64,000 nucleotides of DNA from Methanoculleus oceani. GTDB lineage: Archaea > Halobacteriota > Methanomicrobia > Methanomicrobiales > Methanoculleaceae. The stretch covers positions 1-64,000 of the forward strand of contig NZ_QFDM01000001.1 of NCBI RefSeq assembly GCF_023702065.1, written 5' to 3'. The notes under the pieces are model-generated. The model made no database searches. It was not told the origin of the DNA and was given only the letters and a program-made list of their open reading frames with translations. This document shows, one piece after another, positions 1 to 64,000 of this stretch; within the stretch, counting starts at the first letter, position 1, and every line of letters starts with the position of its first letter. Made by a program: the position numbers and the translations under genes.

Positions 1-102
1 GCGTAGGGACTTGAGTTAACTCTTCAAACGTCTCCAGATCGCTTGCTTGATGTCTGGGGACTGTCTCGAACTTCTTTTCTTCGGGGTGTTGTTTGCACCG
101 TG

Positions 103-211
103 CACGGATTTCCAGTTCCAATCGCCAGGGGGGGGGGGGCGGAGGGGGAGGGGGGCTTGCCCCCCTCCCCTGTCCCCACCCCCCAGACGCGATACCCAGT
201 GGAAATCCGTG
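103..211. repeat. Long imperfect inverted repeat downstream of asnB
   Basis: A 12-base arm CACGGATTTCCA (103-114) is repeated inverted at 200-211, and ATCGC (121-125) pairs with GCGAT (189-193). Between them a G-rich stretch (128-155, with a run of twelve G) faces a C-rich stretch (159-184). The whole would fold into a hairpin of about 109 nt. It lies just past the asnB stop on the side where asnB transcripts end, so it may be a terminator, a stability element or a small non-autonomous mobile element. The remainder of bases 1-261 holds no convincing gene. Confidence 0.6.
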
Positions 212-261
212 TATGGAGTATGCAACCGAAAAGGAAGTATGAACCGCTCGAAGAGCACTGC

Positions 262-2094
262 TCAAACTTCAACTACTCCACCGGCAGTCTCCTCCTCAAA
301 CTGTCGGAGCCACAGCTCCGCGCAGGCTATCCGCCAGAACTCGGTGGAGTACGCGCTCTTCCCCTCAAGGAACTCCCAGTAGTTCCGGAGCACCTGTTCC
401 GCGTCCCAGTAGGGCCGCCGGGAGAACTCGGGCGAGGAGAAGAGCGCGAGGATATGGGATGCAAGTTCGTCCTTCATCCAGACCTCTTCGGGGGTGACGA
501 ATCCCATCTTGTCCATCCTGCACCGGACGGCGTCGGGGACCAGCCCCCGGATCGCCCGCCGGAGGACGTACTTCGTGACGCCGCGGCGGACCTTCTGGTC
601 GAGCGGGAGCCCTGCGAGGTACTCCACCAGCCGGTAGTCGAGGAACGGGACCCGGGCCTCGATCGAGAAGGCCATCGAGTTCCGGTCCTCCCAGTGCAGC
701 AGGAGGGGAAGGTTCGATGCCGTGACCTCCCGTTTCAGCACCTCGTCAAGCGATCCCGCATACCGGAGAACCTCCGGCACGGACCCCCGGAGAAGGCCCC
801 GCCGCTCCGAACGGACCCGGAACTGTCGGGTCGCCCACGAGAAGAAGGACCGGTGGTGCCGGGCACTCCCGATTCCCTCCCGGAGAGCGGCGGCGACGTT
901 GCCGCTCCGGAGGAGACCGCGGATGTAGGGCGCCTGGTAGGCGATGTACCCTGCAAGCTGCTCGTCGGCACCCTGCCCGTCGAGGACCACCTTCACCTCG
1001 CTTTGGGCAAGCCGCATCACGCAGTACTGGGCATAGATCGAGAGAGACGCAAACGGCTCGTCCTGCATATAGAGCAATCTCCCGATATCCTCCCAGAGCC
1101 CGTCCGTGCCCGGTATCGTCCGGCGGCTGGCAACGCCCGTCGCCGCGACCACCGTATCGATATGCCGGCTCTCGTCGAACCTTTCGTCATCGAAACAGAC
1201 CGAGAACGTCTTCTGCCGGTCCCCGACGCTCTCCGGACTCTCCGCCCGCAGGAGAACGTTGATCAGGGCGGTGACCGTCGAGGAGTCGATGCCTCCCGAG
1301 AGGCAGGTTCCGACCGGGACGTCGCTTCGAAGCCTGAGCCGGACGGCATCGGTCAGGAGGTCCCGGACCTTCCCCGCTGCGGCTTCGTCGTCGACCCCTC
1401 CCGGGGCGGGGTTCATCGCGAAATCCCAGTAACGCTCCTGCTCCCCGACGCCCTCCTCCGAGACGACGACCGCGTGGGCCGGCGGGAGCTGGAAGATGCC
1501 GTCGTACATCGTCCCGGCGGTATGGTCCGCGACCCCCCACGCAAGAAACGTCGAGAGCATCCGGTCGTTCGGCCTTCTCCCCGCTTCAGGATGCTCACGG
1601 AGCGCCTTGATCTCCGAGGCAAAGAGGAACGACCCTCCGACCACGGTGTAGTAGAACGGCTTGACGCCCAGGCGGTCCCGGGCGCAGAAGAGTTCGCGGC
1701 GCCGCTCGTCCCAGAGGGCAAACGCCCACATCCCGTTGAACCGGGTGAGGCAGTCCCGCCCCCACTCCTCGTAGGCGTGCAGGATCACCTCCGTATCGGT
1801 CGCGGAGGCGAAGCGATGGCCGGCGGCCAGCAACTCCTCCCGGAGCTCGCGGTAGTTGTAGATCTCGCCGTTGAAGACAATCTGAAGCGATCCGTCCTCG
1901 TTTCCCATCGGCTGCCGGCCTTCGTCGGAGAGGTCGATGATCGCGAGGCGGCGGTGGGCGAGGCCGACCGGGCCGGAGAAATGGCTCCCCTCGCCGTCGG
2001 GCCCGCGATGAGCCAGCCGCTCCGCCATCGCCCCGACGAGGGCCGTATCAGCCGCATCTCCGTTCAGGGCAAACTGCCCGGCAATACCGCACAT
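262..2094 (-). CDS. asnB: Asparagine synthase (glutamine-hydrolysing)
   Basis: Makes asparagine from aspartate, glutamine and ATP in the cytoplasm. The protein (610 aa) starts MCGIAGQF, so Cys2 becomes the N-terminal nucleophile of a class II glutaminase domain (about residues 2-210, with HRGPDGEG near 29-36). The synthetase domain follows, with the PP-loop SGGIDSS at residues 266-272. Length is normal for the AsnB family. It is the last gene of the leftward marker-protein operon, 12 nt after the AhpD-like gene. Whether it serves only asparagine supply or amidates another substrate cannot be read from the sequence; classic AsnB is the safest call. Confidence 0.9.
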   Translation of the reverse strand: MCGIAGQFALNGDAADTALVGAMAERLAHRGPDGEGSHFSGPVGLAHRRLAIIDLSDEGRQPMGNEDGSLQIVFNGEIYNYRELREELLAAGHRFASATDTEVILHAYEEWGRDCLTRFNGMWAFALWDERRRELFCARDRLGVKPFYYTVVGGSFLFASEIKALREHPEAGRRPNDRMLSTFLAWGVADHTAGTMYDGIFQLPPAHAVVVSEEGVGEQERYWDFAMNPAPGGVDDEAAAGKVRDLLTDAVRLRLRSDVPVGTCLSGGIDSSTVTALINVLLRAESPESVGDRQKTFSVCFDDERFDESRHIDTVVAATGVASRRTIPGTDGLWEDIGRLLYMQDEPFASLSIYAQYCVMRLAQSEVKVVLDGQGADEQLAGYIAYQAPYIRGLLRSGNVAAALREGIGSARHHRSFFSWATRQFRVRSERRGLLRGSVPEVLRYAGSLDEVLKREVTASNLPLLLHWEDRNSMAFSIEARVPFLDYRLVEYLAGLPLDQKVRRGVTKYVLRRAIRGLVPDAVRCRMDKMGFVTPEEVWMKDELASHILALFSSPEFSRRPYWDAEQVLRNYWEFLEGKSAYSTEFWRIACAELWLRQFEEETAGGVVEV

Positions 2095-2106
2095 ACCAGG
2101 AGTCGA

Positions 2107-2553
2107 TCACTCGTCGGAACAGGTCTTGTTCAGGCCCGTGCCGTTGATGTCGCAGGAGGGGCAGGGGCCCGAACCGTTCACCACCCGGTAGGCGTCCGCG
2201 AGGACCGCGGAGTTCGCGAGCATACCCGCGATCAGGATAACCTCCAGGATCTCGGCCCGGGTCGCGCCCTTCGCCATCGCCGACTGCATGTGGTACTCGA
2301 CGCAGTGGCTGCACTTGAGCGCGGCGCCGACCGCGAGGCTGATCAGCTCGATCACCTTCGGCTCGAGCTGGCTGGTCTCGACAACGGCGCCCTTGTAGAG
2401 CAGGTGCGATATGAGGATCTCGGGTCGTTCCGCCATCCGCTCAAAGATCAGGGGGACCCTGCCGTATTCGGCCTCGATCTCCCGGAGGAGCTCCTCCGCG
2501 ATGACGTCCGACCCCCGTTCTGCAACCCTCGTGAGTATCTTCTCGAAATCCAT
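2107..2553 (-). CDS. Carboxymuconolactone decarboxylase/AhpD-like thiol protein
   Basis: A 148-residue all-helical protein of the CMD/AhpD family. The catalytic signature CSHCVEYH lies at residues 81-88, giving the CxxC pair Cys81/Cys84 and His88 used by AhpD as a disulfide reductase. The C-terminal tail is unusual, with a second CxxC (Cys131, Cys134) and Cys145. It starts 2 nt after mmp7 and precedes asnB, so it is co-transcribed with MCR-activation genes. A redox role for that machinery is inference; the family also includes decarboxylases and peroxidase partners. Confidence 0.8.
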   Translation of the reverse strand: MDFEKILTRVAERGSDVIAEELLREIEAEYGRVPLIFERMAERPEILISHLLYKGAVVETSQLEPKVIELISLAVGAALKCSHCVEYHMQSAMAKGATRAEILEVILIAGMLANSAVLADAYRVVNGSGPCPSCDINGTGLNKTCSDE

Positions 2554-2555
2554 CG

Positions 2556-3497
2556 CTACACCAATATCCCGGTTTCCGAGAAAGGTTTAATCCGGATCAA
2601 TATGTAATTGCGCATTCGTGACGGCGTAACGTCGGCGATATCCCCGATGGCGACCCCATCGGCGACCTCGAGCGACCGCACGGCATCGGCGTACGAGTCG
2701 TAGGGAAGTTTCACCCGGAGCCCCTCCATCTGGGCGGTCACCGGCGTCGGGTGCGTCAGCATGGTGACCTCGTGGATCTGCTCCTCGACGATCGCCATCA
2801 GGCGGGGCGGGAAGACAGAGAGGGGGTCCTTTGCGAGGTTGTCCCGCCGGGCGTCCAGGGTGCGGGAGACCTCGTCCACCAGTTCGTCGAGTTTCGCGAG
2901 CTCCTCGGGGCGCTTGAACCGGTGCATGATCCGGCCGACGCCCCCGACGTACCCCTCGACAGGCGGGTCGATGATCCGCATCAGGGTTTCGCGGTCCGGG
3001 GCTCCGGTCACGACGATCGGCACGTGGATCCCCCGCCTGAGCACCGGAAACTTCTGCCGGATGCATTCTTCAAAACTCCCGAGCGCGTAGACGGCGAGAT
3101 CGTGCTCGTTGATGACGTCCCGCTCCTCGTCGTTTAAGTTTGCGATCCGCTTGCCGAATCCCCGGGAGAGCCCGACCATGTTGGTCTTCGCGCCTGCCCG
3201 CCGGAGGTACTCGGCGATGTCGCAGGAGGTATGGGGGAGGTGGTGGATCTCCAGGCTCGGGCTGACCACGGCGATCTCGGTCCCGACGAGGGGCGCCTCG
3301 ATCACCTCGCCGGCGAGCGGCTTTGCAACCTCCCGTATCAGGTCGATATCGTCACGCGGCACGAACGACTGGAGCACGACGTCCTGGGCCATGACGTGTT
3401 TCTGCACGATGTAGCCCCCGAGGTCGTCGATCAGGTCCATGATCTCGTCGTGCCGGTAGACACCCCCCTTGTAGGTCACCGGCACCAGCGTCGTCAC
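2556..3497 (-). CDS. mmp7: Methanogenesis marker protein 7
   Basis: A 313-residue protein recognised as methanogenesis marker protein 7, a family restricted to methanogens and relatives. Together with McrC, Mmp3, Mmp17 and component A2 it belongs to the ATP-dependent complex that reductively activates the nickel cofactor F430 of methyl-coenzyme M reductase. Recognition rests on the overall sequence, beginning MTTLVPVTYKGGVYRH, and on position: it overlaps mmp17 by 4 bases (ATGA arrangement) inside an operon of marker genes. No signal peptide or membrane segment is visible, so it is cytoplasmic. Confidence 0.88.
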   Translation of the reverse strand: MTTLVPVTYKGGVYRHDEIMDLIDDLGGYIVQKHVMAQDVVLQSFVPRDDIDLIREVAKPLAGEVIEAPLVGTEIAVVSPSLEIHHLPHTSCDIAEYLRRAGAKTNMVGLSRGFGKRIANLNDEERDVINEHDLAVYALGSFEECIRQKFPVLRRGIHVPIVVTGAPDRETLMRIIDPPVEGYVGGVGRIMHRFKRPEELAKLDELVDEVSRTLDARRDNLAKDPLSVFPPRLMAIVEEQIHEVTMLTHPTPVTAQMEGLRVKLPYDSYADAVRSLEVADGVAIGDIADVTPSRMRNYILIRIKPFSETGILV

Positions 3498-4078
3498 AGC
3501 GTCACCCCCATCTTTGCGAAGATCGGCGCGACCATCGTCTCCACGATGTCGGCCGGCAGGGTATCCTCGCTTGCCACATAGTAAAACTTCTCGTCCCGGA
3601 TATACTGGCGGCGGACCTTGAACCCCTCGGGGGCAATATACTGGAGCGCGTAGATGACGTCCTTATACAGCGTTTCGCTCGGGTCGGCCACCACCATCCG
3701 CTCGAGATCCCCCTCCCCCGCCAGCGCCGCCGGGAGGACGACGGTGAACCGGTCGGGCTGGTCGACGTTCTCCTTACCGTAGCGGGCCCAGAGTTTCTGG
3801 AGCAGCGGTGCAAGGTAGGTCTCGTCGCCGATATCGAGGACAACCTCCCTCTCGCCGGGGTTGACGTTTGCAAAGTCGGCAACGCGGATCTCACGCGGCA
3901 TGTGGCGGAGCAGTCCGGCGGCGACGAAGATCGGCACCTTCGGGTCGACGTAGATGTGCAGCCGGTCGATCGCCTTGATGAGATCGAGGTCCTGGAGGAC
4001 ATCGGCCGCGATCCGCTCGTAGGCGTCCCTCCCGACCTCGTCCGGGGACTCGACCACGAAGTAGTTCAACGGGGGCAT
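3494..4078 (-). CDS. mmp17: Methanogenesis marker protein 17
   Basis: A 194-residue soluble protein of the methanogenesis marker 17 family, another component reported in the MCR-activation complex with Mmp3, Mmp7, McrC and A2. It begins MPPLNYFVVESPDEVGRD and ends with a short domain resembling the N-terminal part of marker 7 in style but with no obvious catalytic motif. It abuts mmp15 exactly (stop at 4079 in the neighbour, start at 4078) and overlaps mmp7 by 4 bases, so translation is probably coupled. Confidence 0.88.
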   Translation of the reverse strand: MPPLNYFVVESPDEVGRDAYERIAADVLQDLDLIKAIDRLHIYVDPKVPIFVAAGLLRHMPREIRVADFANVNPGEREVVLDIGDETYLAPLLQKLWARYGKENVDQPDRFTVVLPAALAGEGDLERMVVADPSETLYKDVIYALQYIAPEGFKVRRQYIRDEKFYYVASEDTLPADIVETMVAPIFAKMGVTL

Positions 4079-5317
4079 CTATTCTCCCTTGATGAATCCG
4101 GATGCAAGCAGAGCAGACCCGACCGCGCCGATGTACTGTGAGTGGGGCGGGACGACGATCTCGGTCTGCAGGAGCTGGCCCATCGCGTAGACCAGCCCCT
4201 CGATCAGCGAGGTGCCGCCGACCATGATCACCGGCTCCTTGATGTCGATCTCCTGCAGCTGCTGCTCGAAGACCTGTTCCGCAACGCTGTGGCAGGCCGC
4301 AGCCGCCACGTCCTCACGCGAGCTCCCTGCGGCGAGCGCGTTCACCAGGCTCTGCGTCCCGAAGACGATGCAGTAACTGTTCATCGGGACGTTCTTCCCC
4401 ATGCCCTTCATGGCCAGGGGCCCGAGCTCGGTGATGTCCACGCCGAGACGTTTCGCGGTCATCTCCAGGAACCGGCCGCTCGCCCCTGCGCAGATTCCGC
4501 CCATCGTGAAGGTCCCGGGGATGCCGTCGAGCACGCTGATCGCCTTGTTGTCCATGCCGCCGATGTCGATGACGGTCGAGGCGCCCCGCTGGTGGCCGGC
4601 GAGGTAGACGGCGCCTTTCGAGTTCACCGTCAGCTCCTCCTGGATCAGGTCGGCCCCGAGGTGCTTGCCGATCAGGAACCGCCCGTATCCGGTGGTCCCG
4701 ATCGCCTGGATATCCTCACGGGTGAGCCCCGCCATCTCGAGCGCGTCAGCAACCGCGCTCTCGGCGCTCTTGATCACCTCGGTCGTCGGGTGCCATCCGG
4801 TGCCGACGATCTCGTTGTCCTTCATCACGACCGCCTTCGTCGTGCTCGACCCCGAATCGACGCCCATCGTGATCCCGGTCTGCTCCTCGCGGGCGAGGAG
4901 GGCTCTCCGGCGTGCGATGGTGGTCAGCGCCTCCATCCTGGTGAGAAGGGTGCCCGAGGTCGTCCGCTCGGTGAAAGAGTAACTCACCACCGGCAGCCGC
5001 GAGTGCTCGTGGATATACCGCCGGAGTTCGTTTCGGACGATCGCCGCCTCGGCACACCGGAAGCAGGTGCCGATGAAGACCCCGTCCGCATCGACCTTCC
5101 CTTCCACCAGGGCCTTGCCCCGGGCGATCATCAGTTTTAAGTCGGCGCTCCGGACGTCCAGCCCGAACGCATCGACCGCCCGCTCGACGTCGGCGAGCGC
5201 GATGTCGGGGAAGAAGACTTCCGCGTCCACCGATTCGGCGGCTTCGTAGATCTCCTTCTGGACGCCGCTGTATTCCGGCCCGCAGGAGAGCTGGGCGATC
5301 CGCACCTTCCGACTCAC
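4079..5317 (-). CDS. mmp15: Methanogenesis marker protein 15 (BcrA/BadF-type ATPase)
   Basis: A 412-residue activator-type ATPase of the ASKHA fold, related to the activators of 2-hydroxyacyl-CoA dehydratase and benzoyl-CoA reductase. The phosphate loop [11 protein letters not shown] is at residues 152-162. A conserved Cys276 in [11 protein letters not shown] matches the cysteine that binds a bridging [4Fe-4S] cluster in such dimeric activators. Residues 1-145 form an extra N-terminal domain with several cysteines (Cys12, Cys85, Cys88). The family couples ATP hydrolysis to low-potential electron transfer, which fits activation of MCR. It overlaps mmp5 by 4 bases. Confidence 0.9.
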
Positions 5318-5766
5318 GCTTCACCCTCCTTTTCGAGACCGGCAAGGAACTTCCTGACTGCGGCGACGAACTGCACGCCCTCCTCCTCGTTTGTGGGGTA
5401 CTTCAACTCAAGGATCGGGATGCCGCTCTGGCGCAGGGTGAAGAGGATCAACTCGTCGGTGCGGGCGCATCCCATGCACCCGAACGCAAGGTCGGCGTCG
5501 GTGACGATGACCGCGGCCTCGGCCTCCTCGAGGAGCGGACCGTAGATAGCCATCCGCCCCCGGACGCCGGACGGCACCTCGACGGCCGCGTACTTCAGGC
5601 CACGCTTGGGCTCTTCGGGAGTGATCTGCAGGGGCGGGGAGTCTACCCCGGCGGTCTGTATCCGCTCGCGGATACCAAGGGCTGCACCGAGCGGTTTATG
5701 GCCGAACCGGGCTACCAGGTCGGAGAGAATGAGGCTCGTTGCAGGATAAATAAACACCTTTGCCAT
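5314..5766 (-). CDS. mmp5: Methanogenesis marker protein 5
   Basis: A 150-residue protein of the marker 5 family. The start at 5766 ([17 protein letters not shown]) is chosen over upstream in-frame extension, because the longer frame would run through mmp6 in another reading frame. A compact Cys motif [11 protein letters not shown] sits near residue 95, so a metal or cluster ligand is possible. Five bases separate it from mmp6, and its stop overlaps the mmp15 start. Precise biochemical role is unknown; the context links it to MCR assembly or activation. Confidence 0.85.
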
Positions 5767-5771
5767 TCTGT

Positions 5772-6239
5772 TCAGGACTCCTCTGTCTCTATGAGTTTTT
5801 GTAGCCGCTTGATATCGAGTTTGGGTTTCTTCTCCCGTGCGGGCGGCGTCGGTTCCGGCACCTCCGCCTCCTCGCCCCGCCGGTCGAGTTCCTCGAGGCC
5901 GCGGGTGATGTAACGGAGGATGCGGAACTCCCGTTCGTGGCCGAGGTAGCCCGGCCTCGCTCCGCCGAGGTTCGCCCGGCACCGTCTCGGGTCCCCGGGA
6001 GGGAACCCCCGGTCCTTGACGAAGATATGGCTCGGGTCGAAAGCGCGGATCACTTCGATGAGGCGGTCGACGGACTCCGGTTCGCCCGTCACCTGCAGCC
6101 CGAAACACGTCTCCTTGATCAGGACGCCCTCGGACGCTTCGTATGCCCTGAGCGCGAGCTCGCCGGGGGTCATGGACGGGGACTCGACAAAGACGTATTT
6201 GGTCACCGTGCCCACGTAGTCGGGAATATACTCGGCCAT
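5772..6239 (-). CDS. mmp6: Methanogenesis marker protein 6
   Basis: A 155-residue soluble protein of the marker 6 family, with a charged, lysine-rich C-terminal tail ending near LDIKRLQKLIETEES. The ATG at 6239 is preferred to the adjoining GTG at 6242, because a strong GGAGGTGA ribosome-binding site lies about five bases ahead and the ATG overlaps the mmp3 stop as TGATG. Function is unknown beyond conserved co-occurrence with methanogenesis. Cysteines appear in ETCFGLQ and DPRRCRAN. Confidence 0.86.
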   Translation of the reverse strand: MAEYIPDYVGTVTKYVFVESPSMTPGELALRAYEASEGVLIKETCFGLQVTGEPESVDRLIEVIRAFDPSHIFVKDRGFPPGDPRRCRANLGGARPGYLGHEREFRILRYITRGLEELDRRGEEAEVPEPTPPAREKKPKLDIKRLQKLIETEES

Positions 6240-7765
6240 CACTTCACCTCCTTCACGTATACCGTCGTCCCCTCGCGCATCTTATCGAGGTTCCCGGCAT
6301 CGAGCACCTTCCCGATGACGTTCGTCCCCGTAAGCGGCTCGGATGTCGGGCCGAACTCGGCGTTCGGCGTCGTGCGGACGCCGATCATACCGGCGCCCCG
6401 CCGCGAATCGTTCGTCATCGCGAGGGTGAACGCCGGCACCTCGCCTGCGGGGGTGTTCTCCGGGATGATCCCGACGCCCTTTCCGATCTTCGGCTTGAAG
6501 AGGAAGACGTCCTCGAACCGGAAGGCGAGCGGCATCTTCCCGACGGCATGATGCTTGAGCCCGGTCACTTCACGGAAGATCGTGACCGACCGGGGCGCGG
6601 CCGCCTCGTCGAGGGTGATGCTGACGACATGGCCGGCCGGCTCCGTTGCGACCCTGACCTCCCCTGCGGCCAGCACCTCGAGCGTCGTTGCCGGGGTCTG
6701 GCCGACCACCACGCGGTCGCCAACGGCTTCGTCTGCGGTGAGGGAGACGCCCCGCCGGGCGGCGACCGCCCCGGCGTCTGCAAGCGAAAGACCGACCAGA
6801 TCGAACTGCTCGGGTTCTGCACGGATAGCGAAGAGGTCGCCCTCGCCGGCAAACCGTACGAGTTCGATACCGTGGATAACCCGGCCTACGACGGTATGCA
6901 CCGGGCTTGCCGATACGCCCTGCGTGTAGATGTAGACCGCTCCCGAGGATTTCCCTGCCGTCCTGACCGTGACGGTTCCTTCAAGCCTCGGCCCGGAGAA
7001 CTCAAGAGGGACTTTCGTCGGCACCAGGTGCGTATCGGCGATGTAGGTGCTGCTCGAACGACCCGCCAGGAATTCGCCGCTCTGAACGGAGAGGAGGAAG
7101 TGCTCGACGCTCCGGGCGGTTGCGGTATCTATCCCGTCTCCCCCGAAACCCTGGACTTCCGCCTCCACGTAGGAGACGACCTGCATCCCGTCTTCGAGCG
7201 GGAACTCCGCATCGCGGGTGATGATCGCGTGCGACCGGTCGGCACGCCGGAGCACCCGCTCGACCCCGGTGATCCGGTCGCCTTCGCCGATCCGGTCGAG
7301 CAGTCCCCGCCCGGTGACGACCCTCCCGATGACGCCGCCGTCCGACGGGGCGCCGTAGTCGGCGGCATGCCGCATACGTGCAAATATCAGGTAGGAAAGG
7401 GACGGGTCGTAGCCGCCGCACCCGAGGATCACGTCGCCCCGTTCATACCGGCCCGGCTCCCGTGCCGGCCGGACGCCGGACTCGAACGGCCCGAAAGCGG
7501 CGGCGTAGCGGTCCTGCCAGTGCAGGCGGAGCCGTTCGGCAAGCCCGGGCTGAAAAAGCCGGGAGACCGTCGTCGGCTCCGCCACCTCGACGACCATATC
7601 GCCGGCCGAGGTGACGAACCTGATCTCCCGTGACTCCGCCGCATCCTCCTCGAGTGCCGGGCGGATGACGGCGACGCTGCACCGGAAGTCCCATCCAGGG
7701 AGGAGATCCCCGAGCCGGGAACCCGCCGGAACTAGAATGTGTTTTCCGTCCAGGAGGATCTCCAT
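6239..7765 (-). CDS. mmp3: Methanogenesis marker protein 3 (UPF0288, cyclophilin-like)
   Basis: A 508-residue protein of the marker 3/UPF0288 family. The first 70 residues resemble a small ubiquitin- or ThiS-like domain (MEILLDGKHILVPAGSRLGD), and the rest carries cyclophilin-like beta-rich domains without a signal peptide. Mmp3 is part of the MCR-activation complex with A2, McrC, Mmp7 and Mmp17. The ATG at 7765 is favoured over the GTG at 7768 because GAGGAG lies six bases upstream. It follows atwA after about 10 bases. Confidence 0.9.
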   Translation of the reverse strand: MEILLDGKHILVPAGSRLGDLLPGWDFRCSVAVIRPALEEDAAESREIRFVTSAGDMVVEVAEPTTVSRLFQPGLAERLRLHWQDRYAAAFGPFESGVRPAREPGRYERGDVILGCGGYDPSLSYLIFARMRHAADYGAPSDGGVIGRVVTGRGLLDRIGEGDRITGVERVLRRADRSHAIITRDAEFPLEDGMQVVSYVEAEVQGFGGDGIDTATARSVEHFLLSVQSGEFLAGRSSSTYIADTHLVPTKVPLEFSGPRLEGTVTVRTAGKSSGAVYIYTQGVSASPVHTVVGRVIHGIELVRFAGEGDLFAIRAEPEQFDLVGLSLADAGAVAARRGVSLTADEAVGDRVVVGQTPATTLEVLAAGEVRVATEPAGHVVSITLDEAAAPRSVTIFREVTGLKHHAVGKMPLAFRFEDVFLFKPKIGKGVGIIPENTPAGEVPAFTLAMTNDSRRGAGMIGVRTTPNAEFGPTSEPLTGTNVIGKVLDAGNLDKMREGTTVYVKEVK

Positions 7766-7775
7766 CACATGCTCC

Positions 7776-9389
7776 TCAGGGGGCTCCGCCGGCCCCCATC
7801 ACTTTTCGTTCGTCCTCGGTGAGGTGGGCGAGCACCTCCTCCGTCGGGCCCATCTGGATGATCTTGCCTCCCCGCATGAGGGCTACGCGGTCGCAGATAT
7901 CTCTCACAAATTCCATATCGTGCGAGACCACGATAAATGTCTCGTCCATCTCCTCGCGGGCGTGGAGGATCGAGTGCTTCACGTCGATCTTCGTGATCGG
8001 GTCCATCGTGCCGGTCGGCTCGTCGAGGACGACGAGCAGGGGCTCGCGGATGAGAACCTGGGCCAGCGCCACACGGTGTTTCTCGCCCTCGGAGAGCTGA
8101 CCCGGATAGCGGTCCAGGATCTCCTTGCTCTTCTCGGGCGTAAACCCGGCCATCCCGAGGGTGATGATCGCCTTCCTCATCGCGAGTTCCTTGGGGAACT
8201 CAAGGCCGATGGCGTCGGTGAGGTTGTCGAGCACCGTCCTGTGCGGGTAGAGGTCGTATTCCTGGTGAAGGAGGCCGATGTAGCCCTTCGCCCGGCCGCG
8301 GTTTTCGATGCCGGGTTTCGTCATATCGATCCAGTCGTCCCCGATCCGGATGTTCATCTCGCCGCTGGTGGGCTCGAGGATCCCGGATATGATCCGGGAG
8401 AGGGTCGTCTTCCCTGCACCGCTCTTGCCGATGATCCCGAAGATCTCCTTCTCGCCGACATCGTACGAGACGCCGTTCACCGCCCGGACCACGCCGCGGT
8501 CGACCGAGAGGTAGCGCTTGACCACGTCCCGGGCGACCAGGATCTTCTCGCCGACCTCCCCGATCTCGTGCTGCTCGACGTCGCTGTAGTTCTCCATGAA
8601 CCGGTGGATGACTTCATCGGGGGCCCCGATTCCCTTGATCTCCCCGTTTTCAAGCAGGATCGCCCGGTCCACGACATCCTCGATGACGTTTGAGAAGTGG
8701 GACGTGATCACCATCCCCATATCGTTCTTCTGCGCGCTCTCGATGAGCATCCGGTGAACGAGCGTCGCGGTCTCCGGATCGAGCGTCCCGGTCGGCTCGT
8801 CCGCAAAGAGCATGAACGGGTTCTTCGCGAGCTGCCGGGCGAGCACCACCCGCTGCTTCTCGCCGCCGGAGAGGTCGCGGGCGATGTGCATCATCCGGTG
8901 GGAGAGCCTGACCTGATCGATGAGGTCGGCGGCCCTGCTGACCGCTTTCTCCGCGGGATAGCCGACGTCGTCGAGCGCCCGCAGGATGTTCTCGATCACC
9001 CGGTCGTCACCGTAGAGGGCGAACGTCCGCTGAAACATGATGGCGGTCCTTCGCATGATCCGCCGCTTCATTGCTGCGCTTTCTTCCGCCCAGAGGTCGA
9101 CGTCGACCGGTTTGAGTTCGCCCCCGCAGGTGGGGCACGGCTTTCCCGCCTCGCTCGGGACGCCGATGTAGTCGCACGCATCACAGGCGACGACGTGATA
9201 AACGATCGCACCCCGTGTCGGGGGCTGGTCCACGCCCCGCATCAGGTGCATAAGAACGGTCTTACCGGCCCCGCTTCTTCCGATAATACCGACCGTCTCT
9301 CCCTCCGCCACCTCGAAATGTATGCCTTTGAGCACAACGGTTCCGTTGAACTCCATGCAGAGGTCCTTTACCGTAATGAGTGGGGTCAT
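7776..9389 (-). CDS. atwA: Methyl-coenzyme M reductase system component A2
   Basis: A 537-residue soluble twin ABC ATPase that supplies ATP-driven activation of MCR. The first nucleotide-binding domain has Walker A GRSGAGKT (residues 37-44) and signature LSGGEKQRV; the second has GKSGAGKT and LSEGEKHRV. The first domain contains a zinc-ribbon insert with Cys69, Cys72, Cys85 and Cys88, typical of A2. No membrane partner is present, as expected for this non-transport ABC protein. It heads the marker-protein operon, with its own promoter and a GAGGAG ribosome-binding site six bases before the ATG. Confidence 0.95.
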
Positions 9390-9404
9390 CTTGAGCTCCT
9401 CGTT

Positions 9405-9447
9405 AAACTAATCTTCTCGTGGTATCATATTAGGGTTTATATTGTTG
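9405..9447 (-). promoter_or_regulatory. Promoter of the MCR-activation operon
   Basis: Reading leftward, AATATAAACC (9434-9443) is a good archaeal TATA element. It would place transcription start near 9412, followed by the GAGGAG site and the atwA ATG at 9389. The TATA overlaps the stop codon of the upstream HAD gene, so atwA can be transcribed alone or by read-through. Confidence 0.5.
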
Positions 9448-10279
9448 CACTTTTCCCGGCCGCCGCGGTATCCGCGAGGAGTTCCGCCACAATACCGGGC
9501 ACCTCGCTGACGTTCCGGATCACCCGGTCTGCGGTGGTATAGAGTATATCCGGTTTCCGATCGGACTGCTGTTCGGTGAGCACCGCGAGATCCGCCTTCC
9601 GGAAAGCGTTCAGGTCGTTGATGGCATCCCCTACCATAACAACCTTGTCATACTGCTCCTGGAGGTCTTCGACGATCCGGGCCTTCATCGAGGGGGTCGC
9701 GACGCCGTAGACCCGTTCCCGGGGGATGCCGAGGTAGTCGCCCATCCGTTCGAGCTTTGCGACGCGGTCCCCGGACGCTATGTATGCGGGAACGCCCATC
9801 CGGTGCAGTTCGCTGACGGCCTCTCTCGCACCGTCAAACGGTCTCCCCCCCGTCGTCACCGTGAACTCGATGCAGGAGAGGTCCATATTCAGGATCACGC
9901 CGCTGTTCATGGTGACGATCGACTCTCTCTTGCAGCAGTTCCAGACCTGCCTGATACAGGCCTGCAGATCGCTGATACGGGCATGCCTGTCGGTATAGAG
10001 GAGCTCCGCGACCTCCTCGGCGGGGATGACCCGCCGCGAACAGGCCACCCCGAAGCCTATGGAGCGCTCCAGGAAGAACTCCGAGAGGAGCCGGTCCTCC
10101 GGCGCTTCCATGACGTCCCGGGAGTGGAGGTGGAGTACGACGAGCACTCGCGCATCTGATCCGAAGGTGATGGTCGTGGTCTCGACCTCGGTCAGCATCT
10201 CGTCGTGAAGGAGATCGCGTGCTACACGGTAGGTCCGGAGAAGTGTGCCCGCACTATCGAAAACAACGGCTACCGACAT
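9437..10279 (-). CDS. HAD-superfamily hydrolase, P-type-ATPase-like
   Basis: A 280-residue soluble HAD protein. Motif I is FDSAGTLL (nucleophile Asp8), motif II is in IASGDRVAKL, and motif IV is GDAINDLNAF near residue 220, followed by an ADLAVL segment. Motif order and spacing resemble the phosphorylation domain of metal P-type ATPases, but membrane segments are absent. An insert of about 130 residues between motifs I and II contains a CC pair and acts as a cap. It is upstream of atwA in the same orientation, so a link to MCR activation is possible but unproven. Substrate unknown. Confidence 0.8.
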   Translation of the reverse strand: MSVAVVFDSAGTLLRTYRVARDLLHDEMLTEVETTTITFGSDARVLVVLHLHSRDVMEAPEDRLLSEFFLERSIGFGVACSRRVIPAEEVAELLYTDRHARISDLQACIRQVWNCCKRESIVTMNSGVILNMDLSCIEFTVTTGGRPFDGAREAVSELHRMGVPAYIASGDRVAKLERMGDYLGIPRERVYGVATPSMKARIVEDLQEQYDKVVMVGDAINDLNAFRKADLAVLTEQQSDRKPDILYTTADRVIRNVSEVPGIVAELLADTAAAGKSATI

Positions 10280-10322
10280 CTATTCTCACGTCAATAAGTC
10301 TATGTAGTGGTCGTCTGAATGA

Positions 10323-11258
10323 ATGACTATGTTACTGAGTGAGACGGCAGCAAGCATAAAGAGTATGGAGATCCGGGGCGCCGGCAGGATCGCACGGGCG
10401 GCGGTGGAAGCACTGGCCGATTATGCCAAAAATCTCGACGCGTCCGACCCCGAGACCTTCAAACGGGAGATGCAGAGGGCGGCCGATATCCTCACCGGGA
10501 CCCGCCCGACCGCCGTCTCGCTCCCGAACGCGGTGAGAAGCGTTATGCGGGCCCTCGACTCATTCGAGTCCGTGGAGGCCGCACGGGACGCGGTTCTTGC
10601 CCGGGCAGCGGAGTTCGTCGATCACTCGGAGCACGCGGTCGAGCGGATAGCGGCGATCGGGGCACGCCACATATCCGACGGCGACGTCCTCCTCACCCAC
10701 TGCAACTCCGAGGCGGCGCTCGGGTGCATCCTCGAGGCACACCGGCAGGGCAAAGAGTTCGAGGTCTACGCGACGGAGGTGCGGCCCCGGGGCCAGGGGC
10801 TCGTCACGATCAGGACCTTGAACGACGCCGGAATCCGGACGAACTACATCGTCGACTCGGCGGTCCGCTACTTCATCAACGACGTCGACCTCGTCTTCGT
10901 CGGCGCCGACGCGATCGCGGTGAACGGCGCGGTGGTGAACAAGATCGGGACCGCCCAGATCGCGCACGCCGCACACGAAGCCCGGACGAACGTCATCGTG
11001 GCGGCCGAGACCTACAAATTTGCTCCGAGGACCATCCTCGGGGAACTGATCGAGATCGAGGAGCGCGATCCCGACGAGGTTCTGCCCCGGGCGGTGGCGG
11101 AGGAACTTCCGTTCGTCCAGGTCAGGAACCCGGCCTTCGACGTGACGCCCGCGGAGTACGTCGACCTGATCGTCACCGAGCAGGGGGCGATCCCGCCGGG
11201 GCTGGCGTATACGGTGATCCGGGACTGCCTGGGGTGGAAGATCGAGGAGTTGCGGTGA
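10323..11258 (+). CDS. Ribose-1,5-bisphosphate isomerase
   Basis: A 311-residue protein of the eIF2B-alpha-like family that interconverts ribose 1,5-bisphosphate and ribulose 1,5-bisphosphate in the archaeal AMP (NMP) phosphorylase-RuBisCO pathway. Cys127 (THCNSEAAL) and Asp196 (VGADAI) correspond, with a constant offset of six, to catalytic Cys133 and Asp202 of the Thermococcus enzyme. An initiation-factor 2B regulatory role is the alternative, but these catalytic residues favour the isomerase. The ATG at 10329 is an alternative start. It runs into the next small gene by a GTGA overlap. Confidence 0.88.
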   Translation: MTMLLSETAASIKSMEIRGAGRIARAAVEALADYAKNLDASDPETFKREMQRAADILTGTRPTAVSLPNAVRSVMRALDSFESVEAARDAVLARAAEFVDHSEHAVERIAAIGARHISDGDVLLTHCNSEAALGCILEAHRQGKEFEVYATEVRPRGQGLVTIRTLNDAGIRTNYIVDSAVRYFINDVDLVFVGADAIAVNGAVVNKIGTAQIAHAAHEARTNVIVAAETYKFAPRTILGELIEIEERDPDEVLPRAVAEELPFVQVRNPAFDVTPAEYVDLIVTEQGAIPPGLAYTVIRDCLGWKIEELR

Positions 11259-11419
11259 ATACGGTGTTCGATGAGGAACCGCTCGATGAGGAGACACTCA
11301 GGAAGATCGAGCGGTCGCTTGAGGACCTCAGGGCAGGGCGGACCTATACCCTGGAGGAGGTCATGGCGGAACTGAAGGGGGGTGACCGGCGTGGTCGTCG
11401 CGGCGACGGCCCGCGATGA
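11255..11419 (+). CDS. Small antitoxin-like protein (RelB/ParD style)
   Basis: A 54-residue charged protein starting at GTG 11255, overlapping the previous stop as GTGA, so translation is probably coupled. The stretch SLEDLRAGRTYTLEEVMAEL is typical of the C-terminal half of RelB-type antitoxins or their orphan relatives. No intact toxin follows: only a 35-codon frame from 11391 is open. It may be an orphan antitoxin or a small regulator of the isomerase operon. Too short for certainty. Confidence 0.5.
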   Translation: MNTVFDEEPLDEETLRKIERSLEDLRAGRTYTLEEVMAELKGGDRRGRRGDGPR

Positions 11420-11504
11420 CACAGAGAGCGTCTCGCGGCTCGTAGCGGTGCAGGGAGGCGAGGAGCCTGCACCGCTTGCCGGCGAAACGTCCGGATGAGA
11501 GGTC

Positions 11505-11906
11505 TTATGTCTCCGGGGGAGTATCGGGGATATACGACGGGTACGTCTTGTAGACGGAGGAGACCATGCATGACTCGTTGACCTGGACGACAATCATCGA
11601 GGCGGTCATGCGGTCGTCGGGGTCCGGGTCCCCGAGGCGAAAGAGAATCTGGGTGTAGTTCACATTCCTCTCAGGATAGGAGCCCTTTGAAAATACGATC
11701 GTATCGATGCTCTTGTTGCCCAGCAACCCGACGACCTCCGGATCATGGAGCGCCACGGTCAATGCGTCGCGCGACGTGATCCTCTCCGGGCATGCAACCC
11801 CTGCCGTGGCGGGCTCGCCCTGCGCTGCAAGGAGATAGTCGACCCCGGTTCCAGCGATGAAGGCCAGGATTACGAGGGCAGCAGTCAACGGTTTTACACT
11901 ATTCAT
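11505..11906 (-). CDS. Secreted or membrane-anchored hypothetical protein
   Basis: Unrecognised protein of 133 residues from the ATG at 11906 (an in-frame ATG at 11918 adds four). Residues 5-25 (VKPLTAALVILAFIAGTGV) form a signal peptide or single anchor. The exported part contains two cysteines and an N-x-S/T sequon (NESC, NYTQ), with a sequence suggestive of a small beta-rich domain. Its promoter (element A, 11971-12020) shares an operator-like sequence with the lipoprotein gene at 13208, so both likely belong to one regulon controlled by the nearby membrane regulator. Confidence 0.6.
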   Translation of the reverse strand: MNSVKPLTAALVILAFIAGTGVDYLLAAQGEPATAGVACPERITSRDALTVALHDPEVVGLLGNKSIDTIVFSKGSYPERNVNYTQILFRLGDPDPDDRMTASMIVVQVNESCMVSSVYKTYPSYIPDTPPET

Positions 11907-11970
11907 AACCTGATACACCTTTGATTACCATGCCGCGGGGGGCATCGGCGATGGAGACTTCGCGATTCCT

Positions 11971-12020
11971 CCTTATACCTTTTCTCGGACAAACACCAAT
12001 TTGTCCGGGCGTTCGAAGGC
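11971..12020 (-). promoter_or_regulatory. Operator/promoter element A
   Basis: Reading leftward, the palindrome GGACAAA-n6-TTTGTCC (11987-12006) is followed by GAAAAGGTATAAGG, a BRE plus TATA pair. Thirty of 38 bases (11971-12008) match element B at 14384-14421 without gaps, and TTCGAAGGC is conserved just outside both. The core ACAAACACCAATT (11989-12001) is identical in element C. This looks like a transcription-factor site placed directly upstream of TATA. Confidence 0.65.
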
Positions 12021-12135
12021 TCCGGATCGGAAGAAAGAGGTGGTCTACCAGCATCGGAGCCTGACGTGTCGGCGCTTCCCTTGGAGACTGGGGGCAGGCA
12101 GAACGCGTGCATTCGGCATTTTTCCGACCCTGTCG

Positions 12136-13200
12136 TCACCGCAGGTCCATCCGCATGAAACGGGTGTACGCCGCTCCGAAGAAGATCGCCGGTAACGCAA
12201 GCATCGCGACGATCGGCTGCCAGATGAGAGCGATCAGGCCGGGTAGATCGGGAAGCGGGTCCTCCATGGGGTTGGGCGTCCTCAAGGCAAAGGGGTCGGG
12301 GATGATCCACATCGAGAACCGTGGATTGGTGATCGCCAGCGAGAGTTCCAGGTAATTCCTTTGTGGCGAGAGGAGGCGGACGGTCGCTCCGATACGCTCC
12401 TGGTGTTCGAGGTAGGCTCGCTCCTCCTCCCGGTACTGCAGCCACACCTCCTCGGTGAATTGCGGGTCGCTCGTGTCCACCGGTTCCGGGGGTGTTCCGG
12501 CAACCGCATCGGTAAGGATGCCGCCGAAGATCGGTACGATGGAGGAGAAGACGAAGATAGTGACCAGGGACCAGACAAGAGCGCTCCCGCTGTCGGCAAC
12601 GACCGCCGAGGCGAGGAGAGCGACCGAGAAGAATGTGAAGAGGTAGACCAGCGAAACGAACCAGAAGACCAGGATCGCACCGAGTTCGGCAGGCGACGGG
12701 ACGATTGCAAAGAGCAGGAGGAGCGCGAGCGCGATGAGAACCGCGATGCTCATCGCCAGCGTCAGGGCGGCGAATCCACCGAGCGCCTTGCCGGTGATCA
12801 CCTCGTCGCGAAAAACCGGACGAGAAAGGAGGGTTTTGAGCGAGCCTGACCAGCGTTCCCGCGTGATCAGGTCGAACCCGGTCGCGATCGCAAGCAGCGG
12901 GCCGTAACTCGCGACCATCGAGGAGAGGTTGAGGAAGACCGTGAGGAGAGAGGGCTTCTCCGGCATCCACCCGGGATAACCCAGGAACTTCGGCACCGGC
13001 GCGGTACCGTCGGAGTATGCCGCGAGTTTCTCGCTGTAGTTCTCGACGCCCTCGTAGAGGGAGACGGAGCAGAGGATCAGGAAGAGGAGGAGGACAAGGG
13101 TGAACCGCCGGCTCGCGAGGTGGTCGGCAAACTCTTTCCATGCCACGAGGAGCGTGCGATTCGGACCGGATACCCGGTCTGCCATCCTCTTGTCTTCCAC
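12136..13200 (-). CDS. ABC-2 type transporter permease
   Basis: A 354-residue integral membrane protein. One membrane helix lies near residues 32-50, then a long exported loop, then a group of about five helices (residues 95-230) and one near the C-terminus (about 325-345). The pattern RERWSGSLKTLLSRPVFRDEVITGK is split across the helix 2-3 region and typifies NosY-like ABC-2 permeases. It lies 7 bases after the lipoprotein gene, so the two form an operon. No ABC ATPase is encoded nearby, which is odd for this family; the ATPase must come from elsewhere, or the permease is a remnant. Confidence 0.78.
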   Translation of the reverse strand: MEDKRMADRVSGPNRTLLVAWKEFADHLASRRFTLVLLLFLILCSVSLYEGVENYSEKLAAYSDGTAPVPKFLGYPGWMPEKPSLLTVFLNLSSMVASYGPLLAIATGFDLITRERWSGSLKTLLSRPVFRDEVITGKALGGFAALTLAMSIAVLIALALLLLFAIVPSPAELGAILVFWFVSLVYLFTFFSVALLASAVVADSGSALVWSLVTIFVFSSIVPIFGGILTDAVAGTPPEPVDTSDPQFTEEVWLQYREEERAYLEHQERIGATVRLLSPQRNYLELSLAITNPRFSMWIIPDPFALRTPNPMEDPLPDLPGLIALIWQPIVAMLALPAIFFGAAYTRFMRMDLR

Positions 13201-13207
13201 GAATCCG

Positions 13208-14197
13208 TTACCACCCCGGGTTATAATTTTCAGAAAGAACCTCTCCCGAATGGGCGTTCATCCATATTTCAGCCGCCCTCGGCGGATCCTGCGAGCGGTG
13301 CCGCTCGTCGTCGAACGTGATGTGCCAGGCAAGAGGCACCGCGACCGGTTCCGTTGATGGACGTTGCCGTGCGTTCAGGTCGTACCACCGCAACTCTGTC
13401 GACCGGATGGCGAACTCGCCGGGATCCTTGCCGTAGGTATCGTTGAGGTACGCCAGAACCCGTTCCTGTACCGCGTCTTCCGGGATCGAGGGGTCAGGAT
13501 CGGCCATGGTGTCGTTGTTCGATACTTTCCAGAATTTAGAAAAAGAGACGACGCGGCCGTTGACCGAATCGATTGCAAGGATGAACCCGTCATACAGGCA
13601 GAGAACGCCGTCGATCGAGCGCCGATACACGAAATGGTACGGGCCGTTTCGCGAACCCAGCGGTGTATCTACCATAGAGAGTGCGGCGTCGGTCTTCACG
13701 ATGTTCGAACTCTCGGTTCGCTCCCGGAGATACGCATCGGCAATCTCTTCCGCCGCATCGATCGTGATTGCAGGATCATCAGACCGGAAATAGTCGCGGC
13801 CATCCTGGAAATGCACCATCTCCCCGTCGACAGCATCAATCGATACCATGATATCGTCTGCAGGATCGCGGTCGTCTTCCGCTTTCACCCGGAACCGCCA
13901 GACGTCGCCGTAGGTCTGCACATCGTACGGTTCGGCGACCATCCGTTCGATCCGGATCCCGGGGATCTCCCGCTCCAGTCCGGCCGCGGCGAGAAAACGC
14001 GCTTCTTCCTCGCCGATCAGGCCGTCCGGCGACGGTTGGGCCGGTGTCACCCCGGGTGACGCTGTCGCCTCCGGCGATGTCGGTGCAGCCGGTCCGTCTC
14101 CACCGGCATCCGTCCCGACACACCCCGCCGACGCTGCCAAACAGGCAAGGAGGAGGACTGCTGCGAGTGTGTAACCGATTTTGTTGATAGGTTTCAT
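13208..14197 (-). CDS. Secreted lipoprotein with PepSY-like repeats
   Basis: A 329-residue exported protein. The leader ends LACLAASAGC, a lipobox-like site with Cys26, followed by a Thr/Pro/Ala-rich linker to about residue 60. The mature part has two similar modules (around 60-180 and 180-320) with segments such as ISIDAVDGEMV and LAIDSVNGRVVSFSK, the strand pattern of PepSY or YPEB-type domains. It is transcribed from element B with a leader of about 170 nt and is followed by the ABC-2 permease. Substrate or partner unknown. Confidence 0.65.
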   Translation of the reverse strand: MKPINKIGYTLAAVLLLACLAASAGCVGTDAGGDGPAAPTSPEATASPGVTPAQPSPDGLIGEEEARFLAAAGLEREIPGIRIERMVAEPYDVQTYGDVWRFRVKAEDDRDPADDIMVSIDAVDGEMVHFQDGRDYFRSDDPAITIDAAEEIADAYLRERTESSNIVKTDAALSMVDTPLGSRNGPYHFVYRRSIDGVLCLYDGFILAIDSVNGRVVSFSKFWKVSNNDTMADPDPSIPEDAVQERVLAYLNDTYGKDPGEFAIRSTELRWYDLNARQRPSTEPVAVPLAWHITFDDERHRSQDPPRAAEIWMNAHSGEVLSENYNPGW

Positions 14198-14383
14198 GGT
14201 TCTATCCTCATTTCACGCATGCCCCGGGAGGCCGCGGAACCGCAAGGGCTATTCCTGTTCACAGCCGCCAGCACCATCAGCCTCCAGGCACGCCGTGGGA
14301 GCCGGGAAACGACGCCAATCGAGATCCGCAGACTCACGCAGGATACCGCATGCGGTATCGCCAATCGAGACGTTGTTGTCCGT

Positions 14384-14433
14384 CTTTATACCTTTTCTGT
14401 GCCAATCATCAATTCGACCGGATATTCGAAGGC
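14384..14433 (-). promoter_or_regulatory. Operator/promoter element B
   Basis: Reading leftward, CGAATTGATGATTGGC leads into GAAAAGGTATAAAG (BRE/TATA). It matches element A at 30 of 38 positions, and both carry TTCGAAGGC immediately upstream. It drives the lipoprotein/permease operon whose first ATG is at 14197. The rest of 14198-14596 holds no credible gene; the frame across it would translate the promoter itself. Confidence 0.6.
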
Positions 14434-14596
14434 CCGTATCGTGAATCAGATCCGTTCTGCAGATGCAGGAGCCTGCTACTCCGGCACAATCCCCGAACAC
14501 CGGCTGCAGGCCGATCGGGCACGTCTGCGCGGCGCCGGCGGGGGCCGGAGATGTGCCGGACTGAAGGTGGCAAGAGCCTTCATCCGCAAGACAGAC

Positions 14597-15442
14597 TCAC
14601 ACGGTATGTTCCGCCGGCACCCGTGCGGGTTCGGGGCTGCGGTCATGCACATACTCCGCCAGCATTCGAGAGGAGTTGTCGGTGAGAGTATACCGCACAT
14701 ACCGCCCCTCCCTCTCGGACGTTACAATCCCCTGGTGTTCCAGATATTTTACGTGCGTATAGACTGTGGCTTTGGACAGACCCGACTCTTCGGCGAGTTC
14801 TTCGGTGCGTGTACCCCCATTCAGGGAGATCTGTGTTATAATTCCCCGCAGGGTGTCATCACCCATGGCAATGATAAGAGCCTCTTTTTCAGCAGAGTAC
14901 GGCGAACCTGTGGCGAAATAATGGCATCTCCCCCTGCTCCTGATCGCCTTCAACAGGCCTGCGGACTCCAGTCTTTCCAGATGATACCCAAGTGTCCCTC
15001 TCGTCAGGGACATCTCCTTCAGCAACTTCCTGAAATGCAACCCCGGGTTTGCCTTGATGAAACTCAGGGTCTCAAGCCTCCGCGGGCTGTCCAGAACATT
15101 CTTTCTGGAGATTCGTTTGTACCCGAGGTAGCCGACGGCCTTCAGGGGGAGAAGGGTCTCGAACGGGGCCACCGTTAACTGGGGAAACACGCATAGCAGC
15201 AGGACGAGCCAGAGCGGGATCGGGTCGATCTCCTGCACCTTCTCGCCCGATACAGATATACCAGGCTCTTGCCCGACGTTTCTAGAAGGCCGGACCGTGT
15301 ATTCGGTGGCATCGGCAACCGATACCAGCAGTACCGAAAAAAGGATCGAGAGGGTGAGTAACCGGAGAAGTCTGCCCGGTTCAGCGCAGGTAAAAGTTGA
15401 GGGTGTATGGTCTCTGGAACGGCACCCGCTCGCCGTATACAT
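14597..15442 (-). CDS. Membrane-anchored winged-helix transcriptional regulator
   Basis: A regulator with two membrane segments and two DNA-binding domains. Counted from the ATG at 15442 (281 aa), the first hydrophobic segment LLRLLTLSILFSVLLVSVADA could be a signal or anchor, and LWLVLLLCVFPQL is a second. Two winged helices follow: one around LHFRKLLKEMSLTRGTLGYH and one around RTEELAEESGLSKATVYTH. Further in-frame ATGs at 15469 and 15520 would overlap the upstream broken gene more. It sits among three promoters sharing one operator-like sequence, so it is the natural candidate for their regulator, perhaps sensing a signal outside the membrane. Confidence 0.72.
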   Translation of the reverse strand: MYTASGCRSRDHTPSTFTCAEPGRLLRLLTLSILFSVLLVSVADATEYTVRPSRNVGQEPGISVSGEKVQEIDPIPLWLVLLLCVFPQLTVAPFETLLPLKAVGYLGYKRISRKNVLDSPRRLETLSFIKANPGLHFRKLLKEMSLTRGTLGYHLERLESAGLLKAIRSRGRCHYFATGSPYSAEKEALIIAMGDDTLRGIITQISLNGGTRTEELAEESGLSKATVYTHVKYLEHQGIVTSEREGRYVRYTLTDNSSRMLAEYVHDRSPEPARVPAEHTV

Positions 15443-15832
15443 CGGATGTCCGGGTTCCTGGTTCCACATAATTGCTATCTGGGTCAATGTCGATATCAAT
15501 CCTGTTATTTGTCTTCCCATCGCTATCGTCGCGGAACGTGGCGGGCCTACTCCCCGGAAGGACGTATGTCAACATCCGGGTTGAGGCTCAGTCCTCCGGA
15601 TACACTCTGGATGTGCGACACCGCTTCCGACATAGAACCGGTGCCTGTTAGTCTCACCCTGGCCGATGCTGTCGCACAGCCGCAGGATCATTACCGGAAT
15701 CGTCCGACGCCGGAGGGCGGGTACCCGCCCTTCAGTTGCCGACACCGGGGGCACAGCGAAGAAGGCAACGGCCGACAGCAGGGCAAGAGTTATACATTTT
15801 CTCTTTTCTGATACCTCAATGTCGTATTCCAT
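15381..15832 (-). pseudogene. Frameshifted secreted-protein gene upstream of the regulator
   Basis: Coding character moves between frames along this stretch. From 15832 a signal peptide reads KRKCITLALLSAVAFFAV and continues to a stop at 15569. A second frame between about 15545 and 15680 gives TGTGSMSEAVSHIQSVSGG-like secreted sequence. A third, ending at 15381, reads RPATFRDDSDGKTNNRIDID and ends NFYLR. Each piece looks like part of one exported protein, but joining them needs at least two frameshifts. It may be a decayed gene or contain sequencing errors. Its end overlaps the regulator's start. Confidence 0.5.
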
Positions 15833-15839
15833 ATTTTAT

Positions 15840-15873
15840 GAGTTTTATAGCACAAACACCAATTCTATTCTCG
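15840..15873 (-). promoter_or_regulatory. Operator/promoter element C
   Basis: ACAAACACCAATT (15852-15864) is identical to 13 bases of element A. Reading leftward it is followed at once by GCTATAAAACTC, a TATA-like element. It lies just upstream of the broken secreted-protein gene and the regulator, which would make the regulator autoregulated. Apart from this element, 15874-16234 holds nothing I can support. Confidence 0.55.
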
Positions 15874-16240
15874 TCTCTGCCCCCATTTATTCCCGGGGGC
15901 GAACTTGCCTGAAAAACCATCACAACCGGATTGGGGCCGGAACAGTCATACCTGAAGAAACGGGTGCAGTATTGACGTGCCGGGACAGCCTGCGCGCAGC
16001 GTTGAACTGCACACATCACGAGACGTCATGAATCAGAGAGCCCTTTCCGGAATCGGAGCCCCGGGTCTCGTTCGGCCGCCCCAGCACAGGCTCCAGCCGG
16101 CAGCGGCGAATTTCAGAGAGCCAAATGTATTGAACGCCTCGGCATGTAGCTGATTGTGACAGAAAACGTATGTAGAGGAACGTTGAGTTCTCAATCATGA
16201 ATGCTGCATGCGGTCGCCTGCACCAGTGTAGAGGGTGGAG

Positions 16241-17317
16241 ATGATTGAAGGCCTATCAATAAGGAGATATATCACCCTGGCGATCTGCATCGCATTCGCC
16301 GCCGGTGTTCTATCCATATTCGTGCTTAGTTACGACCCAGGACCCCCCACAATTTCCCTTTCGCAGAACATCTACGGCATCCCGCTCTCGGAAATGTGGG
16401 CGATCGTAGAGGAGCAGACCGGCGTCGAGAACACAACGGCTGTCCTTAGAGAGTTCAGGCTCGTAACTGCAAACGACGGGTCGATCGAATCGTTGCATAT
16501 GGACTTCCACGGAGACGCTGAAGGTCTCCATCGATGGTACCGGATTGCAGTCAGCCCTGTGGGCGCCATGACCTGGGATTCCCTGACAATCGATACGGTG
16601 CCGGCAGGGGAGCATCCGCTCGTCCTTCTCTCCGAGATCGAACGGATCCCTTATCTGGAGTTGATCGGCGAGAACAGGGGGTTGATCGTCGAAGTCGATG
16701 CACAGTATGGGGATCTGGCATACGACGCCGGATATCGACCCCTCTTCGCCCTGAACCAGGGCGAGGTCGTTCCCCTGGAGAGGGTGGTGTTCTCTACAAA
16801 CGACCCCTGGTATGACATCGCCGTCTTTAACAGAACAGAGGACAGTGTTAGAGGAGGTGTGCACTACTGCACGCTGTTCACGCGCAGCGACCTTGACAGA
16901 ACTGAGACGGTTGATTACAGGGAGGCGGAGTCTTCCACAAGAGTGTACCATCCTGACGGTCTCTGTGATCAGGGCCCCATCACCGTCACGCTCGGAGGGC
17001 TTCCCTTCTCGAAGGGTGGAAAAAGCGCATCGCTTCCGGATCTGGAGAATTTCACCACCGCCATAGAAGATCGGATACAGAAAGACTACCTCTATCCCAA
17101 CGGGTCTCTCATCGGTTTCGGCTACGATCTTGACGGCTATCTCCGGGTGAGCCTCTGGAACGGCCCGCCTCCGCCGGAGAACGTCTCCTCGATAGAAACA
17201 ATGTATACGGTGCTTGATACGCGGGCAGGGGAGATGGGGATTGAGGATATCCCGGTGAAGTTCACGGTGTTCATTTCCCCGCCGGAGCCGGTCCTCGGTC
17301 CTCGAATGGAACCATAA
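16241..17317 (+). CDS. Membrane-anchored exported hypothetical protein
   Basis: Unrecognised protein of 358 residues. Residues 9-30 (RYITLAICIAFAAGVLSIFV) form one N-terminal anchor, and the rest is predicted outside the membrane, with several N-glycosylation sequons (NTTA, NRTE, NFTT, NGSL, NVSS) and two cysteines. GTG at 16235 is an alternative start. It is oriented away from the regulator block. No family could be assigned; the abundance of sequons supports an exported archaeal protein. Confidence 0.65.
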   Translation: MIEGLSIRRYITLAICIAFAAGVLSIFVLSYDPGPPTISLSQNIYGIPLSEMWAIVEEQTGVENTTAVLREFRLVTANDGSIESLHMDFHGDAEGLHRWYRIAVSPVGAMTWDSLTIDTVPAGEHPLVLLSEIERIPYLELIGENRGLIVEVDAQYGDLAYDAGYRPLFALNQGEVVPLERVVFSTNDPWYDIAVFNRTEDSVRGGVHYCTLFTRSDLDRTETVDYREAESSTRVYHPDGLCDQGPITVTLGGLPFSKGGKSASLPDLENFTTAIEDRIQKDYLYPNGSLIGFGYDLDGYLRVSLWNGPPPPENVSSIETMYTVLDTRAGEMGIEDIPVKFTVFISPPEPVLGPRMEP

Positions 17318-17410
17318 GGATGCACCGCTCCCCTGCCGGACCCCATCCCCCACGAACCACCACGGTTTATCACCCGCCGCTCCCAATACCTACAATAGCG
17401 AGGCTACACT

Positions 17411-18232
17411 ATGGAGATGGAGATCGGATTTACCAAACTGCAGGGAAACGGCAACGACTTTATTTTGATTGACGAATTCGAACAGGAAGCCATCCCCGAG
17501 GAGATGAAAGGAGGGTTTGCGGCGCTCTACTGCGACCGCAGGTTCGGCATCGGCGCCGACGGCATCCTCTTCCTCCAGGCGTCCGAGAAAGCCGATATCC
17601 GGATGCGGCTCTTCCAGCCCGACGAGAGCGAGGCCGCGATGTGCGGAAACGGCATCCGGTGCCTCGCAAAGTACGCCCATGACGCCGGCTACGTCAAGGA
17701 GTCCTGCTCGGTCGAGACCGGGGCCGGGATCGTGGCGGTGACGATGGGCTACGCGGAGGACGAGTTCACCGCGACGATCACCATGCCGGCGCCTGCGTTC
17801 GAGCGGAGCGCGATTCCCGCTACGGGGAACGGCGAGTATAAAGAGGAGATCCGCGGTTTCACCGTCTATGCCGCGAACACCGGCGTCCCTCACGCGGTCG
17901 TCTTCGTCAAAGAAATAGGCGCCGTCGACATCGCCACCGCCGGCCCGGCCATCAGGAACCACCCCACCTTCGTTGAGGGTGCGAACGTCAACTTCGTCGA
18001 GACCGCCGGCGATGTGCTCCGGATCCGGACGTTCGAGCGCGGTGTCGAGGGCGAGACCGAGAGCTGCGGCACCGGCGCCACCGCGGCGGCGGCGATCGCC
18101 CGCCGTCTCGGCAACGCCGGGGAGACGGTCCGGGTGGAAACGAAAGGCGGCCCGCTCGTCATCCGCTTCGGCGAGACCGTCACCATGGAAGGCCCCGCCG
18201 AGACGGTCTTTGAGGGCGTTATACCGTTCTGA
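17411..18232 (+). CDS. dapF: Diaminopimelate epimerase
   Basis: A 273-residue cofactor-independent epimerase converting LL- to meso-diaminopimelate in lysine synthesis. Both catalytic cysteines are present: Cys78 in AAMCGNGIRC and Cys219 in ESCGTGATA. It begins with an acidic MEMEIGFTKLQGNGNDF; the ATG at 17417 is equally possible. Length is normal for the family. It converges on radB with a 14-base overlap of the coding ends. A TATA-like GTTTATCAC lies about 45 bases upstream. Confidence 0.95.
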   Translation: MEMEIGFTKLQGNGNDFILIDEFEQEAIPEEMKGGFAALYCDRRFGIGADGILFLQASEKADIRMRLFQPDESEAAMCGNGIRCLAKYAHDAGYVKESCSVETGAGIVAVTMGYAEDEFTATITMPAPAFERSAIPATGNGEYKEEIRGFTVYAANTGVPHAVVFVKEIGAVDIATAGPAIRNHPTFVEGANVNFVETAGDVLRIRTFERGVEGETESCGTGATAAAAIARRLGNAGETVRVETKGGPLVIRFGETVTMEGPAETVFEGVIPF

Positions 18233-18896
18233 TCCCGTCCTCGGTGATCACGAAGTCGAACGAGAGCCCTTCCGGCCGGGACCGGTGCTTCCGGAGCATC
18301 GCCCGCCGGACGCTGTCCTTCTTTTCGAGCCGTATGATGGCCTTCGAGAGGTGCTCGAGCGCCGTCCCACCGAGGCCGGCGACCCGGTCGCGTTCGATAT
18401 CCATGAAGATCTGGTTCGTGATCATGACGGGGATGTCGTACTTCTTCGCAAGCCCGAGGAGTTTTATCATGTGGTGCGAGAGTCTCCGCAACGCCTCCCG
18501 GCCGAGATCGAGTTCGGTCCGGTAGAGGGCGGTCGCCGAGTCCATCACCAGCAGCCCCACGGCGGCCTGGCCGTCCCTCTTGAGCAGCCCTTCCGTATCG
18601 GCGATCATAGCTCCCTGCTGGGCGAAGTCGAGCGGTTCGAAGAGGTAGAGCCGGTCAGCGAACGCCCCGGCGTTCTCCCCGGCGAGCTGCGTAAACCGCT
18701 CCACCGAAAATCCTTCGGTATCGATGTAAACGACCGAGTTCCCGGCCCGGAGAGAGGCCACCGCCGCCATCAGACAGAAGGTGCTCTTGCCGCTCGCGGG
18801 TTCGCCGTAGATCTGGGTGATCGTCCGCCGCTCGAGCCCGCCGCCGAGCAGGTCGTCGAGGGCCTGGCTTCCCGTGCTGACCCGGTCCGGCTTCAT
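18219..18896 (-). CDS. radB: DNA repair and recombination protein RadB
   Basis: A 225-residue archaeal RecA/Rad51 paralogue, made of the ATPase core only, as usual for RadB. Walker A is GEPASGKST at about residues 30-38 and Walker B is in VGLLVMDSATAL. RadB assists RadA during homologous recombination. The start MKPDRVSTGSQALDDLLGG at 18896 overlaps the larC stop by 4 bases (ATGA), so the pair is co-transcribed; a longer frame upstream would run inside larC. Confidence 0.9.
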   Translation of the reverse strand: MKPDRVSTGSQALDDLLGGGLERRTITQIYGEPASGKSTFCLMAAVASLRAGNSVVYIDTEGFSVERFTQLAGENAGAFADRLYLFEPLDFAQQGAMIADTEGLLKRDGQAAVGLLVMDSATALYRTELDLGREALRRLSHHMIKLLGLAKKYDIPVMITNQIFMDIERDRVAGLGGTALEHLSKAIIRLEKKDSVRRAMLRKHRSRPEGLSFDFVITEDGIRTV

Positions 18897-20086
18897 GGCG
18901 CGAGCACACCCCGCTCGATGAAGAGACGGCGTGCAGCCGCCTCGACCGTTCCGGCGACCTCGCGGAGCGGAACCCCGGTCTCCCGTGCGCACGCGGCCGC
19001 CTGCTCGTACTCCGCCTTGAAGGAGGTGATTTTCCCTCCCGACCAGCCGCACTTCACGTCGATCGTCCGTTCCCGGTCCCGGATGGTCACCGTGACCGGC
19101 TCGATTGTCCGTTCGGCGACGGACCGGTGTACCATCGGTATGCACCGGATGCCGAGCGTTCCGAGCTCCGCGGCCATCACCCCCACCAGGCGGTCGGTCG
19201 CATCGGGAGGAGAGATCACCCGGACGAGGTGGCCGCTCCGCCCCTTCTTCATCACGGCGGGAGTAGCGCTTGCGTCCCGGGCCCCTTCCTCCATCAGGCG
19301 GCCGATCGTGTAGGCGAGGGCTTCCCCGGTGACGTCGTCCACGTTCGTCTCGAGGATATCGACCCGGTCGCCGCCGGCATGCTCCTCCGTCGAAAGAAGC
19401 ATCGAGCGGATGACGTTCGGCTTCCCCGGCGGGTTCCGACTTCCCGCCCCGTAGCCGACCGCCCTGATGGCCGCAGGACCGAGGTCTTCGGACCGGAGGG
19501 TCGAGAACTCGGCGAGGAGTGCGGCTCCCGTCGGGGTGCAGAGTTCCCGCTCCTCGTTCCCGGGGACGGTCTTCAAGTCCGATCCGGCGAGGACCGCCAC
19601 GGTCGCGGGAGCCGGGATGGGGAAGGTCCCGTGAGCACCGACCGCAAACCCCCGGCCGAGCGCCACCGGGAGGACGGCCACCCCGGCGACGCCGAGGGAA
19701 TGAAGGGCGGTGCAGGCTCCCACCACGTCGGCGACGGCGTCGTCCGCACCCACCTCGTGGAAGTGCGCCCCCGTTCCGTGGATACTCTCCTCGGCCCGGT
19801 GTATCCGGAGAAAGACCCGCCGGGCCATCTCCCGTGCGGGGGCGGGGGCGTCGCTTTCGGCCACCCGGTCGAGCACCTCGTCGAGGGTGCGGTGGTCTAC
19901 CGGAGCATGCGCTCTCACCCAGACGGCCCGGATGCCGGAGCGGTCTACCCGTTCAATTGTCGGTTCCCCGACGACGGAACGCATGGCTGCCCGAACAAGC
20001 CCCTCATCGGCCCCCAGATCGAGAAGGGTTCCGATGATCATGTCGCCCGCGGCTCCGTTGAACGGATCGAAGAGAAGTATGTTCAT
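18893..20086 (-). CDS. larC: Nickel-pincer cofactor-type nickel insertion protein LarC
   Basis: A 397-residue LarC/DUF111 protein. It starts MNILLFDPFNGAAGDMIIG, a family signature, and carries histidine-rich stretches such as IHGTGAHFHEVGADDA expected for nickel binding. In bacteria LarC inserts nickel into the pyridinium dithiocarboxylate cofactor using CTP. No larB or larE is in the window. The gene is divergent from VAT and shares a 46-bp promoter region. A methanogen has several nickel enzymes, so the true substrate may differ. Confidence 0.9.
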   Translation of the reverse strand: MNILLFDPFNGAAGDMIIGTLLDLGADEGLVRAAMRSVVGEPTIERVDRSGIRAVWVRAHAPVDHRTLDEVLDRVAESDAPAPAREMARRVFLRIHRAEESIHGTGAHFHEVGADDAVADVVGACTALHSLGVAGVAVLPVALGRGFAVGAHGTFPIPAPATVAVLAGSDLKTVPGNEERELCTPTGAALLAEFSTLRSEDLGPAAIRAVGYGAGSRNPPGKPNVIRSMLLSTEEHAGGDRVDILETNVDDVTGEALAYTIGRLMEEGARDASATPAVMKKGRSGHLVRVISPPDATDRLVGVMAAELGTLGIRCIPMVHRSVAERTIEPVTVTIRDRERTIDVKCGWSGGKITSFKAEYEQAAACARETGVPLREVAGTVEAAARRLFIERGVLAP

Positions 20087-20097
20087 GCGTCTCCAGT

Positions 20098-20122
20098 ACT
20101 TATAAATCCCCGAAATATAAGA
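20098..20122. promoter_or_regulatory. Face-to-face larC/VAT promoters
   Basis: The 46-bp gap holds two TATA elements that cross: TTATAAA (20100-20106) lies about 30 bases before the VAT ATG at 20133, and CTTATATTT on the other strand (20113-20121) lies about 31 bases before the larC ATG at 20086. Spacing on both sides predicts leaderless or nearly leaderless mRNAs, and binding at one would block the other. Confidence 0.55.
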
Positions 20123-20132
20123 ACTAGAGGTA

Positions 20133-22550
20133 ATGCCCGAGATATACTTGAAGGTAGATAGCGCTTATCCGGAGGATCAGGGGGCAGGCAAGGCACGGCT
20201 TGACCCTGATACCATGCTGCAGCTCAGGCTCAACCCCGGAGACCTCGTGGCTATCGAAGGGAAGCGTCGCACCGTGGCCAAGGTCTGGCGTGCCATGGTG
20301 AACGACTGGCACCAGGGTAAGGTCCGGATCGATAATTTTACCCGGCTCAACACCGGTGCGAGTATCGGCGACCGGGTAAAGATAAGGACGCTGGACGAAG
20401 AGGACGAGGCGAAACGGGTCGTGCTCGCTCCTCCCGAGGATCTCCCCAAGCAGCTCCCCATCAACTACGGCAGCGTCGTCAACAAACTGATCGACTTTCC
20501 GGTCGTCAAAAACGACTCGGTGCCGATCCAGGCGGGGCTCCCGTTCATGCAGCCCCAGCTCGTCGCGTTCAAGGCCGTGGTGGTCGAGCCGGAGACCGCC
20601 GTGATCATCACCAAGAACACGAAGATCGAGTTCTCCGAGAAGCCCGCAGCCGGATTCGAGGGCGTCAAGAGGATCAGCTACGAGGATATCGGCGGCCTCA
20701 AGGGCGAACTCCAGCGTGTCCGGGAGACGATCGAACTCCCCATGCGGCATCCCGAGATCTTCCGCAAGCTCGGTATCGAACCCCCGAAGGGCGTCCTCCT
20801 TTACGGTCCGCCGGGAACGGGAAAGACCCTCATCGCAAAGGCGGTCGCGAGCGAGAGCGGAGCCCACTTCATCTCCATAGCGGGGCCGGAGGTGATCTCG
20901 AAGTACTACGGCGAGAGCGAGCAGCGGCTCCGTGAGGTCTTTGAGGACGCCCGGCAGCATGCTCCCGCCATCATCTTCATCGACGAGCTCGACTCGATCG
21001 CCCCCCGGCGCGAGGAGGTGACCGGGGAGGTCGAGCGGCGTGTGGTCGCCCAGCTCCTGACGATGATGGACGGGCTCGAAGAGCGGGGGCAGGTCGTGGT
21101 GATCGGGGCCACGAACCGGCTCGACGCCATCGACCCCGCCCTCCGCCGTCCCGGACGGTTCGACCGGGAGATCGAGATCGGGGTTCCCTCAGAGGACGAC
21201 CGGATCCAGGTGCTCCATATCCACACCCGCGGGATGCCGCTTGCGGACGACGTGGCGATCGCCTCCATCGCCCAGCAGACTCACGGGTTCGTCGGGGCGG
21301 ACCTTGCCGCCCTCGCCCGTGAGGCGGCGATCAAGGCGTTGCGGCGTTATCTCCCCGAGATCGACCTGGAGGCCGAGGAGATCCCACCCGAGACCCTCGA
21401 GAAGATGGAGGTCCAGGGCAGAGACTTCCGCGACGCGCTCCGCGACGTGGGCCCGAGCGCCATGCGGGAGGTTCTCCTCGAAGTGCCCCACACCACCTGG
21501 GGAGACGTCGGGGGCCTCGAAGAGGCGAAGCAGGACATCCGCGAGGCGGTGGAGTATCCGCTCACCCAGCGGGAGCGGTTCGAGAACCTCGGGATCGAGC
21601 CCCCGAAGGGCGTCCTCCTCTACGGTCCGCCGGGAACGGGCAAGACCCTCATCGCAAAGGCGATCGCAAGCGAGAGCGGGGCGAACTTCGTGCCGGTCAA
21701 GGGTCCCCAGCTCCTCTCGAAGTGGGTCGGGGAGAGCGAGCGGGCGGTCCGCGAGATCTTCAAGAAAGCCCGCCAGGTGGCGCCGTCCATCATCTTCTTC
21801 GACGAACTGGACGCCCTCGCCCCCGCCCGGGGCGGTGGCACCGAGTCGCACGTCATCGAGAGCGTCTTGAACCAGATCCTCACCGAGATCGACGGCCTCG
21901 AGGAACTCCGGGGCGTGGTGGTGATGGGAGCGACCAATCGGCCGGACATGGTCGACCCGGCGCTGCTCCGGCCGGGACGGTTCGACCGGCTCGTCTACAT
22001 CGGCGAGCCCGGACGGGACGACCGGGAGAAGATCCTCGCGATCCACACCCGTTACGTACCGATCGAGGGCTCGACGATGGAAGAACTCGTGGAACTGACG
22101 GAGGGGCTCTCGGAGAACGAACTCGAGGACCTGGTCCTGGCCGTCGGGGCCAACCAACGGGTGAGCATCGAGGACGTGAGGAGTCACCGCGCCGCGATTG
22201 AGGCGAGCGACGACGAGGGGCTCCGGAGCCATCTCCGGAGGAAGAAACTCGTCGACCTCTTCTCCCAGCAGAAGGTGAGCCTCGACGACCCGGCACGGGA
22301 CCGGCTCCTCGGAGAGATTGCGACCGGTACCGAGGGGTTCGTCGGCTCGGACCTCGAGGCGCTCGCCCGGGAATCGGCCATGCTCGCCATGCGGGAAGGC
22401 TCCTCCCTCGTGAACACGTCGCACTTCGACCGGGCGCGGGAGAAAGTGCACGCGACGATGAACGAGCGGCTGCGGCAGTACTACGGGAAGGTGCAGCAGC
22501 ACTTCAAGGGCGGACTGCCGAAAGAAGTGCAGCCGCCGGAATACCAGTGA
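20133..22550 (+). CDS. VAT/Cdc48-type AAA ATPase
   Basis: An 805-residue protein unfoldase of the Cdc48/p97 family that feeds the archaeal proteasome. An N-terminal double-psi barrel (about 1-185) is followed by D1 (Walker A GPPGTGKT near 230, Walker [12 protein letters not shown]) and D2 (GPPGTGKT near 503, [10 protein letters not shown]). Both ATPase modules are intact, including arginine fingers in RRPGRFD and LRPGRFD. A C-terminal extension of about 50 residues ends PPEYQ. GAGGT precedes the ATG with minimal spacing, consistent with a leaderless start. Confidence 0.95.
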
Positions 22551-22555
22551 GAAAA

Positions 22556-22590
22556 CTGTCCGGGGAGACTTCCCGGAAACCTCTTTTTAG
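22556..22590 (+). terminator. Stem-loop and T-run between VAT and the GNAT gene
   Basis: TCCGGG, a seven-base loop and CCCGGA form a stem, followed by CCTCTTTTTAG. It sits in the short space between two convergent genes, a natural position for transcript ends. Confidence 0.5.
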
Positions 22591-23059
22591 CCGATCCGGT
22601 TCCCCGGCGGATATGCGATCAGCCCTTCCTTGACGCCTCTGACAAAACCGCCCTTCTCGTAGAGCCGGAAGACGTTCTCCTCCCTCCTGCCGGTAAGAAG
22701 CATCACCTTGTAGCAGTTCGCTTTCCATGCGTAATCGAGCACGGCGGCGAGAAGGGCCGTGCCGAACCCCCGGTTCCGGAACTCCCGGCGGGTTACGACG
22801 TTCTCGACGAGCCCGTAGGGCCGTGCGCCCCGGGTGAGGTTCGGGAGAATGTGCAGGACGCAAGACGAGACCGGCACGCCTTCGTATTCGAGGAGGAAGA
22901 GATGGGTCCGGGGGTCGCGGCGAGGATATCCTCCCAGGCCGTCTCCAGTGCACGAGCATCGGCCACCTCATCGGCATCATGCATGTGCGTATAGAGCGAG
23001 AGGACCGCATGCAGGTCCTCCCGGACGGCCTCGCGTACGAGCGGCGTGTCGCTCTGCAT
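22587..23059 (-). pseudogene. GNAT acetyltransferase, one-base frameshift
   Basis: Two overlapping frames encode halves of one GNAT protein. The N-terminal half starts at 23059 (MQSDTPLVREAVREDLHAV) and the C-terminal half ends at 22587 with the acetyl-CoA loop RREFRNRGFGTALL and a normal family C-terminus. A single-base loss near 22914-22920, in GCGACCCCCGG read leftward, breaks the frame; restoring one G gives DPRTHLFLLEYEG and a protein of about 157 residues. It is either a recent pseudogene or a sequencing error at a G/C run. Substrate unknown. Confidence 0.75.
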
Positions 23060-23225
23060 ACACTCCGGTTCTACCTGTCCGGTAATCTCCTTTTGGTTTT
23101 ACCCGCCCGGAGTCCCGGTAGTGATCCACAGCCGCGACCGCTCCCGTATCCCCGGGGCAACCTATTTACAGCACCATGCACAAGCATATACATCAAAGCG
23201 CATACATGCCGCCCGGAGTCCCCCC

Positions 23226-24779
23226 ATGCCGAATTGTACCACGTTTCTCGACGCCAACGCCTGTAACCCCAAAAAAGTCGCTCTCGTCGTTCCCTCCACC
23301 GGAGAGTCCTACACCCGTGCCGACCTCCTGGACCGGGCCTCCCGGGTCGGACGCGGCCTCCTCGACCTCGGGGTCGGGCGCGGGGAGCGGGTCTGCATTT
23401 ACCTGGACAGTTCGGCGGAGTACCTGGTGAGTTACCTCGCCCTCTGGCGTATCGGCGCCGTCGCCGTCCCGACGAACCGGGTCTACCGGGAGAGCGAGGT
23501 CCTCTACGCCGTCCGAGACGCAGGAGCCTCCGCCGTCATCACCGACGTAGAGGGTGCGGCCCTCGTCGGGCGCATCCGGGACCGGGCACCGACGCTCCGG
23601 CATATCGTCGCCGTCGGCGGCGAGGCTGCGGGCGCAACCCCCTGGACCGACCTCCTCCGGGCACCGGCGGACCTCCGTGCCGCCCACTGCCGGTTCGACG
23701 ACCTCTGCCAGATCCAGTACACCTCCGGCACCACGGGAAAACCGAAGGGCGCCATGCTCACCCACGGGAACTGGATCGCGGCCATGGATGCCGAGCGGGA
23801 CGTCCTCCGGATCACCGATACGGACGTCTACCTCGGGATCTACCCGATGGGGCACGTCGGCGTCAGCTGGGGCATCGCCACGCTCCGGGCCGGCGGGACC
23901 TACGTCGTCATGGAGCGGTTCGATCTCTCCCGCTACCTCGACCTCGCCCGCGACCACCGGGCCACGATCGTCGCCGGCATGCCGCCGGTGATCCACTCCC
24001 TCCTCCAGACCCCGCCGGGGACCGAGACGGCGCTCGCCACCGCCCGGGTGATGATCAGCGGCGGCGGACCCCTGACGCCCGGGGTCTGGAAGCCCTTCCA
24101 CGAGCGGTTTAACATCCCGATCGTCAACGCCTACGGCCTCTCCGAGACGGTCGTCGTCGGGACCGGGACCGCGATCCGCCCCGAGCACTACGCGACCGCA
24201 GACGAATTCCGGAGCGTCGGCACCCCGGTCGGGTTCTCGGAGGTGAAGATCGTCGCCGCGGACGATCCCGGCCGGGAACTTCCGCCCGGCGAGGACGGGG
24301 AGATCGCCCTCCGCGGGCCGGGGGTGGCGCTCGGCTACTGGCAGATGCCCGAGGAGACCGGCGCCGCCTTCCTCCCCGACGGCTGGTTCCTGACCGGCGA
24401 CGTCGGCCACCTGGACAGGACCGGGATGCTCTATATCACCGACCGCAAAAAGGACATGATCGTCATGTCGGGCTGGAAGGTCTACCCGACCGAGGTCGAG
24501 GACGTGCTCGTCCAGCACCCGGGCGTCCGCGACGCGGCGGTCTTCGGGTGCAGCGACGAGCACCGGGGGGAGGTGCCGGTCGCCGTGGTGGTCCCCTCCG
24601 GCGAGGACGTCGCTCCCGACGATATCATCGCCTTCGCCCGCGAGCGCCTCGCGGGCTACAAGGTTCCCCGCCGGGTCATCCTCGCCGGCGAGATTCCCCG
24701 GGTGAACGGGTGGAAACTCCTGCGGAAGCGTCTGCGGGAAGAGTACTGCGCCGCCGCCGGCGTGCAGGATCGCACCTGA
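23226..24779 (+). CDS. Acyl-CoA synthetase (AMP-forming)
   Basis: A 517-residue class I adenylate-forming ligase. The P-loop YTSGTTGKPKGAM is near residue 163, the A5 motif YGLSE near 303, the hinge DRKKDMIVMSGWKVYPTEVE near 410, and the A10 lysine within NGWKLLRKRL. It activates a carboxylic acid to an acyl-CoA; chain length cannot be told from sequence. The start MPNCTTFLDANA is chosen because upstream in-frame sequence is not protein-like. Confidence 0.88.
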   Translation: MPNCTTFLDANACNPKKVALVVPSTGESYTRADLLDRASRVGRGLLDLGVGRGERVCIYLDSSAEYLVSYLALWRIGAVAVPTNRVYRESEVLYAVRDAGASAVITDVEGAALVGRIRDRAPTLRHIVAVGGEAAGATPWTDLLRAPADLRAAHCRFDDLCQIQYTSGTTGKPKGAMLTHGNWIAAMDAERDVLRITDTDVYLGIYPMGHVGVSWGIATLRAGGTYVVMERFDLSRYLDLARDHRATIVAGMPPVIHSLLQTPPGTETALATARVMISGGGPLTPGVWKPFHERFNIPIVNAYGLSETVVVGTGTAIRPEHYATADEFRSVGTPVGFSEVKIVAADDPGRELPPGEDGEIALRGPGVALGYWQMPEETGAAFLPDGWFLTGDVGHLDRTGMLYITDRKKDMIVMSGWKVYPTEVEDVLVQHPGVRDAAVFGCSDEHRGEVPVAVVVPSGEDVAPDDIIAFARERLAGYKVPRRVILAGEIPRVNGWKLLRKRLREEYCAAAGVQDRT

Positions 24780-24844
24780 CCGGGTAGTATTAAAGAACCG
24801 GCGGCGAATAGGTAGTTTAGAGGACACACCACCGAGGTACAGAC

Positions 24845-25429
24845 GTGGCAGACATCACCAGACGTTCAACAGGAATCGCGGGCCTGGACCTTGCACTCGA
24901 AGGGGGATTTCCGCCGGGCACCCGCATCATCATCTCCGGATCTCCCCTGAGCGGCCTCGAACTCCTTGCACAGCAGTTCTGGCAGGCGGAAGAAGGAACA
25001 GGTGCTTACCTGATGCTCGATGCCGTGCCGCTGGAAGGCATGACCGACGCACGGGGTATGGACGCCGCTGCACTGATCGCGGCCATGCAGGGCGAGAGGA
25101 TCGTCGTGGACTCCCTCTCCACGCTGATCGCCGCCTGGGGGGTAGACGCGGCTACCGAGTTCGTCCTCGAGGACACCCGCGCGATCATCGAAGGAGGGGC
25201 GAACATCGTCTACCTCCTCTACACCGATCTGCACACCCCGCATGAGGAGGCGCGGATGATGCGTGCCGCCGACATCTTCATCACCCTCAGGCACCAGGTC
25301 CACGGCAACGAGTTCGAGCGGACGCTCGCCATCGAGAAACTCAAAGATGCAAACGTGCCGCAACGGGTGATCCCCTACCACATCATCGCGAGAGGCCTTG
25401 AACTCTCGACGACGAGCAGGGTGGTCTAG
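24845..25429 (+). CDS. KaiC/RadA-like protein with degenerate Walker A
   Basis: A 194-residue protein with the RecA/KaiC opening STGIAGLDLALEGGFPPGTR. The expected GxxxxGKT/S loop reads SGSPLSGLEL, without the Lys and Ser/Thr, while a Walker B-like IVVDSLSTLI remains. It therefore likely binds nucleotide weakly or not at all. GTG at 24845 is the start, with GAGGT six bases ahead. It converges on metE with a 4-base overlap of the ends. Such single-domain KaiC-like proteins are common in methanogens; function unknown. Confidence 0.72.
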   Translation: MADITRRSTGIAGLDLALEGGFPPGTRIIISGSPLSGLELLAQQFWQAEEGTGAYLMLDAVPLEGMTDARGMDAAALIAAMQGERIVVDSLSTLIAAWGVDAATEFVLEDTRAIIEGGANIVYLLYTDLHTPHEEARMMRAADIFITLRHQVHGNEFERTLAIEKLKDANVPQRVIPYHIIARGLELSTTSRVV

Positions 25430-26328
25430 CCGGTATACTCGGCCCGGGCCTCGCCCGCCGCAACAACCATATTTTTCAGTTTTCCAAGTGCCGCATCCCG
25501 CGACTGCATCCGCAGACCGCAGTCCGGGTCGATGAGCATGGCCTCCGGCGAGAATACGTCGATACCGGCCTCGATCCGTTTGCGGATGGCCTCGACGCTC
25601 TCGACGCCGGGATCGGCCGAGTCCACGCACCCGCAGCCGATCATCCGTCCGCGCAGATCCTTCCCCGAGAGCACCTCGAGGTTTTGGGGGTTGTTCGCGA
25701 ACTCGAAGTCGAATACGGCGACATCCGTCCGGAGGACGTCGTCGATGACGCGCTCGAGGCCCCCGCAGACGTGGAGGCATACCGGCACCCGGAGCCTGCC
25801 GACGATCGCGTTCACCGCCTCGCGGCCGACGGCGATGTTTGCGGCCCCCGTGGAGAAGATAGGCTCGTCTATCTGGAGGAGCGTGACCCCAGCGTCCTGG
25901 AGGTAGCCCGCCTCGACGGCGAGCGCCTGGGCGAGGTCGAGAACCAGTTCGTCCTTGTTCCGGTAGAACGGGGTCTCGAGCGAAAGGCCGTGCGCGAGCG
26001 TGCTCGGCCCGGTGAGGATCCCCTTCACCTTCGGGTGACGGGAGAGGGCATACTTCGTATCCGCGAGCGTGATGGGGCGCTGGGCGGGCTGGACCTTCCC
26101 GACGACCGAAGACCCGCGGATGCCGGGAAGGTGGGAGGTGAAGGCCCGGATCATGTCGCCCCGGACCTGGCCGTCGGAGATGATATCGATCCCGGCATCG
26201 ATCTGGTCGGCGACCGCTACCTCCACCGCGTGTTTCAGCGGGTCCATGAGGGCGCGAACCCCCGAGCCTTTCACCACCGGATAGCTCCCGACCACCGTGG
26301 TGGGCAGGCGCTTGCTCATCAACGTCAT
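25426..26328 (-). CDS. metE: Archaeal methionine synthase (MetE C-terminal type)
   Basis: A 300-residue protein matching only the catalytic C-terminal half of cobalamin-independent methionine synthase. Zinc-site elements are visible in CLHVCGG, IDEPIFS and CGCVDS. In methanogens this short form transfers the methyl group of a corrinoid protein or methylcobalamin to homocysteine, rather than using methyltetrahydrofolate. The ATG at 26328 overlaps the aspS stop by 4 bases, so the genes are coupled; an ATG at 26319 is a possible alternative. Confidence 0.88.
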   Translation of the reverse strand: MTLMSKRLPTTVVGSYPVVKGSGVRALMDPLKHAVEVAVADQIDAGIDIISDGQVRGDMIRAFTSHLPGIRGSSVVGKVQPAQRPITLADTKYALSRHPKVKGILTGPSTLAHGLSLETPFYRNKDELVLDLAQALAVEAGYLQDAGVTLLQIDEPIFSTGAANIAVGREAVNAIVGRLRVPVCLHVCGGLERVIDDVLRTDVAVFDFEFANNPQNLEVLSGKDLRGRMIGCGCVDSADPGVESVEAIRKRIEAGIDVFSPEAMLIDPDCGLRMQSRDAALGKLKNMVVAAGEARAEYTG

Positions 26329-27614
26329 GGGGTCAGTCTGTGCCGGTCACGCGGGAAGAGCACCGCCTCGCGGATGTTTTGCAGGTCGAGCATCGTCATC
26401 ACCAGGCGCTCGATGCCGAGCCCCCATCCGGCGTGCGGGGGCATGCCGTAGCGGAACGCCTTCAAGTAAAACTCGAAACTCTCCGGAGAGAGTCCCTTGG
26501 CACGGATCCGCTCTACAAGGTTATCATGGTTGTGCACACGCTGGGCGCCGGAGGAGAGTTCCATCCGGGGGTGCATCAGGTCGAACGCCTTGCAAAACTC
26601 GGGCTTCTCCGGGTAGGGCATCGCGTAGTAAGGCCTGATGTCGGTCGGCCAGTCGACGATGAAGTAGTGTTGCCCGATCGTATCCCCGATCGCCCGCTCG
26701 GCAGCCGGGGAGAGGTCGTCGCCGAAGGAGAGTTTCTCCTCGACGGTGCGGTTCGCGATCTCGATCGCTTCCACATACGGGATACGGGGGAACGGTTTTG
26801 CCGGGACCGCGAGGTCGACCCCGAGTTCCGCGAGGTGTTCGCTGCAGTCCCTCGCGACAGCGCCGTAGACGTGGACGATCAGGTCTTCGAGGAGTTCCAT
26901 GACGTCGTTGTGGTCGGCAAACGAGACCTCGACATCGAGCGACGTGGCCTCGTTGAGGTGCCGGACGGTGTTGTGCTCCTCGGCGCGGAAGATGGGGCCG
27001 ATCTCGAAGACCCCCTCGAACCCGGCAGCCATCATCATCTGTTTATAGAGCTGCGGGCTCTGGTTCATGAACGCCTCTTTCTCGAAGTAGGCGATCGGGA
27101 AGAGTTCGGTGCCGCCCTCGGTAGCGGCGGCGACGATCTTGGGGGTGGCGATGTCGACGCAGCCCCGGGAGGAGAGGAAGGAGGTGGCGGCACAGGTCAC
27201 CGCCGAGCGGATGAAGAAGATGGCGCGGACACGCGGTTTCCTCGCGTCCAGGAACCGGGAGTCGACCCTCGTATCCATCTCCGCGGGCACCTTCTCGGCG
27301 ACGTCGAGCGGAAGCGGGCTCTCTGCGACGCTGATGATCTCGAGTTCCTCGGGAACAATCTCGCGCCCGCCGGGGGCTTTCTCGATCGCCTTTACCCTCC
27401 CCTGGACCCTGACCACGGACTCTCGCGAGACGCTCCGGGCGACATCAAGGATCTCTGCCGGGACCTTCTTCTTCGGGATGGTCACCTGGATGATGCCGGT
27501 CCGGTCGCGGATCAGGAAGAACGAGAGTCCTCCGAGATCGCGGACCTCGTGCACCCAGCCGATGATCTCTGCGGATTCGGTTTCCGGGGTTACGGCCCGT
27601 ATTGGTAGACGCAT
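26325..27614 (-). CDS. aspS: Aspartyl-tRNA synthetase, archaeal type
   Basis: A 429-residue class II synthetase. The N-terminal OB-fold anticodon-binding domain covers about 1-105. Motif 2 is [14 protein letters not shown] and motif 3 is [14 protein letters not shown] near the C-terminus. The short archaeal form lacks the bacterial GAD insertion. Archaeal AspRS is often non-discriminating, charging tRNA-Asn too when a GatCAB is present; the residues deciding this were not analysed. It heads a two-gene operon with metE. Confidence 0.95.
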
Positions 27615-27742
27615 ATGAAAAACCTGGATACAGTATGGGCCGCGGGAGGTATTTTGTTTTGCGCTCCTCGCCGGGGGTGGCCGGATATGGCCGGTCCCGG
27701 ACAGCCGTAGGAAAAGGGATGGCCGGTCCGGGAGATAGGGGG

Positions 27743-28285
27743 TTACAGGAAGACCGCTGCGGCGAGGACCGTCGTCCAGCGACCGCTCATATCCCCTTTT
27801 GCCGACTGGCAGGTGTGGGTCGTGTTGATGATCCGACCGCTCGCCTTATAGATCTGTTCCCGCTCCTGCCACGCTTTGTCCGGGTCGAACTCGATCCCGA
27901 GCGTTGTCGCGAGCATGGTTGCCGCAAGGTCTTCTGCGTATTCGCCCGAGACCTCTGCAGTCTCGCCGAAGGCGTGGTGCTCGGAGAGGTAGCCGTAGGT
28001 GTTGCTCTCCTTGGGCATCGCGTGGCCGATGGCGGCGGATGCGAGCCGGCTCGGTTCGTTGGTCTCGTTCCGGGCCATGACAACGTAGACGATGCTGCCC
28101 GGAGAGAGGTCCTTTAAGCCCTCCTCCTTCGAGACCAGCTGGCAGTTCGGGGGAAAGATACTCGAGACGTAGACCAGGTTGTACTTCTCGATGCCCGCCT
28201 GCCTGAGAGCCAGTTCAAACGATGCCAGTTTGTCTTTGTGGATGCCCACACCCTTCGTAAAGAAACACTTGGTCGGAACGAACAT
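27743..28285 (-). CDS. pdaD: Pyruvoyl-dependent arginine decarboxylase
   Basis: A 180-residue proenzyme that makes agmatine, the first step of archaeal polyamine synthesis. Self-cleavage between Ser41 and Ser42 in [11 protein letters not shown] creates the pyruvoyl group, equivalent to Ser52-Ser53 of the Methanocaldococcus enzyme. Glu-rich [15 protein letters not shown] is characteristic. An AT-rich TTTTAAAAAAG about 27 bases before the ATG supplies the TATA. Between 28286 and 28561 nothing further can be supported. Confidence 0.93.
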
Positions 28286-28561
28286 TAGGGATCTTCTTAT
28301 CGTTTGACTTTTTTAAAATTTTCGGTAATAACAGTCACAAATTAAAAACGGAGCGGAATTTCCAACCATTTCGACGTTAGAGGACGAAAATGCAGATAAA
28401 TCGGAAAACACCCGGAAAAATACGGATTGTTCAGGTGCGCCGGGGTGGCCGCGGGCACGCCCGGGCCCGCCGATCTCCCCCTGCAGAACGACCTGAACCG
28501 GAATCGTCACCGGAACAGTCCATATCGGAAAACTCCCGCGACCTTGCGGGGAGCGCACCCG

Positions 28562-29740
28562 TCAGGCGAGATCTCCCCGTGCCTTGATCGTCTCCAGCGC
28601 CTCGAACGCTTCCCGCCGGACGTCCCTGTCGGGATCCTGGAGGAGGGTCTGCAGCGCCTCGGATGCCCCGGGGGCACCGATCTCGCCGAGGACGATGGTG
28701 GACTCTCGCCGGGTCCCGGCGTCGCCGGTGCCGGCCAGATCGATCAGGGCCGGTGCCGCCGCCTCTCCGGCCCGCCAGAGTGCCTCCATCGCCCGGTGCC
28801 GGGCAGCCTCGTCGCCGTTCCCGAGGGCTTCGATGAGCGGGCCGACGGCCGGCGCACCGATATCCGCGAGCGCACCGCAGGCGTACCGCCTGACCTCCCG
28901 GTCGGGGTCGGAGAGCGTCTCGATGAGCGGGGCGACCGCTTCCCCGGCCCGGACCTCCCCGAGCACCCGCGCAGCCCACCGGCGGACGGACGGCCGTTCG
29001 TCACGGAGGGCGGCCGAGAGGGAGCCGACCGCCGGAGCACCGATACGGGCAAGAACGGCCGCACTTCGCCGCCGGAGATCCTCGTCGTCGTCGCCGAGCG
29101 CCTCGATGCAGGGAGAGACCGCACCGTCCCCGAAACCGGAGAGCGCATCGGCGGCGAGAGACCGGACCTGCTCGTCCGGGTCGCGAAGGAGGCCGACAAG
29201 GCTCTCCATGCCGCGCTCGTCCCCCGACCGCCGCACCCCGGCGATCGCGCACCGCCGCACCCGGGGGTCGTCGTCGCCGAGCGCCTCCAGGAATACGTCC
29301 CCGGCATGGCCGCTCCCGAGCGCCTCCAGGGCTCCACAGCGGATCGCGCCGTCCCCTTCACGGGCCGCCTGCTTCAGGGCGTCCACCGCCGGGCTTCCGA
29401 TCAACCGGAGCGCCCAGGCGGCGTCTTCACGCACGGCGTCGTCCGCGTACGAGAAGGTCCCGATGAGGTGAGGGATCGCCGCCGGCCCCGCCCGCCCGAG
29501 GGCGCCTGCAGCCGCCCGCCGGATGCACCAGTCCTCATCCTCGAGGGCTTTCATCAGCGGGAGCACCGCCGCTTCCCCCATCTCGCCGAACGCCCGGACC
29601 GCTCTCCACCGGGTCGCGATATCGGCGCTCTCGAGCGATTCCGCGAGGCCTGCCATCCGGGCATCCTCCTCTGCATCGACAGATGCTGCCGCTGTCTCCT
29701 CCTCCTGCTTGCGCACGCCAAACCGGTTCCACAGTCCCAT
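28562..29740 (-). CDS. HEAT-repeat (PBS lyase-like) protein
   Basis: A 392-residue soluble protein made of about eleven 31-residue HEAT units, with the recurring pattern AVxPLIEALxDxDxxVRRxAAxALGxIG. Residues 1-35 form an acidic leader without repeats. The ATG at 29740 is chosen because GGAGG lies six bases ahead of it. Such proteins act as protein-binding scaffolds; no catalytic residue is visible. Four other HEAT proteins are encoded in the window at 42680, 43064, 48454 and 49683. Confidence 0.85.
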   Translation of the reverse strand: MGLWNRFGVRKQEEETAAASVDAEEDARMAGLAESLESADIATRWRAVRAFGEMGEAAVLPLMKALEDEDWCIRRAAAGALGRAGPAAIPHLIGTFSYADDAVREDAAWALRLIGSPAVDALKQAAREGDGAIRCGALEALGSGHAGDVFLEALGDDDPRVRRCAIAGVRRSGDERGMESLVGLLRDPDEQVRSLAADALSGFGDGAVSPCIEALGDDDEDLRRRSAAVLARIGAPAVGSLSAALRDERPSVRRWAARVLGEVRAGEAVAPLIETLSDPDREVRRYACGALADIGAPAVGPLIEALGNGDEAARHRAMEALWRAGEAAAPALIDLAGTGDAGTRRESTIVLGEIGAPGASEALQTLLQDPDRDVRREAFEALETIKARGDLA

Positions 29741-29787
29741 GGTCATCCTCCAGGTGATCGGTCTTCTCCGATGATGGTACGTGGCAG

Positions 29788-29884
29788 AAGATGGCGTATA
29801 ATTCTTCTGATCTTCTCCCGGAGCCCCAGGGGGCACCCGTTGCCGTCCTCTGCCGCAGGCGCCCCCGGAGGAACGCTTATAAGG
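29788..29884. promoter_or_regulatory. Divergent promoters of the HEAT gene and sulfur operon
   Basis: Leftward, GAATTATACG (29790-29799) is a TATA element about 55 bases before the HEAT ATG. Rightward, CGCTTATAAGG (29873-29883) would start transcription near 29905, which excludes the ATG at 29886 and supports the GTG at 29979 as the first start of the sulfur operon. A GGGGGC/GCCCCC inverted repeat lies between. Confidence 0.5.
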
Positions 29885-29978
29885 GATGGCGCTGGATCCG
29901 GTGCAACCGGGAGTGTGCCGTCGACGCATCACGGTACCCGGATTCGCACGCGCGCCCCGCAACGGAAGGTGGAGAGAA

Positions 29979-30221
29979 GTGGAACCTGAGAAGAAACCCG
30001 CGGCGGTCGTGGACTGTATCGGGCTCTACTGCCCCATGCCGATCGCGATGACAAAAGAGGCGATCGAGAGACTCGACGTCGGAGAGGTGCTCCTGATCGA
30101 GGCGGACGACCCCGCCGCGGAGGAGGATATCCGGCGCTGGGCGAACCGGGTGGGGCACGAGATCGTGAAGTTCGAGAAGGATGACGGCGTCATGAGGTTC
30201 TCCATCCGGAAGATGAAATGA
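29979..30221 (+). CDS. TusA-family sulfur carrier protein 1
   Basis: An 80-residue TusA/SirA-like protein starting at GTG 29979, after a purine-rich GGTGGAGAGAA site. The sulfur-binding motif is canonical: CIGLYCPMPIAM, that is CPxP, with a further Cys six residues earlier. TusA proteins pass persulfide sulfur from a desulfurase to acceptors. It opens a six-gene operon with two diverged TusA copies, a DsrE-like protein, IscS and IscU, which together describe a sulfur relay. Confidence 0.85.
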   Translation: MEPEKKPAAVVDCIGLYCPMPIAMTKEAIERLDVGEVLLIEADDPAAEEDIRRWANRVGHEIVKFEKDDGVMRFSIRKMK

Positions 30222-30231
30222 GGTGAGATGA

Positions 30232-30480
30232 ATGTACGCGGATAAAACGGTGAGTTGTGTCGGGATCTGCCAGTCGCCGATGCTCTCGATCGAGGAGGAG
30301 ATGGAAACGCTCAACATGGGACAGGTCCTGCAGGTGACGACCGATAAACCGGACCTCGTCGGAACGGTCAGGTCCTGGGCCGGTGAGAACGGGCATACGA
30401 TCGAGGAAGAGCACGTCGCGAGCGGCGTAACGACCCTCATCGTGCGCAAGGGAGCGGCGGCAACGGCAGAGACGAAGTGA
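30232..30480 (+). CDS. TusA-like protein 2 with CQSP motif
   Basis: An 82-residue TusA-fold protein. The catalytic segment reads CVGICQSPMLSIEEEM, so the first Pro of CPxP is replaced by Gln, while both cysteines are kept. Downstream strands (VLQVTTDKPDLVGTVRSW) match the family. It lies 10 bases after copy 1. The variant motif suggests a different sulfur acceptor or donor, or a role in oligomer formation with the other copies. Confidence 0.75.
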   Translation: MYADKTVSCVGICQSPMLSIEEEMETLNMGQVLQVTTDKPDLVGTVRSWAGENGHTIEEEHVASGVTTLIVRKGAAATAETK

Positions 30481-30484
30481 TCGC

Positions 30485-30715
30485 ATGGCTGCCGGAGGCT
30501 ACGTGGATGCAAAGGGAGCCTACTGCCAGGCGCCGGTCATCCTGCTCAAAGAGGGGATGGACAGGCTCGCGAGCGGCGAGATCCTGAAGGTCGAGGTGGA
30601 CAATGCCCCCACGGAGGAGGACGTCCGGGTCTGGGCAAGGCGGATGGGCCACGAGATCGTGAGCGAAGAGAAGGATGGAGAGAAGATCACCTTCTCCATC
30701 CGGAAAGGAGCGTGA
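30485..30715 (+). CDS. TusA-like protein 3 with CQAP motif
   Basis: A 76-residue protein, start ATG 30485, five bases after copy 2. It reads DAKGAYCQAPVILLKEGMD, so the single active cysteine is in a CQxP setting and the upstream cysteine of copies 1 and 2 is lost. The C-terminal half (GHEIVSEEKDGEKITFSIRK) closely resembles copy 1, pointing to local duplication. It overlaps the start region of the DsrE-like gene. Confidence 0.75.
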   Translation: MAAGGYVDAKGAYCQAPVILLKEGMDRLASGEILKVEVDNAPTEEDVRVWARRMGHEIVSEEKDGEKITFSIRKGA

Positions 30716-30720
30716 AAGGT

Positions 30721-31080
30721 ATGGCACGGATACTTTACATCCAGACCAGCGGCACCGATACCCCCGAGCGGCTGTACGCACCGTTCGTTCTCGCGATGAC
30801 GGCGCGCAGCATGGACATGGACGCCGACATCTACTTCATGATCAAGGGGGTGACGGTCGTCAAGAAGGGCGCCGCAGAGGAGATCCAGGTCGGGAACTTC
30901 CCGAAACTCTCCGAGATCATGCACCAGGCAATCGCTTCCGGGGCAAAGATCTACATCTGCGAGCAGAGCACCCAGCTCCTCGGCATGGCACGGGGCGACT
31001 TCATCGCGGAGGGGCAGGTCGTGGGCGCGCTCACCTTAAACGATCTCGCCGTCGACGCCGACGCGGTCATCACGTTTTAG
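30721..31080 (+). CDS. DsrE-family protein
   Basis: A 119-residue protein with the DsrE/DsrF fold: MARILYIQTSGTDTPERLYAPF, then MDADIYFMIKGVTVVKKG, and one cysteine in AKIYICEQSTQLL. The position of that cysteine fits the DsrE/TusD sulfur-accepting site. The ATG at 30721 is preferred to GTG 30712. Proteins of this type accept sulfur from TusA. Stop to the iscS ATG is 12 bases. Confidence 0.8.
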   Translation: MARILYIQTSGTDTPERLYAPFVLAMTARSMDMDADIYFMIKGVTVVKKGAAEEIQVGNFPKLSEIMHQAIASGAKIYICEQSTQLLGMARGDFIAEGQVVGALTLNDLAVDADAVITF

Positions 31081-31092
31081 GGACGGCCGGAT

Positions 31093-32247
31093 ATGGAGGA
31101 GCGAATCTATCTCGACCACGCGGCGGCGATGCCGGTCCACCCGGGGGTTCTCCGGTTCGGGAGGCAGTTCCCGGGCGAATTCGCCGGCAACCCCTCCACG
31201 CTCTACCAGGAGGGGCTCGCGGCGCAGGAAGCCGTTTCCCGGGCGCGGGAGCAGGTAGCGTCGCTCGTCGGCGCGAGCGACACGGCCTCGATCGTCTTTT
31301 GCAGCGGGGCGACCGAAGCGAACAACATCGCCGTCCGGGGCACCGCACTCCGGAATGCGAAACGGGGGAAAAACGTCGTCGCGAGCGCCATCGAGCACAT
31401 ATCCGTGCTGAACCCGGCAAAAGACCTGCAGAAGAGCGGGTTCTCTCTTACACTCGCTCCGGTCGACCATTACGGCACGATCGACCTCGACGCTCTCAGG
31501 AAGGCGGTCACGCCGGAGACCGTTGTTGCGTCGGTCCACTACGCGAACAACGAGATCGGGACGGTCGAGCCGGTCCGGGAGGTGGCGGAGATCGTCCACG
31601 ACCGGGGCGGGATCCTCCATGTGGACGCCACCGATGCCGCGGGAAGGATACCGATCGACGTGGAGCGTGACGGCATCGACCTTCTCACCCTCTCGGGAAA
31701 CCAGCTCGGGGGGCCGCAGGGGGTCGGGGCGCTCTACATCCGCCCGGGGGTCCGGGTCCAGCCGGTCCTCGTCGGGGGCGGGCAGGAGCGCGGTCTCCGG
31801 CCGGGGACCGAGAACGTCTTCTCGATCGCCTGCATGGGCGAGGCGGCCCGGCTTGCAGGGGAGGAGATGCCGGGGGAGAGCAGACGGCTCCGGGCGATCC
31901 GGGACCGGCTTATCTCCGGCATCACGGAGATGGAGGAGGCCTACCTGACCGGCCACCCGACTGAGCGCCTCCCGCACCACGCGAGTTTCCGCTTCTCCCG
32001 GATCGAGGGCGAGAGCATACAGCTCGCCATGGACATGCTCGGGATCGCGGTCGCCACCGGGTCGGCGTGCACCTCAAGGACGCTCGAGGCCTCCCACGTC
32101 CTCCTCGCCATCGGGCTCGCCCACGACGAGGCGCACGGGTCGATGGTCGCGACGCTCGGGCGCACGAACAGCCCGGACGAGGTGCCCCGGATCGTCAGGG
32201 CCGTCGAAGAAACAGTTAAACGCCTGCGGGCCATTACACCGCTGTAG
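31093..32247 (+). CDS. iscS: IscS/NifS-like cysteine desulfurase lacking the PLP lysine
   Basis: A 384-residue fold-type I aminotransferase-like protein of the IscS family. The persulfide Cys326 lies in ATGSACTS and the cofactor-contact Asp is in HVDATDAAG. At the site where PLP-binding Lys is expected (SxHKxxGPKG), the sequence reads SGNQLGGPQG, so residue 204 is Gln (codon CAG 31702-31704), equivalent to Lys206 of E. coli IscS. Archaeoglobus fulgidus IscS is a known precedent for loss of this Lys. It directly precedes iscU, so a sulfur or cluster-assembly role remains likely, perhaps with altered chemistry. Confidence 0.85.
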   Translation: MEERIYLDHAAAMPVHPGVLRFGRQFPGEFAGNPSTLYQEGLAAQEAVSRAREQVASLVGASDTASIVFCSGATEANNIAVRGTALRNAKRGKNVVASAIEHISVLNPAKDLQKSGFSLTLAPVDHYGTIDLDALRKAVTPETVVASVHYANNEIGTVEPVREVAEIVHDRGGILHVDATDAAGRIPIDVERDGIDLLTLSGNQLGGPQGVGALYIRPGVRVQPVLVGGGQERGLRPGTENVFSIACMGEAARLAGEEMPGESRRLRAIRDRLISGITEMEEAYLTGHPTERLPHHASFRFSRIEGESIQLAMDMLGIAVATGSACTSRTLEASHVLLAIGLAHDEAHGSMVATLGRTNSPDEVPRIVRAVEETVKRLRAITPL

Positions 32248-32256
32248 GTAGAAAGA

Positions 32257-32646
32257 ATGGCAGACCAGATCGGATACAGCCAGAAGGTGATGGAGCACTT
32301 CATGAACCCGCACAACGTCGGGGTGATCGAGAACCCGGACGGCTACGGCAAGGTCGGCAACCCCGTCTGCGGGGATCTCATGGAGATCTTCATCAGGGTC
32401 AAAGACGACGTCATCGAGGATATCAGGTTCCGGACGTTCGGGTGCGGATCGGCGATCGCCACGAGCAGCATGGTGACCGATCTCGCCAAAGGAAAGACGC
32501 TCGACGAGGCGATGAAGATCACCCGCGACGACGTGGCGACCGAACTCGAGGGGCTGCCGCCCCGGAAGATGCACTGCTCGAACCTCGCGGCGGACGCGCT
32601 CCACGCGGCGATCCAGGACTACCGGGAGAAACAGAAGAAAGAGTGA
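32257..32646 (+). CDS. iscU: IscU/NifU-like Fe-S scaffold
   Basis: A 129-residue scaffold for Fe-S cluster assembly. The three ligand cysteines are all present: Cys38 in GNPVCGD, Cys63 in FGCGSAIATSS and Cys107 in MHCSNLA, with the conserved Asp40. Start ATG 32257 follows iscS by nine bases. It is the last gene of the sulfur operon and converges on cofD. Confidence 0.93.
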   Translation: MADQIGYSQKVMEHFMNPHNVGVIENPDGYGKVGNPVCGDLMEIFIRVKDDVIEDIRFRTFGCGSAIATSSMVTDLAKGKTLDEAMKITRDDVATELEGLPPRKMHCSNLAADALHAAIQDYREKQKKE

Positions 32647-32657
32647 AAGAGGTGCTT

Positions 32658-33560
32658 TCAGCACCCGTAGATCAGCGTCAGGATGCTCTTCGCGAGGTCG
32701 AGGCTCTTGCCCCGGTTGACCATGAGGGTGTCCAGGCGCAACGCGCCTTCAAGCCCGACCGGGTCCCGGGTATCCTGGATGAAGAGATCCACGAAATCCT
32801 CGTAAAGACCGTAGGTCCCGGCCGATGAAGCCTCTTTTCCGAAGGCCTGCATCAGGGCCGCCGCCGGGCCGCTGACCGGCGTATCGCCGATGAACGGGCT
32901 GACCGCGATGACGCACTGCCGGCGGAGCGCCTCCCTCACCCCGGCGCACTCCAGGATCGGCGATATGCTCGTGACCGGGTTGCTCGGGCCGATCACCACG
33001 GCGTCGCTCGCCTCGATCGCCCCGATGACCTCGTCGGTCGCGACCGGAGGCTCCCCGAACCGCCGGCTCACGCCGTCGATCGCCATTTCACCCCGGTGCT
33101 TCACCCAGTACTCCTGGAAGTGCATCTCGCCCTGACCGGTGCGGACGTAGGTCGTCACGACGGAGTCGGTCATCGGGAGAACGGTCGCCCGGACGCCCAG
33201 GTTCCGGCAGAGCGCCGCGGTTGCCCCGGTGAGCCTTATCCCGCTCCTGAGCATCTCCCCTCGCGCAACGTGCACCGCCCGGTCCTGGTCCCCGACGGCG
33301 ATGTACTCGTCGATGCCGAGCCTCGCGAGGAGGTCGTGGGTGATGTAAGAGTCATTGCGGATCCCCCACCACCGGTTGGTGTCGAGGATGCCCGCAAAGA
33401 GGTACATGACCGTATCGATGTCGGGCGAGAGGTGGTTGCCGGAGAGCCACGTGTCCTCGGCCGTATTGACGATGACCGCGATATCCCGGTCGTCCAGCAG
33501 CTCCCGCATCCCGCGGAGGAGCTTCGGGGTCCCGGTCCCGCCCGAGAGGAAGGTTATCAT
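32658..33560 (-). CDS. cofD: 2-phospho-L-lactate transferase (F420 synthesis)
   Basis: A 300-residue CofD that joins the lactyl-2-diphospho-5'-guanosine (or phosphoenolpyruvyl) moiety to the deazaflavin FO, giving F420-0. It opens [17 protein letters not shown], with the conserved Lys of the GGTGTPKL loop, and has NTAEDTW, PDIDT and [11 protein letters not shown] motifs. ACATATACAG about 30 bases upstream is a likely TATA, predicting a short leader. A diverged tandem copy lies immediately upstream. Confidence 0.92.
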
Positions 33561-33633
33561 TGGATAATTAGCGTATCAAGTGCATCTGTATATGTATTTT
33601 CCCAAACTTTGCCGGAGGGTCAATGCCCCATTT

Positions 33634-34536
33634 TCACGAAATTGCGTGGCGTATGACCGCCATGATGTCCCAGGCGAGCGATTCGGCCTGCCGCTCGTGC
33701 ATCAGGCGTGTCTCGAGACGGAGCGACCCGGGGACGTCGTCGGGGTCGTGGATGTCCTGGACGAAGACGTCGACGATATCCCCATACAGCCGGGAGACCG
33801 CCGGAGCGTTCGGTGGTTCCCCGACGGCGTACATGAGGGCGGCGTCCTTTGGGTCCGGCGCGACGCCGCCCGAAAACGGCGAGACCGCGACCACGAACTT
33901 CTCAAGGAGGAGATCCCGCATGCCGGCGCAGTCGAGGATGGGGAGGATGCTCGCCGCCGGGTTCGCGGGGCCGATCACCACGGCGTCGCTCGCCTCGATC
34001 GCCGCCCGCACCTCTTCCGTGACCGCCGGGGGTTTTGGCCCGACGAGTTCCCGGACCTCCGTCTCCATCCCGGCGGCCGTCCGGTACTCGAGGAGCGGGA
34101 GGCGTTCGGTGCCGGTATCGACGAAGAGGGCGGCCTCTCCATCCGTCATCGGGAGGACGGTCGCCCCGATGTTGAGCGAGCGGCACTGCGCCCGCACCGC
34201 CTCCGTCAGGGTCCAGCCCCTGCGGAGGAGACCCGCCCGGGCGATCTGGACGGCCCGGGCACGGTCGCCGACCGGGAAGGGTTCGCCGCCCGCCACCTTC
34301 GGAAGGTAGTTGTGGGTGGCGTAGGTATCGCCCTTGATCCCCCACCACCGGCCGGTATCGAGGATGCCCGCGAAGAGGAAGACGGCGGTGTCGATGTCGG
34401 GCGCACAGTGGCTCCCCGAGACCCAGAGATCCTCGGCGGTGTTCGCGACCACGGCGATCTCGCTGTCGTAGAGGATCTGCCGGGCGCCCCGGATGAGCGC
34501 AGGTACTCCGGTTCCGCCGGAGAGGAAGGTGATCAT
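33634..34536 (-). CDS. CofD paralogue
   Basis: A 300-residue second CofD-fold protein, same length and orientation as cofD 73 bases away, yet clearly diverged across its length. It keeps NTAEDLW, PDIDT and VIGPANPAASI, but its opening loop reads GGTGVPALIRG, without the Lys of the first copy. It may use a different phospho-donor or acceptor, or serve a second F420 variant. The cofD label is withheld because the loop differs. Confidence 0.8.
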   Translation of the reverse strand: MITFLSGGTGVPALIRGARQILYDSEIAVVANTAEDLWVSGSHCAPDIDTAVFLFAGILDTGRWWGIKGDTYATHNYLPKVAGGEPFPVGDRARAVQIARAGLLRRGWTLTEAVRAQCRSLNIGATVLPMTDGEAALFVDTGTERLPLLEYRTAAGMETEVRELVGPKPPAVTEEVRAAIEASDAVVIGPANPAASILPILDCAGMRDLLLEKFVVAVSPFSGGVAPDPKDAALMYAVGEPPNAPAVSRLYGDIVDVFVQDIHDPDDVPGSLRLETRLMHERQAESLAWDIMAVIRHAIS

Positions 34537-34805
34537 GGCTGAATGTCATTGTATGTGGGGTGTTTGGGGGGTTAAGAGTTTCATTTGGGGGGTGGAGAGG
34601 GAGGTGGGGTGTTGGTGGGCGTGCTCCGGGTTCTTGGCCCTGCTGGATGTTCTCGAACGGACACTCGTCTCCAAGGCATAGCCGGTGAAGAATTACATGA
34701 GGCTGATGTGGGAAAGGGAGTTATGACAACACGATTTCTGCTCCAATCCGATCAGATTTCTTTTCGTAACGTTTTTCGTCCTCACCACCGCAATTCTCAA
34801 TTACG

Positions 34806-37800
34806 ATGGGTTGGTGTCAGATAATTACCGAAACTTTTTCCCTGGTACCATTATGCTCCGTCTCTGGGTCATTGCTAACGGAGGTTGCAAATACAGCAGG
34901 ATATGGCACTACCCGATTTGCAACTAATATTATCTCTCTTTCTGTCAGTGAGGTAGTAATCCCCATTATCATAGCAGTAATTGCAGCTGTTATTGGAGGG
35001 GGAATATATGCTGCGATACGCACCGTTGCAACACGAAACAAGGACTTTGAACAGCAATTCTTGCGGGTAAAATTTACATCGAAAATTTCTCCTGATGACT
35101 TCGGCTTTGGCAAGGACACCTTTAGCTTTGACAAGGACAAGAAATCCTTCTATCTGGAGAGGAAATATCAAAACAGTGACGAAACCCTAGAAGATCGCAT
35201 CTCTAAAAGAGTTACTGGTGTCCACTTACGGGGAAATGACGTCCTAATTATGGGAAAACCGGATTCCGGCAAAACTAGGATGGCATATGAAGTCATCAAG
35301 AATTTAAATGGTCATTATATTCTGTTGATTCCAAAAACTGGCATTTACGATACTTCAAATCTGAAACTCCCGTTCTACCCACGATCCTATTTGTCACCCA
35401 GCCGAAAGCCAAAATTCATCCTCTTTCTTGATGATCTGCAAAAATATTGCACATCAACGAGTCTCGATGACCTAATCTCGAAACTTCAAAGTCGTTTCCC
35501 GGTAACTATCATTGCAACTGTCAGGGAGGGAGACGAGTACATAAAGGCCGTTGGGAATGAATTGTTTTGTAATTCTAATAGGTTTTCAGCCCTCTTGGAC
35601 AGCGACGCCTGTTTCCATATCCCGGACGTTTCAGATGAAGAAGCCAATACAATCGCTTGTGAAACCGGGAAGCCCATCCCGGAGGGATTTGAGGCTATTC
35701 GAACCGTAGGGGCAATACTTTCAGGGTGGGATAAGTTAAAAGAGAGTTATACGAAAAAGGTCATGTCTTCGGCAGATATTACTGCTCAGAATGCTCATAA
35801 AATTATGATTTCCAATAGGGCTCTCTATGACCTTGGTTTATCTACAACAGACTTCGAAAGGGTCAATATAATCCTAAGCGAGATTTACGGCATTCAATTA
35901 AATAAGTCTCAAATTACTGCAGCTGAGAATCACCTGCAGTCTAATCATGTCATTGCATGGGATACTACAACAGGAGAGTGGCTTGCAGGAGGAAAAATCT
36001 TAGAGTTTTTGGTGTTGGATGCGTTGAAAGAAACCAAGTTATTAAATCACATCGATTCTGTTTTCAAGCAGTTCCAGGGGAACCACGATTTTCTTGCACT
36101 ATTTGAATGCGGGATGAGACTTTACGATAGAGATCTGCTGGAGGTTTCCTATCAGGCATTCTCCTACGCAATCCAGATTCCAAACTTGCCAACTTCATTC
36201 CAGGGTATCCTGTATTCTTTATTAGGAACTACTCAGGGAGACCTCGCTAAATACTGGTATCCAGTGGACGCTGAAGAAGGGATCAAACTCTTCAACCAAG
36301 CCTTTGCGAAGTACGAGAAAGCGGTGCAGATTGAGCCAGATTATCATGAAGCCTGGAATGACTGGGGAAGTAATCTGGCGAACCTTGCCAAATACCGGTA
36401 TCCGGTGGACGCTGAAGAAGGTATCGAACTCTTCAACCAGGCCTTTGCGAAGTACGAGAAAGCACTGAAGATCAAGCCGGATGACCCTCAAACTTGGCAT
36501 AGCTGGGGAACAGATTTGGGAGACTTTGCCAAATACCGGTATCCAGTGGACGCTGAAGAAGGTATCGAACTCTTTAACCAGGCCTTTGTGAAGTACGAGA
36601 GAGCGCTGAAGATCAAGCCAGATGCCTATCAAATTTGGTATAATTGGGGAATAGATCTAGGGTATCTCGCCGAATATCGATATCCGGTGGACGCTGAAGA
36701 TGCGTCAGATCTCTTCAATCAAGCCTCTGCGAAGTGCGAGGAAGCATTGAAGATCAAGCCGGATATGCATGGTGCCTGGGTCAACTGGGGAACCACTCTG
36801 GGAAAACTCGCCGAATATCGATATCCGGCGGACGCTGAAGAAGGTATCGAACTCTTCAACCAAGCCTCTGCAAAGTATGAGAAAGCGGTGAAGATCAAGC
36901 CGGATGACCATGAAGCTTGGTACAACTGGGGAACTGTCTTGGGGTACCTCGCCGAATACCAGTACCAGACGGACGCTGAAGAAGGTATCAAACTCTTCAA
37001 CCAAGCCTTTGCGAAGTACGAGGAAGCGGTGAAGATCAAGCCGGATAAGTATGATGCCTGGTGTAACTGGGGAAATGTTCTGGGGAGTCTCGCCGAATAT
37101 CGGTATCTGGTGGACGCTAGAGAAGGTATCGAACTCTTCAACCAGGCCTTTGCGAAGTACGAAGAAGCGGTGAAGATCAAGTCAGATGGCCATCAAGCTT
37201 GGTGTAACTGGGGAAATGTTCTGGGGAGTCTCGCAAAATACAGGTATTTGGTGGACGCTGGAGAAGGCATCAAACTCTTCAGCCAGGCCTTTGCGAAGTA
37301 CGAAGAAGCGGTGAAGATCGAGCCCGATTTCCATGACGCTTGGAATAGCTGGGGAGTTACTCTAGGGAATTTCGCCGAATACCGGTATCCGGTGGATGCT
37401 AGAGAAGGTATCGAACTCTTCAATCAAGCTTTTGCAAAGTACGAGGAAGCGGTGAAGATCAAGCCAGATATGTATGAGGCCTGGTGTAACTGGGGAACTA
37501 ATCTGGGGAGTCTCGCCAAATATCGGTATTTGGTGGACGCTGAAGAGGGTATCAAACTCTTCGATCAAGCCATTGCGAAGTACGAGGAAGCGGTGAAGAT
37601 CAAGCCAGATTATCATCAAGCTTGGGAGAACTGGAGAAATGTTTTGATTGGTATTGCAGAAGTTTTGCTGAACCATTTCACATATCAGAATCCAGTGGAC
37701 CTTGAAAAAGTGTCCGAGTATGCCATCCAAGCCGCTAAGAAATACATGGAAGCGATAGAGGACAAGCCGTCACAACCCTCCGTTACGACAGACCGCCAAG

Positions 37801-38012
37801 TAACCATCACCTGGAACCTCTGGCTATCCGTCCTCGTCCCCGGACTCAGCCTCCCGGTGATTGCAATAGCCATCAGGGAGTACTGTCTCCCCGACCCGAC
37901 ATGGTTCCCGGCCATCTGCGTTGCAGTGCTGGTTGGGGGGGCGTCTATCTATGGGGTCTGGGTAAATAGGGAGTTTAATAAGCAGTATCAAACAGTGACG
38001 AATCCAAATTAG
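34806..38012 (+). CDS. Membrane STAND-like NTPase with TPR/SLR-type repeats
   Basis: A 1068-residue protein of unrecognised specific family. A membrane helix (about 48-72) is followed by a P-loop domain with Walker A GKPDSGKTR (150-158) and Walker B FILFLDDLQ (204-212), then a helical region to about 479. Ten 47-residue repeats follow (480-949, pattern LAKYRYPVDAEEGIELFNQA...KIKPD..AWxxWG), a degenerate eleventh, and two C-terminal helices near 1003-1050. The architecture (NTPase switch, repeat sensor, membrane parts) resembles STAND signalling or defence proteins. The gene is visibly AT-richer than its neighbours, suggesting transfer. No strong ribosome-binding site precedes the ATG. Confidence 0.75.
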   Translation: MGWCQIITETFSLVPLCSVSGSLLTEVANTAGYGTTRFATNIISLSVSEVVIPIIIAVIAAVIGGGIYAAIRTVATRNKDFEQQFLRVKFTSKISPDDFGFGKDTFSFDKDKKSFYLERKYQNSDETLEDRISKRVTGVHLRGNDVLIMGKPDSGKTRMAYEVIKNLNGHYILLIPKTGIYDTSNLKLPFYPRSYLSPSRKPKFILFLDDLQKYCTSTSLDDLISKLQSRFPVTIIATVREGDEYIKAVGNELFCNSNRFSALLDSDACFHIPDVSDEEANTIACETGKPIPEGFEAIRTVGAILSGWDKLKESYTKKVMSSADITAQNAHKIMISNRALYDLGLSTTDFERVNIILSEIYGIQLNKSQITAAENHLQSNHVIAWDTTTGEWLAGGKILEFLVLDALKETKLLNHIDSVFKQFQGNHDFLALFECGMRLYDRDLLEVSYQAFSYAIQIPNLPTSFQGILYSLLGTTQGDLAKYWYPVDAEEGIKLFNQAFAKYEKAVQIEPDYHEAWNDWGSNLANLAKYRYPVDAEEGIELFNQAFAKYEKALKIKPDDPQTWHSWGTDLGDFAKYRYPVDAEEGIELFNQAFVKYERALKIKPDAYQIWYNWGIDLGYLAEYRYPVDAEDASDLFNQASAKCEEALKIKPDMHGAWVNWGTTLGKLAEYRYPADAEEGIELFNQASAKYEKAVKIKPDDHEAWYNWGTVLGYLAEYQYQTDAEEGIKLFNQAFAKYEEAVKIKPDKYDAWCNWGNVLGSLAEYRYLVDAREGIELFNQAFAKYEEAVKIKSDGHQAWCNWGNVLGSLAKYRYLVDAGEGIKLFSQAFAKYEEAVKIEPDFHDAWNSWGVTLGNFAEYRYPVDAREGIELFNQAFAKYEEAVKIKPDMYEAWCNWGTNLGSLAKYRYLVDAEEGIKLFDQAIAKYEEAVKIKPDYHQAWENWRNVLIGIAEVLLNHFTYQNPVDLEKVSEYAIQAAKKYMEAIEDKPSQPSVTTDRQVTITWNLWLSVLVPGLSLPVIAIAIREYCLPDPTWFPAICVAVLVGGASIYGVWVNREFNKQYQTVTNPN
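36243..37652 (+). repeat. Ten tandem 141-bp coding repeats
   Basis: Ten units of exactly 141 bases (47 codons) encode the TPR-like array of the STAND-like protein. Strings such as GCGAAGTACGAGGAAGCGGT recur almost unchanged, so the copies are homogenised at the DNA level, while codons around the WxxWG segment vary. An eleventh, degenerate unit continues to about 37790. Confidence 0.9.
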
Positions 38013-38307
38013 GGCTCATTCTTTAATTATGGTGGAAATTGACAAAATTTGAACTTCAATTTGCTGGTATATTTGCTAACGTTGATAGATCTATACTTGG
38101 GGTGAATCTCGACAAAGGGTTTCGGTTAGAGAAAATGATCAGAGAGAACTAGCCCCCGGGAGCGCGAAGCGAGACCCGCCCCTCCCCGGCCCTCGATGTC
38201 TCCACCCCCACACCCACACCGCGCTCCCGCCGAAAGAAAACCCCTCTCCACCCCGCGCGCCTTCAAATACCTTTATCACTCATCTCCCAAGAATCTTAAC
38301 AGAACCG

Positions 38308-39516
38308 ATGAAGATCATCAAAGATCCGGTGCACGGCTACGTCGAGGCGGATGCGCTCGCGCTCCGGCTGCTGGACTCGGAGGTCGTCCAGCGGCTCCGC
38401 CACGTCACCCAGCTCGGGTTTGCAAACCTCGTCTACCCCGGGGCAAACCATACACGCTTCGAGCACTCGCTCGGGACGATGCACCTCGCAGGCCTCATGT
38501 CGGGCGAGCTCGGGCTCGACGAGGACGAGACCGAACTCGTCACCACGGCCGCCCTCCTCCACGACATCGGCCACGGCCCATTCTCCCACGTCACCGAACC
38601 GGTGATGGAGGAGTTCACGGGGAGATGCCACCACCAGATCGATCATCTGGTCTGCGAGGGGACGATCGCCGGGATCCTCGAAGCGGAGGGGATCGATCCC
38701 GCCGAGGTCTGCGCCGTCGTCGCGGGGAAGCACCGCCTCGCGAGCATCATCCACGGCAGCCTGGACGTCGACCGGATGGACTACCTGATGCGGGACGCCC
38801 ACTACACCGGCGTGCCCTACGGGACGGTCGACGCCCACCGGCTGATCCGGTGCACGATCTTCGCCGAGTCCGGCATCGCGCTGCACGAAGGCGGGATCAA
38901 CGCCGCCGAGTCGCTCCTCATCGCCCGGACCCTGATGCGCCCGGCGGTCTACTTCCATCACGTGAGCCGGATCGCGACGAGCATGTTCGTCCATGCCCTC
39001 CGCGAGGAGGTGCAGAACGTCCCGGGTGCGGACGCCCGCGAACTGATGCGGATGGACGACGCCGCCTGCATGGAGCGGCTGAAGCACTCTTCCTGCGAAA
39101 TCACCCGCGACCTCGCCCGCCGGGTCTACGCCCGGGACCTCTACAAGCGGGCGCTCTACATCGGCGAAGACCGGGTGAACGCCGCCGCCCTCCAGCAGGA
39201 CATCGGGGCCGCCCGGGAACGGGACCTCGCCATCGCCATCGCACAGACCGCGGGGGTTCCGGAGGACTGCGTCCTCGTGGACATCCCCCGGCTCCCCGGC
39301 GCCCTCTCGATGGAGGTCCGGGTCAGGAACAGCCACGCGATGATGGATATCGAGGAGGTCTCCCCCCTCATCAACACCTTAAATGACACCCGGCGGCAAC
39401 AGTGGCGCCTCGGCATCTACACCACGAAAGAGCACCGGAACAGGGTGGAGCAGGCGGGAACAGAGGTGCTCCGGGTGAAGCGGGCGACAAAACAGGATAA
39501 ACTCATAATTGCATAA
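38308..39516 (+). CDS. HD-domain phosphohydrolase (SAMHD1/dGTPase-like)
   Basis: A 402-residue metal-dependent phosphohydrolase. The HD signature is intact: His53 in RFEHSLG, His85-Asp86 in LLHDIGHGPFSH, and a later Asp in SLDVDRMDYLMRD. The opening IKDPVHGYVE is typical of the SAMHD1/YdhJ-like family, whose members hydrolyse (d)NTPs. A TATA-like CTTTATCAC lies about 38 bases upstream. The preceding 38013-38307 is non-coding, with a GC-rich second half and nothing definable. Confidence 0.88.
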   Translation: MKIIKDPVHGYVEADALALRLLDSEVVQRLRHVTQLGFANLVYPGANHTRFEHSLGTMHLAGLMSGELGLDEDETELVTTAALLHDIGHGPFSHVTEPVMEEFTGRCHHQIDHLVCEGTIAGILEAEGIDPAEVCAVVAGKHRLASIIHGSLDVDRMDYLMRDAHYTGVPYGTVDAHRLIRCTIFAESGIALHEGGINAAESLLIARTLMRPAVYFHHVSRIATSMFVHALREEVQNVPGADARELMRMDDAACMERLKHSSCEITRDLARRVYARDLYKRALYIGEDRVNAAALQQDIGAARERDLAIAIAQTAGVPEDCVLVDIPRLPGALSMEVRVRNSHAMMDIEEVSPLINTLNDTRRQQWRLGIYTTKEHRNRVEQAGTEVLRVKRATKQDKLIIA

Positions 39517-39530
39517 CATCTGAGGAGCAC

Positions 39531-40085
39531 ATGAAGAAGGAATTCGTCGTCGGAGTCACCGGGGCAAGCGGGGTCGTCTACGCCCGCCGCCTGCTCGAGG
39601 TGCTCTGCGATCAGGCAACGGTGCATATCGTCATCTCCGATACCGCCCGGCAGATAGCCGGGATCGAGCGGGTGGACCTTACCGGGTTCGACGCCATATA
39701 CGCCGAGAACAGCAACCTCGCGGCCGATATCGCGAGCGGGTCGTTCTGCTACGACGGGATGGCGATCGTGCCCTGCAGCATGAAGACGCTTGCGGCGGTC
39801 AGCAACGGGTTCGCGGACAACCTGATCACCCGGGCGGCGGACGTCTGCCTCAAGGAGAGGCGGCCCCTCCTCCTCCTCCTCCGGGAGATGCCGCTCTCCC
39901 GGATTCACATAAAGAACATGCTTGCGGCCGACGAGGCCGGCGCGACCGTGATGGTCGCAAGCCCTCCTTTCTACCAGCACCCGGAGACCATCGACGACCT
40001 GGTCGATATGGTGGTGGCCCGGGTGCTCGACCACATGGGAGTCAAGCACCGTCTTGGATCCCGATGGAGCGGATACGATGCGTGA
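39531..40085 (+). CDS. ubiX: UbiX-type flavin prenyltransferase
   Basis: A 184-residue flavoprotein that prenylates FMN to the cofactor needed by UbiD decarboxylases. It opens FVVGVTGASGVVYARRLLE and contains IVPCSMKTLAAVSNG and LLREMPLSRIH, all family hallmarks. It overlaps the ubiD gene start by 8 bases, so cofactor and apo-enzyme are made together. Confidence 0.92.
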   Translation: MKKEFVVGVTGASGVVYARRLLEVLCDQATVHIVISDTARQIAGIERVDLTGFDAIYAENSNLAADIASGSFCYDGMAIVPCSMKTLAAVSNGFADNLITRAADVCLKERRPLLLLLREMPLSRIHIKNMLAADEAGATVMVASPPFYQHPETIDDLVDMVVARVLDHMGVKHRLGSRWSGYDA

Positions 40086-41319
40086 TTTCATAGCGATGAT
40101 GAGGGAGCGGGGCAGGGTCGAGGATATCGAGCGCCCCTGCTCGACCGTGTACGAGGCTCCACGCATGGGGAGCCGGACCGATAAGATCCTCTTCTTCCAC
40201 GACCTCGACGGCCACCGTGGAGTGATGAACCTTCTTTCCGACCGGGGAGCGCTTGCAGCGGCGCTCGGCGTGGAGGAGCGGGAGCTTGTCCCGCACCTCG
40301 CCGCCATGACCTACGGCGGCCGCGTGGTGGACGCGGGCCGTTGCGAAGGCGGCGTCAAGCCCGATCTCTCCCGCCTCCCGGTCATGAAGCACTTCCCCGG
40401 GGATGCCGGGCGGTACCTCACGTCCGGGATCGTTTTTGCGCGCTACGACGGCGTCGAGAACGCCTCCATCCACCGGATGATGGTCCTCGACGATCGAAGG
40501 GTCGTCGCCCGCCTGGTGGAGGGGAGGCACACCCACACCCTGCTCAAGGCAGCGCTCGCCCGGGGGGAGAGACTCCCGATCGCCGTCACCGTCGGGACCC
40601 ATCCGCTCGTGACGTTTGCCGCCTGCACCCGTGTCCCGGAAGGAAAGGAACTCGCCTACGCGGCGGAGCTGATGGGCGGAGAACTCCCCGTCAGAGAGTG
40701 TGCGAACGGCGTCCGGGTTCCCGACGCTGAGATCGTGCTCGAGGGATATATCGGGGCCGAAAAAGCGGCGGAAGGGCCGTTCGTCGATATCACCGGGACC
40801 TACGACCCCGTGCGGCAGCAGCACGTGATCGAGTTCACCCGGATGTACTGCAAGGAGGACCCCATCTTCCACGGCATCCTCCCTGCCGGCGACGAGCACA
40901 AACTCCTGATGGGAGCGCCCTACGAGCCGAAGATCTACCGCGCGGTCGGCGAGGTGACGACGGTGAGAGACGTCCTCCTCACAAAAGGGGGCGCCGGCTA
41001 CCTCCACGCGGTGGTCCAGATCAGGAAGAACACCGAAGGAGACGCGAAGAACGCCATCATGGCGGCGTTTGCCGCCCATACGTCCTTAAAGCACGTCGTG
41101 GTGGTGGACGAGGACATCGATATCCACGACCCCCACGACGTCGAGTACGCGATCGCCACAAGGGTCCGGGGCGATACCGACATCATGGTCGTCACCGGGG
41201 TGCGGGGCTCGTCGCTCGACCCGACGCGCCTCTCCGACGGGACGAACGTGAAGGTCGGGGTCGACGCCACGATGGTCATGGGGCGGGAAGACGAATTCAG
41301 GAGAGCGGAGTGGCCGTAG
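40078..41319 (+). CDS. UbiD-family decarboxylase, probable anhydromevalonate phosphate decarboxylase
   Basis: A 413-residue UbiD-family protein using prenylated FMN. The ATG at 40078 is chosen since GGAG lies nine bases upstream and it overlaps ubiX. The typical archaeal segment YCKEDPIFHGILPAGDEHK is present. Beside an aconitase X gene, it most likely decarboxylates trans-anhydromevalonate 5-phosphate to isopentenyl phosphate in the archaeal mevalonate pathway. A generic aromatic UbiD is the alternative, less likely in this context. Confidence 0.85.
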   Translation: MRDFIAMMRERGRVEDIERPCSTVYEAPRMGSRTDKILFFHDLDGHRGVMNLLSDRGALAAALGVEERELVPHLAAMTYGGRVVDAGRCEGGVKPDLSRLPVMKHFPGDAGRYLTSGIVFARYDGVENASIHRMMVLDDRRVVARLVEGRHTHTLLKAALARGERLPIAVTVGTHPLVTFAACTRVPEGKELAYAAELMGGELPVRECANGVRVPDAEIVLEGYIGAEKAAEGPFVDITGTYDPVRQQHVIEFTRMYCKEDPIFHGILPAGDEHKLLMGAPYEPKIYRAVGEVTTVRDVLLTKGGAGYLHAVVQIRKNTEGDAKNAIMAAFAAHTSLKHVVVVDEDIDIHDPHDVEYAIATRVRGDTDIMVVTGVRGSSLDPTRLSDGTNVKVGVDATMVMGREDEFRRAEWP

Positions 41320-42480
41320 ATGTATCTCGATAACGATGACGAAAGGGTGCTCGCCGGCGAGTTCGGCGAGACACGCCAGAAGATGATGGAGATCCTGGTC
41401 GCGCTCGGGGGAGTCTACGACGCCGAGAGGCTCGTCCCGATTGCGAGCGCCCAGGTGAGCGGTGCGTCCTATAAGACCATCGGGAGGTGGGGGCTTGCCT
41501 GGCTGCAGAGCCTCAACGCCCGGGTGGCGGTCCCGACGGTCTTAAACCCCATCGGGATGCCGCAGGAGGAGTGGCGGGAGTTCGGGATCCACGAGGAGTT
41601 CGCCCACCACCAGACGGAGGTCGTCGAGGCCTACCGGAGGCTCGGGATCCGGCTCGAGTGCACCTGCACGCCCTACTACCTCCGCATCACGGAGTACGGG
41701 GAGCACCTGGCCTGGTCGGAGTCCTCGGCGGTCGCCTACGCAAACTCGGTCCTCGGCGCCCGGACGAACAGGGAGGGCGGGCCGAGCGCCCTTGCGGCGG
41801 CGATCGTCGGGAAGACACCGTATTACGGCCTCCACATCGTCGCCAACCGGCGGCCGCAGGTCGTCGTCGAGGTCGAGAGCGGCACGGGTCCGCGGTCCGA
41901 CCACTGGGGCGCCATCGGCCACATCGCCGGGAAGAAGGTGGGGAACCGGATCCCGATCTTTTCCGGTATCCGGCCGGGTCGCGACCACCTCAAGGCCCTC
42001 GGCGCCGCGATGGCGGCGACCGGCGCCGTCGCCCTCTTCCACGTCGATAAGATCACCCCGGAGGCCCGGGTCTTTGAGTTCGATACCGGCGGCCTCGACC
42101 GGGTGACGGTGACACAGGACGAGGTCGAAGCCCTCTTTGCGGAGACCGAGGTCGAGGCGGTCGCGGTCGGGTGCCCGCACTGCTCCGCAGACGAACTCCG
42201 CGAACTCGCGGATCTCCTCAAGGGAAAGACGACGACGAAACCCTTCTACATCTTCGCCGCCCGGGGGGTCGCGCGGAGCAACCCCGACCTGGTGGGCGCC
42301 ATCGAGCACAGCGGCGCACGGGTGATCCCGGACACCTGCATGGTCGTCTCGCCCCGGATGGACGAGTTCAAGTCGATCATGGTGGACTCGGGGAAAGCCC
42401 TCGCCTACGTCCCGGGGATGTGCGGGGCGCTCGCCCGGATCGGGACGAGGAAGGAGTGCGTCGAGATCGCGACGTCGTGA
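41320..42480 (+). CDS. Aconitase X catalytic subunit, probable phosphomevalonate dehydratase large subunit
   Basis: A 386-residue AcnX-domain protein (formerly DUF521). Fe-S ligand candidates are in ECTCTPYY, VGCPHCSADE and PDTCMVVSP, and the core motif GKTPYYGLH is visible. In archaea the large and small AcnX subunits dehydrate mevalonate 5-phosphate to trans-anhydromevalonate 5-phosphate. The small subunit is not in this window. It starts immediately at the ubiD stop, placing two consecutive pathway steps plus cofactor synthesis in one operon. Confidence 0.88.
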   Translation: MYLDNDDERVLAGEFGETRQKMMEILVALGGVYDAERLVPIASAQVSGASYKTIGRWGLAWLQSLNARVAVPTVLNPIGMPQEEWREFGIHEEFAHHQTEVVEAYRRLGIRLECTCTPYYLRITEYGEHLAWSESSAVAYANSVLGARTNREGGPSALAAAIVGKTPYYGLHIVANRRPQVVVEVESGTGPRSDHWGAIGHIAGKKVGNRIPIFSGIRPGRDHLKALGAAMAATGAVALFHVDKITPEARVFEFDTGGLDRVTVTQDEVEALFAETEVEAVAVGCPHCSADELRELADLLKGKTTTKPFYIFAARGVARSNPDLVGAIEHSGARVIPDTCMVVSPRMDEFKSIMVDSGKALAYVPGMCGALARIGTRKECVEIATS

Positions 42481-42514
42481 AGGGGGGGCTGCGGCCCGCC
42501 ATCCCTGTCAAACT

Positions 42515-42615
42515 CTTTTATATGGTGCTTGAACTCCGTTCGGCCTGAAAGGCCGAACATCGCCCTCGAAAACGCTTCGCGTTTTCTCGAGCTCCGGACG
42601 TTCCGTCCGTCGCTC
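42515..42615 (+). ncRNA. Structured leader with three consecutive hairpins
   Basis: After a TATA-like CTTTTATATGG (42515-42525), three perfect or near-perfect hairpins follow: GTTCGGCC/GGCCGAAC (42538-42558), CTCGAAAACGC/GCGTTTTCTCGAG (42565-42591, two-base bulge) and CGGACG/CGTCCG (42595-42609). Together they occupy most of the predicted leader of the HEAT gene at 42680. A related sequence occurs at 44917-44951. It may be a leader RNA, an independent small RNA or a dispersed repeat. Confidence 0.45.
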
Positions 42616-42679
42616 TCCGCAACGTTCATTAGACGATACCCCATAGTTACGCCGCAATGACCTGTCAGGAAGGTCTTGA

Positions 42680-42949
42680 ATGAGAGAGAAGGATATCGAC
42701 ACCATGCGGCGGAAGCGGAACATCGACGGGCTGGTCGGGGCGCTTTCAGACCCGGCAGAGATCGTGCGGCAGACCGCGGCCGAAGCCCTCGGCACCGTCG
42801 GAGACGAACGGGCCCTCGAACCGCTGGAGCGGCTGAAGTTCTCGGACCCGGACGCGGGCGTCCGGCGGGCCGCATCGCTCGCGCACTCCCGGGTGGCGGG
42901 GAGGCTCGCGGAGAAGAAGGTCGTGGAGGGCTGGCTTCTCGATACGTAG
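42680..42949 (+). CDS. Small HEAT-repeat protein 1
   Basis: An 89-residue protein of two HEAT units (IDGLVGALSDPAEIVRQTAA and ALEPLERLKFSDPDAGVRRAA). The opening KDIDTMRRKRNIDGL is shared with the 92-residue protein at 43064, so the two are tandem paralogues. No catalytic residues. Likely a protein-interaction module; partner unknown. Confidence 0.75.
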   Translation: MREKDIDTMRRKRNIDGLVGALSDPAEIVRQTAAEALGTVGDERALEPLERLKFSDPDAGVRRAASLAHSRVAGRLAEKKVVEGWLLDT

Positions 42950-43063
42950 CCGGGCGGGGTCCTGAACGTCTCCTCCCCGCGGTACGGCGTCACCTCCGGT
43001 CCACCCGGCAAGGCATATATACCGCCGGGACGTCTACGCGAAAGACGATCAGAGGAGGTTGCT

Positions 43064-43342
43064 ATGGCGACACTGGACGATATCGATGCCATGCGTGACG
43101 ACCGGGACGTCGACGGGCTGATCCGGGCCCTCGCCGATGAGGACGAGTTCGTACGATCGCAGGCGGCCCTCTCCCTCGGGACGCTCGCTGACCCGAAGGC
43201 AACAGAACCGCTTGAGAGGATGCGAAACGAGGACCCGAGCGCCTCGGTCAGGGAGGCGGCCGCGACCGCGTACAGGTGGGTGGTCGGCCGGCTTCGGGAG
43301 GTCGAGGCGGCCCGGGAGCCCAAAACCCCGCCGACCCGGTAA
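43064..43342 (+). CDS. Small HEAT-repeat protein 2
   Basis: A 92-residue paralogue of the preceding protein, with DDIDAMRDDRDVDGLIRALAD and two HEAT units. It has its own promoter: GCATATATACC at about 43012-43022 and a strong GAGGAGG site eight bases before the ATG. Its end is 7 bases from the convergent transporter gene. Confidence 0.78.
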   Translation: MATLDDIDAMRDDRDVDGLIRALADEDEFVRSQAALSLGTLADPKATEPLERMRNEDPSASVREAAATAYRWVVGRLREVEAAREPKTPPTR

Positions 43343-43349
43343 CACCGGC

Positions 43350-44633
43350 TCACAGGACGACGAAGTTGAGCCAGAGGAACGCCGTCCCAATGGCCACCGT
43401 GACGAAGAGCACAAGCATTCCGACCTTCAGGAACTCCACAAACGATATGGAAAAGCCGTTTCGTGCGGCGATCCCGAGGACGACGACGTTTGCCGACGCC
43501 CCGATGACCGTGCCGTTCCCGCCGAGGCAGGCACCGAGCGAGAGCGCCCACCAGAGCGGGTAGATATCCATTGACCCGCTCATACCCTGGATCAGGGGGA
43601 TCAGGGTGGCGGTGAGGGGGATGTTATCGACGATTGCTGAAGCGATTGCGGCGAACCAGGCGATGATCAGTATGGCCTCGCCCTCCGAGTGGACGTTCTC
43701 GACCACGAACCCGGCGACGCTCGCGATGACCCCGGTCTCGACGAGGGCACCGACGACGACGAAGAGCCCGCCGAAGAAGAAGAGGGCCGGCCACTCGATC
43801 TTCTCAAAGATCTCCTCCGGGGACTGCCTGCTCCAGAAGAGGAGGATCGATGCGCCGATCAGGGCGACGAGGGCGGGCTCGAGGCCGAGCTGATCGTGGA
43901 CGAAGAACATCCCGATGACGAGTGCGATGACGACGACCGACTTCTTGAAGAGGGATCGGTCGCGGATCGCCTCCTGCTCCTTTAAGCCCGCAAACGTCCT
44001 CTCGATCCCTTCCTGCTCGCCGGGCGAGACGTGGAGCTCCTTTCTGTAGATGAGGACGAGCAGCCCCAGGACGACGACCATGTTGATGACCATCATCGGC
44101 GCCATGTTGACGATGAACTCGTTGAACGTCAGGCCGGCGGCCGAACCGATCATGATGTTCGGCGGGTCGCCGATGAGCGTCGCCGCCCCGCCGATGTTCG
44201 AGGCGAAGATCTCGGCGATGAGGAAGGGCATGGGGCTGGTCTTCATGACGCTTGCGACGTAGAGCAGCATCGGGGTGATGAGGAGGACCGTCGTGACGTT
44301 GTCCAGGAACGCGCTGGCGATGCCGGTCACGAGCGAGAAGAGGAGGAGCACCCGCATCGGGCTCCCTTTTGCCAGTTTCGCCGTCTTGATGGCGATGAAC
44401 TCGAAGAGGCCGCTGCCGCGGGCGGTGTTGACGATGATCATCATCCCCATCAGGAGGAAGATGGTGCCGAGGTCGATGTACTCCGGGATCTTCTCCCACG
44501 GGACGATGTGGAGGAAGACGACGACCGAGGCGCCGAGCATCGCCACCACCGCGCGGTGGATCCGTTCGTCGATGATGAGCGCGTAGGTGAAGAGGAAGAC
44601 CACGATGGCGATCAGTTCCGGGCCGACGATCAC
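43350..44633 (-). CDS. ArsB/NhaD-family ion transporter
   Basis: A 427-residue membrane protein with about eleven helices, of the ion transporter superfamily that includes ArsB (arsenite) and NhaD (sodium/proton). Signature segments FLDNVTTVLLITPM, NIGGAATLIGDPPNIM and SAIVDNIPLTATLIPL mark the two inverted repeats. The GTG at 44633 is chosen because the upstream in-frame extension is not membrane-like. Substrate cannot be decided; no arsenic genes are adjacent. Confidence 0.85.
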   Translation of the reverse strand: MIVGPELIAIVVFLFTYALIIDERIHRAVVAMLGASVVVFLHIVPWEKIPEYIDLGTIFLLMGMMIIVNTARGSGLFEFIAIKTAKLAKGSPMRVLLLFSLVTGIASAFLDNVTTVLLITPMLLYVASVMKTSPMPFLIAEIFASNIGGAATLIGDPPNIMIGSAAGLTFNEFIVNMAPMMVINMVVVLGLLVLIYRKELHVSPGEQEGIERTFAGLKEQEAIRDRSLFKKSVVVIALVIGMFFVHDQLGLEPALVALIGASILLFWSRQSPEEIFEKIEWPALFFFGGLFVVVGALVETGVIASVAGFVVENVHSEGEAILIIAWFAAIASAIVDNIPLTATLIPLIQGMSGSMDIYPLWWALSLGACLGGNGTVIGASANVVVLGIAARNGFSISFVEFLKVGMLVLFVTVAIGTAFLWLNFVVL

Positions 44634-44905
44634 GCCACCCCACCCCGGCGACGGTTGGGGCTCGATGCGGCAGAACACGTCATGAGAGACTGAAAGGTAG
44701 ACATAGAACTCCCCGAAAAGAATGAACCGTAGAATTCTGGTGTGCACGGCACGCCCATAATCATGCCGGTCCACACAGTCTGCCAGGCCGGTGATTCCCG
44801 ATGCTTCCGGCGCTGAAACGTCCGGGGGCGAGAGGGGCGGCGATGGAAAGACGCGCCGGGCGCTCAGGAGCGGGAGGAGGGACGGGGACCCTCCGGTTCA
44901 CCCCG

Positions 44906-44941
44906 CCGCGGGGGTTTATCCTTGGTGCTCAAGCTCCGGTT

Positions 44942-44955
<14 letters not shown>
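44906..44955 (+). repeat. Second, shorter copy of the 42.5-kb leader motif
   Basis: GGTTTATCCTTGGTGCT followed by CAAGCTCCGGTTC resembles TTTATATGGTGCTTGAACTCCGTTC at 42518-42542, including a hairpin (CGGTTC/GAACCG, 44936-44951). It overlaps the end of the P-type ATPase gene. The rest of 44634-44905 holds no supported gene. Confidence 0.35.
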
Positions 44956-47701
<2,746 letters not shown>

Positions 47702-47783
47702 CCATCTGTCCGCGAAAAAGCCGCAACGGCGGCCGGGGCGGTCGGACGGATCGCCGGACGCCCACCGTTCCCGGCCCCGATAC

Positions 47784-47838
47784 CATTATATCCGGCCGAA
47801 CCGATCAGGGCCGGGTCGGAAGTCCGGCCCGGGGAGGA
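47784..47838 (+). promoter_or_regulatory. Promoter and leader hairpin of the DJ-1 gene
   Basis: CCATTATATCC (47783-47793) is a TATA element. GGGCCGG (47808-47814) pairs with CCGGCCC (47824-47830), and the hairpin touches the GGGGAGGA ribosome-binding site, so it could modulate translation. Confidence 0.4.
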
Positions 47839-47844
47839 ATGACG

Positions 47845-48396
47845 ATGAGCAGAATAGCAGTCCTGATTACGGATATGTTCGAGGATGTCGAGTACACCAG
47901 GCCCGCGGAGGCGTTCAGGGAGGCCGGCCACGACCTCGTCCACGTCGGCCTCTCCGCGGGGGAGACCGTGCATGGGAAGAAGGAGCAGACGCCGGTCAAG
48001 ATCGACCGGGCCGCATCGGACGTATCGGCGGACGACTTCGACGCGCTCTTCATACCGGGCGGTTACTCGCCCGACAAGCTCCGGGCCCACGATGCACCCG
48101 TCGAGTTCGTGCGTCGCTTCGTCGAGAGCGGCAAACCGGTCCTCGCCATATGCCACGCGCCCCAGCTCCTGATCACCGCGCAGGTGCTCCGCGGCCGGAA
48201 GGTGACCGGCTGGAAGTCCGTCGCCCAGGACATCAGGAACGCCGGTGCGGAGTACATCGACCGGGAGGTGGTGATCGACGGCAACCTGGTCTCGAGCCGG
48301 CAACCGGACGACATCCCCGCGTTTATCGAGGCGTCGCTTGCGAAACTCAAGGAGACCGGCGGCAGGAAGGTGGAGGCTGCGGCTGCAGAGCGGTGA
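47845..48396 (+). CDS. DJ-1/PfpI-family protein
   Basis: A 183-residue class I glutamine amidotransferase-like protein. The nucleophile elbow is AICHAPQLL with Cys at about residue 104, and a Glu/Asp site is visible near DMFEDVEYTRPAE; FIPGGYSPDKLR is typical of PfpI. Family members act as intracellular proteases, chaperones or deglycases. ATG 47845 gives better spacing from GGAGGA than ATG 47839. It is divergent from the P-type ATPase. Confidence 0.85.
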   Translation: MSRIAVLITDMFEDVEYTRPAEAFREAGHDLVHVGLSAGETVHGKKEQTPVKIDRAASDVSADDFDALFIPGGYSPDKLRAHDAPVEFVRRFVESGKPVLAICHAPQLLITAQVLRGRKVTGWKSVAQDIRNAGAEYIDREVVIDGNLVSSRQPDDIPAFIEASLAKLKETGGRKVEAAAAER

Positions 48397-48407
48397 GACG
48401 GGAGCGG

Positions 48408-48436
48408 GGCCGCATAAACTCTTTATGGATGCGGCC
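48408..48436. promoter_or_regulatory. Inverted repeat flanking a TATA-like box
   Basis: GGCCGCAT (48408-48415) and ATGCGGCC (48429-48436) enclose AAACTCTTTATGG, a TATA-like sequence about 25 bases before the ATG at 48454. It could be an operator for the HEAT gene or the 3' stem of the DJ-1 transcript. Confidence 0.4.
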
Positions 48437-48453
48437 CGCACCCAATCTTTGAG

Positions 48454-49656
48454 ATGAATCCTGCAGGTCTGCCGGGGGACGCACGGGAATGGGGCAGGCT
48501 TGCGATAATCGCTCTCGCCACGGTGCTCTCCGTTCTGCTGGACCTATTCTTCAACACGGTCACGTACACCCACTTCTTCTACCTGGTGCTCATCCTCGCC
48601 GCGTTCTGGTACCGCAGAAGCGCGGTCGCCGTCGGGATTCTGCTCGCCGCGGTCCACATCGCCGTCGAGTACTTCCTCTACGGCCCCCCGGGTCCGGACA
48701 TCCTCATAAGTGCAGGGGTCTTCGTCGTCGCGGCATACCTCCTCGGGTACCTCTTCGAACTCGCGGGCAGGCGTGCCGACGGCCTGCACTTCCGTATCGG
48801 CGAGCCCGGCGCACCCGCATGCGACCGGGATACGAAGAGGCTGATCGCCCGGTTATCGAGCCGGGACCCGGATACCCGCTACCAGGCGGCCGGATGCCTG
48901 GGTGACGCGGGCGTTCCCGCTGCGGTCGAACCGCTCGCCGCCCTCCTGGCCGACCCTGAGACCGGCGTCCGCTGGAAGGCGACGGAGGCGCTCGGGAAGC
49001 TGGGGTCTCCGGCCGTCGGGCCGCTCACGGAGAGCCTCGATAGCGAGAACGCCGATGTCAGGTGGATGGCCGCGGTCGCTCTCGGGGAGATCGGCGATCC
49101 CGCGGCGATCCCGGCACTGATGGGGGCGCTCAACGACGAGGACACCTACGTCCGGAGCAGGGCGGGCCTGGCGCTCGGGGCCATCGGCGAGGCCGCACGG
49201 GAGGAACTCATCGCCGGCCTCCACGACGGAAACGAGCGGGTCCGGTGGGGGGCGGCCCTCGCGCTCGGGAGCATCGGGGGAGAGGAGGCCGCTACGGCCC
49301 TCATCGGTGCGCTCCGCGACCCCGACGGGGACGTGCGGCAGCGAGCCGCGGGTGCGCTCGGGGATATCGGCGAGCCGGCTCTCCCCTCCCTCATCGAGGC
49401 GTTCCGGACGGACGACGAGGAGCTCCGGCGGGGGGCGATAGCAGCCCTCGGTCTCGTCGGAAGGCCTGCCGTCGCGGCGCTCACTGCGGCGCTCCGCGCC
49501 GGCGACGACTGGCGCATCCGCAGTGGAGCGGCGGCGGCCCTCGGGGCGATCGGCGAACAACGGGCAACCGACGCCCTGATCCGGGCGCTCGACGACGAGC
49601 GGGAGGAGGTGCGCGAGGCTGCACGGGAGGCGCTCGGCAGCATCAGGAAGACATAA
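48454..49656 (+). CDS. Membrane-anchored HEAT-repeat protein
   Basis: A 400-residue protein. Residues 14-110 contain three membrane helices (LAIIALATVLSVLLDLFF, FFYLVLILAAFWY, ILISAGVFVVAAYLLGYL), then about nine 31-residue HEAT units fill the cytoplasmic remainder. The membrane part resembles the DUF-type N-terminus seen in methanogen sensor kinases, and the kinase gene at 50240 has a similar opening. It may serve as a docking platform. The next HEAT gene starts 26 bases later. Confidence 0.8.
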   Translation: MNPAGLPGDAREWGRLAIIALATVLSVLLDLFFNTVTYTHFFYLVLILAAFWYRRSAVAVGILLAAVHIAVEYFLYGPPGPDILISAGVFVVAAYLLGYLFELAGRRADGLHFRIGEPGAPACDRDTKRLIARLSSRDPDTRYQAAGCLGDAGVPAAVEPLAALLADPETGVRWKATEALGKLGSPAVGPLTESLDSENADVRWMAAVALGEIGDPAAIPALMGALNDEDTYVRSRAGLALGAIGEAAREELIAGLHDGNERVRWGAALALGSIGGEEAATALIGALRDPDGDVRQRAAGALGDIGEPALPSLIEAFRTDDEELRRGAIAALGLVGRPAVAALTAALRAGDDWRIRSGAAAALGAIGEQRATDALIRALDDEREEVREAAREALGSIRKT

Positions 49657-49682
49657 CACCAGCGAGGGAGCACCTGAACGCT

Positions 49683-50210
49683 ATGACTGACGACACCCGG
49701 ATCGAGGAACTGATCGCCGATCTCCGGCGGGGCCCTCTCGCGGTGCGCCGGGCGGCGACCGCCGGGCTCGGGGCGAGCGGAGAGGCCGCAGTCGACCCGC
49801 TCATCGCCGCGATGCAGGTCGAGGAGAACGACGTCCGGTGGTATGCCGCCCGCGCGCTGGTGCAGATCGGCGAGCCTGCAATCGCCCCCCTCCTCGCGGC
49901 GATGCGTGCCGCGGACGACCGGGACTTCCGCCGGTACGCCGCGGCGGCCCTGACGGGGATTGGCGAACCCGCCATCGAACCCCTCATCGGCGTCATCGAG
50001 AGAGCCGACCCGGATCTCCAGCCGTTCGCCGCGATGGCCCTCTGCAGGATCGGCGAGCCGGCGGTCGAACCGCTCCTCCGCCTGATGCAGAGCCCGGACC
50101 CGAAGACGCAGGAACGCGCCGCGCTTCTCCTCTGGAAGATGGGAGAGCCGGGAGCCGGCCCGCTCACCGAAGCACTTGAGGCAGGCAGCCGATCCGCGAA
50201 TAATAAATGA
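49683..50210 (+). CDS. HEAT-repeat protein
   Basis: A 175-residue soluble protein of five HEAT units (AVDPLIAAMQVEENDVRWYAARALVQIGEPAI and onward, in repeats of 31). ATG 49683 begins MTDDTRIEELIADLRRG. It lies between the membrane HEAT gene and the histidine kinase in the same orientation, so these may form one signalling operon. No enzyme motif. Confidence 0.8.
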   Translation: MTDDTRIEELIADLRRGPLAVRRAATAGLGASGEAAVDPLIAAMQVEENDVRWYAARALVQIGEPAIAPLLAAMRAADDRDFRRYAAAALTGIGEPAIEPLIGVIERADPDLQPFAAMALCRIGEPAVEPLLRLMQSPDPKTQERAALLLWKMGEPGAGPLTEALEAGSRSANNK

Positions 50211-50239
50211 TCGGGAAGCCTTCAGATCAATAGGGTCTG

Positions 50240-52102
50240 ATGGCACCTCGTATCACAAAGAGCCCCCTCCACCTCCTGCCGATGGGGCGTTACTTAAAAC
50301 CCCGGATGGTCCTGGTTGCAGGAACTTCGGGTACTGCGGTCCTTGCCGCGCTCCTTGTGGAGCCCCCCGGCACCAATCTTATCCTCTGGTTCCTTCTTTT
50401 CCTTCCTGCCGCGATCGCCGGCTACCTCTACCGGGAGAGGGGGATCGTCGTCGCCACCGTGCTCGGGCTTGCCTACATCGGCGTCACGGTGCTGCGCGCA
50501 TACCCCGAGCCGGGCGCGCTCCTCCCCTTCGTCGCCATGATAGCTCTTGCGTCGCTCGCCTCGACCGTCGGCTACTCGGCCCGGGAACAGATCCACCACC
50601 GGGAAGCCATGGAACGGGCTCCCGGAGGTGCGTTTCTTCTCAGGCAGGAGGACGGGACGATAGCGGACGCGAACCGGGACTTCGCGGAGCTCCTGGACTA
50701 CACGACGAAAGACCTGGAGAACCTGCCGATCTCCAGGATCTGGCCGTTCGCCGACGACCGCGAACGGTTCTTCGCCCAGGCAAAACCGGATGCGGGCAAC
50801 GTGGTCCTCGAGACGCAGTTCGTCGACCGGGAAGGCAGAATCCGCTGGCTCGTTCTCTGGGGACGCTGCTTCGACGATGCCGTCATCTCCTGCCGGGTCT
50901 CGGAGATCACCCGGTACAAAGAAGCGGAAGCGGCCCTGAACGCCGAACACCGCCGCCTCCTCTCGGTCCTGGACACGCTCCCCGCCTACGTCACCCTGCA
51001 GGGGGAGGACCATACCTTCCGGTTCGCCAACAGGGCCTTCCGGGAGACCTTCGGCGACCCGGGCGAGAGACCCTGCTACGAGGTGCAGCGCGGCTCCCGC
51101 AGGCCCTGCAACCCCTGCCACAGCACGCTGGTCTTTACCCTCAGAAGCCCGCAGCGGTGGGAGTGGGACCACACGAACGGGAAGACCTACGAAGTCCACG
51201 CCTACCCGTTCACCGACACGGACGGGTCGCCCCTGATGCTGCAGCTCGGGGTCGACATCACCCAGCGGGTGCAGGCGGAAGAGGCGCTCAAAGGGTTTGC
51301 CGGGAACCTCCAGACAAAGAACCGGGAACTGGAGGTGCTGCGAAGCCAGCTCTCCATCGTCAACCAGGAACTCGACGAAATGGTCAGGGAGCGGACCGCC
51401 GACGTGGAGAAACTCCTCGCCCAGAAGGACGAGTTCATATCGCAGCTCGGGCACGACCTCAAGACGCCCTTAACGCCGCTGGTCGCGCTGATGCCGAGGA
51501 TCATCCAGCGGGAGCAGGATCCGAGGCTCCGGCGCCTCCTCGAGATCGCCGGCCACAACGTCACCTACATGAAGGACCTGGTCCAGAAGACCCTGCAGCT
51601 CGCCCGGATGAACTCCCTCTACATCGAACTCGACCTCGAACCGCTGAACCTACGCACAGAACTGAACAACATCCTCAGGAACTACGCGGTCTCCTTCAAA
51701 GCAAAAGCCATAACCCTCGAGAACCACGTCCCGGCCCAGATCAGCGTCAGGGCCGACAGGGTCCTCCTCGGAGAGATCTTCGATAACCTGATCGCCAACG
51801 CCGTCAAATACATGCAGAACGGGACCGGGACGATCAGCATCGACGCCGGCCGCGACCAGGGGGTCGTGATCGTCGCGATCCGGGATACCGGGATCGGCAT
51901 GACCCACGAGCAGCTCGAACGCGCGTTCTTCGAGTTCTACAAGGCCGATTCCTCCCGGCACGACCTCGAATCGCCGGGCCTCGGCCTTGCGATCTGCAGG
52001 CGGATCGTCGAGCGGCACGGGGGCCGGATATGGGCCGAGAGCGACGGAGTGGGGATGGGATCGACCATCTTATTCTCCCTGGAAGCGGTAGACGCCCCGT
52101 GA
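50240..52102 (+). CDS. Membrane sensor histidine kinase with two PAS domains
   Basis: A 620-residue hybrid-free histidine kinase. Four hydrophobic segments span about 20-112. PAS 1 covers about 125-225; PAS 2 (about 240-345) contains a Cys-rich loop PCYEVQRGSRRPCNPCHS that could bind metal or sense redox. A coiled coil leads to HisKA with the phospho-accepting His405 (LGHDLKTPLTPL), then a HATPase domain with NLIANAVKYM, DTGIGMTHEQ and GLGLAICRRI. The response regulator at 52180 is its likely partner. Confidence 0.9.
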   Translation: MAPRITKSPLHLLPMGRYLKPRMVLVAGTSGTAVLAALLVEPPGTNLILWFLLFLPAAIAGYLYRERGIVVATVLGLAYIGVTVLRAYPEPGALLPFVAMIALASLASTVGYSAREQIHHREAMERAPGGAFLLRQEDGTIADANRDFAELLDYTTKDLENLPISRIWPFADDRERFFAQAKPDAGNVVLETQFVDREGRIRWLVLWGRCFDDAVISCRVSEITRYKEAEAALNAEHRRLLSVLDTLPAYVTLQGEDHTFRFANRAFRETFGDPGERPCYEVQRGSRRPCNPCHSTLVFTLRSPQRWEWDHTNGKTYEVHAYPFTDTDGSPLMLQLGVDITQRVQAEEALKGFAGNLQTKNRELEVLRSQLSIVNQELDEMVRERTADVEKLLAQKDEFISQLGHDLKTPLTPLVALMPRIIQREQDPRLRRLLEIAGHNVTYMKDLVQKTLQLARMNSLYIELDLEPLNLRTELNNILRNYAVSFKAKAITLENHVPAQISVRADRVLLGEIFDNLIANAVKYMQNGTGTISIDAGRDQGVVIVAIRDTGIGMTHEQLERAFFEFYKADSSRHDLESPGLGLAICRRIVERHGGRIWAESDGVGMGSTILFSLEAVDAP

Positions 52103-52179
52103 GGAGAATCCGCAGATTTATAATCGATCCGGGCGAGAGAAAACTACGAAAAACCTGGTGGGTGCCAGGGAGGGACCAG

Positions 52180-52566
52180 ATGGCAGAATTACCGTGCCGG
52201 CAGATTATGATCGTCGATGACGATGTATTCATCCTTGAGGTGATCGAGGAACTCTTCGAACCGGAGGGGATCGACGTCATCACCGCGGAAAGCGGCGATG
52301 CGTGCATCGCGGAACTGGAGAAGGGATTCCGGGGCGTCATACTGATGGATATCATGATGCCCCGAAAGGACGGATGGGAGACGATAGAGGAGATGATCGC
52401 CCGGGACCTGATGGACGGGAACGTCGTCGCGATGCTCACCGCAAAGGACATCCCCGACGCGAAACTGGAGGGGCTCAAGGAGCACGTCATCGACTACATC
52501 ACGAAACCGTTCGAAGCAGACGAGATCGTGGCCGTCGTGAAGGGCTACCTCGATTATCTCGCATGA
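52180..52566 (+). CDS. Single-domain response regulator
   Basis: A 128-residue receiver domain without an output domain. The acidic pocket is in IVDDDV, the phosphorylated residue is Asp57 (LMDIMMPRKDG), and the conserved Lys is in YITKPFEAD. It has its own TATA (TTTATAATC near 52115) and GGGAGG site seven bases before ATG 52180. Its stop overlaps a potential start of the CheB-like gene. It probably relays the kinase signal by protein contact. Confidence 0.9.
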   Translation: MAELPCRQIMIVDDDVFILEVIEELFEPEGIDVITAESGDACIAELEKGFRGVILMDIMMPRKDGWETIEEMIARDLMDGNVVAMLTAKDIPDAKLEGLKEHVIDYITKPFEADEIVAVVKGYLDYLA

Positions 52567-52577
52567 AGGGAGAGCGC

Positions 52578-53168
52578 ATGGATAACTCTGCACCTGGTCG
52601 GGACGGCCGGAACATCGTGGTCATCGGTTCGTCGACCGGCGGCCCGCGAACCCTCGAGACGATCTTTTCACAGTTCCCGCTCGTCGATGCCGCCATCGTT
52701 ATCGTCCAGCATATGCCGCACTACATCAACAACTCGCTCTGCGCGCATCTTGCAAAGACCTGCCTGATGGAGGTCAAGATCGGGGAGGACGGCGAACCGG
52801 TCGAGCACGGTACGATCTACGTGGCCCCAAGCGACGTCCACTTAAAACTCCTCGGGAACCGGACCATCCGTCTCTTCGACGACGAGAAGATCCAGTACGT
52901 CAGGCCCTCGATCGACGTCGCCATGACGTCGCTCGAGCGGCACCGCGGCGACCGTCTCGTCGGAGTGGTCCTCTCGGGGATGGGGAGCGACGGAGCCGAA
53001 GGGATCCGGCATATCAAGTCGATCGGAGGCACCACCCTCGCGCAGGCCCTCCGGACCTGCGCCATCCACGCCATGCCCCGCGCCGCGTTCGAGACAGGGC
53101 GGGTGGACCAGATGCTTCCGCCGGAAGGGATCCGGGAGAAGATCATCCGGATCGCGGGGATTCTCTAA
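52578..53168 (+). CDS. Stand-alone CheB-type methylesterase domain
   Basis: A 196-residue protein equal to the catalytic half of CheB. The catalytic triad is visible: Ser19 in IGSSTGG, His45 in VQHMPHY and Asp138 in SGMGSDGAEG. The receiver domain of normal CheB is missing, but a separate receiver is encoded just upstream, so the two may act as a split CheB. No CheR or chemoreceptor gene is in the window. ATG 52578 follows GGGAG; ATG 52563 is a weaker alternative. Confidence 0.88.
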   Translation: MDNSAPGRDGRNIVVIGSSTGGPRTLETIFSQFPLVDAAIVIVQHMPHYINNSLCAHLAKTCLMEVKIGEDGEPVEHGTIYVAPSDVHLKLLGNRTIRLFDDEKIQYVRPSIDVAMTSLERHRGDRLVGVVLSGMGSDGAEGIRHIKSIGGTTLAQALRTCAIHAMPRAAFETGRVDQMLPPEGIREKIIRIAGIL

Positions 53169-53257
53169 CGATTCTGCCCCCGAAGAGATCTGCCGGGACC
53201 GGAGGCCCGGACCCGGGAACGAGTCCTCTAAATGCGTGAAGGGCCTATACTTCATGC

Positions 53258-56200
53258 ATGGAGGTCTCACCCGCTACCGCCCGGTACTTCGAGGAACTGA
53301 TGGCCGGGCTCGAGTCCGCGATGAAGCAGGCGGCTGCCGCACGGACCCGGGGACTCGATCCGAGGACGGAGATCGAGATCCCGGTGGCAAGCGACCTCGC
53401 CGACCGCGTGGAGGCGCTCCTGGGCTATAAGGGAATCGCGGCCAGGCTCCGGGAACTCGAGCAGGAGATGTCCCGGGAAGAGGTGGCGCTCCGTATCGGC
53501 GACGATTTTGCAGCTAAAATGTTCGGCGAGACCACGCAGGAGGAGATCCTCGACCACGCCATCCGGGGAGCGATGGCGCTCCTGACGGAGGGCGTCGTGG
53601 CCGCCCCGACGGAGGGGATCGCGAAGGTCAGCCTCGGGAAGAACGACGACGGGACCGATTATCTAAAGATCTACTACGCGGGCCCCATCCGGAGCGCCGG
53701 CGGCACGGCGCAGGCGCTCTCGGTGCTGGTGGGCGACTACGTGCGGCAGGCGCTCGGGATCGGCCGCTACGTCCCCCGCCCCGAAGAGGTGGAGCGCTAC
53801 ATCGAGGAGATCCGGCAGTACAACAACATCATGAGCCTCCAGTACCTCCCGAGCGAGAAGGAACTCCGGATGATCATCACCAACTGCCCCGTCTGCATCG
53901 ACGGCGAGCCGACCGAGCAGCAGGAGGTGAGCGGCTACCGGAACCTGGAGCGGGTGGAGACGAACACCGTCCGGGGCGGGATGGCGCTGGTGGTCGCGGA
54001 GGGTCTGGCCCTCAAAGCCCCGAAGGTCTTAAAAAACGTCCGGAAGATGAAGATGGCCGGCTGGGACTGGATCGAGGAGATGATCGGCGGCGGCCCGAAG
54101 AGCGACGACGACGATGCGGGCGCCGCGATCAAGCCCAAGGACAAGTACATCCGGGACCTGATCGGCGGGCGGCCGGTCTTTTCGTACCCGATGCGCAAAG
54201 GCGGGTTCCGGCTGCGTCTCGGCCGGGCGCGGAACACCGGGTTTGCGGCGGCGGGCTTAAACCCGGCGACGATGCACATCCTCGGGGACTTCCTCGCGGT
54301 CGGGACCCAGATGAAGGTCGAGCGCCCGGGGAAGGCGGCGGGGATCGTGCCGGTGGACTCGATCCAGGGGCCGACGGTCAAACTCCGGAGCGGGGAGGTG
54401 CGCCGTGTGGACGATGCGGCGGAGGCCCGGCGGATCGCGGGACAGGTGGACGAGATCCTGGACGACGGCGAGATCCTGATCAGTTTCGGCGAGTTCATGG
54501 AGAACAACCACCCGCTGATGCCCCCGAGTTACTGCGAGGAGTGGTGGATGCTCGAAGGGGGGCCGCGGCACCCGGAGAATGAACTCGAGGCGATCGGGTT
54601 CGCGCTCGACGGCGCACCCCTCCACCCCGACTACACCTACTTCTGGGACGACGTCGGCCCGGCCGATATCGCCCTTCTCGCGGATATGGTCAGCACCGGC
54701 GGCAGGGTCGAGGACGGGGTGCTGATGCTCGAGAACACCCCCCAGACGAAGGCGATCCTCGAGGAACTCCTGGTGCCCCACCACCTTTCAGGGGACCGGA
54801 TCGCGATCCCCGAGCACCTGGTCTTCCTCGCCTGCCTCGGCCTGACGCTGCAGCTCGAAAAGCGTCCGGCGTGGCAGGACGCCCCGATGGAGAGTTCGCT
54901 CGACCTCGTCATGCACCTCTCGGGCTTCACGGTGCGGTCGCGGGCGGGCACCCGGGTCGGCGGGAGGATGGGGCGGCCGGGGAAGTCGAAGCCGCGGGAG
55001 ATGCGGCCGCCGCCCCACTCGCTCTTTCCCATCGGCGACGACGGCGGTTCGCGGCGGTCGTTCCAGGCGGCCTGCGCCTCGAAACACCGGTCCAACACGG
55101 ACGGGGGGGTGATCGAGGTGGAGGTCGGCGAGCGGCACTGCCCCGCCTGCGGCGCCTTCACCTACAAGAACCTCTGCGAGTGCGGCACGCATACGGTCCC
55201 GGTCTTTCGGTGCCCGAAGTGCGGCAAGGACGTCGGGCAGGCCGTCTGCCCCCGGTGCAACGTGGAGACGGTCTGCCACCAGAAGGTCACGATCAACGTG
55301 AAAAGCGAGTACTCGGCGGCGATGGAGAACCTAGGGGTGCGTGAATCGTCCGTTGCACTCCTCAAAGGCGTCAAAGGGCTGATATCCCGCGAACGGCCGG
55401 TGGAGCCGATCGAGAAGGGGATCCTCCGGGCGCTGCAGAACCTTTATGTCTTCAAGGACGGGACCTCCCGCTACGATATGATCGACCTTCCCCTGACCCA
55501 TTTCCGGCCGGACGAGGTCGGCGTCCCCATCGAGCGGCTCCGGGAACTCGGCTACACCCACGATACCTACGGCCGGGAACTCGTCTCGGCCGACCAGGTG
55601 CTGGAGCTCCGCCACCAGGACATCCTGGTCTCGGAGGACTGCGGCGAGTGGCTGGTCCGGGTGGCGAAGTTCGTCGACGACCTGCTGGTGCGGTTCTACG
55701 GGCTCGAACCGTTCTACCGGGCCGAAAAACCGCTCGATCTCGTCGGCCACCTCCTGATGGGGCTTGCGCCGCACACGAGCGCCGGGGTCCTCGCCCGGCT
55801 GATCGGCTACTCGAAGGCCGCGGTCGGTTACGGCCACCCGTTCTTCCACGCGGCGAAACGGCGGAACTGTTTCTCCGGCGACACGGAGATCGCCGTCTCC
55901 GACGGCAGACAGTGGATAACGGTGCCGATCCGGCAGTTCGTGACGGAGAATTTCGATCTCAGCAAACCGGGGCTGGACCACGTCGGGACGTTCTACTCCG
56001 ATCCGGAGCAGCCGTTCTACGTCCGGAGCATCGATCCGCAGGGGAAGGTGAGCCTGAAGAAGGTCACCTCCGTCTCGGTCCACCGGGCCCCGGCGCACCT
56101 GATCCGGTTCGTAACAGGGCGGGGGAGGGTTCTTACGGTCACGCCCGACCACGCGATGCTGGTCTGGGACACGGATTACCTCCGAAAGATCCGGGCGCTC

Positions 56201-57115
56201 GAGGTTGCGGTCGGCGACCGCGTCCCGGCGGAGGAGGGCGGGCTCGTCGTCAGCGACGAGGTCGTCTCCCGCGAGACCGTCCAGGCGCTCGACGACCGGG
56301 TCTACTGCCTGACGGTCGCCGATAACCATACCCTGGTCGCGAACGGCATCTACTGCGGGCAGTGCGACGGCGACGAGGACTGCGTGATGCTCCTCCTCGA
56401 CGGGCTGATCAACTTCTCCCGGGCCTACCTCCCCGAGACCCGGGGCGGGACGATGGACGCGCCGCTGGTCCTGACCACCCGGATCGACCCGGCGGAGGTC
56501 GACAAGGAGAGCCTCAACGTCGACGTCTGCGACCACTACCCCCTCGAGGTCTACAACGGCTGCCTCGCCTATGCTCACCCAAAAGACCTCGACAAATACG
56601 TCGACCGGGTGGAGCGGCGGCTCGGGACCCCGGCACAGTGCGAGGGGTTCCTCTTCACCCACCCGACCGCCAGCATCTCGGCAGGGCCCCTTGAATCCAC
56701 CTACACGAAGCTCGGGTCGATGCTCGACAAACTCGAGGCGGAACTCGACCTCGCAAAGAAGATCCGGGCGGTGGACGAGGACGACGTCGCAGAAAGGGTC
56801 TTGAACACCCACTTCATCCGCGACCTCCAGGGCAACCTCAACGCGTTTTCCAAACAGAAGGTCCGGTGCATGAAGTGCAACGCGAAGTACCGGCGGATGC
56901 CGCTTGCGGGGAAGTGCACCCGCTGCGGGGGCAACGTCATCCCCACGGTCCACGAGGGCTCGGTGAAGAAGTACCTGGAGATGTCGCGCAACATCTGCGA
57001 GACCTACGCGGTCTCGGCGTACACGAAGCAGCGGGTGGAGGTCCTCTTCATGCAGATCGAGTCCACCTTCGGCCAGCCCCCGGAGAAGCAGCTGGGGCTC
57101 GCGGATTTTATGTGA
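53258..57115 (+). CDS. polC: DNA polymerase D large subunit DP2, with intein
   Basis: A 1285-codon gene for the catalytic subunit of the archaeal replicative polymerase PolD. After removal of a 165-residue intein (871-1035) the mature protein has about 1120 residues, normal for DP2. The catalytic acidic cluster DGDEDC begins right after the intein. Zinc-binding modules are visible at CPACGAF/CECGTH/CPKCGKD/CPRCN (about 630-670) and near the C-terminus ([14 protein letters not shown]). The small subunit DP1 is not in the window. Confidence 0.96.
55868..56362 (+). other. Mini-intein in DP2, C-terminal Gln
   Basis: The intein starts at Cys871 (CFSGDTEI, block A), has block B around [11 protein letters not shown] with the TxxH motif, and block [19 protein letters not shown]. 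It ends GIYCGQ, followed by the Cys+1 of the extein (TGC 56363-56365). At 165 residues there is no homing endonuclease. The last residue is Gln rather than Asn, with Gly rather than His before it. An intein ending in Gln is known from the Pyrococcus abyssi PolII large subunit. Confidence 0.88.
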
Positions 57116-57248
57116 GTGGGGTGCGGGGGCGGCGGGGGTCTTCCGTTCCCGGCACCTGCCCGGCGAGGGGCTCCGTCCCGGCGGCGGGTTGCCCGGCGGG
57201 GCGGGCCGCCATCAAGCTCATTACTTTAGAGGTTCAAGAGGTACAGGC

Positions 57249-57331
57249 GCGAGTGTTACCGAGAGGCCAAAGGTGATCGACTCAAGATCGATTCTCGAAG
57301 GAGTTCGCAGGTTCGAATCCTGCCACTCGCA
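57249..57331 (+). tRNA. tRNA-Leu (anticodon CAA)
   Basis: Acceptor arms GCGAGTG (57249-57255) and CACTCGC (57324-57330) pair perfectly, followed by discriminator A73. The anticodon stem ATCGA/TCGAT encloses loop CTCAAGA with anticodon CAA (57283-57285). A long variable arm (type II) and T-arm GCAGGTTCGAATCCTGC complete a leucine tRNA. No intron; CCA is not encoded. Confidence 0.95.
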
Positions 57332-57346
57332 TTTTTGTTTTTTGAT
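57332..57346 (+). terminator. T-run terminator of tRNA-Leu
   Basis: TTTTTGTTTTTT directly follows the tRNA, the usual archaeal T-rich stop signal. Confidence 0.6.
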
Positions 57347-57366
57347 GTTTCGGTAGTCGCCCGGCT

Positions 57367-57519
57367 CTAAGCTTCGTTGATCTTGTCCAGAGCAAGCACC
57401 AGCTTACAGGCCTGTTTGTCAGGGTTCCAAAGGACGCAGCGATCACCACGGCAGGGGTCAACAGTCCGGGCCATGTTCGCCATGAACAAAAACGGGCACT
57501 CTTTTCTATTTTCAGCCAT
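57367..57519 (-). CDS. Cys-rich 50-residue microprotein
   Basis: A short complete frame from ATG 57519 to TAG 57367. It reads MAENRKECPF and continues with DPCRGDRCVLW and DKQACKLVLALDKINEA. Four cysteines (Cys8, Cys23, Cys28, Cys38) suggest one zinc or Fe-S site. Amino-acid composition is natural and acidic/basic balanced. It is the first gene inside the island beyond tRNA-Leu. Not recognised; similar small zinc proteins occur in integrated elements. Confidence 0.6.
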   Translation of the reverse strand: MAENRKECPFLFMANMARTVDPCRGDRCVLWNPDKQACKLVLALDKINEA

Positions 57520-57825
57520 AGAGATCAGTTCTCTCTACCTAGCAAAAACACCTCACATTTTGGTTATGGGTATTTCGGAAAATGGCCCCCAAAGGGCAAC
57601 TGTAATACCGCCGGTTCATGGTATGCCAGCAACGTCTTCACGCTTGTTATCTTCAGGTTAATGTCCCTCCTGTTAGCCACGGTTTATTTAGTCAAAATAT
57701 CTACAAATGCCCTGCAAGTTTGATTTCTAGAGCGAGTATTAAGATTTGAAAATATTATTCTCACTAGCCAGTGAAAGGTGAGAAAAAGTTTCTTGATATT
57801 TAACATACTAGGGGGTTGTAATCAA

Positions 57826-58284
57826 ATGGTGGATACACGAAGTCCAGAGCAACGCAGACGCATCATGGCAGCCGTCCACAGTAAAGATACAGGCCCCGAA
57901 CTTCTAGTACGTCGATATCTTTGGTCGAAAGGCATTAGATATCGCCTTCATCCCGAAAACTTACCGGGCAAACCGGACATCGTCATACCTCGATGCAAGA
58001 TAGCCATTTTCGTCCACGGTTGCTTCTGGCACGGCCATGAAAACTGCTCTTTAGGTCGCTTACCAAAATCTAGAGTAGATTACTGGAAAAGCAAAATTGA
58101 AACTAACAAAAAACGGGACCGCCTCATCAAAGAAGAGCTAAAGGCTTTGGGCTGGCATCAATTAGTAATCTGGAGTTGCCAGTTGAGAACGAAAAAAGCG
58201 GCATCTACTGCCTTACCTGCCCTTTTAAACGAGATACTAAATATTTGCCCTGACTTATCCTCAGATGATTCGCGCACTCTGTAA
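57826..58284 (+). CDS. vsr: Very short patch repair endonuclease-like protein (Vsr)
   Basis: A 152-residue Vsr-family nuclease. The catalytic core is intact: GKPDIVIP with the metal-binding Asp, and FVHGCFWHGHENC with the conserved His cluster and zinc ligands. Vsr nicks beside T:G mismatches that arise when 5-methylcytosine deaminates, and it usually accompanies a cytosine-5 methyltransferase, as here. Some homologues act as restriction nucleases. ATG 57826 is chosen as the family N-terminus (VDTRSPEQRRRIMAAV). It is AT-richer than the core genome and convergent with the next gene. Confidence 0.9.
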   Translation: MVDTRSPEQRRRIMAAVHSKDTGPELLVRRYLWSKGIRYRLHPENLPGKPDIVIPRCKIAIFVHGCFWHGHENCSLGRLPKSRVDYWKSKIETNKKRDRLIKEELKALGWHQLVIWSCQLRTKKAASTALPALLNEILNICPDLSSDDSRTL

Positions 58285-58297
58285 ACGTACATGAGAA

Positions 58298-59260
58298 TTA
58301 TGGCGTTCCTCTTAAGAAGTAGGGTGAATACCTATGGAAGGCTGCGTACTGTTCGAGAGCTTCTTCAGTCTTTTGGGCATTCTCGTCAATTAAGTATCCC
58401 AACTCCGCGGATAAGATTTTGCCTCGTTGTCCGTTGCATGGAAGCAACTTCTGGAGGTGCAGGCGTTCTTTTGTACTAAGATCCGGAATTTTGATTAATT
58501 TCGGATTTTCCCACGTAAGATTGGCAAATTCCCAGCTTTTGAAAGCTTTAACTACTCTTCGATCCTTGCGAGGCCATATTACTCCTGTTAATGTGAACAT
58601 CCAAGTTCCATCATTGTAATAGAAAGACGAGACAGGATGGAATGCCAAGTCAGCAACCGCCGGCAACGCTTCCTGGGCGGCAATCTGCAACATTTCCTGA
58701 ACTAAAGAGGTAAATTTCAGGTTTTCTCTTGGCAGGTCGGTATTCGGGTTGGGCAAGACTTCTGAGAACTTCCTATGAAATTCCTCGATTAGCCTCGCTC
58801 TCTCCTCTTCAGGCTTATCCCAACCGTAATCCCTAGAATTGGCGCGTAAAGTAATCTTGACCATGCTTCCTTGAGCAACTTTACCAAGGAGCGTCATGAA
58901 ATCCTCAAAATGCGTATAGTCCAGTCCGGTATAGTCCAACCAAAATATACTTTTACTATCTAATGATTCATATTCGGCGATAAAAGAACACATATCACAG
59001 TTTTTAAGTTGGATGATACCACAGGGAAGATGAAAGCCCTGACGCAGATACACATCTGGATCTTCCTCAATCGAAACCATTTGAACTTCAGGGCAAAACT
59101 CGTAAATTAGACGCATATCTTCAAGGTAGGGCCCTCCCATGCCGTAGTACGTGTATTCGTCCAAGTCACCTCCAAGTTTTGAGAGGCGTCTGATTGCCTC
59201 GATAAATGCAAACCTATCTGCAGCTTTGTTTTTGCGTAAATGATACGGAGGACTGCTCAT
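58298..59260 (-). CDS. Rossmann-like protein of unknown function (methyltransferase-like)
   Basis: A 320-residue soluble protein I do not recognise. The first half has a methyltransferase-like order: YYGMGGPYLEDMRLI (loop after strand 1), QMVSIEEDP (acidic end of strand 2), IIQLKNCDMC, FWLDYTGLDY (motif IV position) and MVKITLRAN. The second half (180-320) has no match I can name. It overlaps the GHKL gene by 4 bases and is the last gene of a Dcm/GHKL/Rossmann operon. It could be a nucleic-acid or small-molecule methyltransferase, or a catalytically dead sensor. Confidence 0.6.
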   Translation of the reverse strand: MSSPPYHLRKNKAADRFAFIEAIRRLSKLGGDLDEYTYYGMGGPYLEDMRLIYEFCPEVQMVSIEEDPDVYLRQGFHLPCGIIQLKNCDMCSFIAEYESLDSKSIFWLDYTGLDYTHFEDFMTLLGKVAQGSMVKITLRANSRDYGWDKPEEERARLIEEFHRKFSEVLPNPNTDLPRENLKFTSLVQEMLQIAAQEALPAVADLAFHPVSSFYYNDGTWMFTLTGVIWPRKDRRVVKAFKSWEFANLTWENPKLIKIPDLSTKERLHLQKLLPCNGQRGKILSAELGYLIDENAQKTEEALEQYAAFHRYSPYFLRGTP

Positions 59261-60660
59261 TTCATAACTTCCTCGTAAATTGTATCAAAACACTTTATTC
59301 CAACCTCATTCGGATCCAATTCGGAGTTTCCAAAATACTCTCCCACTTTTTTTATCTTCACTAATTCTTTTTTGAAAGAGATACGCCGAGTCGTCGGTTC
59401 AGGTCTTTCTGGTACAGGCAGATTAGGCTTGTAGTAATTTCCGTTTGGGAGTGAACGTGAGATCTCCTTGAGGGGGAGGTTTTTTGACTCCGTCTTTATC
59501 TCATGAAAGGATTGCTTCATTGTTTCCTTAATTTGCCTTTTAGATTCGTCTTCTAAACCTTTCCACTTGTTGGTGTAATCGGTGAAGATTTTCATTCCTT
59601 CACGCATTTTATTTTTTATTTGGAGATAAAGAGGGGAAGATGCGTCGATGCCCCTTTTAGTTGTGGTGGTTGGTAACTTACGGGGATCATCTGATTTAAA
59701 CTCCACAATGCCTGATATCGCAATAAATTGATTGTGGTATCGGGGAACGTTCGCTTCTCCCCATCCAGTCAGTTCGGTACGGTCACAATGTACCACTGTC
59801 CTGTCGTTACAGATAATCGTCCATCCGGCATCATATGATGAATATTTTGCACTTTTCTTCTCATCGTCGATCTCATTCTCAGAAGGAGGTTCTCGCGTAA
59901 ACCCAACTGCCAAAAACACTTCTACGCCATCCGACTCAGTTTCGAAAATATATGGACGTATCCCTGTACTTTCACTAAGATCAAATGACAACTTAGTGGT
60001 GCGAGGGCTGACAATTTCATCGTTAATTTTAACTTCAAAGCCTTTTTCGATAATGTAAGCATAAATGGCTGAAATCGATTTTCTTAGCTCGGATATAAAG
60101 TTTTTCGCATCTACATCAAATAAATCAGAAATGCCTTCATTTAAGCTTTTAATGACTATTTTAGTACCGTCTGTATCCATCAACCCTTTGACATTTTTCA
60201 TAGGTAAAAACCAATTGCTTTCATCTTTTAACCATTCTGGCGTTATCTCAACCTCATATTCGTCAGCTCCGCTCCGTGTCGTAATGAGACAGTGCTTACC
60301 TATTTTAAAAATTGCTCGTTTCATTCCGATTCCGTAAGTGCCTACGGTTCTGGAGACACCTACTGGACGGTCTTGATCCCGTCCCATCCTGAAGGCATAG
60401 GGATGCAATTCCCAAGGAATCCCGCCACAGTTATCTGAAATCGAAAAAAAATCCTTCTTTATTTCAATTTCAGCCCAAAACCCCTGATATGGCTTCTCTC
60501 CCTCACATTTACTTGACCGACGAATGCCATCAATACAGTTATCCAGTAAATCAAGAATAGCATCGTTTAAAGCTATGTCACGCGTGAGCATATTGACAAA
60601 GAAAGATTTTACTGGAGCCGCATTAACCTCATCATCCTTAATCAACTTTCCTTCTTTCAT
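59257..60660 (-). CDS. GHKL (Hsp90/MutL/MORC-type) ATPase
   Basis: A 467-residue protein with an N-terminal GHKL ATPase: N-box DLLDNCIDG (37-45, Asn41), G1 box DNCGGIP (76-82) and G2 box GTYGIGMKRAIFKIG (107-121). A transducer-like domain follows (about 190-330), and then a charged helical tail of about 140 residues. No MutL endonuclease motif or zinc site is present. MutL/MORC-like ATPases have been described bioinformatically in restriction-modification systems. It lies between Dcm and the Rossmann protein, with a 20-base gap and a 4-base overlap. Confidence 0.85.
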   Translation of the reverse strand: MKEGKLIKDDEVNAAPVKSFFVNMLTRDIALNDAILDLLDNCIDGIRRSSKCEGEKPYQGFWAEIEIKKDFFSISDNCGGIPWELHPYAFRMGRDQDRPVGVSRTVGTYGIGMKRAIFKIGKHCLITTRSGADEYEVEITPEWLKDESNWFLPMKNVKGLMDTDGTKIVIKSLNEGISDLFDVDAKNFISELRKSISAIYAYIIEKGFEVKINDEIVSPRTTKLSFDLSESTGIRPYIFETESDGVEVFLAVGFTREPPSENEIDDEKKSAKYSSYDAGWTIICNDRTVVHCDRTELTGWGEANVPRYHNQFIAISGIVEFKSDDPRKLPTTTTKRGIDASSPLYLQIKNKMREGMKIFTDYTNKWKGLEDESKRQIKETMKQSFHEIKTESKNLPLKEISRSLPNGNYYKPNLPVPERPEPTTRRISFKKELVKIKKVGEYFGNSELDPNEVGIKCFDTIYEEVMK

Positions 60661-60680
60661 CTTTTATCTCCCATTCCCGA

Positions 60681-61844
60681 TCATATTGCATTCCGAACGA
60701 CTGCAAGCAATCGCTCCGCAACTATCGGGCTGACACTGCTCCCGATCTGGCGGAAACTATGCCACTTTGTCGGCGCAAACCGGAACCAATCCGGAAAACC
60801 TTGCAGTCTTGCTGCCTCCCGAGGGGTTATCGCACGATTTTCGGTCGGATGAATCGGGCGAAGGGCTTGATGGCTGCCATGATCGCGACCCGTACCTGCC
60901 CGTAGAGTCGGACAAAACCCTTCGGGATCTAAGCGAGTAGCTCTTGAAATCGGATCCCTCCTGCCGAACTCTACCTTTGCATACCGCTGAACAACCTCAT
61001 CCGAATGGCGAGTACCTAAGAAACCGGAAACTAGGCTTTCGTCCCTGAGGCGACTCAGAGCAACAGGATCTCCAACCCCCGGAGGTACGTGACCCTGGAG
61101 CCTCGATGCGTAGTAACCATTACCACTGGTGCGAACTATTTGCCAACTCTGCTCCTCTTTCTGCCATTCGGGATTAATTTTTATCGGCAAACCACGCAAT
61201 GCGTCTTTCACGAATATTTTCTCGATATCCGAGGATGGCAGGAAGTCATTCGCCGTCAGGGGTTCCATTTTGTCCCGGTGATAACCAAAGAAAAATATCC
61301 GCGTCCGAGTTGTCGCCACCCCATATTCATTCGCCTTTACCACCAGAGGCGGTAAAAAAACGTACTTATCCTCAACAAAGGAGAGTCCCTCGTTTATGAT
61401 ATCCGAATTCTCCTTACACAAAATGCCGGGTACATTTTCGGCCAAGAAAAACTTAGGGTGGGTTTCTGCGACTATGCGAAAGAACTCTGGGAACAATCTA
61501 TTACGAGGGTCATTTTTGTCTTTTCTCCCCATCGAACTGAAACCCTGACAAGGAGGGCCACCGATAACCCCTGTGAGACTTCCACTCTTCAATTTGAGTA
61601 GATCTAACAGTTTCTCACCCGTTAAATCGGAAACGCTGGTCGAAATGTGAATTGTGTTCGGGAAATTGCACTTATGAGTGCCGAATGCAATCGGATCGTT
61701 CTCCACTGCACCGCGAACGATAAATCCTGCACGTGCCGCTCCTATACTGAGCCCCCCCGCGCCGCTAAAAAGATCCACGATTTGAGGGCGGTTTCGCTTA
61801 TTATGGTTTACTGCATCGACAACGCTTTCTTCAACAACGTGCAA
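60681..61844 (-). CDS. DNA (cytosine-5-)-methyltransferase
   Basis: A 387-residue m5C DNA methyltransferase. Motif I is DLFSGAGGLSIG (24-35), motif IV GGPPCQGFSS with catalytic Cys99, motif VI AENVPG (135-140), motif VIII RTRIFFFG, and motif X GSSVSPIVAERL near the C-terminus. The target-recognition region (about 190-330) is compact; target sequence unknown. It is the first gene of the leftward operon and pairs functionally with the Vsr nuclease. A TATA-like GTTAAATATT lies about 45 bases upstream. Confidence 0.95.
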   Translation of the reverse strand: MHVVEESVVDAVNHNKRNRPQIVDLFSGAGGLSIGAARAGFIVRGAVENDPIAFGTHKCNFPNTIHISTSVSDLTGEKLLDLLKLKSGSLTGVIGGPPCQGFSSMGRKDKNDPRNRLFPEFFRIVAETHPKFFLAENVPGILCKENSDIINEGLSFVEDKYVFLPPLVVKANEYGVATTRTRIFFFGYHRDKMEPLTANDFLPSSDIEKIFVKDALRGLPIKINPEWQKEEQSWQIVRTSGNGYYASRLQGHVPPGVGDPVALSRLRDESLVSGFLGTRHSDEVVQRYAKVEFGRRDPISRATRLDPEGFCPTLRAGTGRDHGSHQALRPIHPTENRAITPREAARLQGFPDWFRFAPTKWHSFRQIGSSVSPIVAERLLAVVRNAI

Positions 61845-62226
61845 TTGATAACCTACCTTTTACGGTTCTTTACCTTCGGAATATTTAACCGATACGATTG
61901 GAAGGTCTGCAGCCAAATTTATCGATTGATACATCAGCATACAACAGATCCAATTTAATTCAATGCAACTTTCGGAAAATACTAATTTAGTAGAAGTTAG
62001 TAGTTCGCGGCAGCGATGCCCGGGGAAGGCGCAACAGGAGCCCCCAACCCACCCGGCATGCGCCATCAGGACCCGGAGGATTATAAGATGAGCCCGGGAA
62101 TACATTGAATTTAAACATTGAGCCTTTTGCTGCCCTCAAGACGCAAGCATTTTGCGACTTGCACAGTATATTCGTTGTATCAGCCCATAAATGAGAAAAG
62201 AAAAACAGTTTGAAATTCCGGGCGGC
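61845..62226. other. Intergenic region at the island's right edge
   Basis: About 380 bases without a supported gene. The left part is AT-rich and carries the methyltransferase promoter; the right part (from about 62000) returns to GC-rich sequence. A short palindrome ACTAATTTAGT lies near 61980. No copy of the tRNA-Leu 3' end was seen here, so an attachment site cannot be assigned. Confidence 0.4.
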
Positions 62227-62364
62227 TCACTTTATCTTTTTCTCGAGCTTCTTGAGTTTCTTCTTGGCGGCCGGGCTACCCGCAGCCGCCTGCTGCGCGA
62301 GTTCTTCTGCCTTGGCCTTCTTTGCTCTGTTTAGTTTCTCCAATTGTTTCTTGCTCGTCGGCAT
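62227..62364 (-). CDS. Lysine-rich 45-residue protein
   Basis: A complete short frame: MPTSKKQLEKLNRAKKAKAE at the N-terminus and AAKKKLKKLEKKIK at the end, with an alanine-rich middle. The charge pattern predicts one or two basic helices, suggesting nucleic-acid binding. GAGGT seven bases before ATG 62364 supports translation. Unrecognised family. Confidence 0.65.
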   Translation of the reverse strand: MPTSKKQLEKLNRAKKAKAEELAQQAAAGSPAAKKKLKKLEKKIK

Positions 62365-62489
62365 ACAGTTACCTCGCTACGTCTTTGAATGGTTCTATTT
62401 ACCATTTTTCCGTCATATACATATCCCTATCGTTGTACCAGCCGAGAAACTCCGGGTAAATGAAAAATCGGCCAATTCAACTGTTGAAG

Positions 62490-62551
62490 GCGTATGCAAG
62501 GAGGAGAGGAAGGAGAAAGCGTATGCAAGGAGAAGGAGAAGGCGTATGCAA
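62490..62551 (+). repeat. Three GCGTATGCAA direct repeats
   Basis: GCGTATGCAA occurs at 62490-62499, 62519-62528 and 62542-62551, separated by purine-rich GGAGAAGG-type sequence. It lies in the 330-base gap upstream of the zinc-ribbon gene, where I see no other gene. Confidence 0.5.
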
Positions 62552-62696
62552 CCCAGTCGGCTTTGCCGGCGGCAGCCGCCCGCGAAATCCAGGATCCCCC
62601 GCGGCAGAGGAGGGAAGATAACCCGGTCTGACAGGATTAGACAGATAAGAAGTCGCGTATCGAAAAATTATTCCATCCACGGCCACAACCCTGAGT

Positions 62697-62912
62697 ATGA
62701 CCGATGTAAACCGGCCTATAGTGAGAATACGATGCCCCGACTGCGGTGTTGCGCTTCAGATTACGGCCGAGCACTTGAGAGACAACAAGCCGATCGTCTG
62801 CAGCGGCTGCAACAAGATCATGACCCTTCGCGACGTCGACAGGTCGATTGACGGTTATTTAAATGATTTCAGGGCGGCGGTTGAAGAGATCGACCGCAGC
62901 ACGAAGCACTGA
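62697..62912 (+). CDS. Small zinc-ribbon protein
   Basis: A 71-residue protein with one zinc site, CPDC (about residues 13-16) and CSGC (35-38), followed by a helical tail DRSIDGYLNDFRAAVEEIDR. Similar small ribbon proteins occur widely in methanogens as uncharacterised nucleic-acid or protein adaptors. ATG 62697 follows a GAGT; no strong ribosome-binding site is seen. Confidence 0.75.
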   Translation: MTDVNRPIVRIRCPDCGVALQITAEHLRDNKPIVCSGCNKIMTLRDVDRSIDGYLNDFRAAVEEIDRSTKH

Positions 62913-62991
62913 CCGGGACGGTTCAATCGTATATCACCGGGCCATATCAATAAAAATAGCCGATGGAGGAGCCCTCCTCCCCCATACCTCG

Positions 62992-63747
62992 TTATCCCCG
63001 GGTCCCACCGCCGGTTGGGGTATTGACTTCAAATCCCAGAGCGCGTGCAAGGGAACTCTTTAGATCGTTGAAGAAGGTGAAGACCGGTTCGAGCAGCTCC
63101 TGGGGTTTCGCTTTTTGCTCAACGCTGAGTATCCCTCCCTCATAGATCGTCCTTGTCCCGGAGTCCCAGATCTCAACGGTCACCACACCCTCTCTGACAA
63201 ACAGGGCATCGCCGACAAGCAAGCTATCTCCTGCATATGCAGGAAAGATCCGGGCATTTCTATGGATCTCCGCTCTGCCCTGAATATATTTCACCGCTCC
63301 TGCTTCAGTTTGTCCGTAATCCACGTAAATTATCCCGCTGCCCGTCGGGGTTTCCGTCACCTCGGGAGCCGCCGCCTGTCCGGAGCCGCCGCCTGCCCGT
63401 TCGAGCAGGACCGCGGTTCCCCCGGTGCCCCCGCCGAGCATCGTCGCATCGCTCCTGTCGACCAGCTGTATGTCTGCAAACGAGCCGCGCTGCAGGGTGA
63501 TGATGTCTTTATGGCGCAGCGTGTCGCCCACGCCGGCAGGCTGAACGCTCGTGCCGCGTGTGATGGTGATGGAGTATGCACCGACATCCGAAGCCGGGGT
63601 GATCGAGACGATTCGGCCGAGAACCTCCTCATCCGTGTATACCTGCAGTGTGGTATGCGAGCCGGCCTGCCCCGCTGCCGGCAGAACACAGATCGAAAGG
63701 AGCCCGATAATAACAAGTAGACGGTAATGCTTCGATAAGGACTGCAT
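62992..63747 (-). CDS. Secreted FecR-like beta-rich protein
   Basis: A 251-residue exported protein. Residues 9-27 (RLLVIIGLLSICVLPAAGQ) form a signal peptide. Two FecR/DUF-type segments follow, with DTLRHKDIITLQRGSFADIQ and GDSLLVGDALFVREGVVTVEIW, separated by a Gly-rich linker (about 104-125). Proteins of this type are surface or periplasm-like adaptors; no membrane anchor is visible besides the leader. Upstream lies an unusual phased AT-rich repeat array. Confidence 0.7.
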   Translation of the reverse strand: MQSLSKHYRLLVIIGLLSICVLPAAGQAGSHTTLQVYTDEEVLGRIVSITPASDVGAYSITITRGTSVQPAGVGDTLRHKDIITLQRGSFADIQLVDRSDATMLGGGTGGTAVLLERAGGGSGQAAAPEVTETPTGSGIIYVDYGQTEAGAVKYIQGRAEIHRNARIFPAYAGDSLLVGDALFVREGVVTVEIWDSGTRTIYEGGILSVEQKAKPQELLEPVFTFFNDLKSSLARALGFEVNTPTGGGTRG

Positions 63748-63763
63748 AATAGTAAATAGAGAA

Positions 63764-63885
63764 TCTCATATAAATAATATGAGTAAATAAAGACACCTCA
63801 TGTGAATAATATTAGCAAATATGGGCCCATCCGTGAATAATATTAGAAAATAGAGACATTTCATGCAAATAATGTGTAAACCCAT
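63764..63885. repeat. Phased AT-rich repeat array
   Basis: Four units with core (G/A)TRAATAATRTNAG-like sequence start at about 63770, 63802, 63833 and 63865, so the period is 31-32 bases, three helical turns. The array lies directly before the FecR-like gene and includes its probable TATA. It could be a multi-site operator, an intrinsically bent region or iteron-like sites. The remainder to 64000 contains no supported gene. Confidence 0.5.
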
Positions 63886-63924
63886 AATGTGGCAGCACGA
63901 ACCCATGCGACACAACTCTCGCCC

Positions 63925-63944
63925 CATGACGGCCTCCCGTCATG
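63925..63944. repeat. Perfect 8-bp hairpin
   Basis: CATGACGG (63925-63932) and CCGTCATG (63937-63944) enclose a four-base loop CCTC. No T-run follows, so its role is unclear. Confidence 0.5.
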
Positions 63945-64000
63945 AGACGATTTCCTGATACCACGCCGGATAGCGCACCGGGAAATCATCTCCGGATAGC

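Follow-up and report, generated by a model that had tools for sequence, protein, structure and literature searches.

A lysine-less IscS homologue encoded with TusA, DsrE and IscU: a candidate desulfurase-free partner for iron–sulfur cluster assembly in archaea

In a 64,000-nucleotide stretch of the Methanoculleus oceani genome (positions 1 to 64,000 of contig NZ_QFDM01000001.1, hereafter the window), we characterized an IscS homologue that lacks the PLP-binding lysine and belongs to a mainly archaeal clade in which this Lys, the adjacent His, a pocket Gln and the substrate Arg, judged from aligned sequences, are lost together as a coordinated loss. The persulfide/cluster-ligand Cys is retained and genes for TusA and/or DsrE nearly always accompany the clade. 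We hold with moderate confidence that the protein is no cysteine desulfurase and acts as a PLP-independent partner of IscU, its Cys326 taking persulfide from TusA/DsrE and/or co-ligating the nascent cluster.

The lysine-less protein and its operon

The gene (31093–32247, forward strand) was examined by ORF reading, orthologue alignment, a phylogenetic tree and an AF2 model, and encodes a 384-aa protein of the IscS/NifS type that reads TLSGNQLGGPQGVG around the lysine site. Residue 204 is Gln, encoded by CAG at 31702–31704 within SGNQLGGPQG, at the HK site of IscS. That this Gln replaces the PLP-binding Lys had been predicted from the window alone, and both the ORF reading and the family orthologues agree with it. 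Alignment at column 204, the check proposed with the original prediction, covered 17 family orthologues from separate genomes, 15 from the genus (window genome included) and 2 from the sister genus: none has Lys, 16 having Gln and 1 Pro. Of the 16 Gln codons, 13 are CAG and 3 CAA, and the use of both indicates that the residue, more than the codon, is held. Comparisons of the family orthologues with the window copy gave dN/dS of 0.18–0.36, which indicates purifying selection on the protein.

By its Pfam match (Aminotran_5, 1.1e-67) the protein is a fold-type I, class V aminotransferase homologue, and it scores below the NCBIfam equivalog cut-offs for both IscS (343.2 vs 643.2 bits) and NifS (413.7 vs 530.75 bits). 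The AF2 model, built with a 35-sequence alignment as input, reached a pLDDT of 91.6, the least confident part being the Cys loop at residues 325–329; single-sequence prediction gave 35.9, and the alignment-based model is the one used. Fold comparison with IscS structures yielded TM scores of 0.93–0.96, and the closest PDB entries by sequence and fold were those of Archaeoglobus fulgidus IscS (AfIscS), 4r5f/4eb5.

The operon runs head to tail on the forward strand in the order TusA1, TusA2, TusA3, DsrE, Lys-less IscS, IscU, with gaps of 10, 4, -4, 12 and 9 nt. TusA1 (29979–30221; Pfam TusA 2.9e-24), of the persulfide-carrier family, has the canonical CPMP and is conserved in the cassette; its probable start is the GTG at 29979, with GGTGGAG read from the sequence upstream, the longest ORF beginning at 29886. 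TusA2 (30232–30480; Pfam TusA 4.5e-10) and TusA3 (30485–30715; Pfam TusA 4e-18) are divergent and retain the Cys in CQSP and CQAP, respectively. The DsrE/DsrF-like sulfurtransferase gene (30712–31080; Pfam DsrE 6.3e-19) overlaps TusA3 by 4 nt and encodes a conserved Cys83 in YICEQS. IscU (32257–32646; Pfam NifU_N 8.8e-50) is a scaffold protein in which the three cluster Cys and the Asp are all present. Pfam matches and the motif tally thus bear out an intact IscU and three TusA-like proteins beside the enzyme, as originally listed; the list had overlooked the DsrE-family gene in the TusA–iscS interval. Two adjoining CofD paralogues (2-phospho-L-lactate transferase family; 32658–33560 and 33634–34536, both on the reverse strand) stay beside the cassette throughout the genus. 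The window also encodes, at 34806–38012 on the forward strand, a 1068-aa protein with the P-loop-like motif GKPDSGKT and many TPR repeats.

Residues lost and kept around the cofactor site

To the family orthologues we added a wider set drawn from an order search (199 genomes), a phylum search (393 genomes) and one named species-genome scan. The IscS sequences were collected with a Lys-less query, and the motif tally compared 101 Lys-less with 86 Lys-bearing sequences (187 in total). Position 204 is Lys in none of the 101. In the window protein, sequence, codon and motif tallies place Asn203–Gln204 (31699–31704, forward strand) where the canonical His–Lys forms the PLP Schiff-base site; position 203 is Asn in 95 and His in 5 of the Lys-less sequences, as against His in 85 of the 86 others. 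Asp181 (31633–31635, forward strand) replaces the canonical PLP-pocket Gln, turning DAxQ into DATD (alignment and motif tally). Ala or Asp occupies this position in 94/101 and Gln in 1/101 Lys-less sequences, with Ala in most of the clade, compared with Gln in 84/86 Lys-bearing ones. Val352 (32146–32148, forward strand) replaces an Arg that, from general knowledge of SufS/IscS, we take to bind the substrate carboxylate, the motif S[LI]R becoming SMV (alignment, codon and motif tallies); Arg is present in 4/101 Lys-less sequences, Val, Ile and Leu being the substitutes, vs 86/86 Lys-bearing ones.

Cys326, the persulfide/cluster-ligand Cys in GSACTSR (32068–32070, forward strand), is retained as predicted. 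It is encoded by TGC across the family orthologues and is invariant in both sets (101/101 and 86/86). The window protein has the mobile Cys loop (GSAC) of cysteine desulfurases. The accompanying claim that other cofactor contacts remain held for His102, Asp178 and Asn153 and failed for three others, His203, Gln181 and Arg352 having become Asn, Asp and Val. A screen of all columns located 9 of the 13 most clade-discriminating positions (73, 77, 104, 177, 181, 199, 203, 204 and 352) in motif stretches that, by homology, lie round the cofactor site.

The window protein has neither the Schiff-base Lys (SxHK) nor the substrate Arg (SxR) of a cysteine desulfurase, and these residues strongly support a loss of desulfurase chemistry. 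The expectation that it does not perform ordinary desulfuration is likewise strongly supported by the joint Lys/His/Gln/Arg loss together with the inactivity reported for AfIscS, which PMC7585200 summarizes with reference to Pagnier 2014 and Marinoni 2012. AfIscS, named as a precedent from the start, proved to be of the same Lys-less clade.

The Lys-less clade and its gene neighbours

A tree computed without the trait columns placed 90 Lys-less rows in one clade (SH-aLRT 95), in which position 204 is mostly Asp. The window protein groups there with AfIscS (locus L213, 99.7% identical to the PDB 4EB5 sequence) and apart from Lys-bearing IscS. The Gln/Pro group is a single branch inside the clade (SH-aLRT 99) with Asp or Glu neighbours, and this nesting makes it probable that Gln204 arose late, from an older state in which Lys had already become Asp. 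The clade further includes sequences from MAGs carrying the labels Bathyarchaeota, Thorarchaeota, Thermoplasmatota and Thaumarchaeota, and from a small number of bacterial ones, where binning errors are possible. The tree is compatible with one to three Lys losses. Methanosarcina IscS1 may represent a separate loss; it stood apart from the main clade in one tree and joined it with a support of 18 in another, and because its placement differs between trees we do not claim convergence. Two bacterial MAGs hold further sequences of this kind: one from Saganbacteria (L136:2496-4866), possibly a separate bacterial case, has Leu at the Lys site and Val at the Arg site, with DsrE downstream and TusA farther on, and one from Omnitrophota (L165:4739-6155), which departs from the carrier linkage, has Gln at the Lys site and Leu at the Arg site, with an Nfu-like neighbour and no TusA or DsrE nearby.

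Loss of Lys coincides with the presence of sulfur-carrier genes. TusA and/or DsrE lie within 1.5 kb of IscS on the same strand in 98/101 Lys-less but only 1/86 Lys-bearing loci, a strong pattern, although the 187 IscS sequences are related and were gathered from a Lys-less query, and the 98 are not independent events; these sequences offered too few independent pairs for a paired test of Lys loss versus linkage to be informative. L107 (Nitrososphaerota MAG) and L206 are exceptions, Lys-less without a close TusA or DsrE. The sole Lys-bearing IscS adjoining TusA is in a Hydrothermarchaeota MAG (L112:3583-6606), where TusA, the Lys-bearing IscS and IscU follow an IscS-like gene whose Lys site codes for Arg. 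IscU is adjacent in 94/101 Lys-less loci, as it is in the window. The order TusA–DsrE–IscS–IscU is kept clade-wide, mostly with a single TusA outside the window family, and part of the Archaeoglobaceae have one TusA alone, without DsrE, adjoining the Lys-less gene. Within the cassettes the Cys is kept in 115/119 TusA (the other 4 being gapped) and 79/81 DsrE, and all three Cys and the Asp of IscU are retained wherever the alignment covers them.

AfIscS is the best match to the window protein (47–48% identity, TM 0.93–0.94) and has known structures (PDB 4EB5, 4EB7 and 4HVK, and the D199K mutant 4R5F). In both proteins Lys and the substrate Arg are replaced, the Cys loop is kept and IscU adjoins, and in A. 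fulgidus, too, DsrE adjoins IscS, with TusA adjoining a second copy. AfIscS differs in having Asp at the Lys position and Ala at 181, where the window protein has Gln and Asp. The genomes also differ, two Lys-bearing IscS being present in the window genome and none found in that of A. fulgidus. M. acetivorans IscS1 (MA0808), which according to PMC7585200 lacks the Lys and has four neighbouring genes without a known function, was matched by the IscS1 cluster of Methanosarcina-type genomes. It resembles the window protein as a Lys-less IscS with IscU, here in a TusA–DsrE–IscS1–IscU cluster of its own, and differs in that Lys is changed to Thr, the substrate Arg is kept and His102 is Asp; its IscU is longer, with an extra C-terminal domain. 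The window gene order also contains the IscS–IscU homologue pair without carriers that characterizes MIS (MisS/MisU; Garcia et al. 2022), a two-gene iscS–iscU pair in an archaeon. That system is said, in the passages of PMC12192291 and PMC12442378 that mention it, to include a cysteine desulfurase, whereas the window protein, although of MisS type, appears from its sequence to lack the needed residues and travels with TusA/DsrE genes.

Genome inventories placed the single IscU match of the window genome, and all three of its TusA, in this operon; the genome also has one SufB and, elsewhere, the two Lys-bearing IscS, with no IscU beside either. Only Lys-less IscS turned up (E 1e-15) in eight Archaeoglobaceae-type genomes, all near-complete and one of them the A. 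fulgidus match; Lys-bearing IscS or SufS was absent from these eight, their other class-V proteins being of other kinds by their motifs. Several relatives within the genus have lost the gene from the locus between aspS and cofD and retain IscU and TusA. L268 and L272 have clean gaps of ~150 nt in its place and keep an intact DsrE alongside TusA and IscU. In L261–L267, L269 and L271, also without the gene at the syntenic locus, DsrE seems degraded or is missing, as do some of the TusA copies. These relatives mostly possess a Lys-bearing IscS–IscU pair too. In another member of the genus (L037, G009) a Lys-bearing IscS paralogue is broken by an in-frame TGA.

Sulfur supply and the role of the protein

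In the role that we propose, TusA and DsrE would be loaded from the anaerobe's pool of sulfide or polysulfide, and Cys326 would serve as a way-station that accepts persulfide sulfur from these co-encoded proteins and then gives it to IscU and/or acts as the fourth ligand of the nascent cluster. Alternatively, TusA/DsrE may pass sulfur to IscU on the platform of the Lys-less protein. The 98/101 vs 1/86 linkage lends support to the earlier suggestion that sulfur comes from another donor, putatively by way of the TusA-like proteins. Gene linkage is not the same as sulfur flow, however, and from it we infer the relay, including the direction of flow, the identity of the donor and the contact of TusA/DsrE with the Lys-less protein. 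Deletion of the gene in genus relatives that keep IscU and TusA counts against the relay and indicates that the protein is dispensable there.

Known systems offer partial parallels. In E. coli, sulfur passes from IscS to TusA and on to the DsrE-like TusBCD, IscS being the active source. IscS, TusA and DsrE-family proteins thus share one sulfur-trafficking route there, and if the window protein is catalytically disarmed, sulfur would have to flow inwards, opposite to the E. coli relay. Complexes of E. coli IscS with TusA and with IscU have been solved, according to the titles of the PDB entries. Archaeal DsrE and TusA are also co-encoded in Metallosphaera cuprina (dsrE3A-dsrE2B-tusA), where they pass thiosulfate between Cys residues (PMC4175335); that system differs in serving dissimilatory sulfur oxidation with Hdr-like proteins and has no IscS or IscU.

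The relay competes with a purely structural role, which we regard as rather unlikely, though the strongest of the alternatives: Cys326 would be a temporary fourth cluster ligand, sulfur would come as free sulfide, and TusA/DsrE would merely be co-transcribed and serve another pathway, for example tRNA or cofactor thiolation. Such a role has been proposed for AfIscS, going by the title of Pagnier 2014 and the summary in PMC7585200, and its Cys321 ligates the IscU cluster (PMC9769115). In anaerobic E. coli, sulfide alone feeds IscU when IscS is absent (PMC13015791), and the Archaeoglobaceae with a single adjacent TusA and no DsrE fit the same reading. It leaves unexplained why TusA/DsrE genes accompany Lys-less and not Lys-bearing IscS, and why the divergent Methanosarcina IscS1 has the same companion genes.

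We consider it improbable that PLP chemistry persists, with PLP held non-covalently or through another Lys and slow desulfuration perhaps aided by TusA/DsrE. The window protein keeps His102 (PLP stacking) and Asp178 (ring nitrogen), and the A. fulgidus IscS–IscU structure is described with PLP (PMC9769115). A screen for substitute Lys found one enriched residue, Lys110, present in 99% of the Lys-less clade vs 27% of Lys-bearing IscS, whose location in the pocket would be hypothetical. Against persisting chemistry are the loss of the substrate Arg in 97/101 Lys-less sequences, the change of the PLP-ring Asp178 to Asn in 20 of the 101 and the inactivity of AfIscS as summarized in PMC7585200.

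Simple degeneration of a duplicate is very improbable. Deletion of the gene from its locus in several other members of the genus and the two Lys-bearing copies in the window genome would suit it, but it is contradicted by purifying selection (dN/dS 0.18–0.36), the lack of frameshifts, the invariant Cys loop and wide retention after the loss, and by the Lys-less protein being the sole IscS-type protein in the eight Archaeoglobaceae-type genomes. A sequencing or assembly artefact at codon 204, for which we found no support, has negligible probability: sequencing error is excluded by the absence of Lys from all 17 family orthologues, 16 of them from further genomes, and by the use of both Gln codons, and linked changes occur at other pocket sites.

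A Lys-less, inactive IscS is already known in A. fulgidus and is suspected for M. acetivorans IscS1. The literature covered, which did not extend to the primary AfIscS and MIS papers, yielded no earlier description of the Lys-less clade, the coordinated pocket loss or the Archaeoglobaceae without a Lys-bearing homologue; nor did it yield one of the near-exclusive TusA/DsrE linkage, which those primary papers may mention.

Extending the relay to the whole clade, we tentatively suggest, with less confidence than for the window protein, that a widespread, mainly archaeal form of ISC builds clusters without a desulfurase, TusA/DsrE collecting sulfur from sulfide or polysulfide and loading a catalytically dead IscS and then IscU. 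This concerns the source of sulfur for iron–sulfur clusters in sulfide-rich anaerobes, where SMS (SufBC) uses sulfide and cysteine is still given as the sulfur source of the IscS/IscU pair (PMC12192291). The Lys-less clade provides a concrete alternative, with all the genes, the residues given up and the Cys kept being named, and in the Archaeoglobaceae there is no ordinary desulfurase to confuse tests. Many archaeal annotations of "cysteine desulfurase" are probably wrong in this respect. If the desulfurase-free form is indeed the only IscS-type route in Archaeoglobaceae, IscS would have a cysteine-independent mode.
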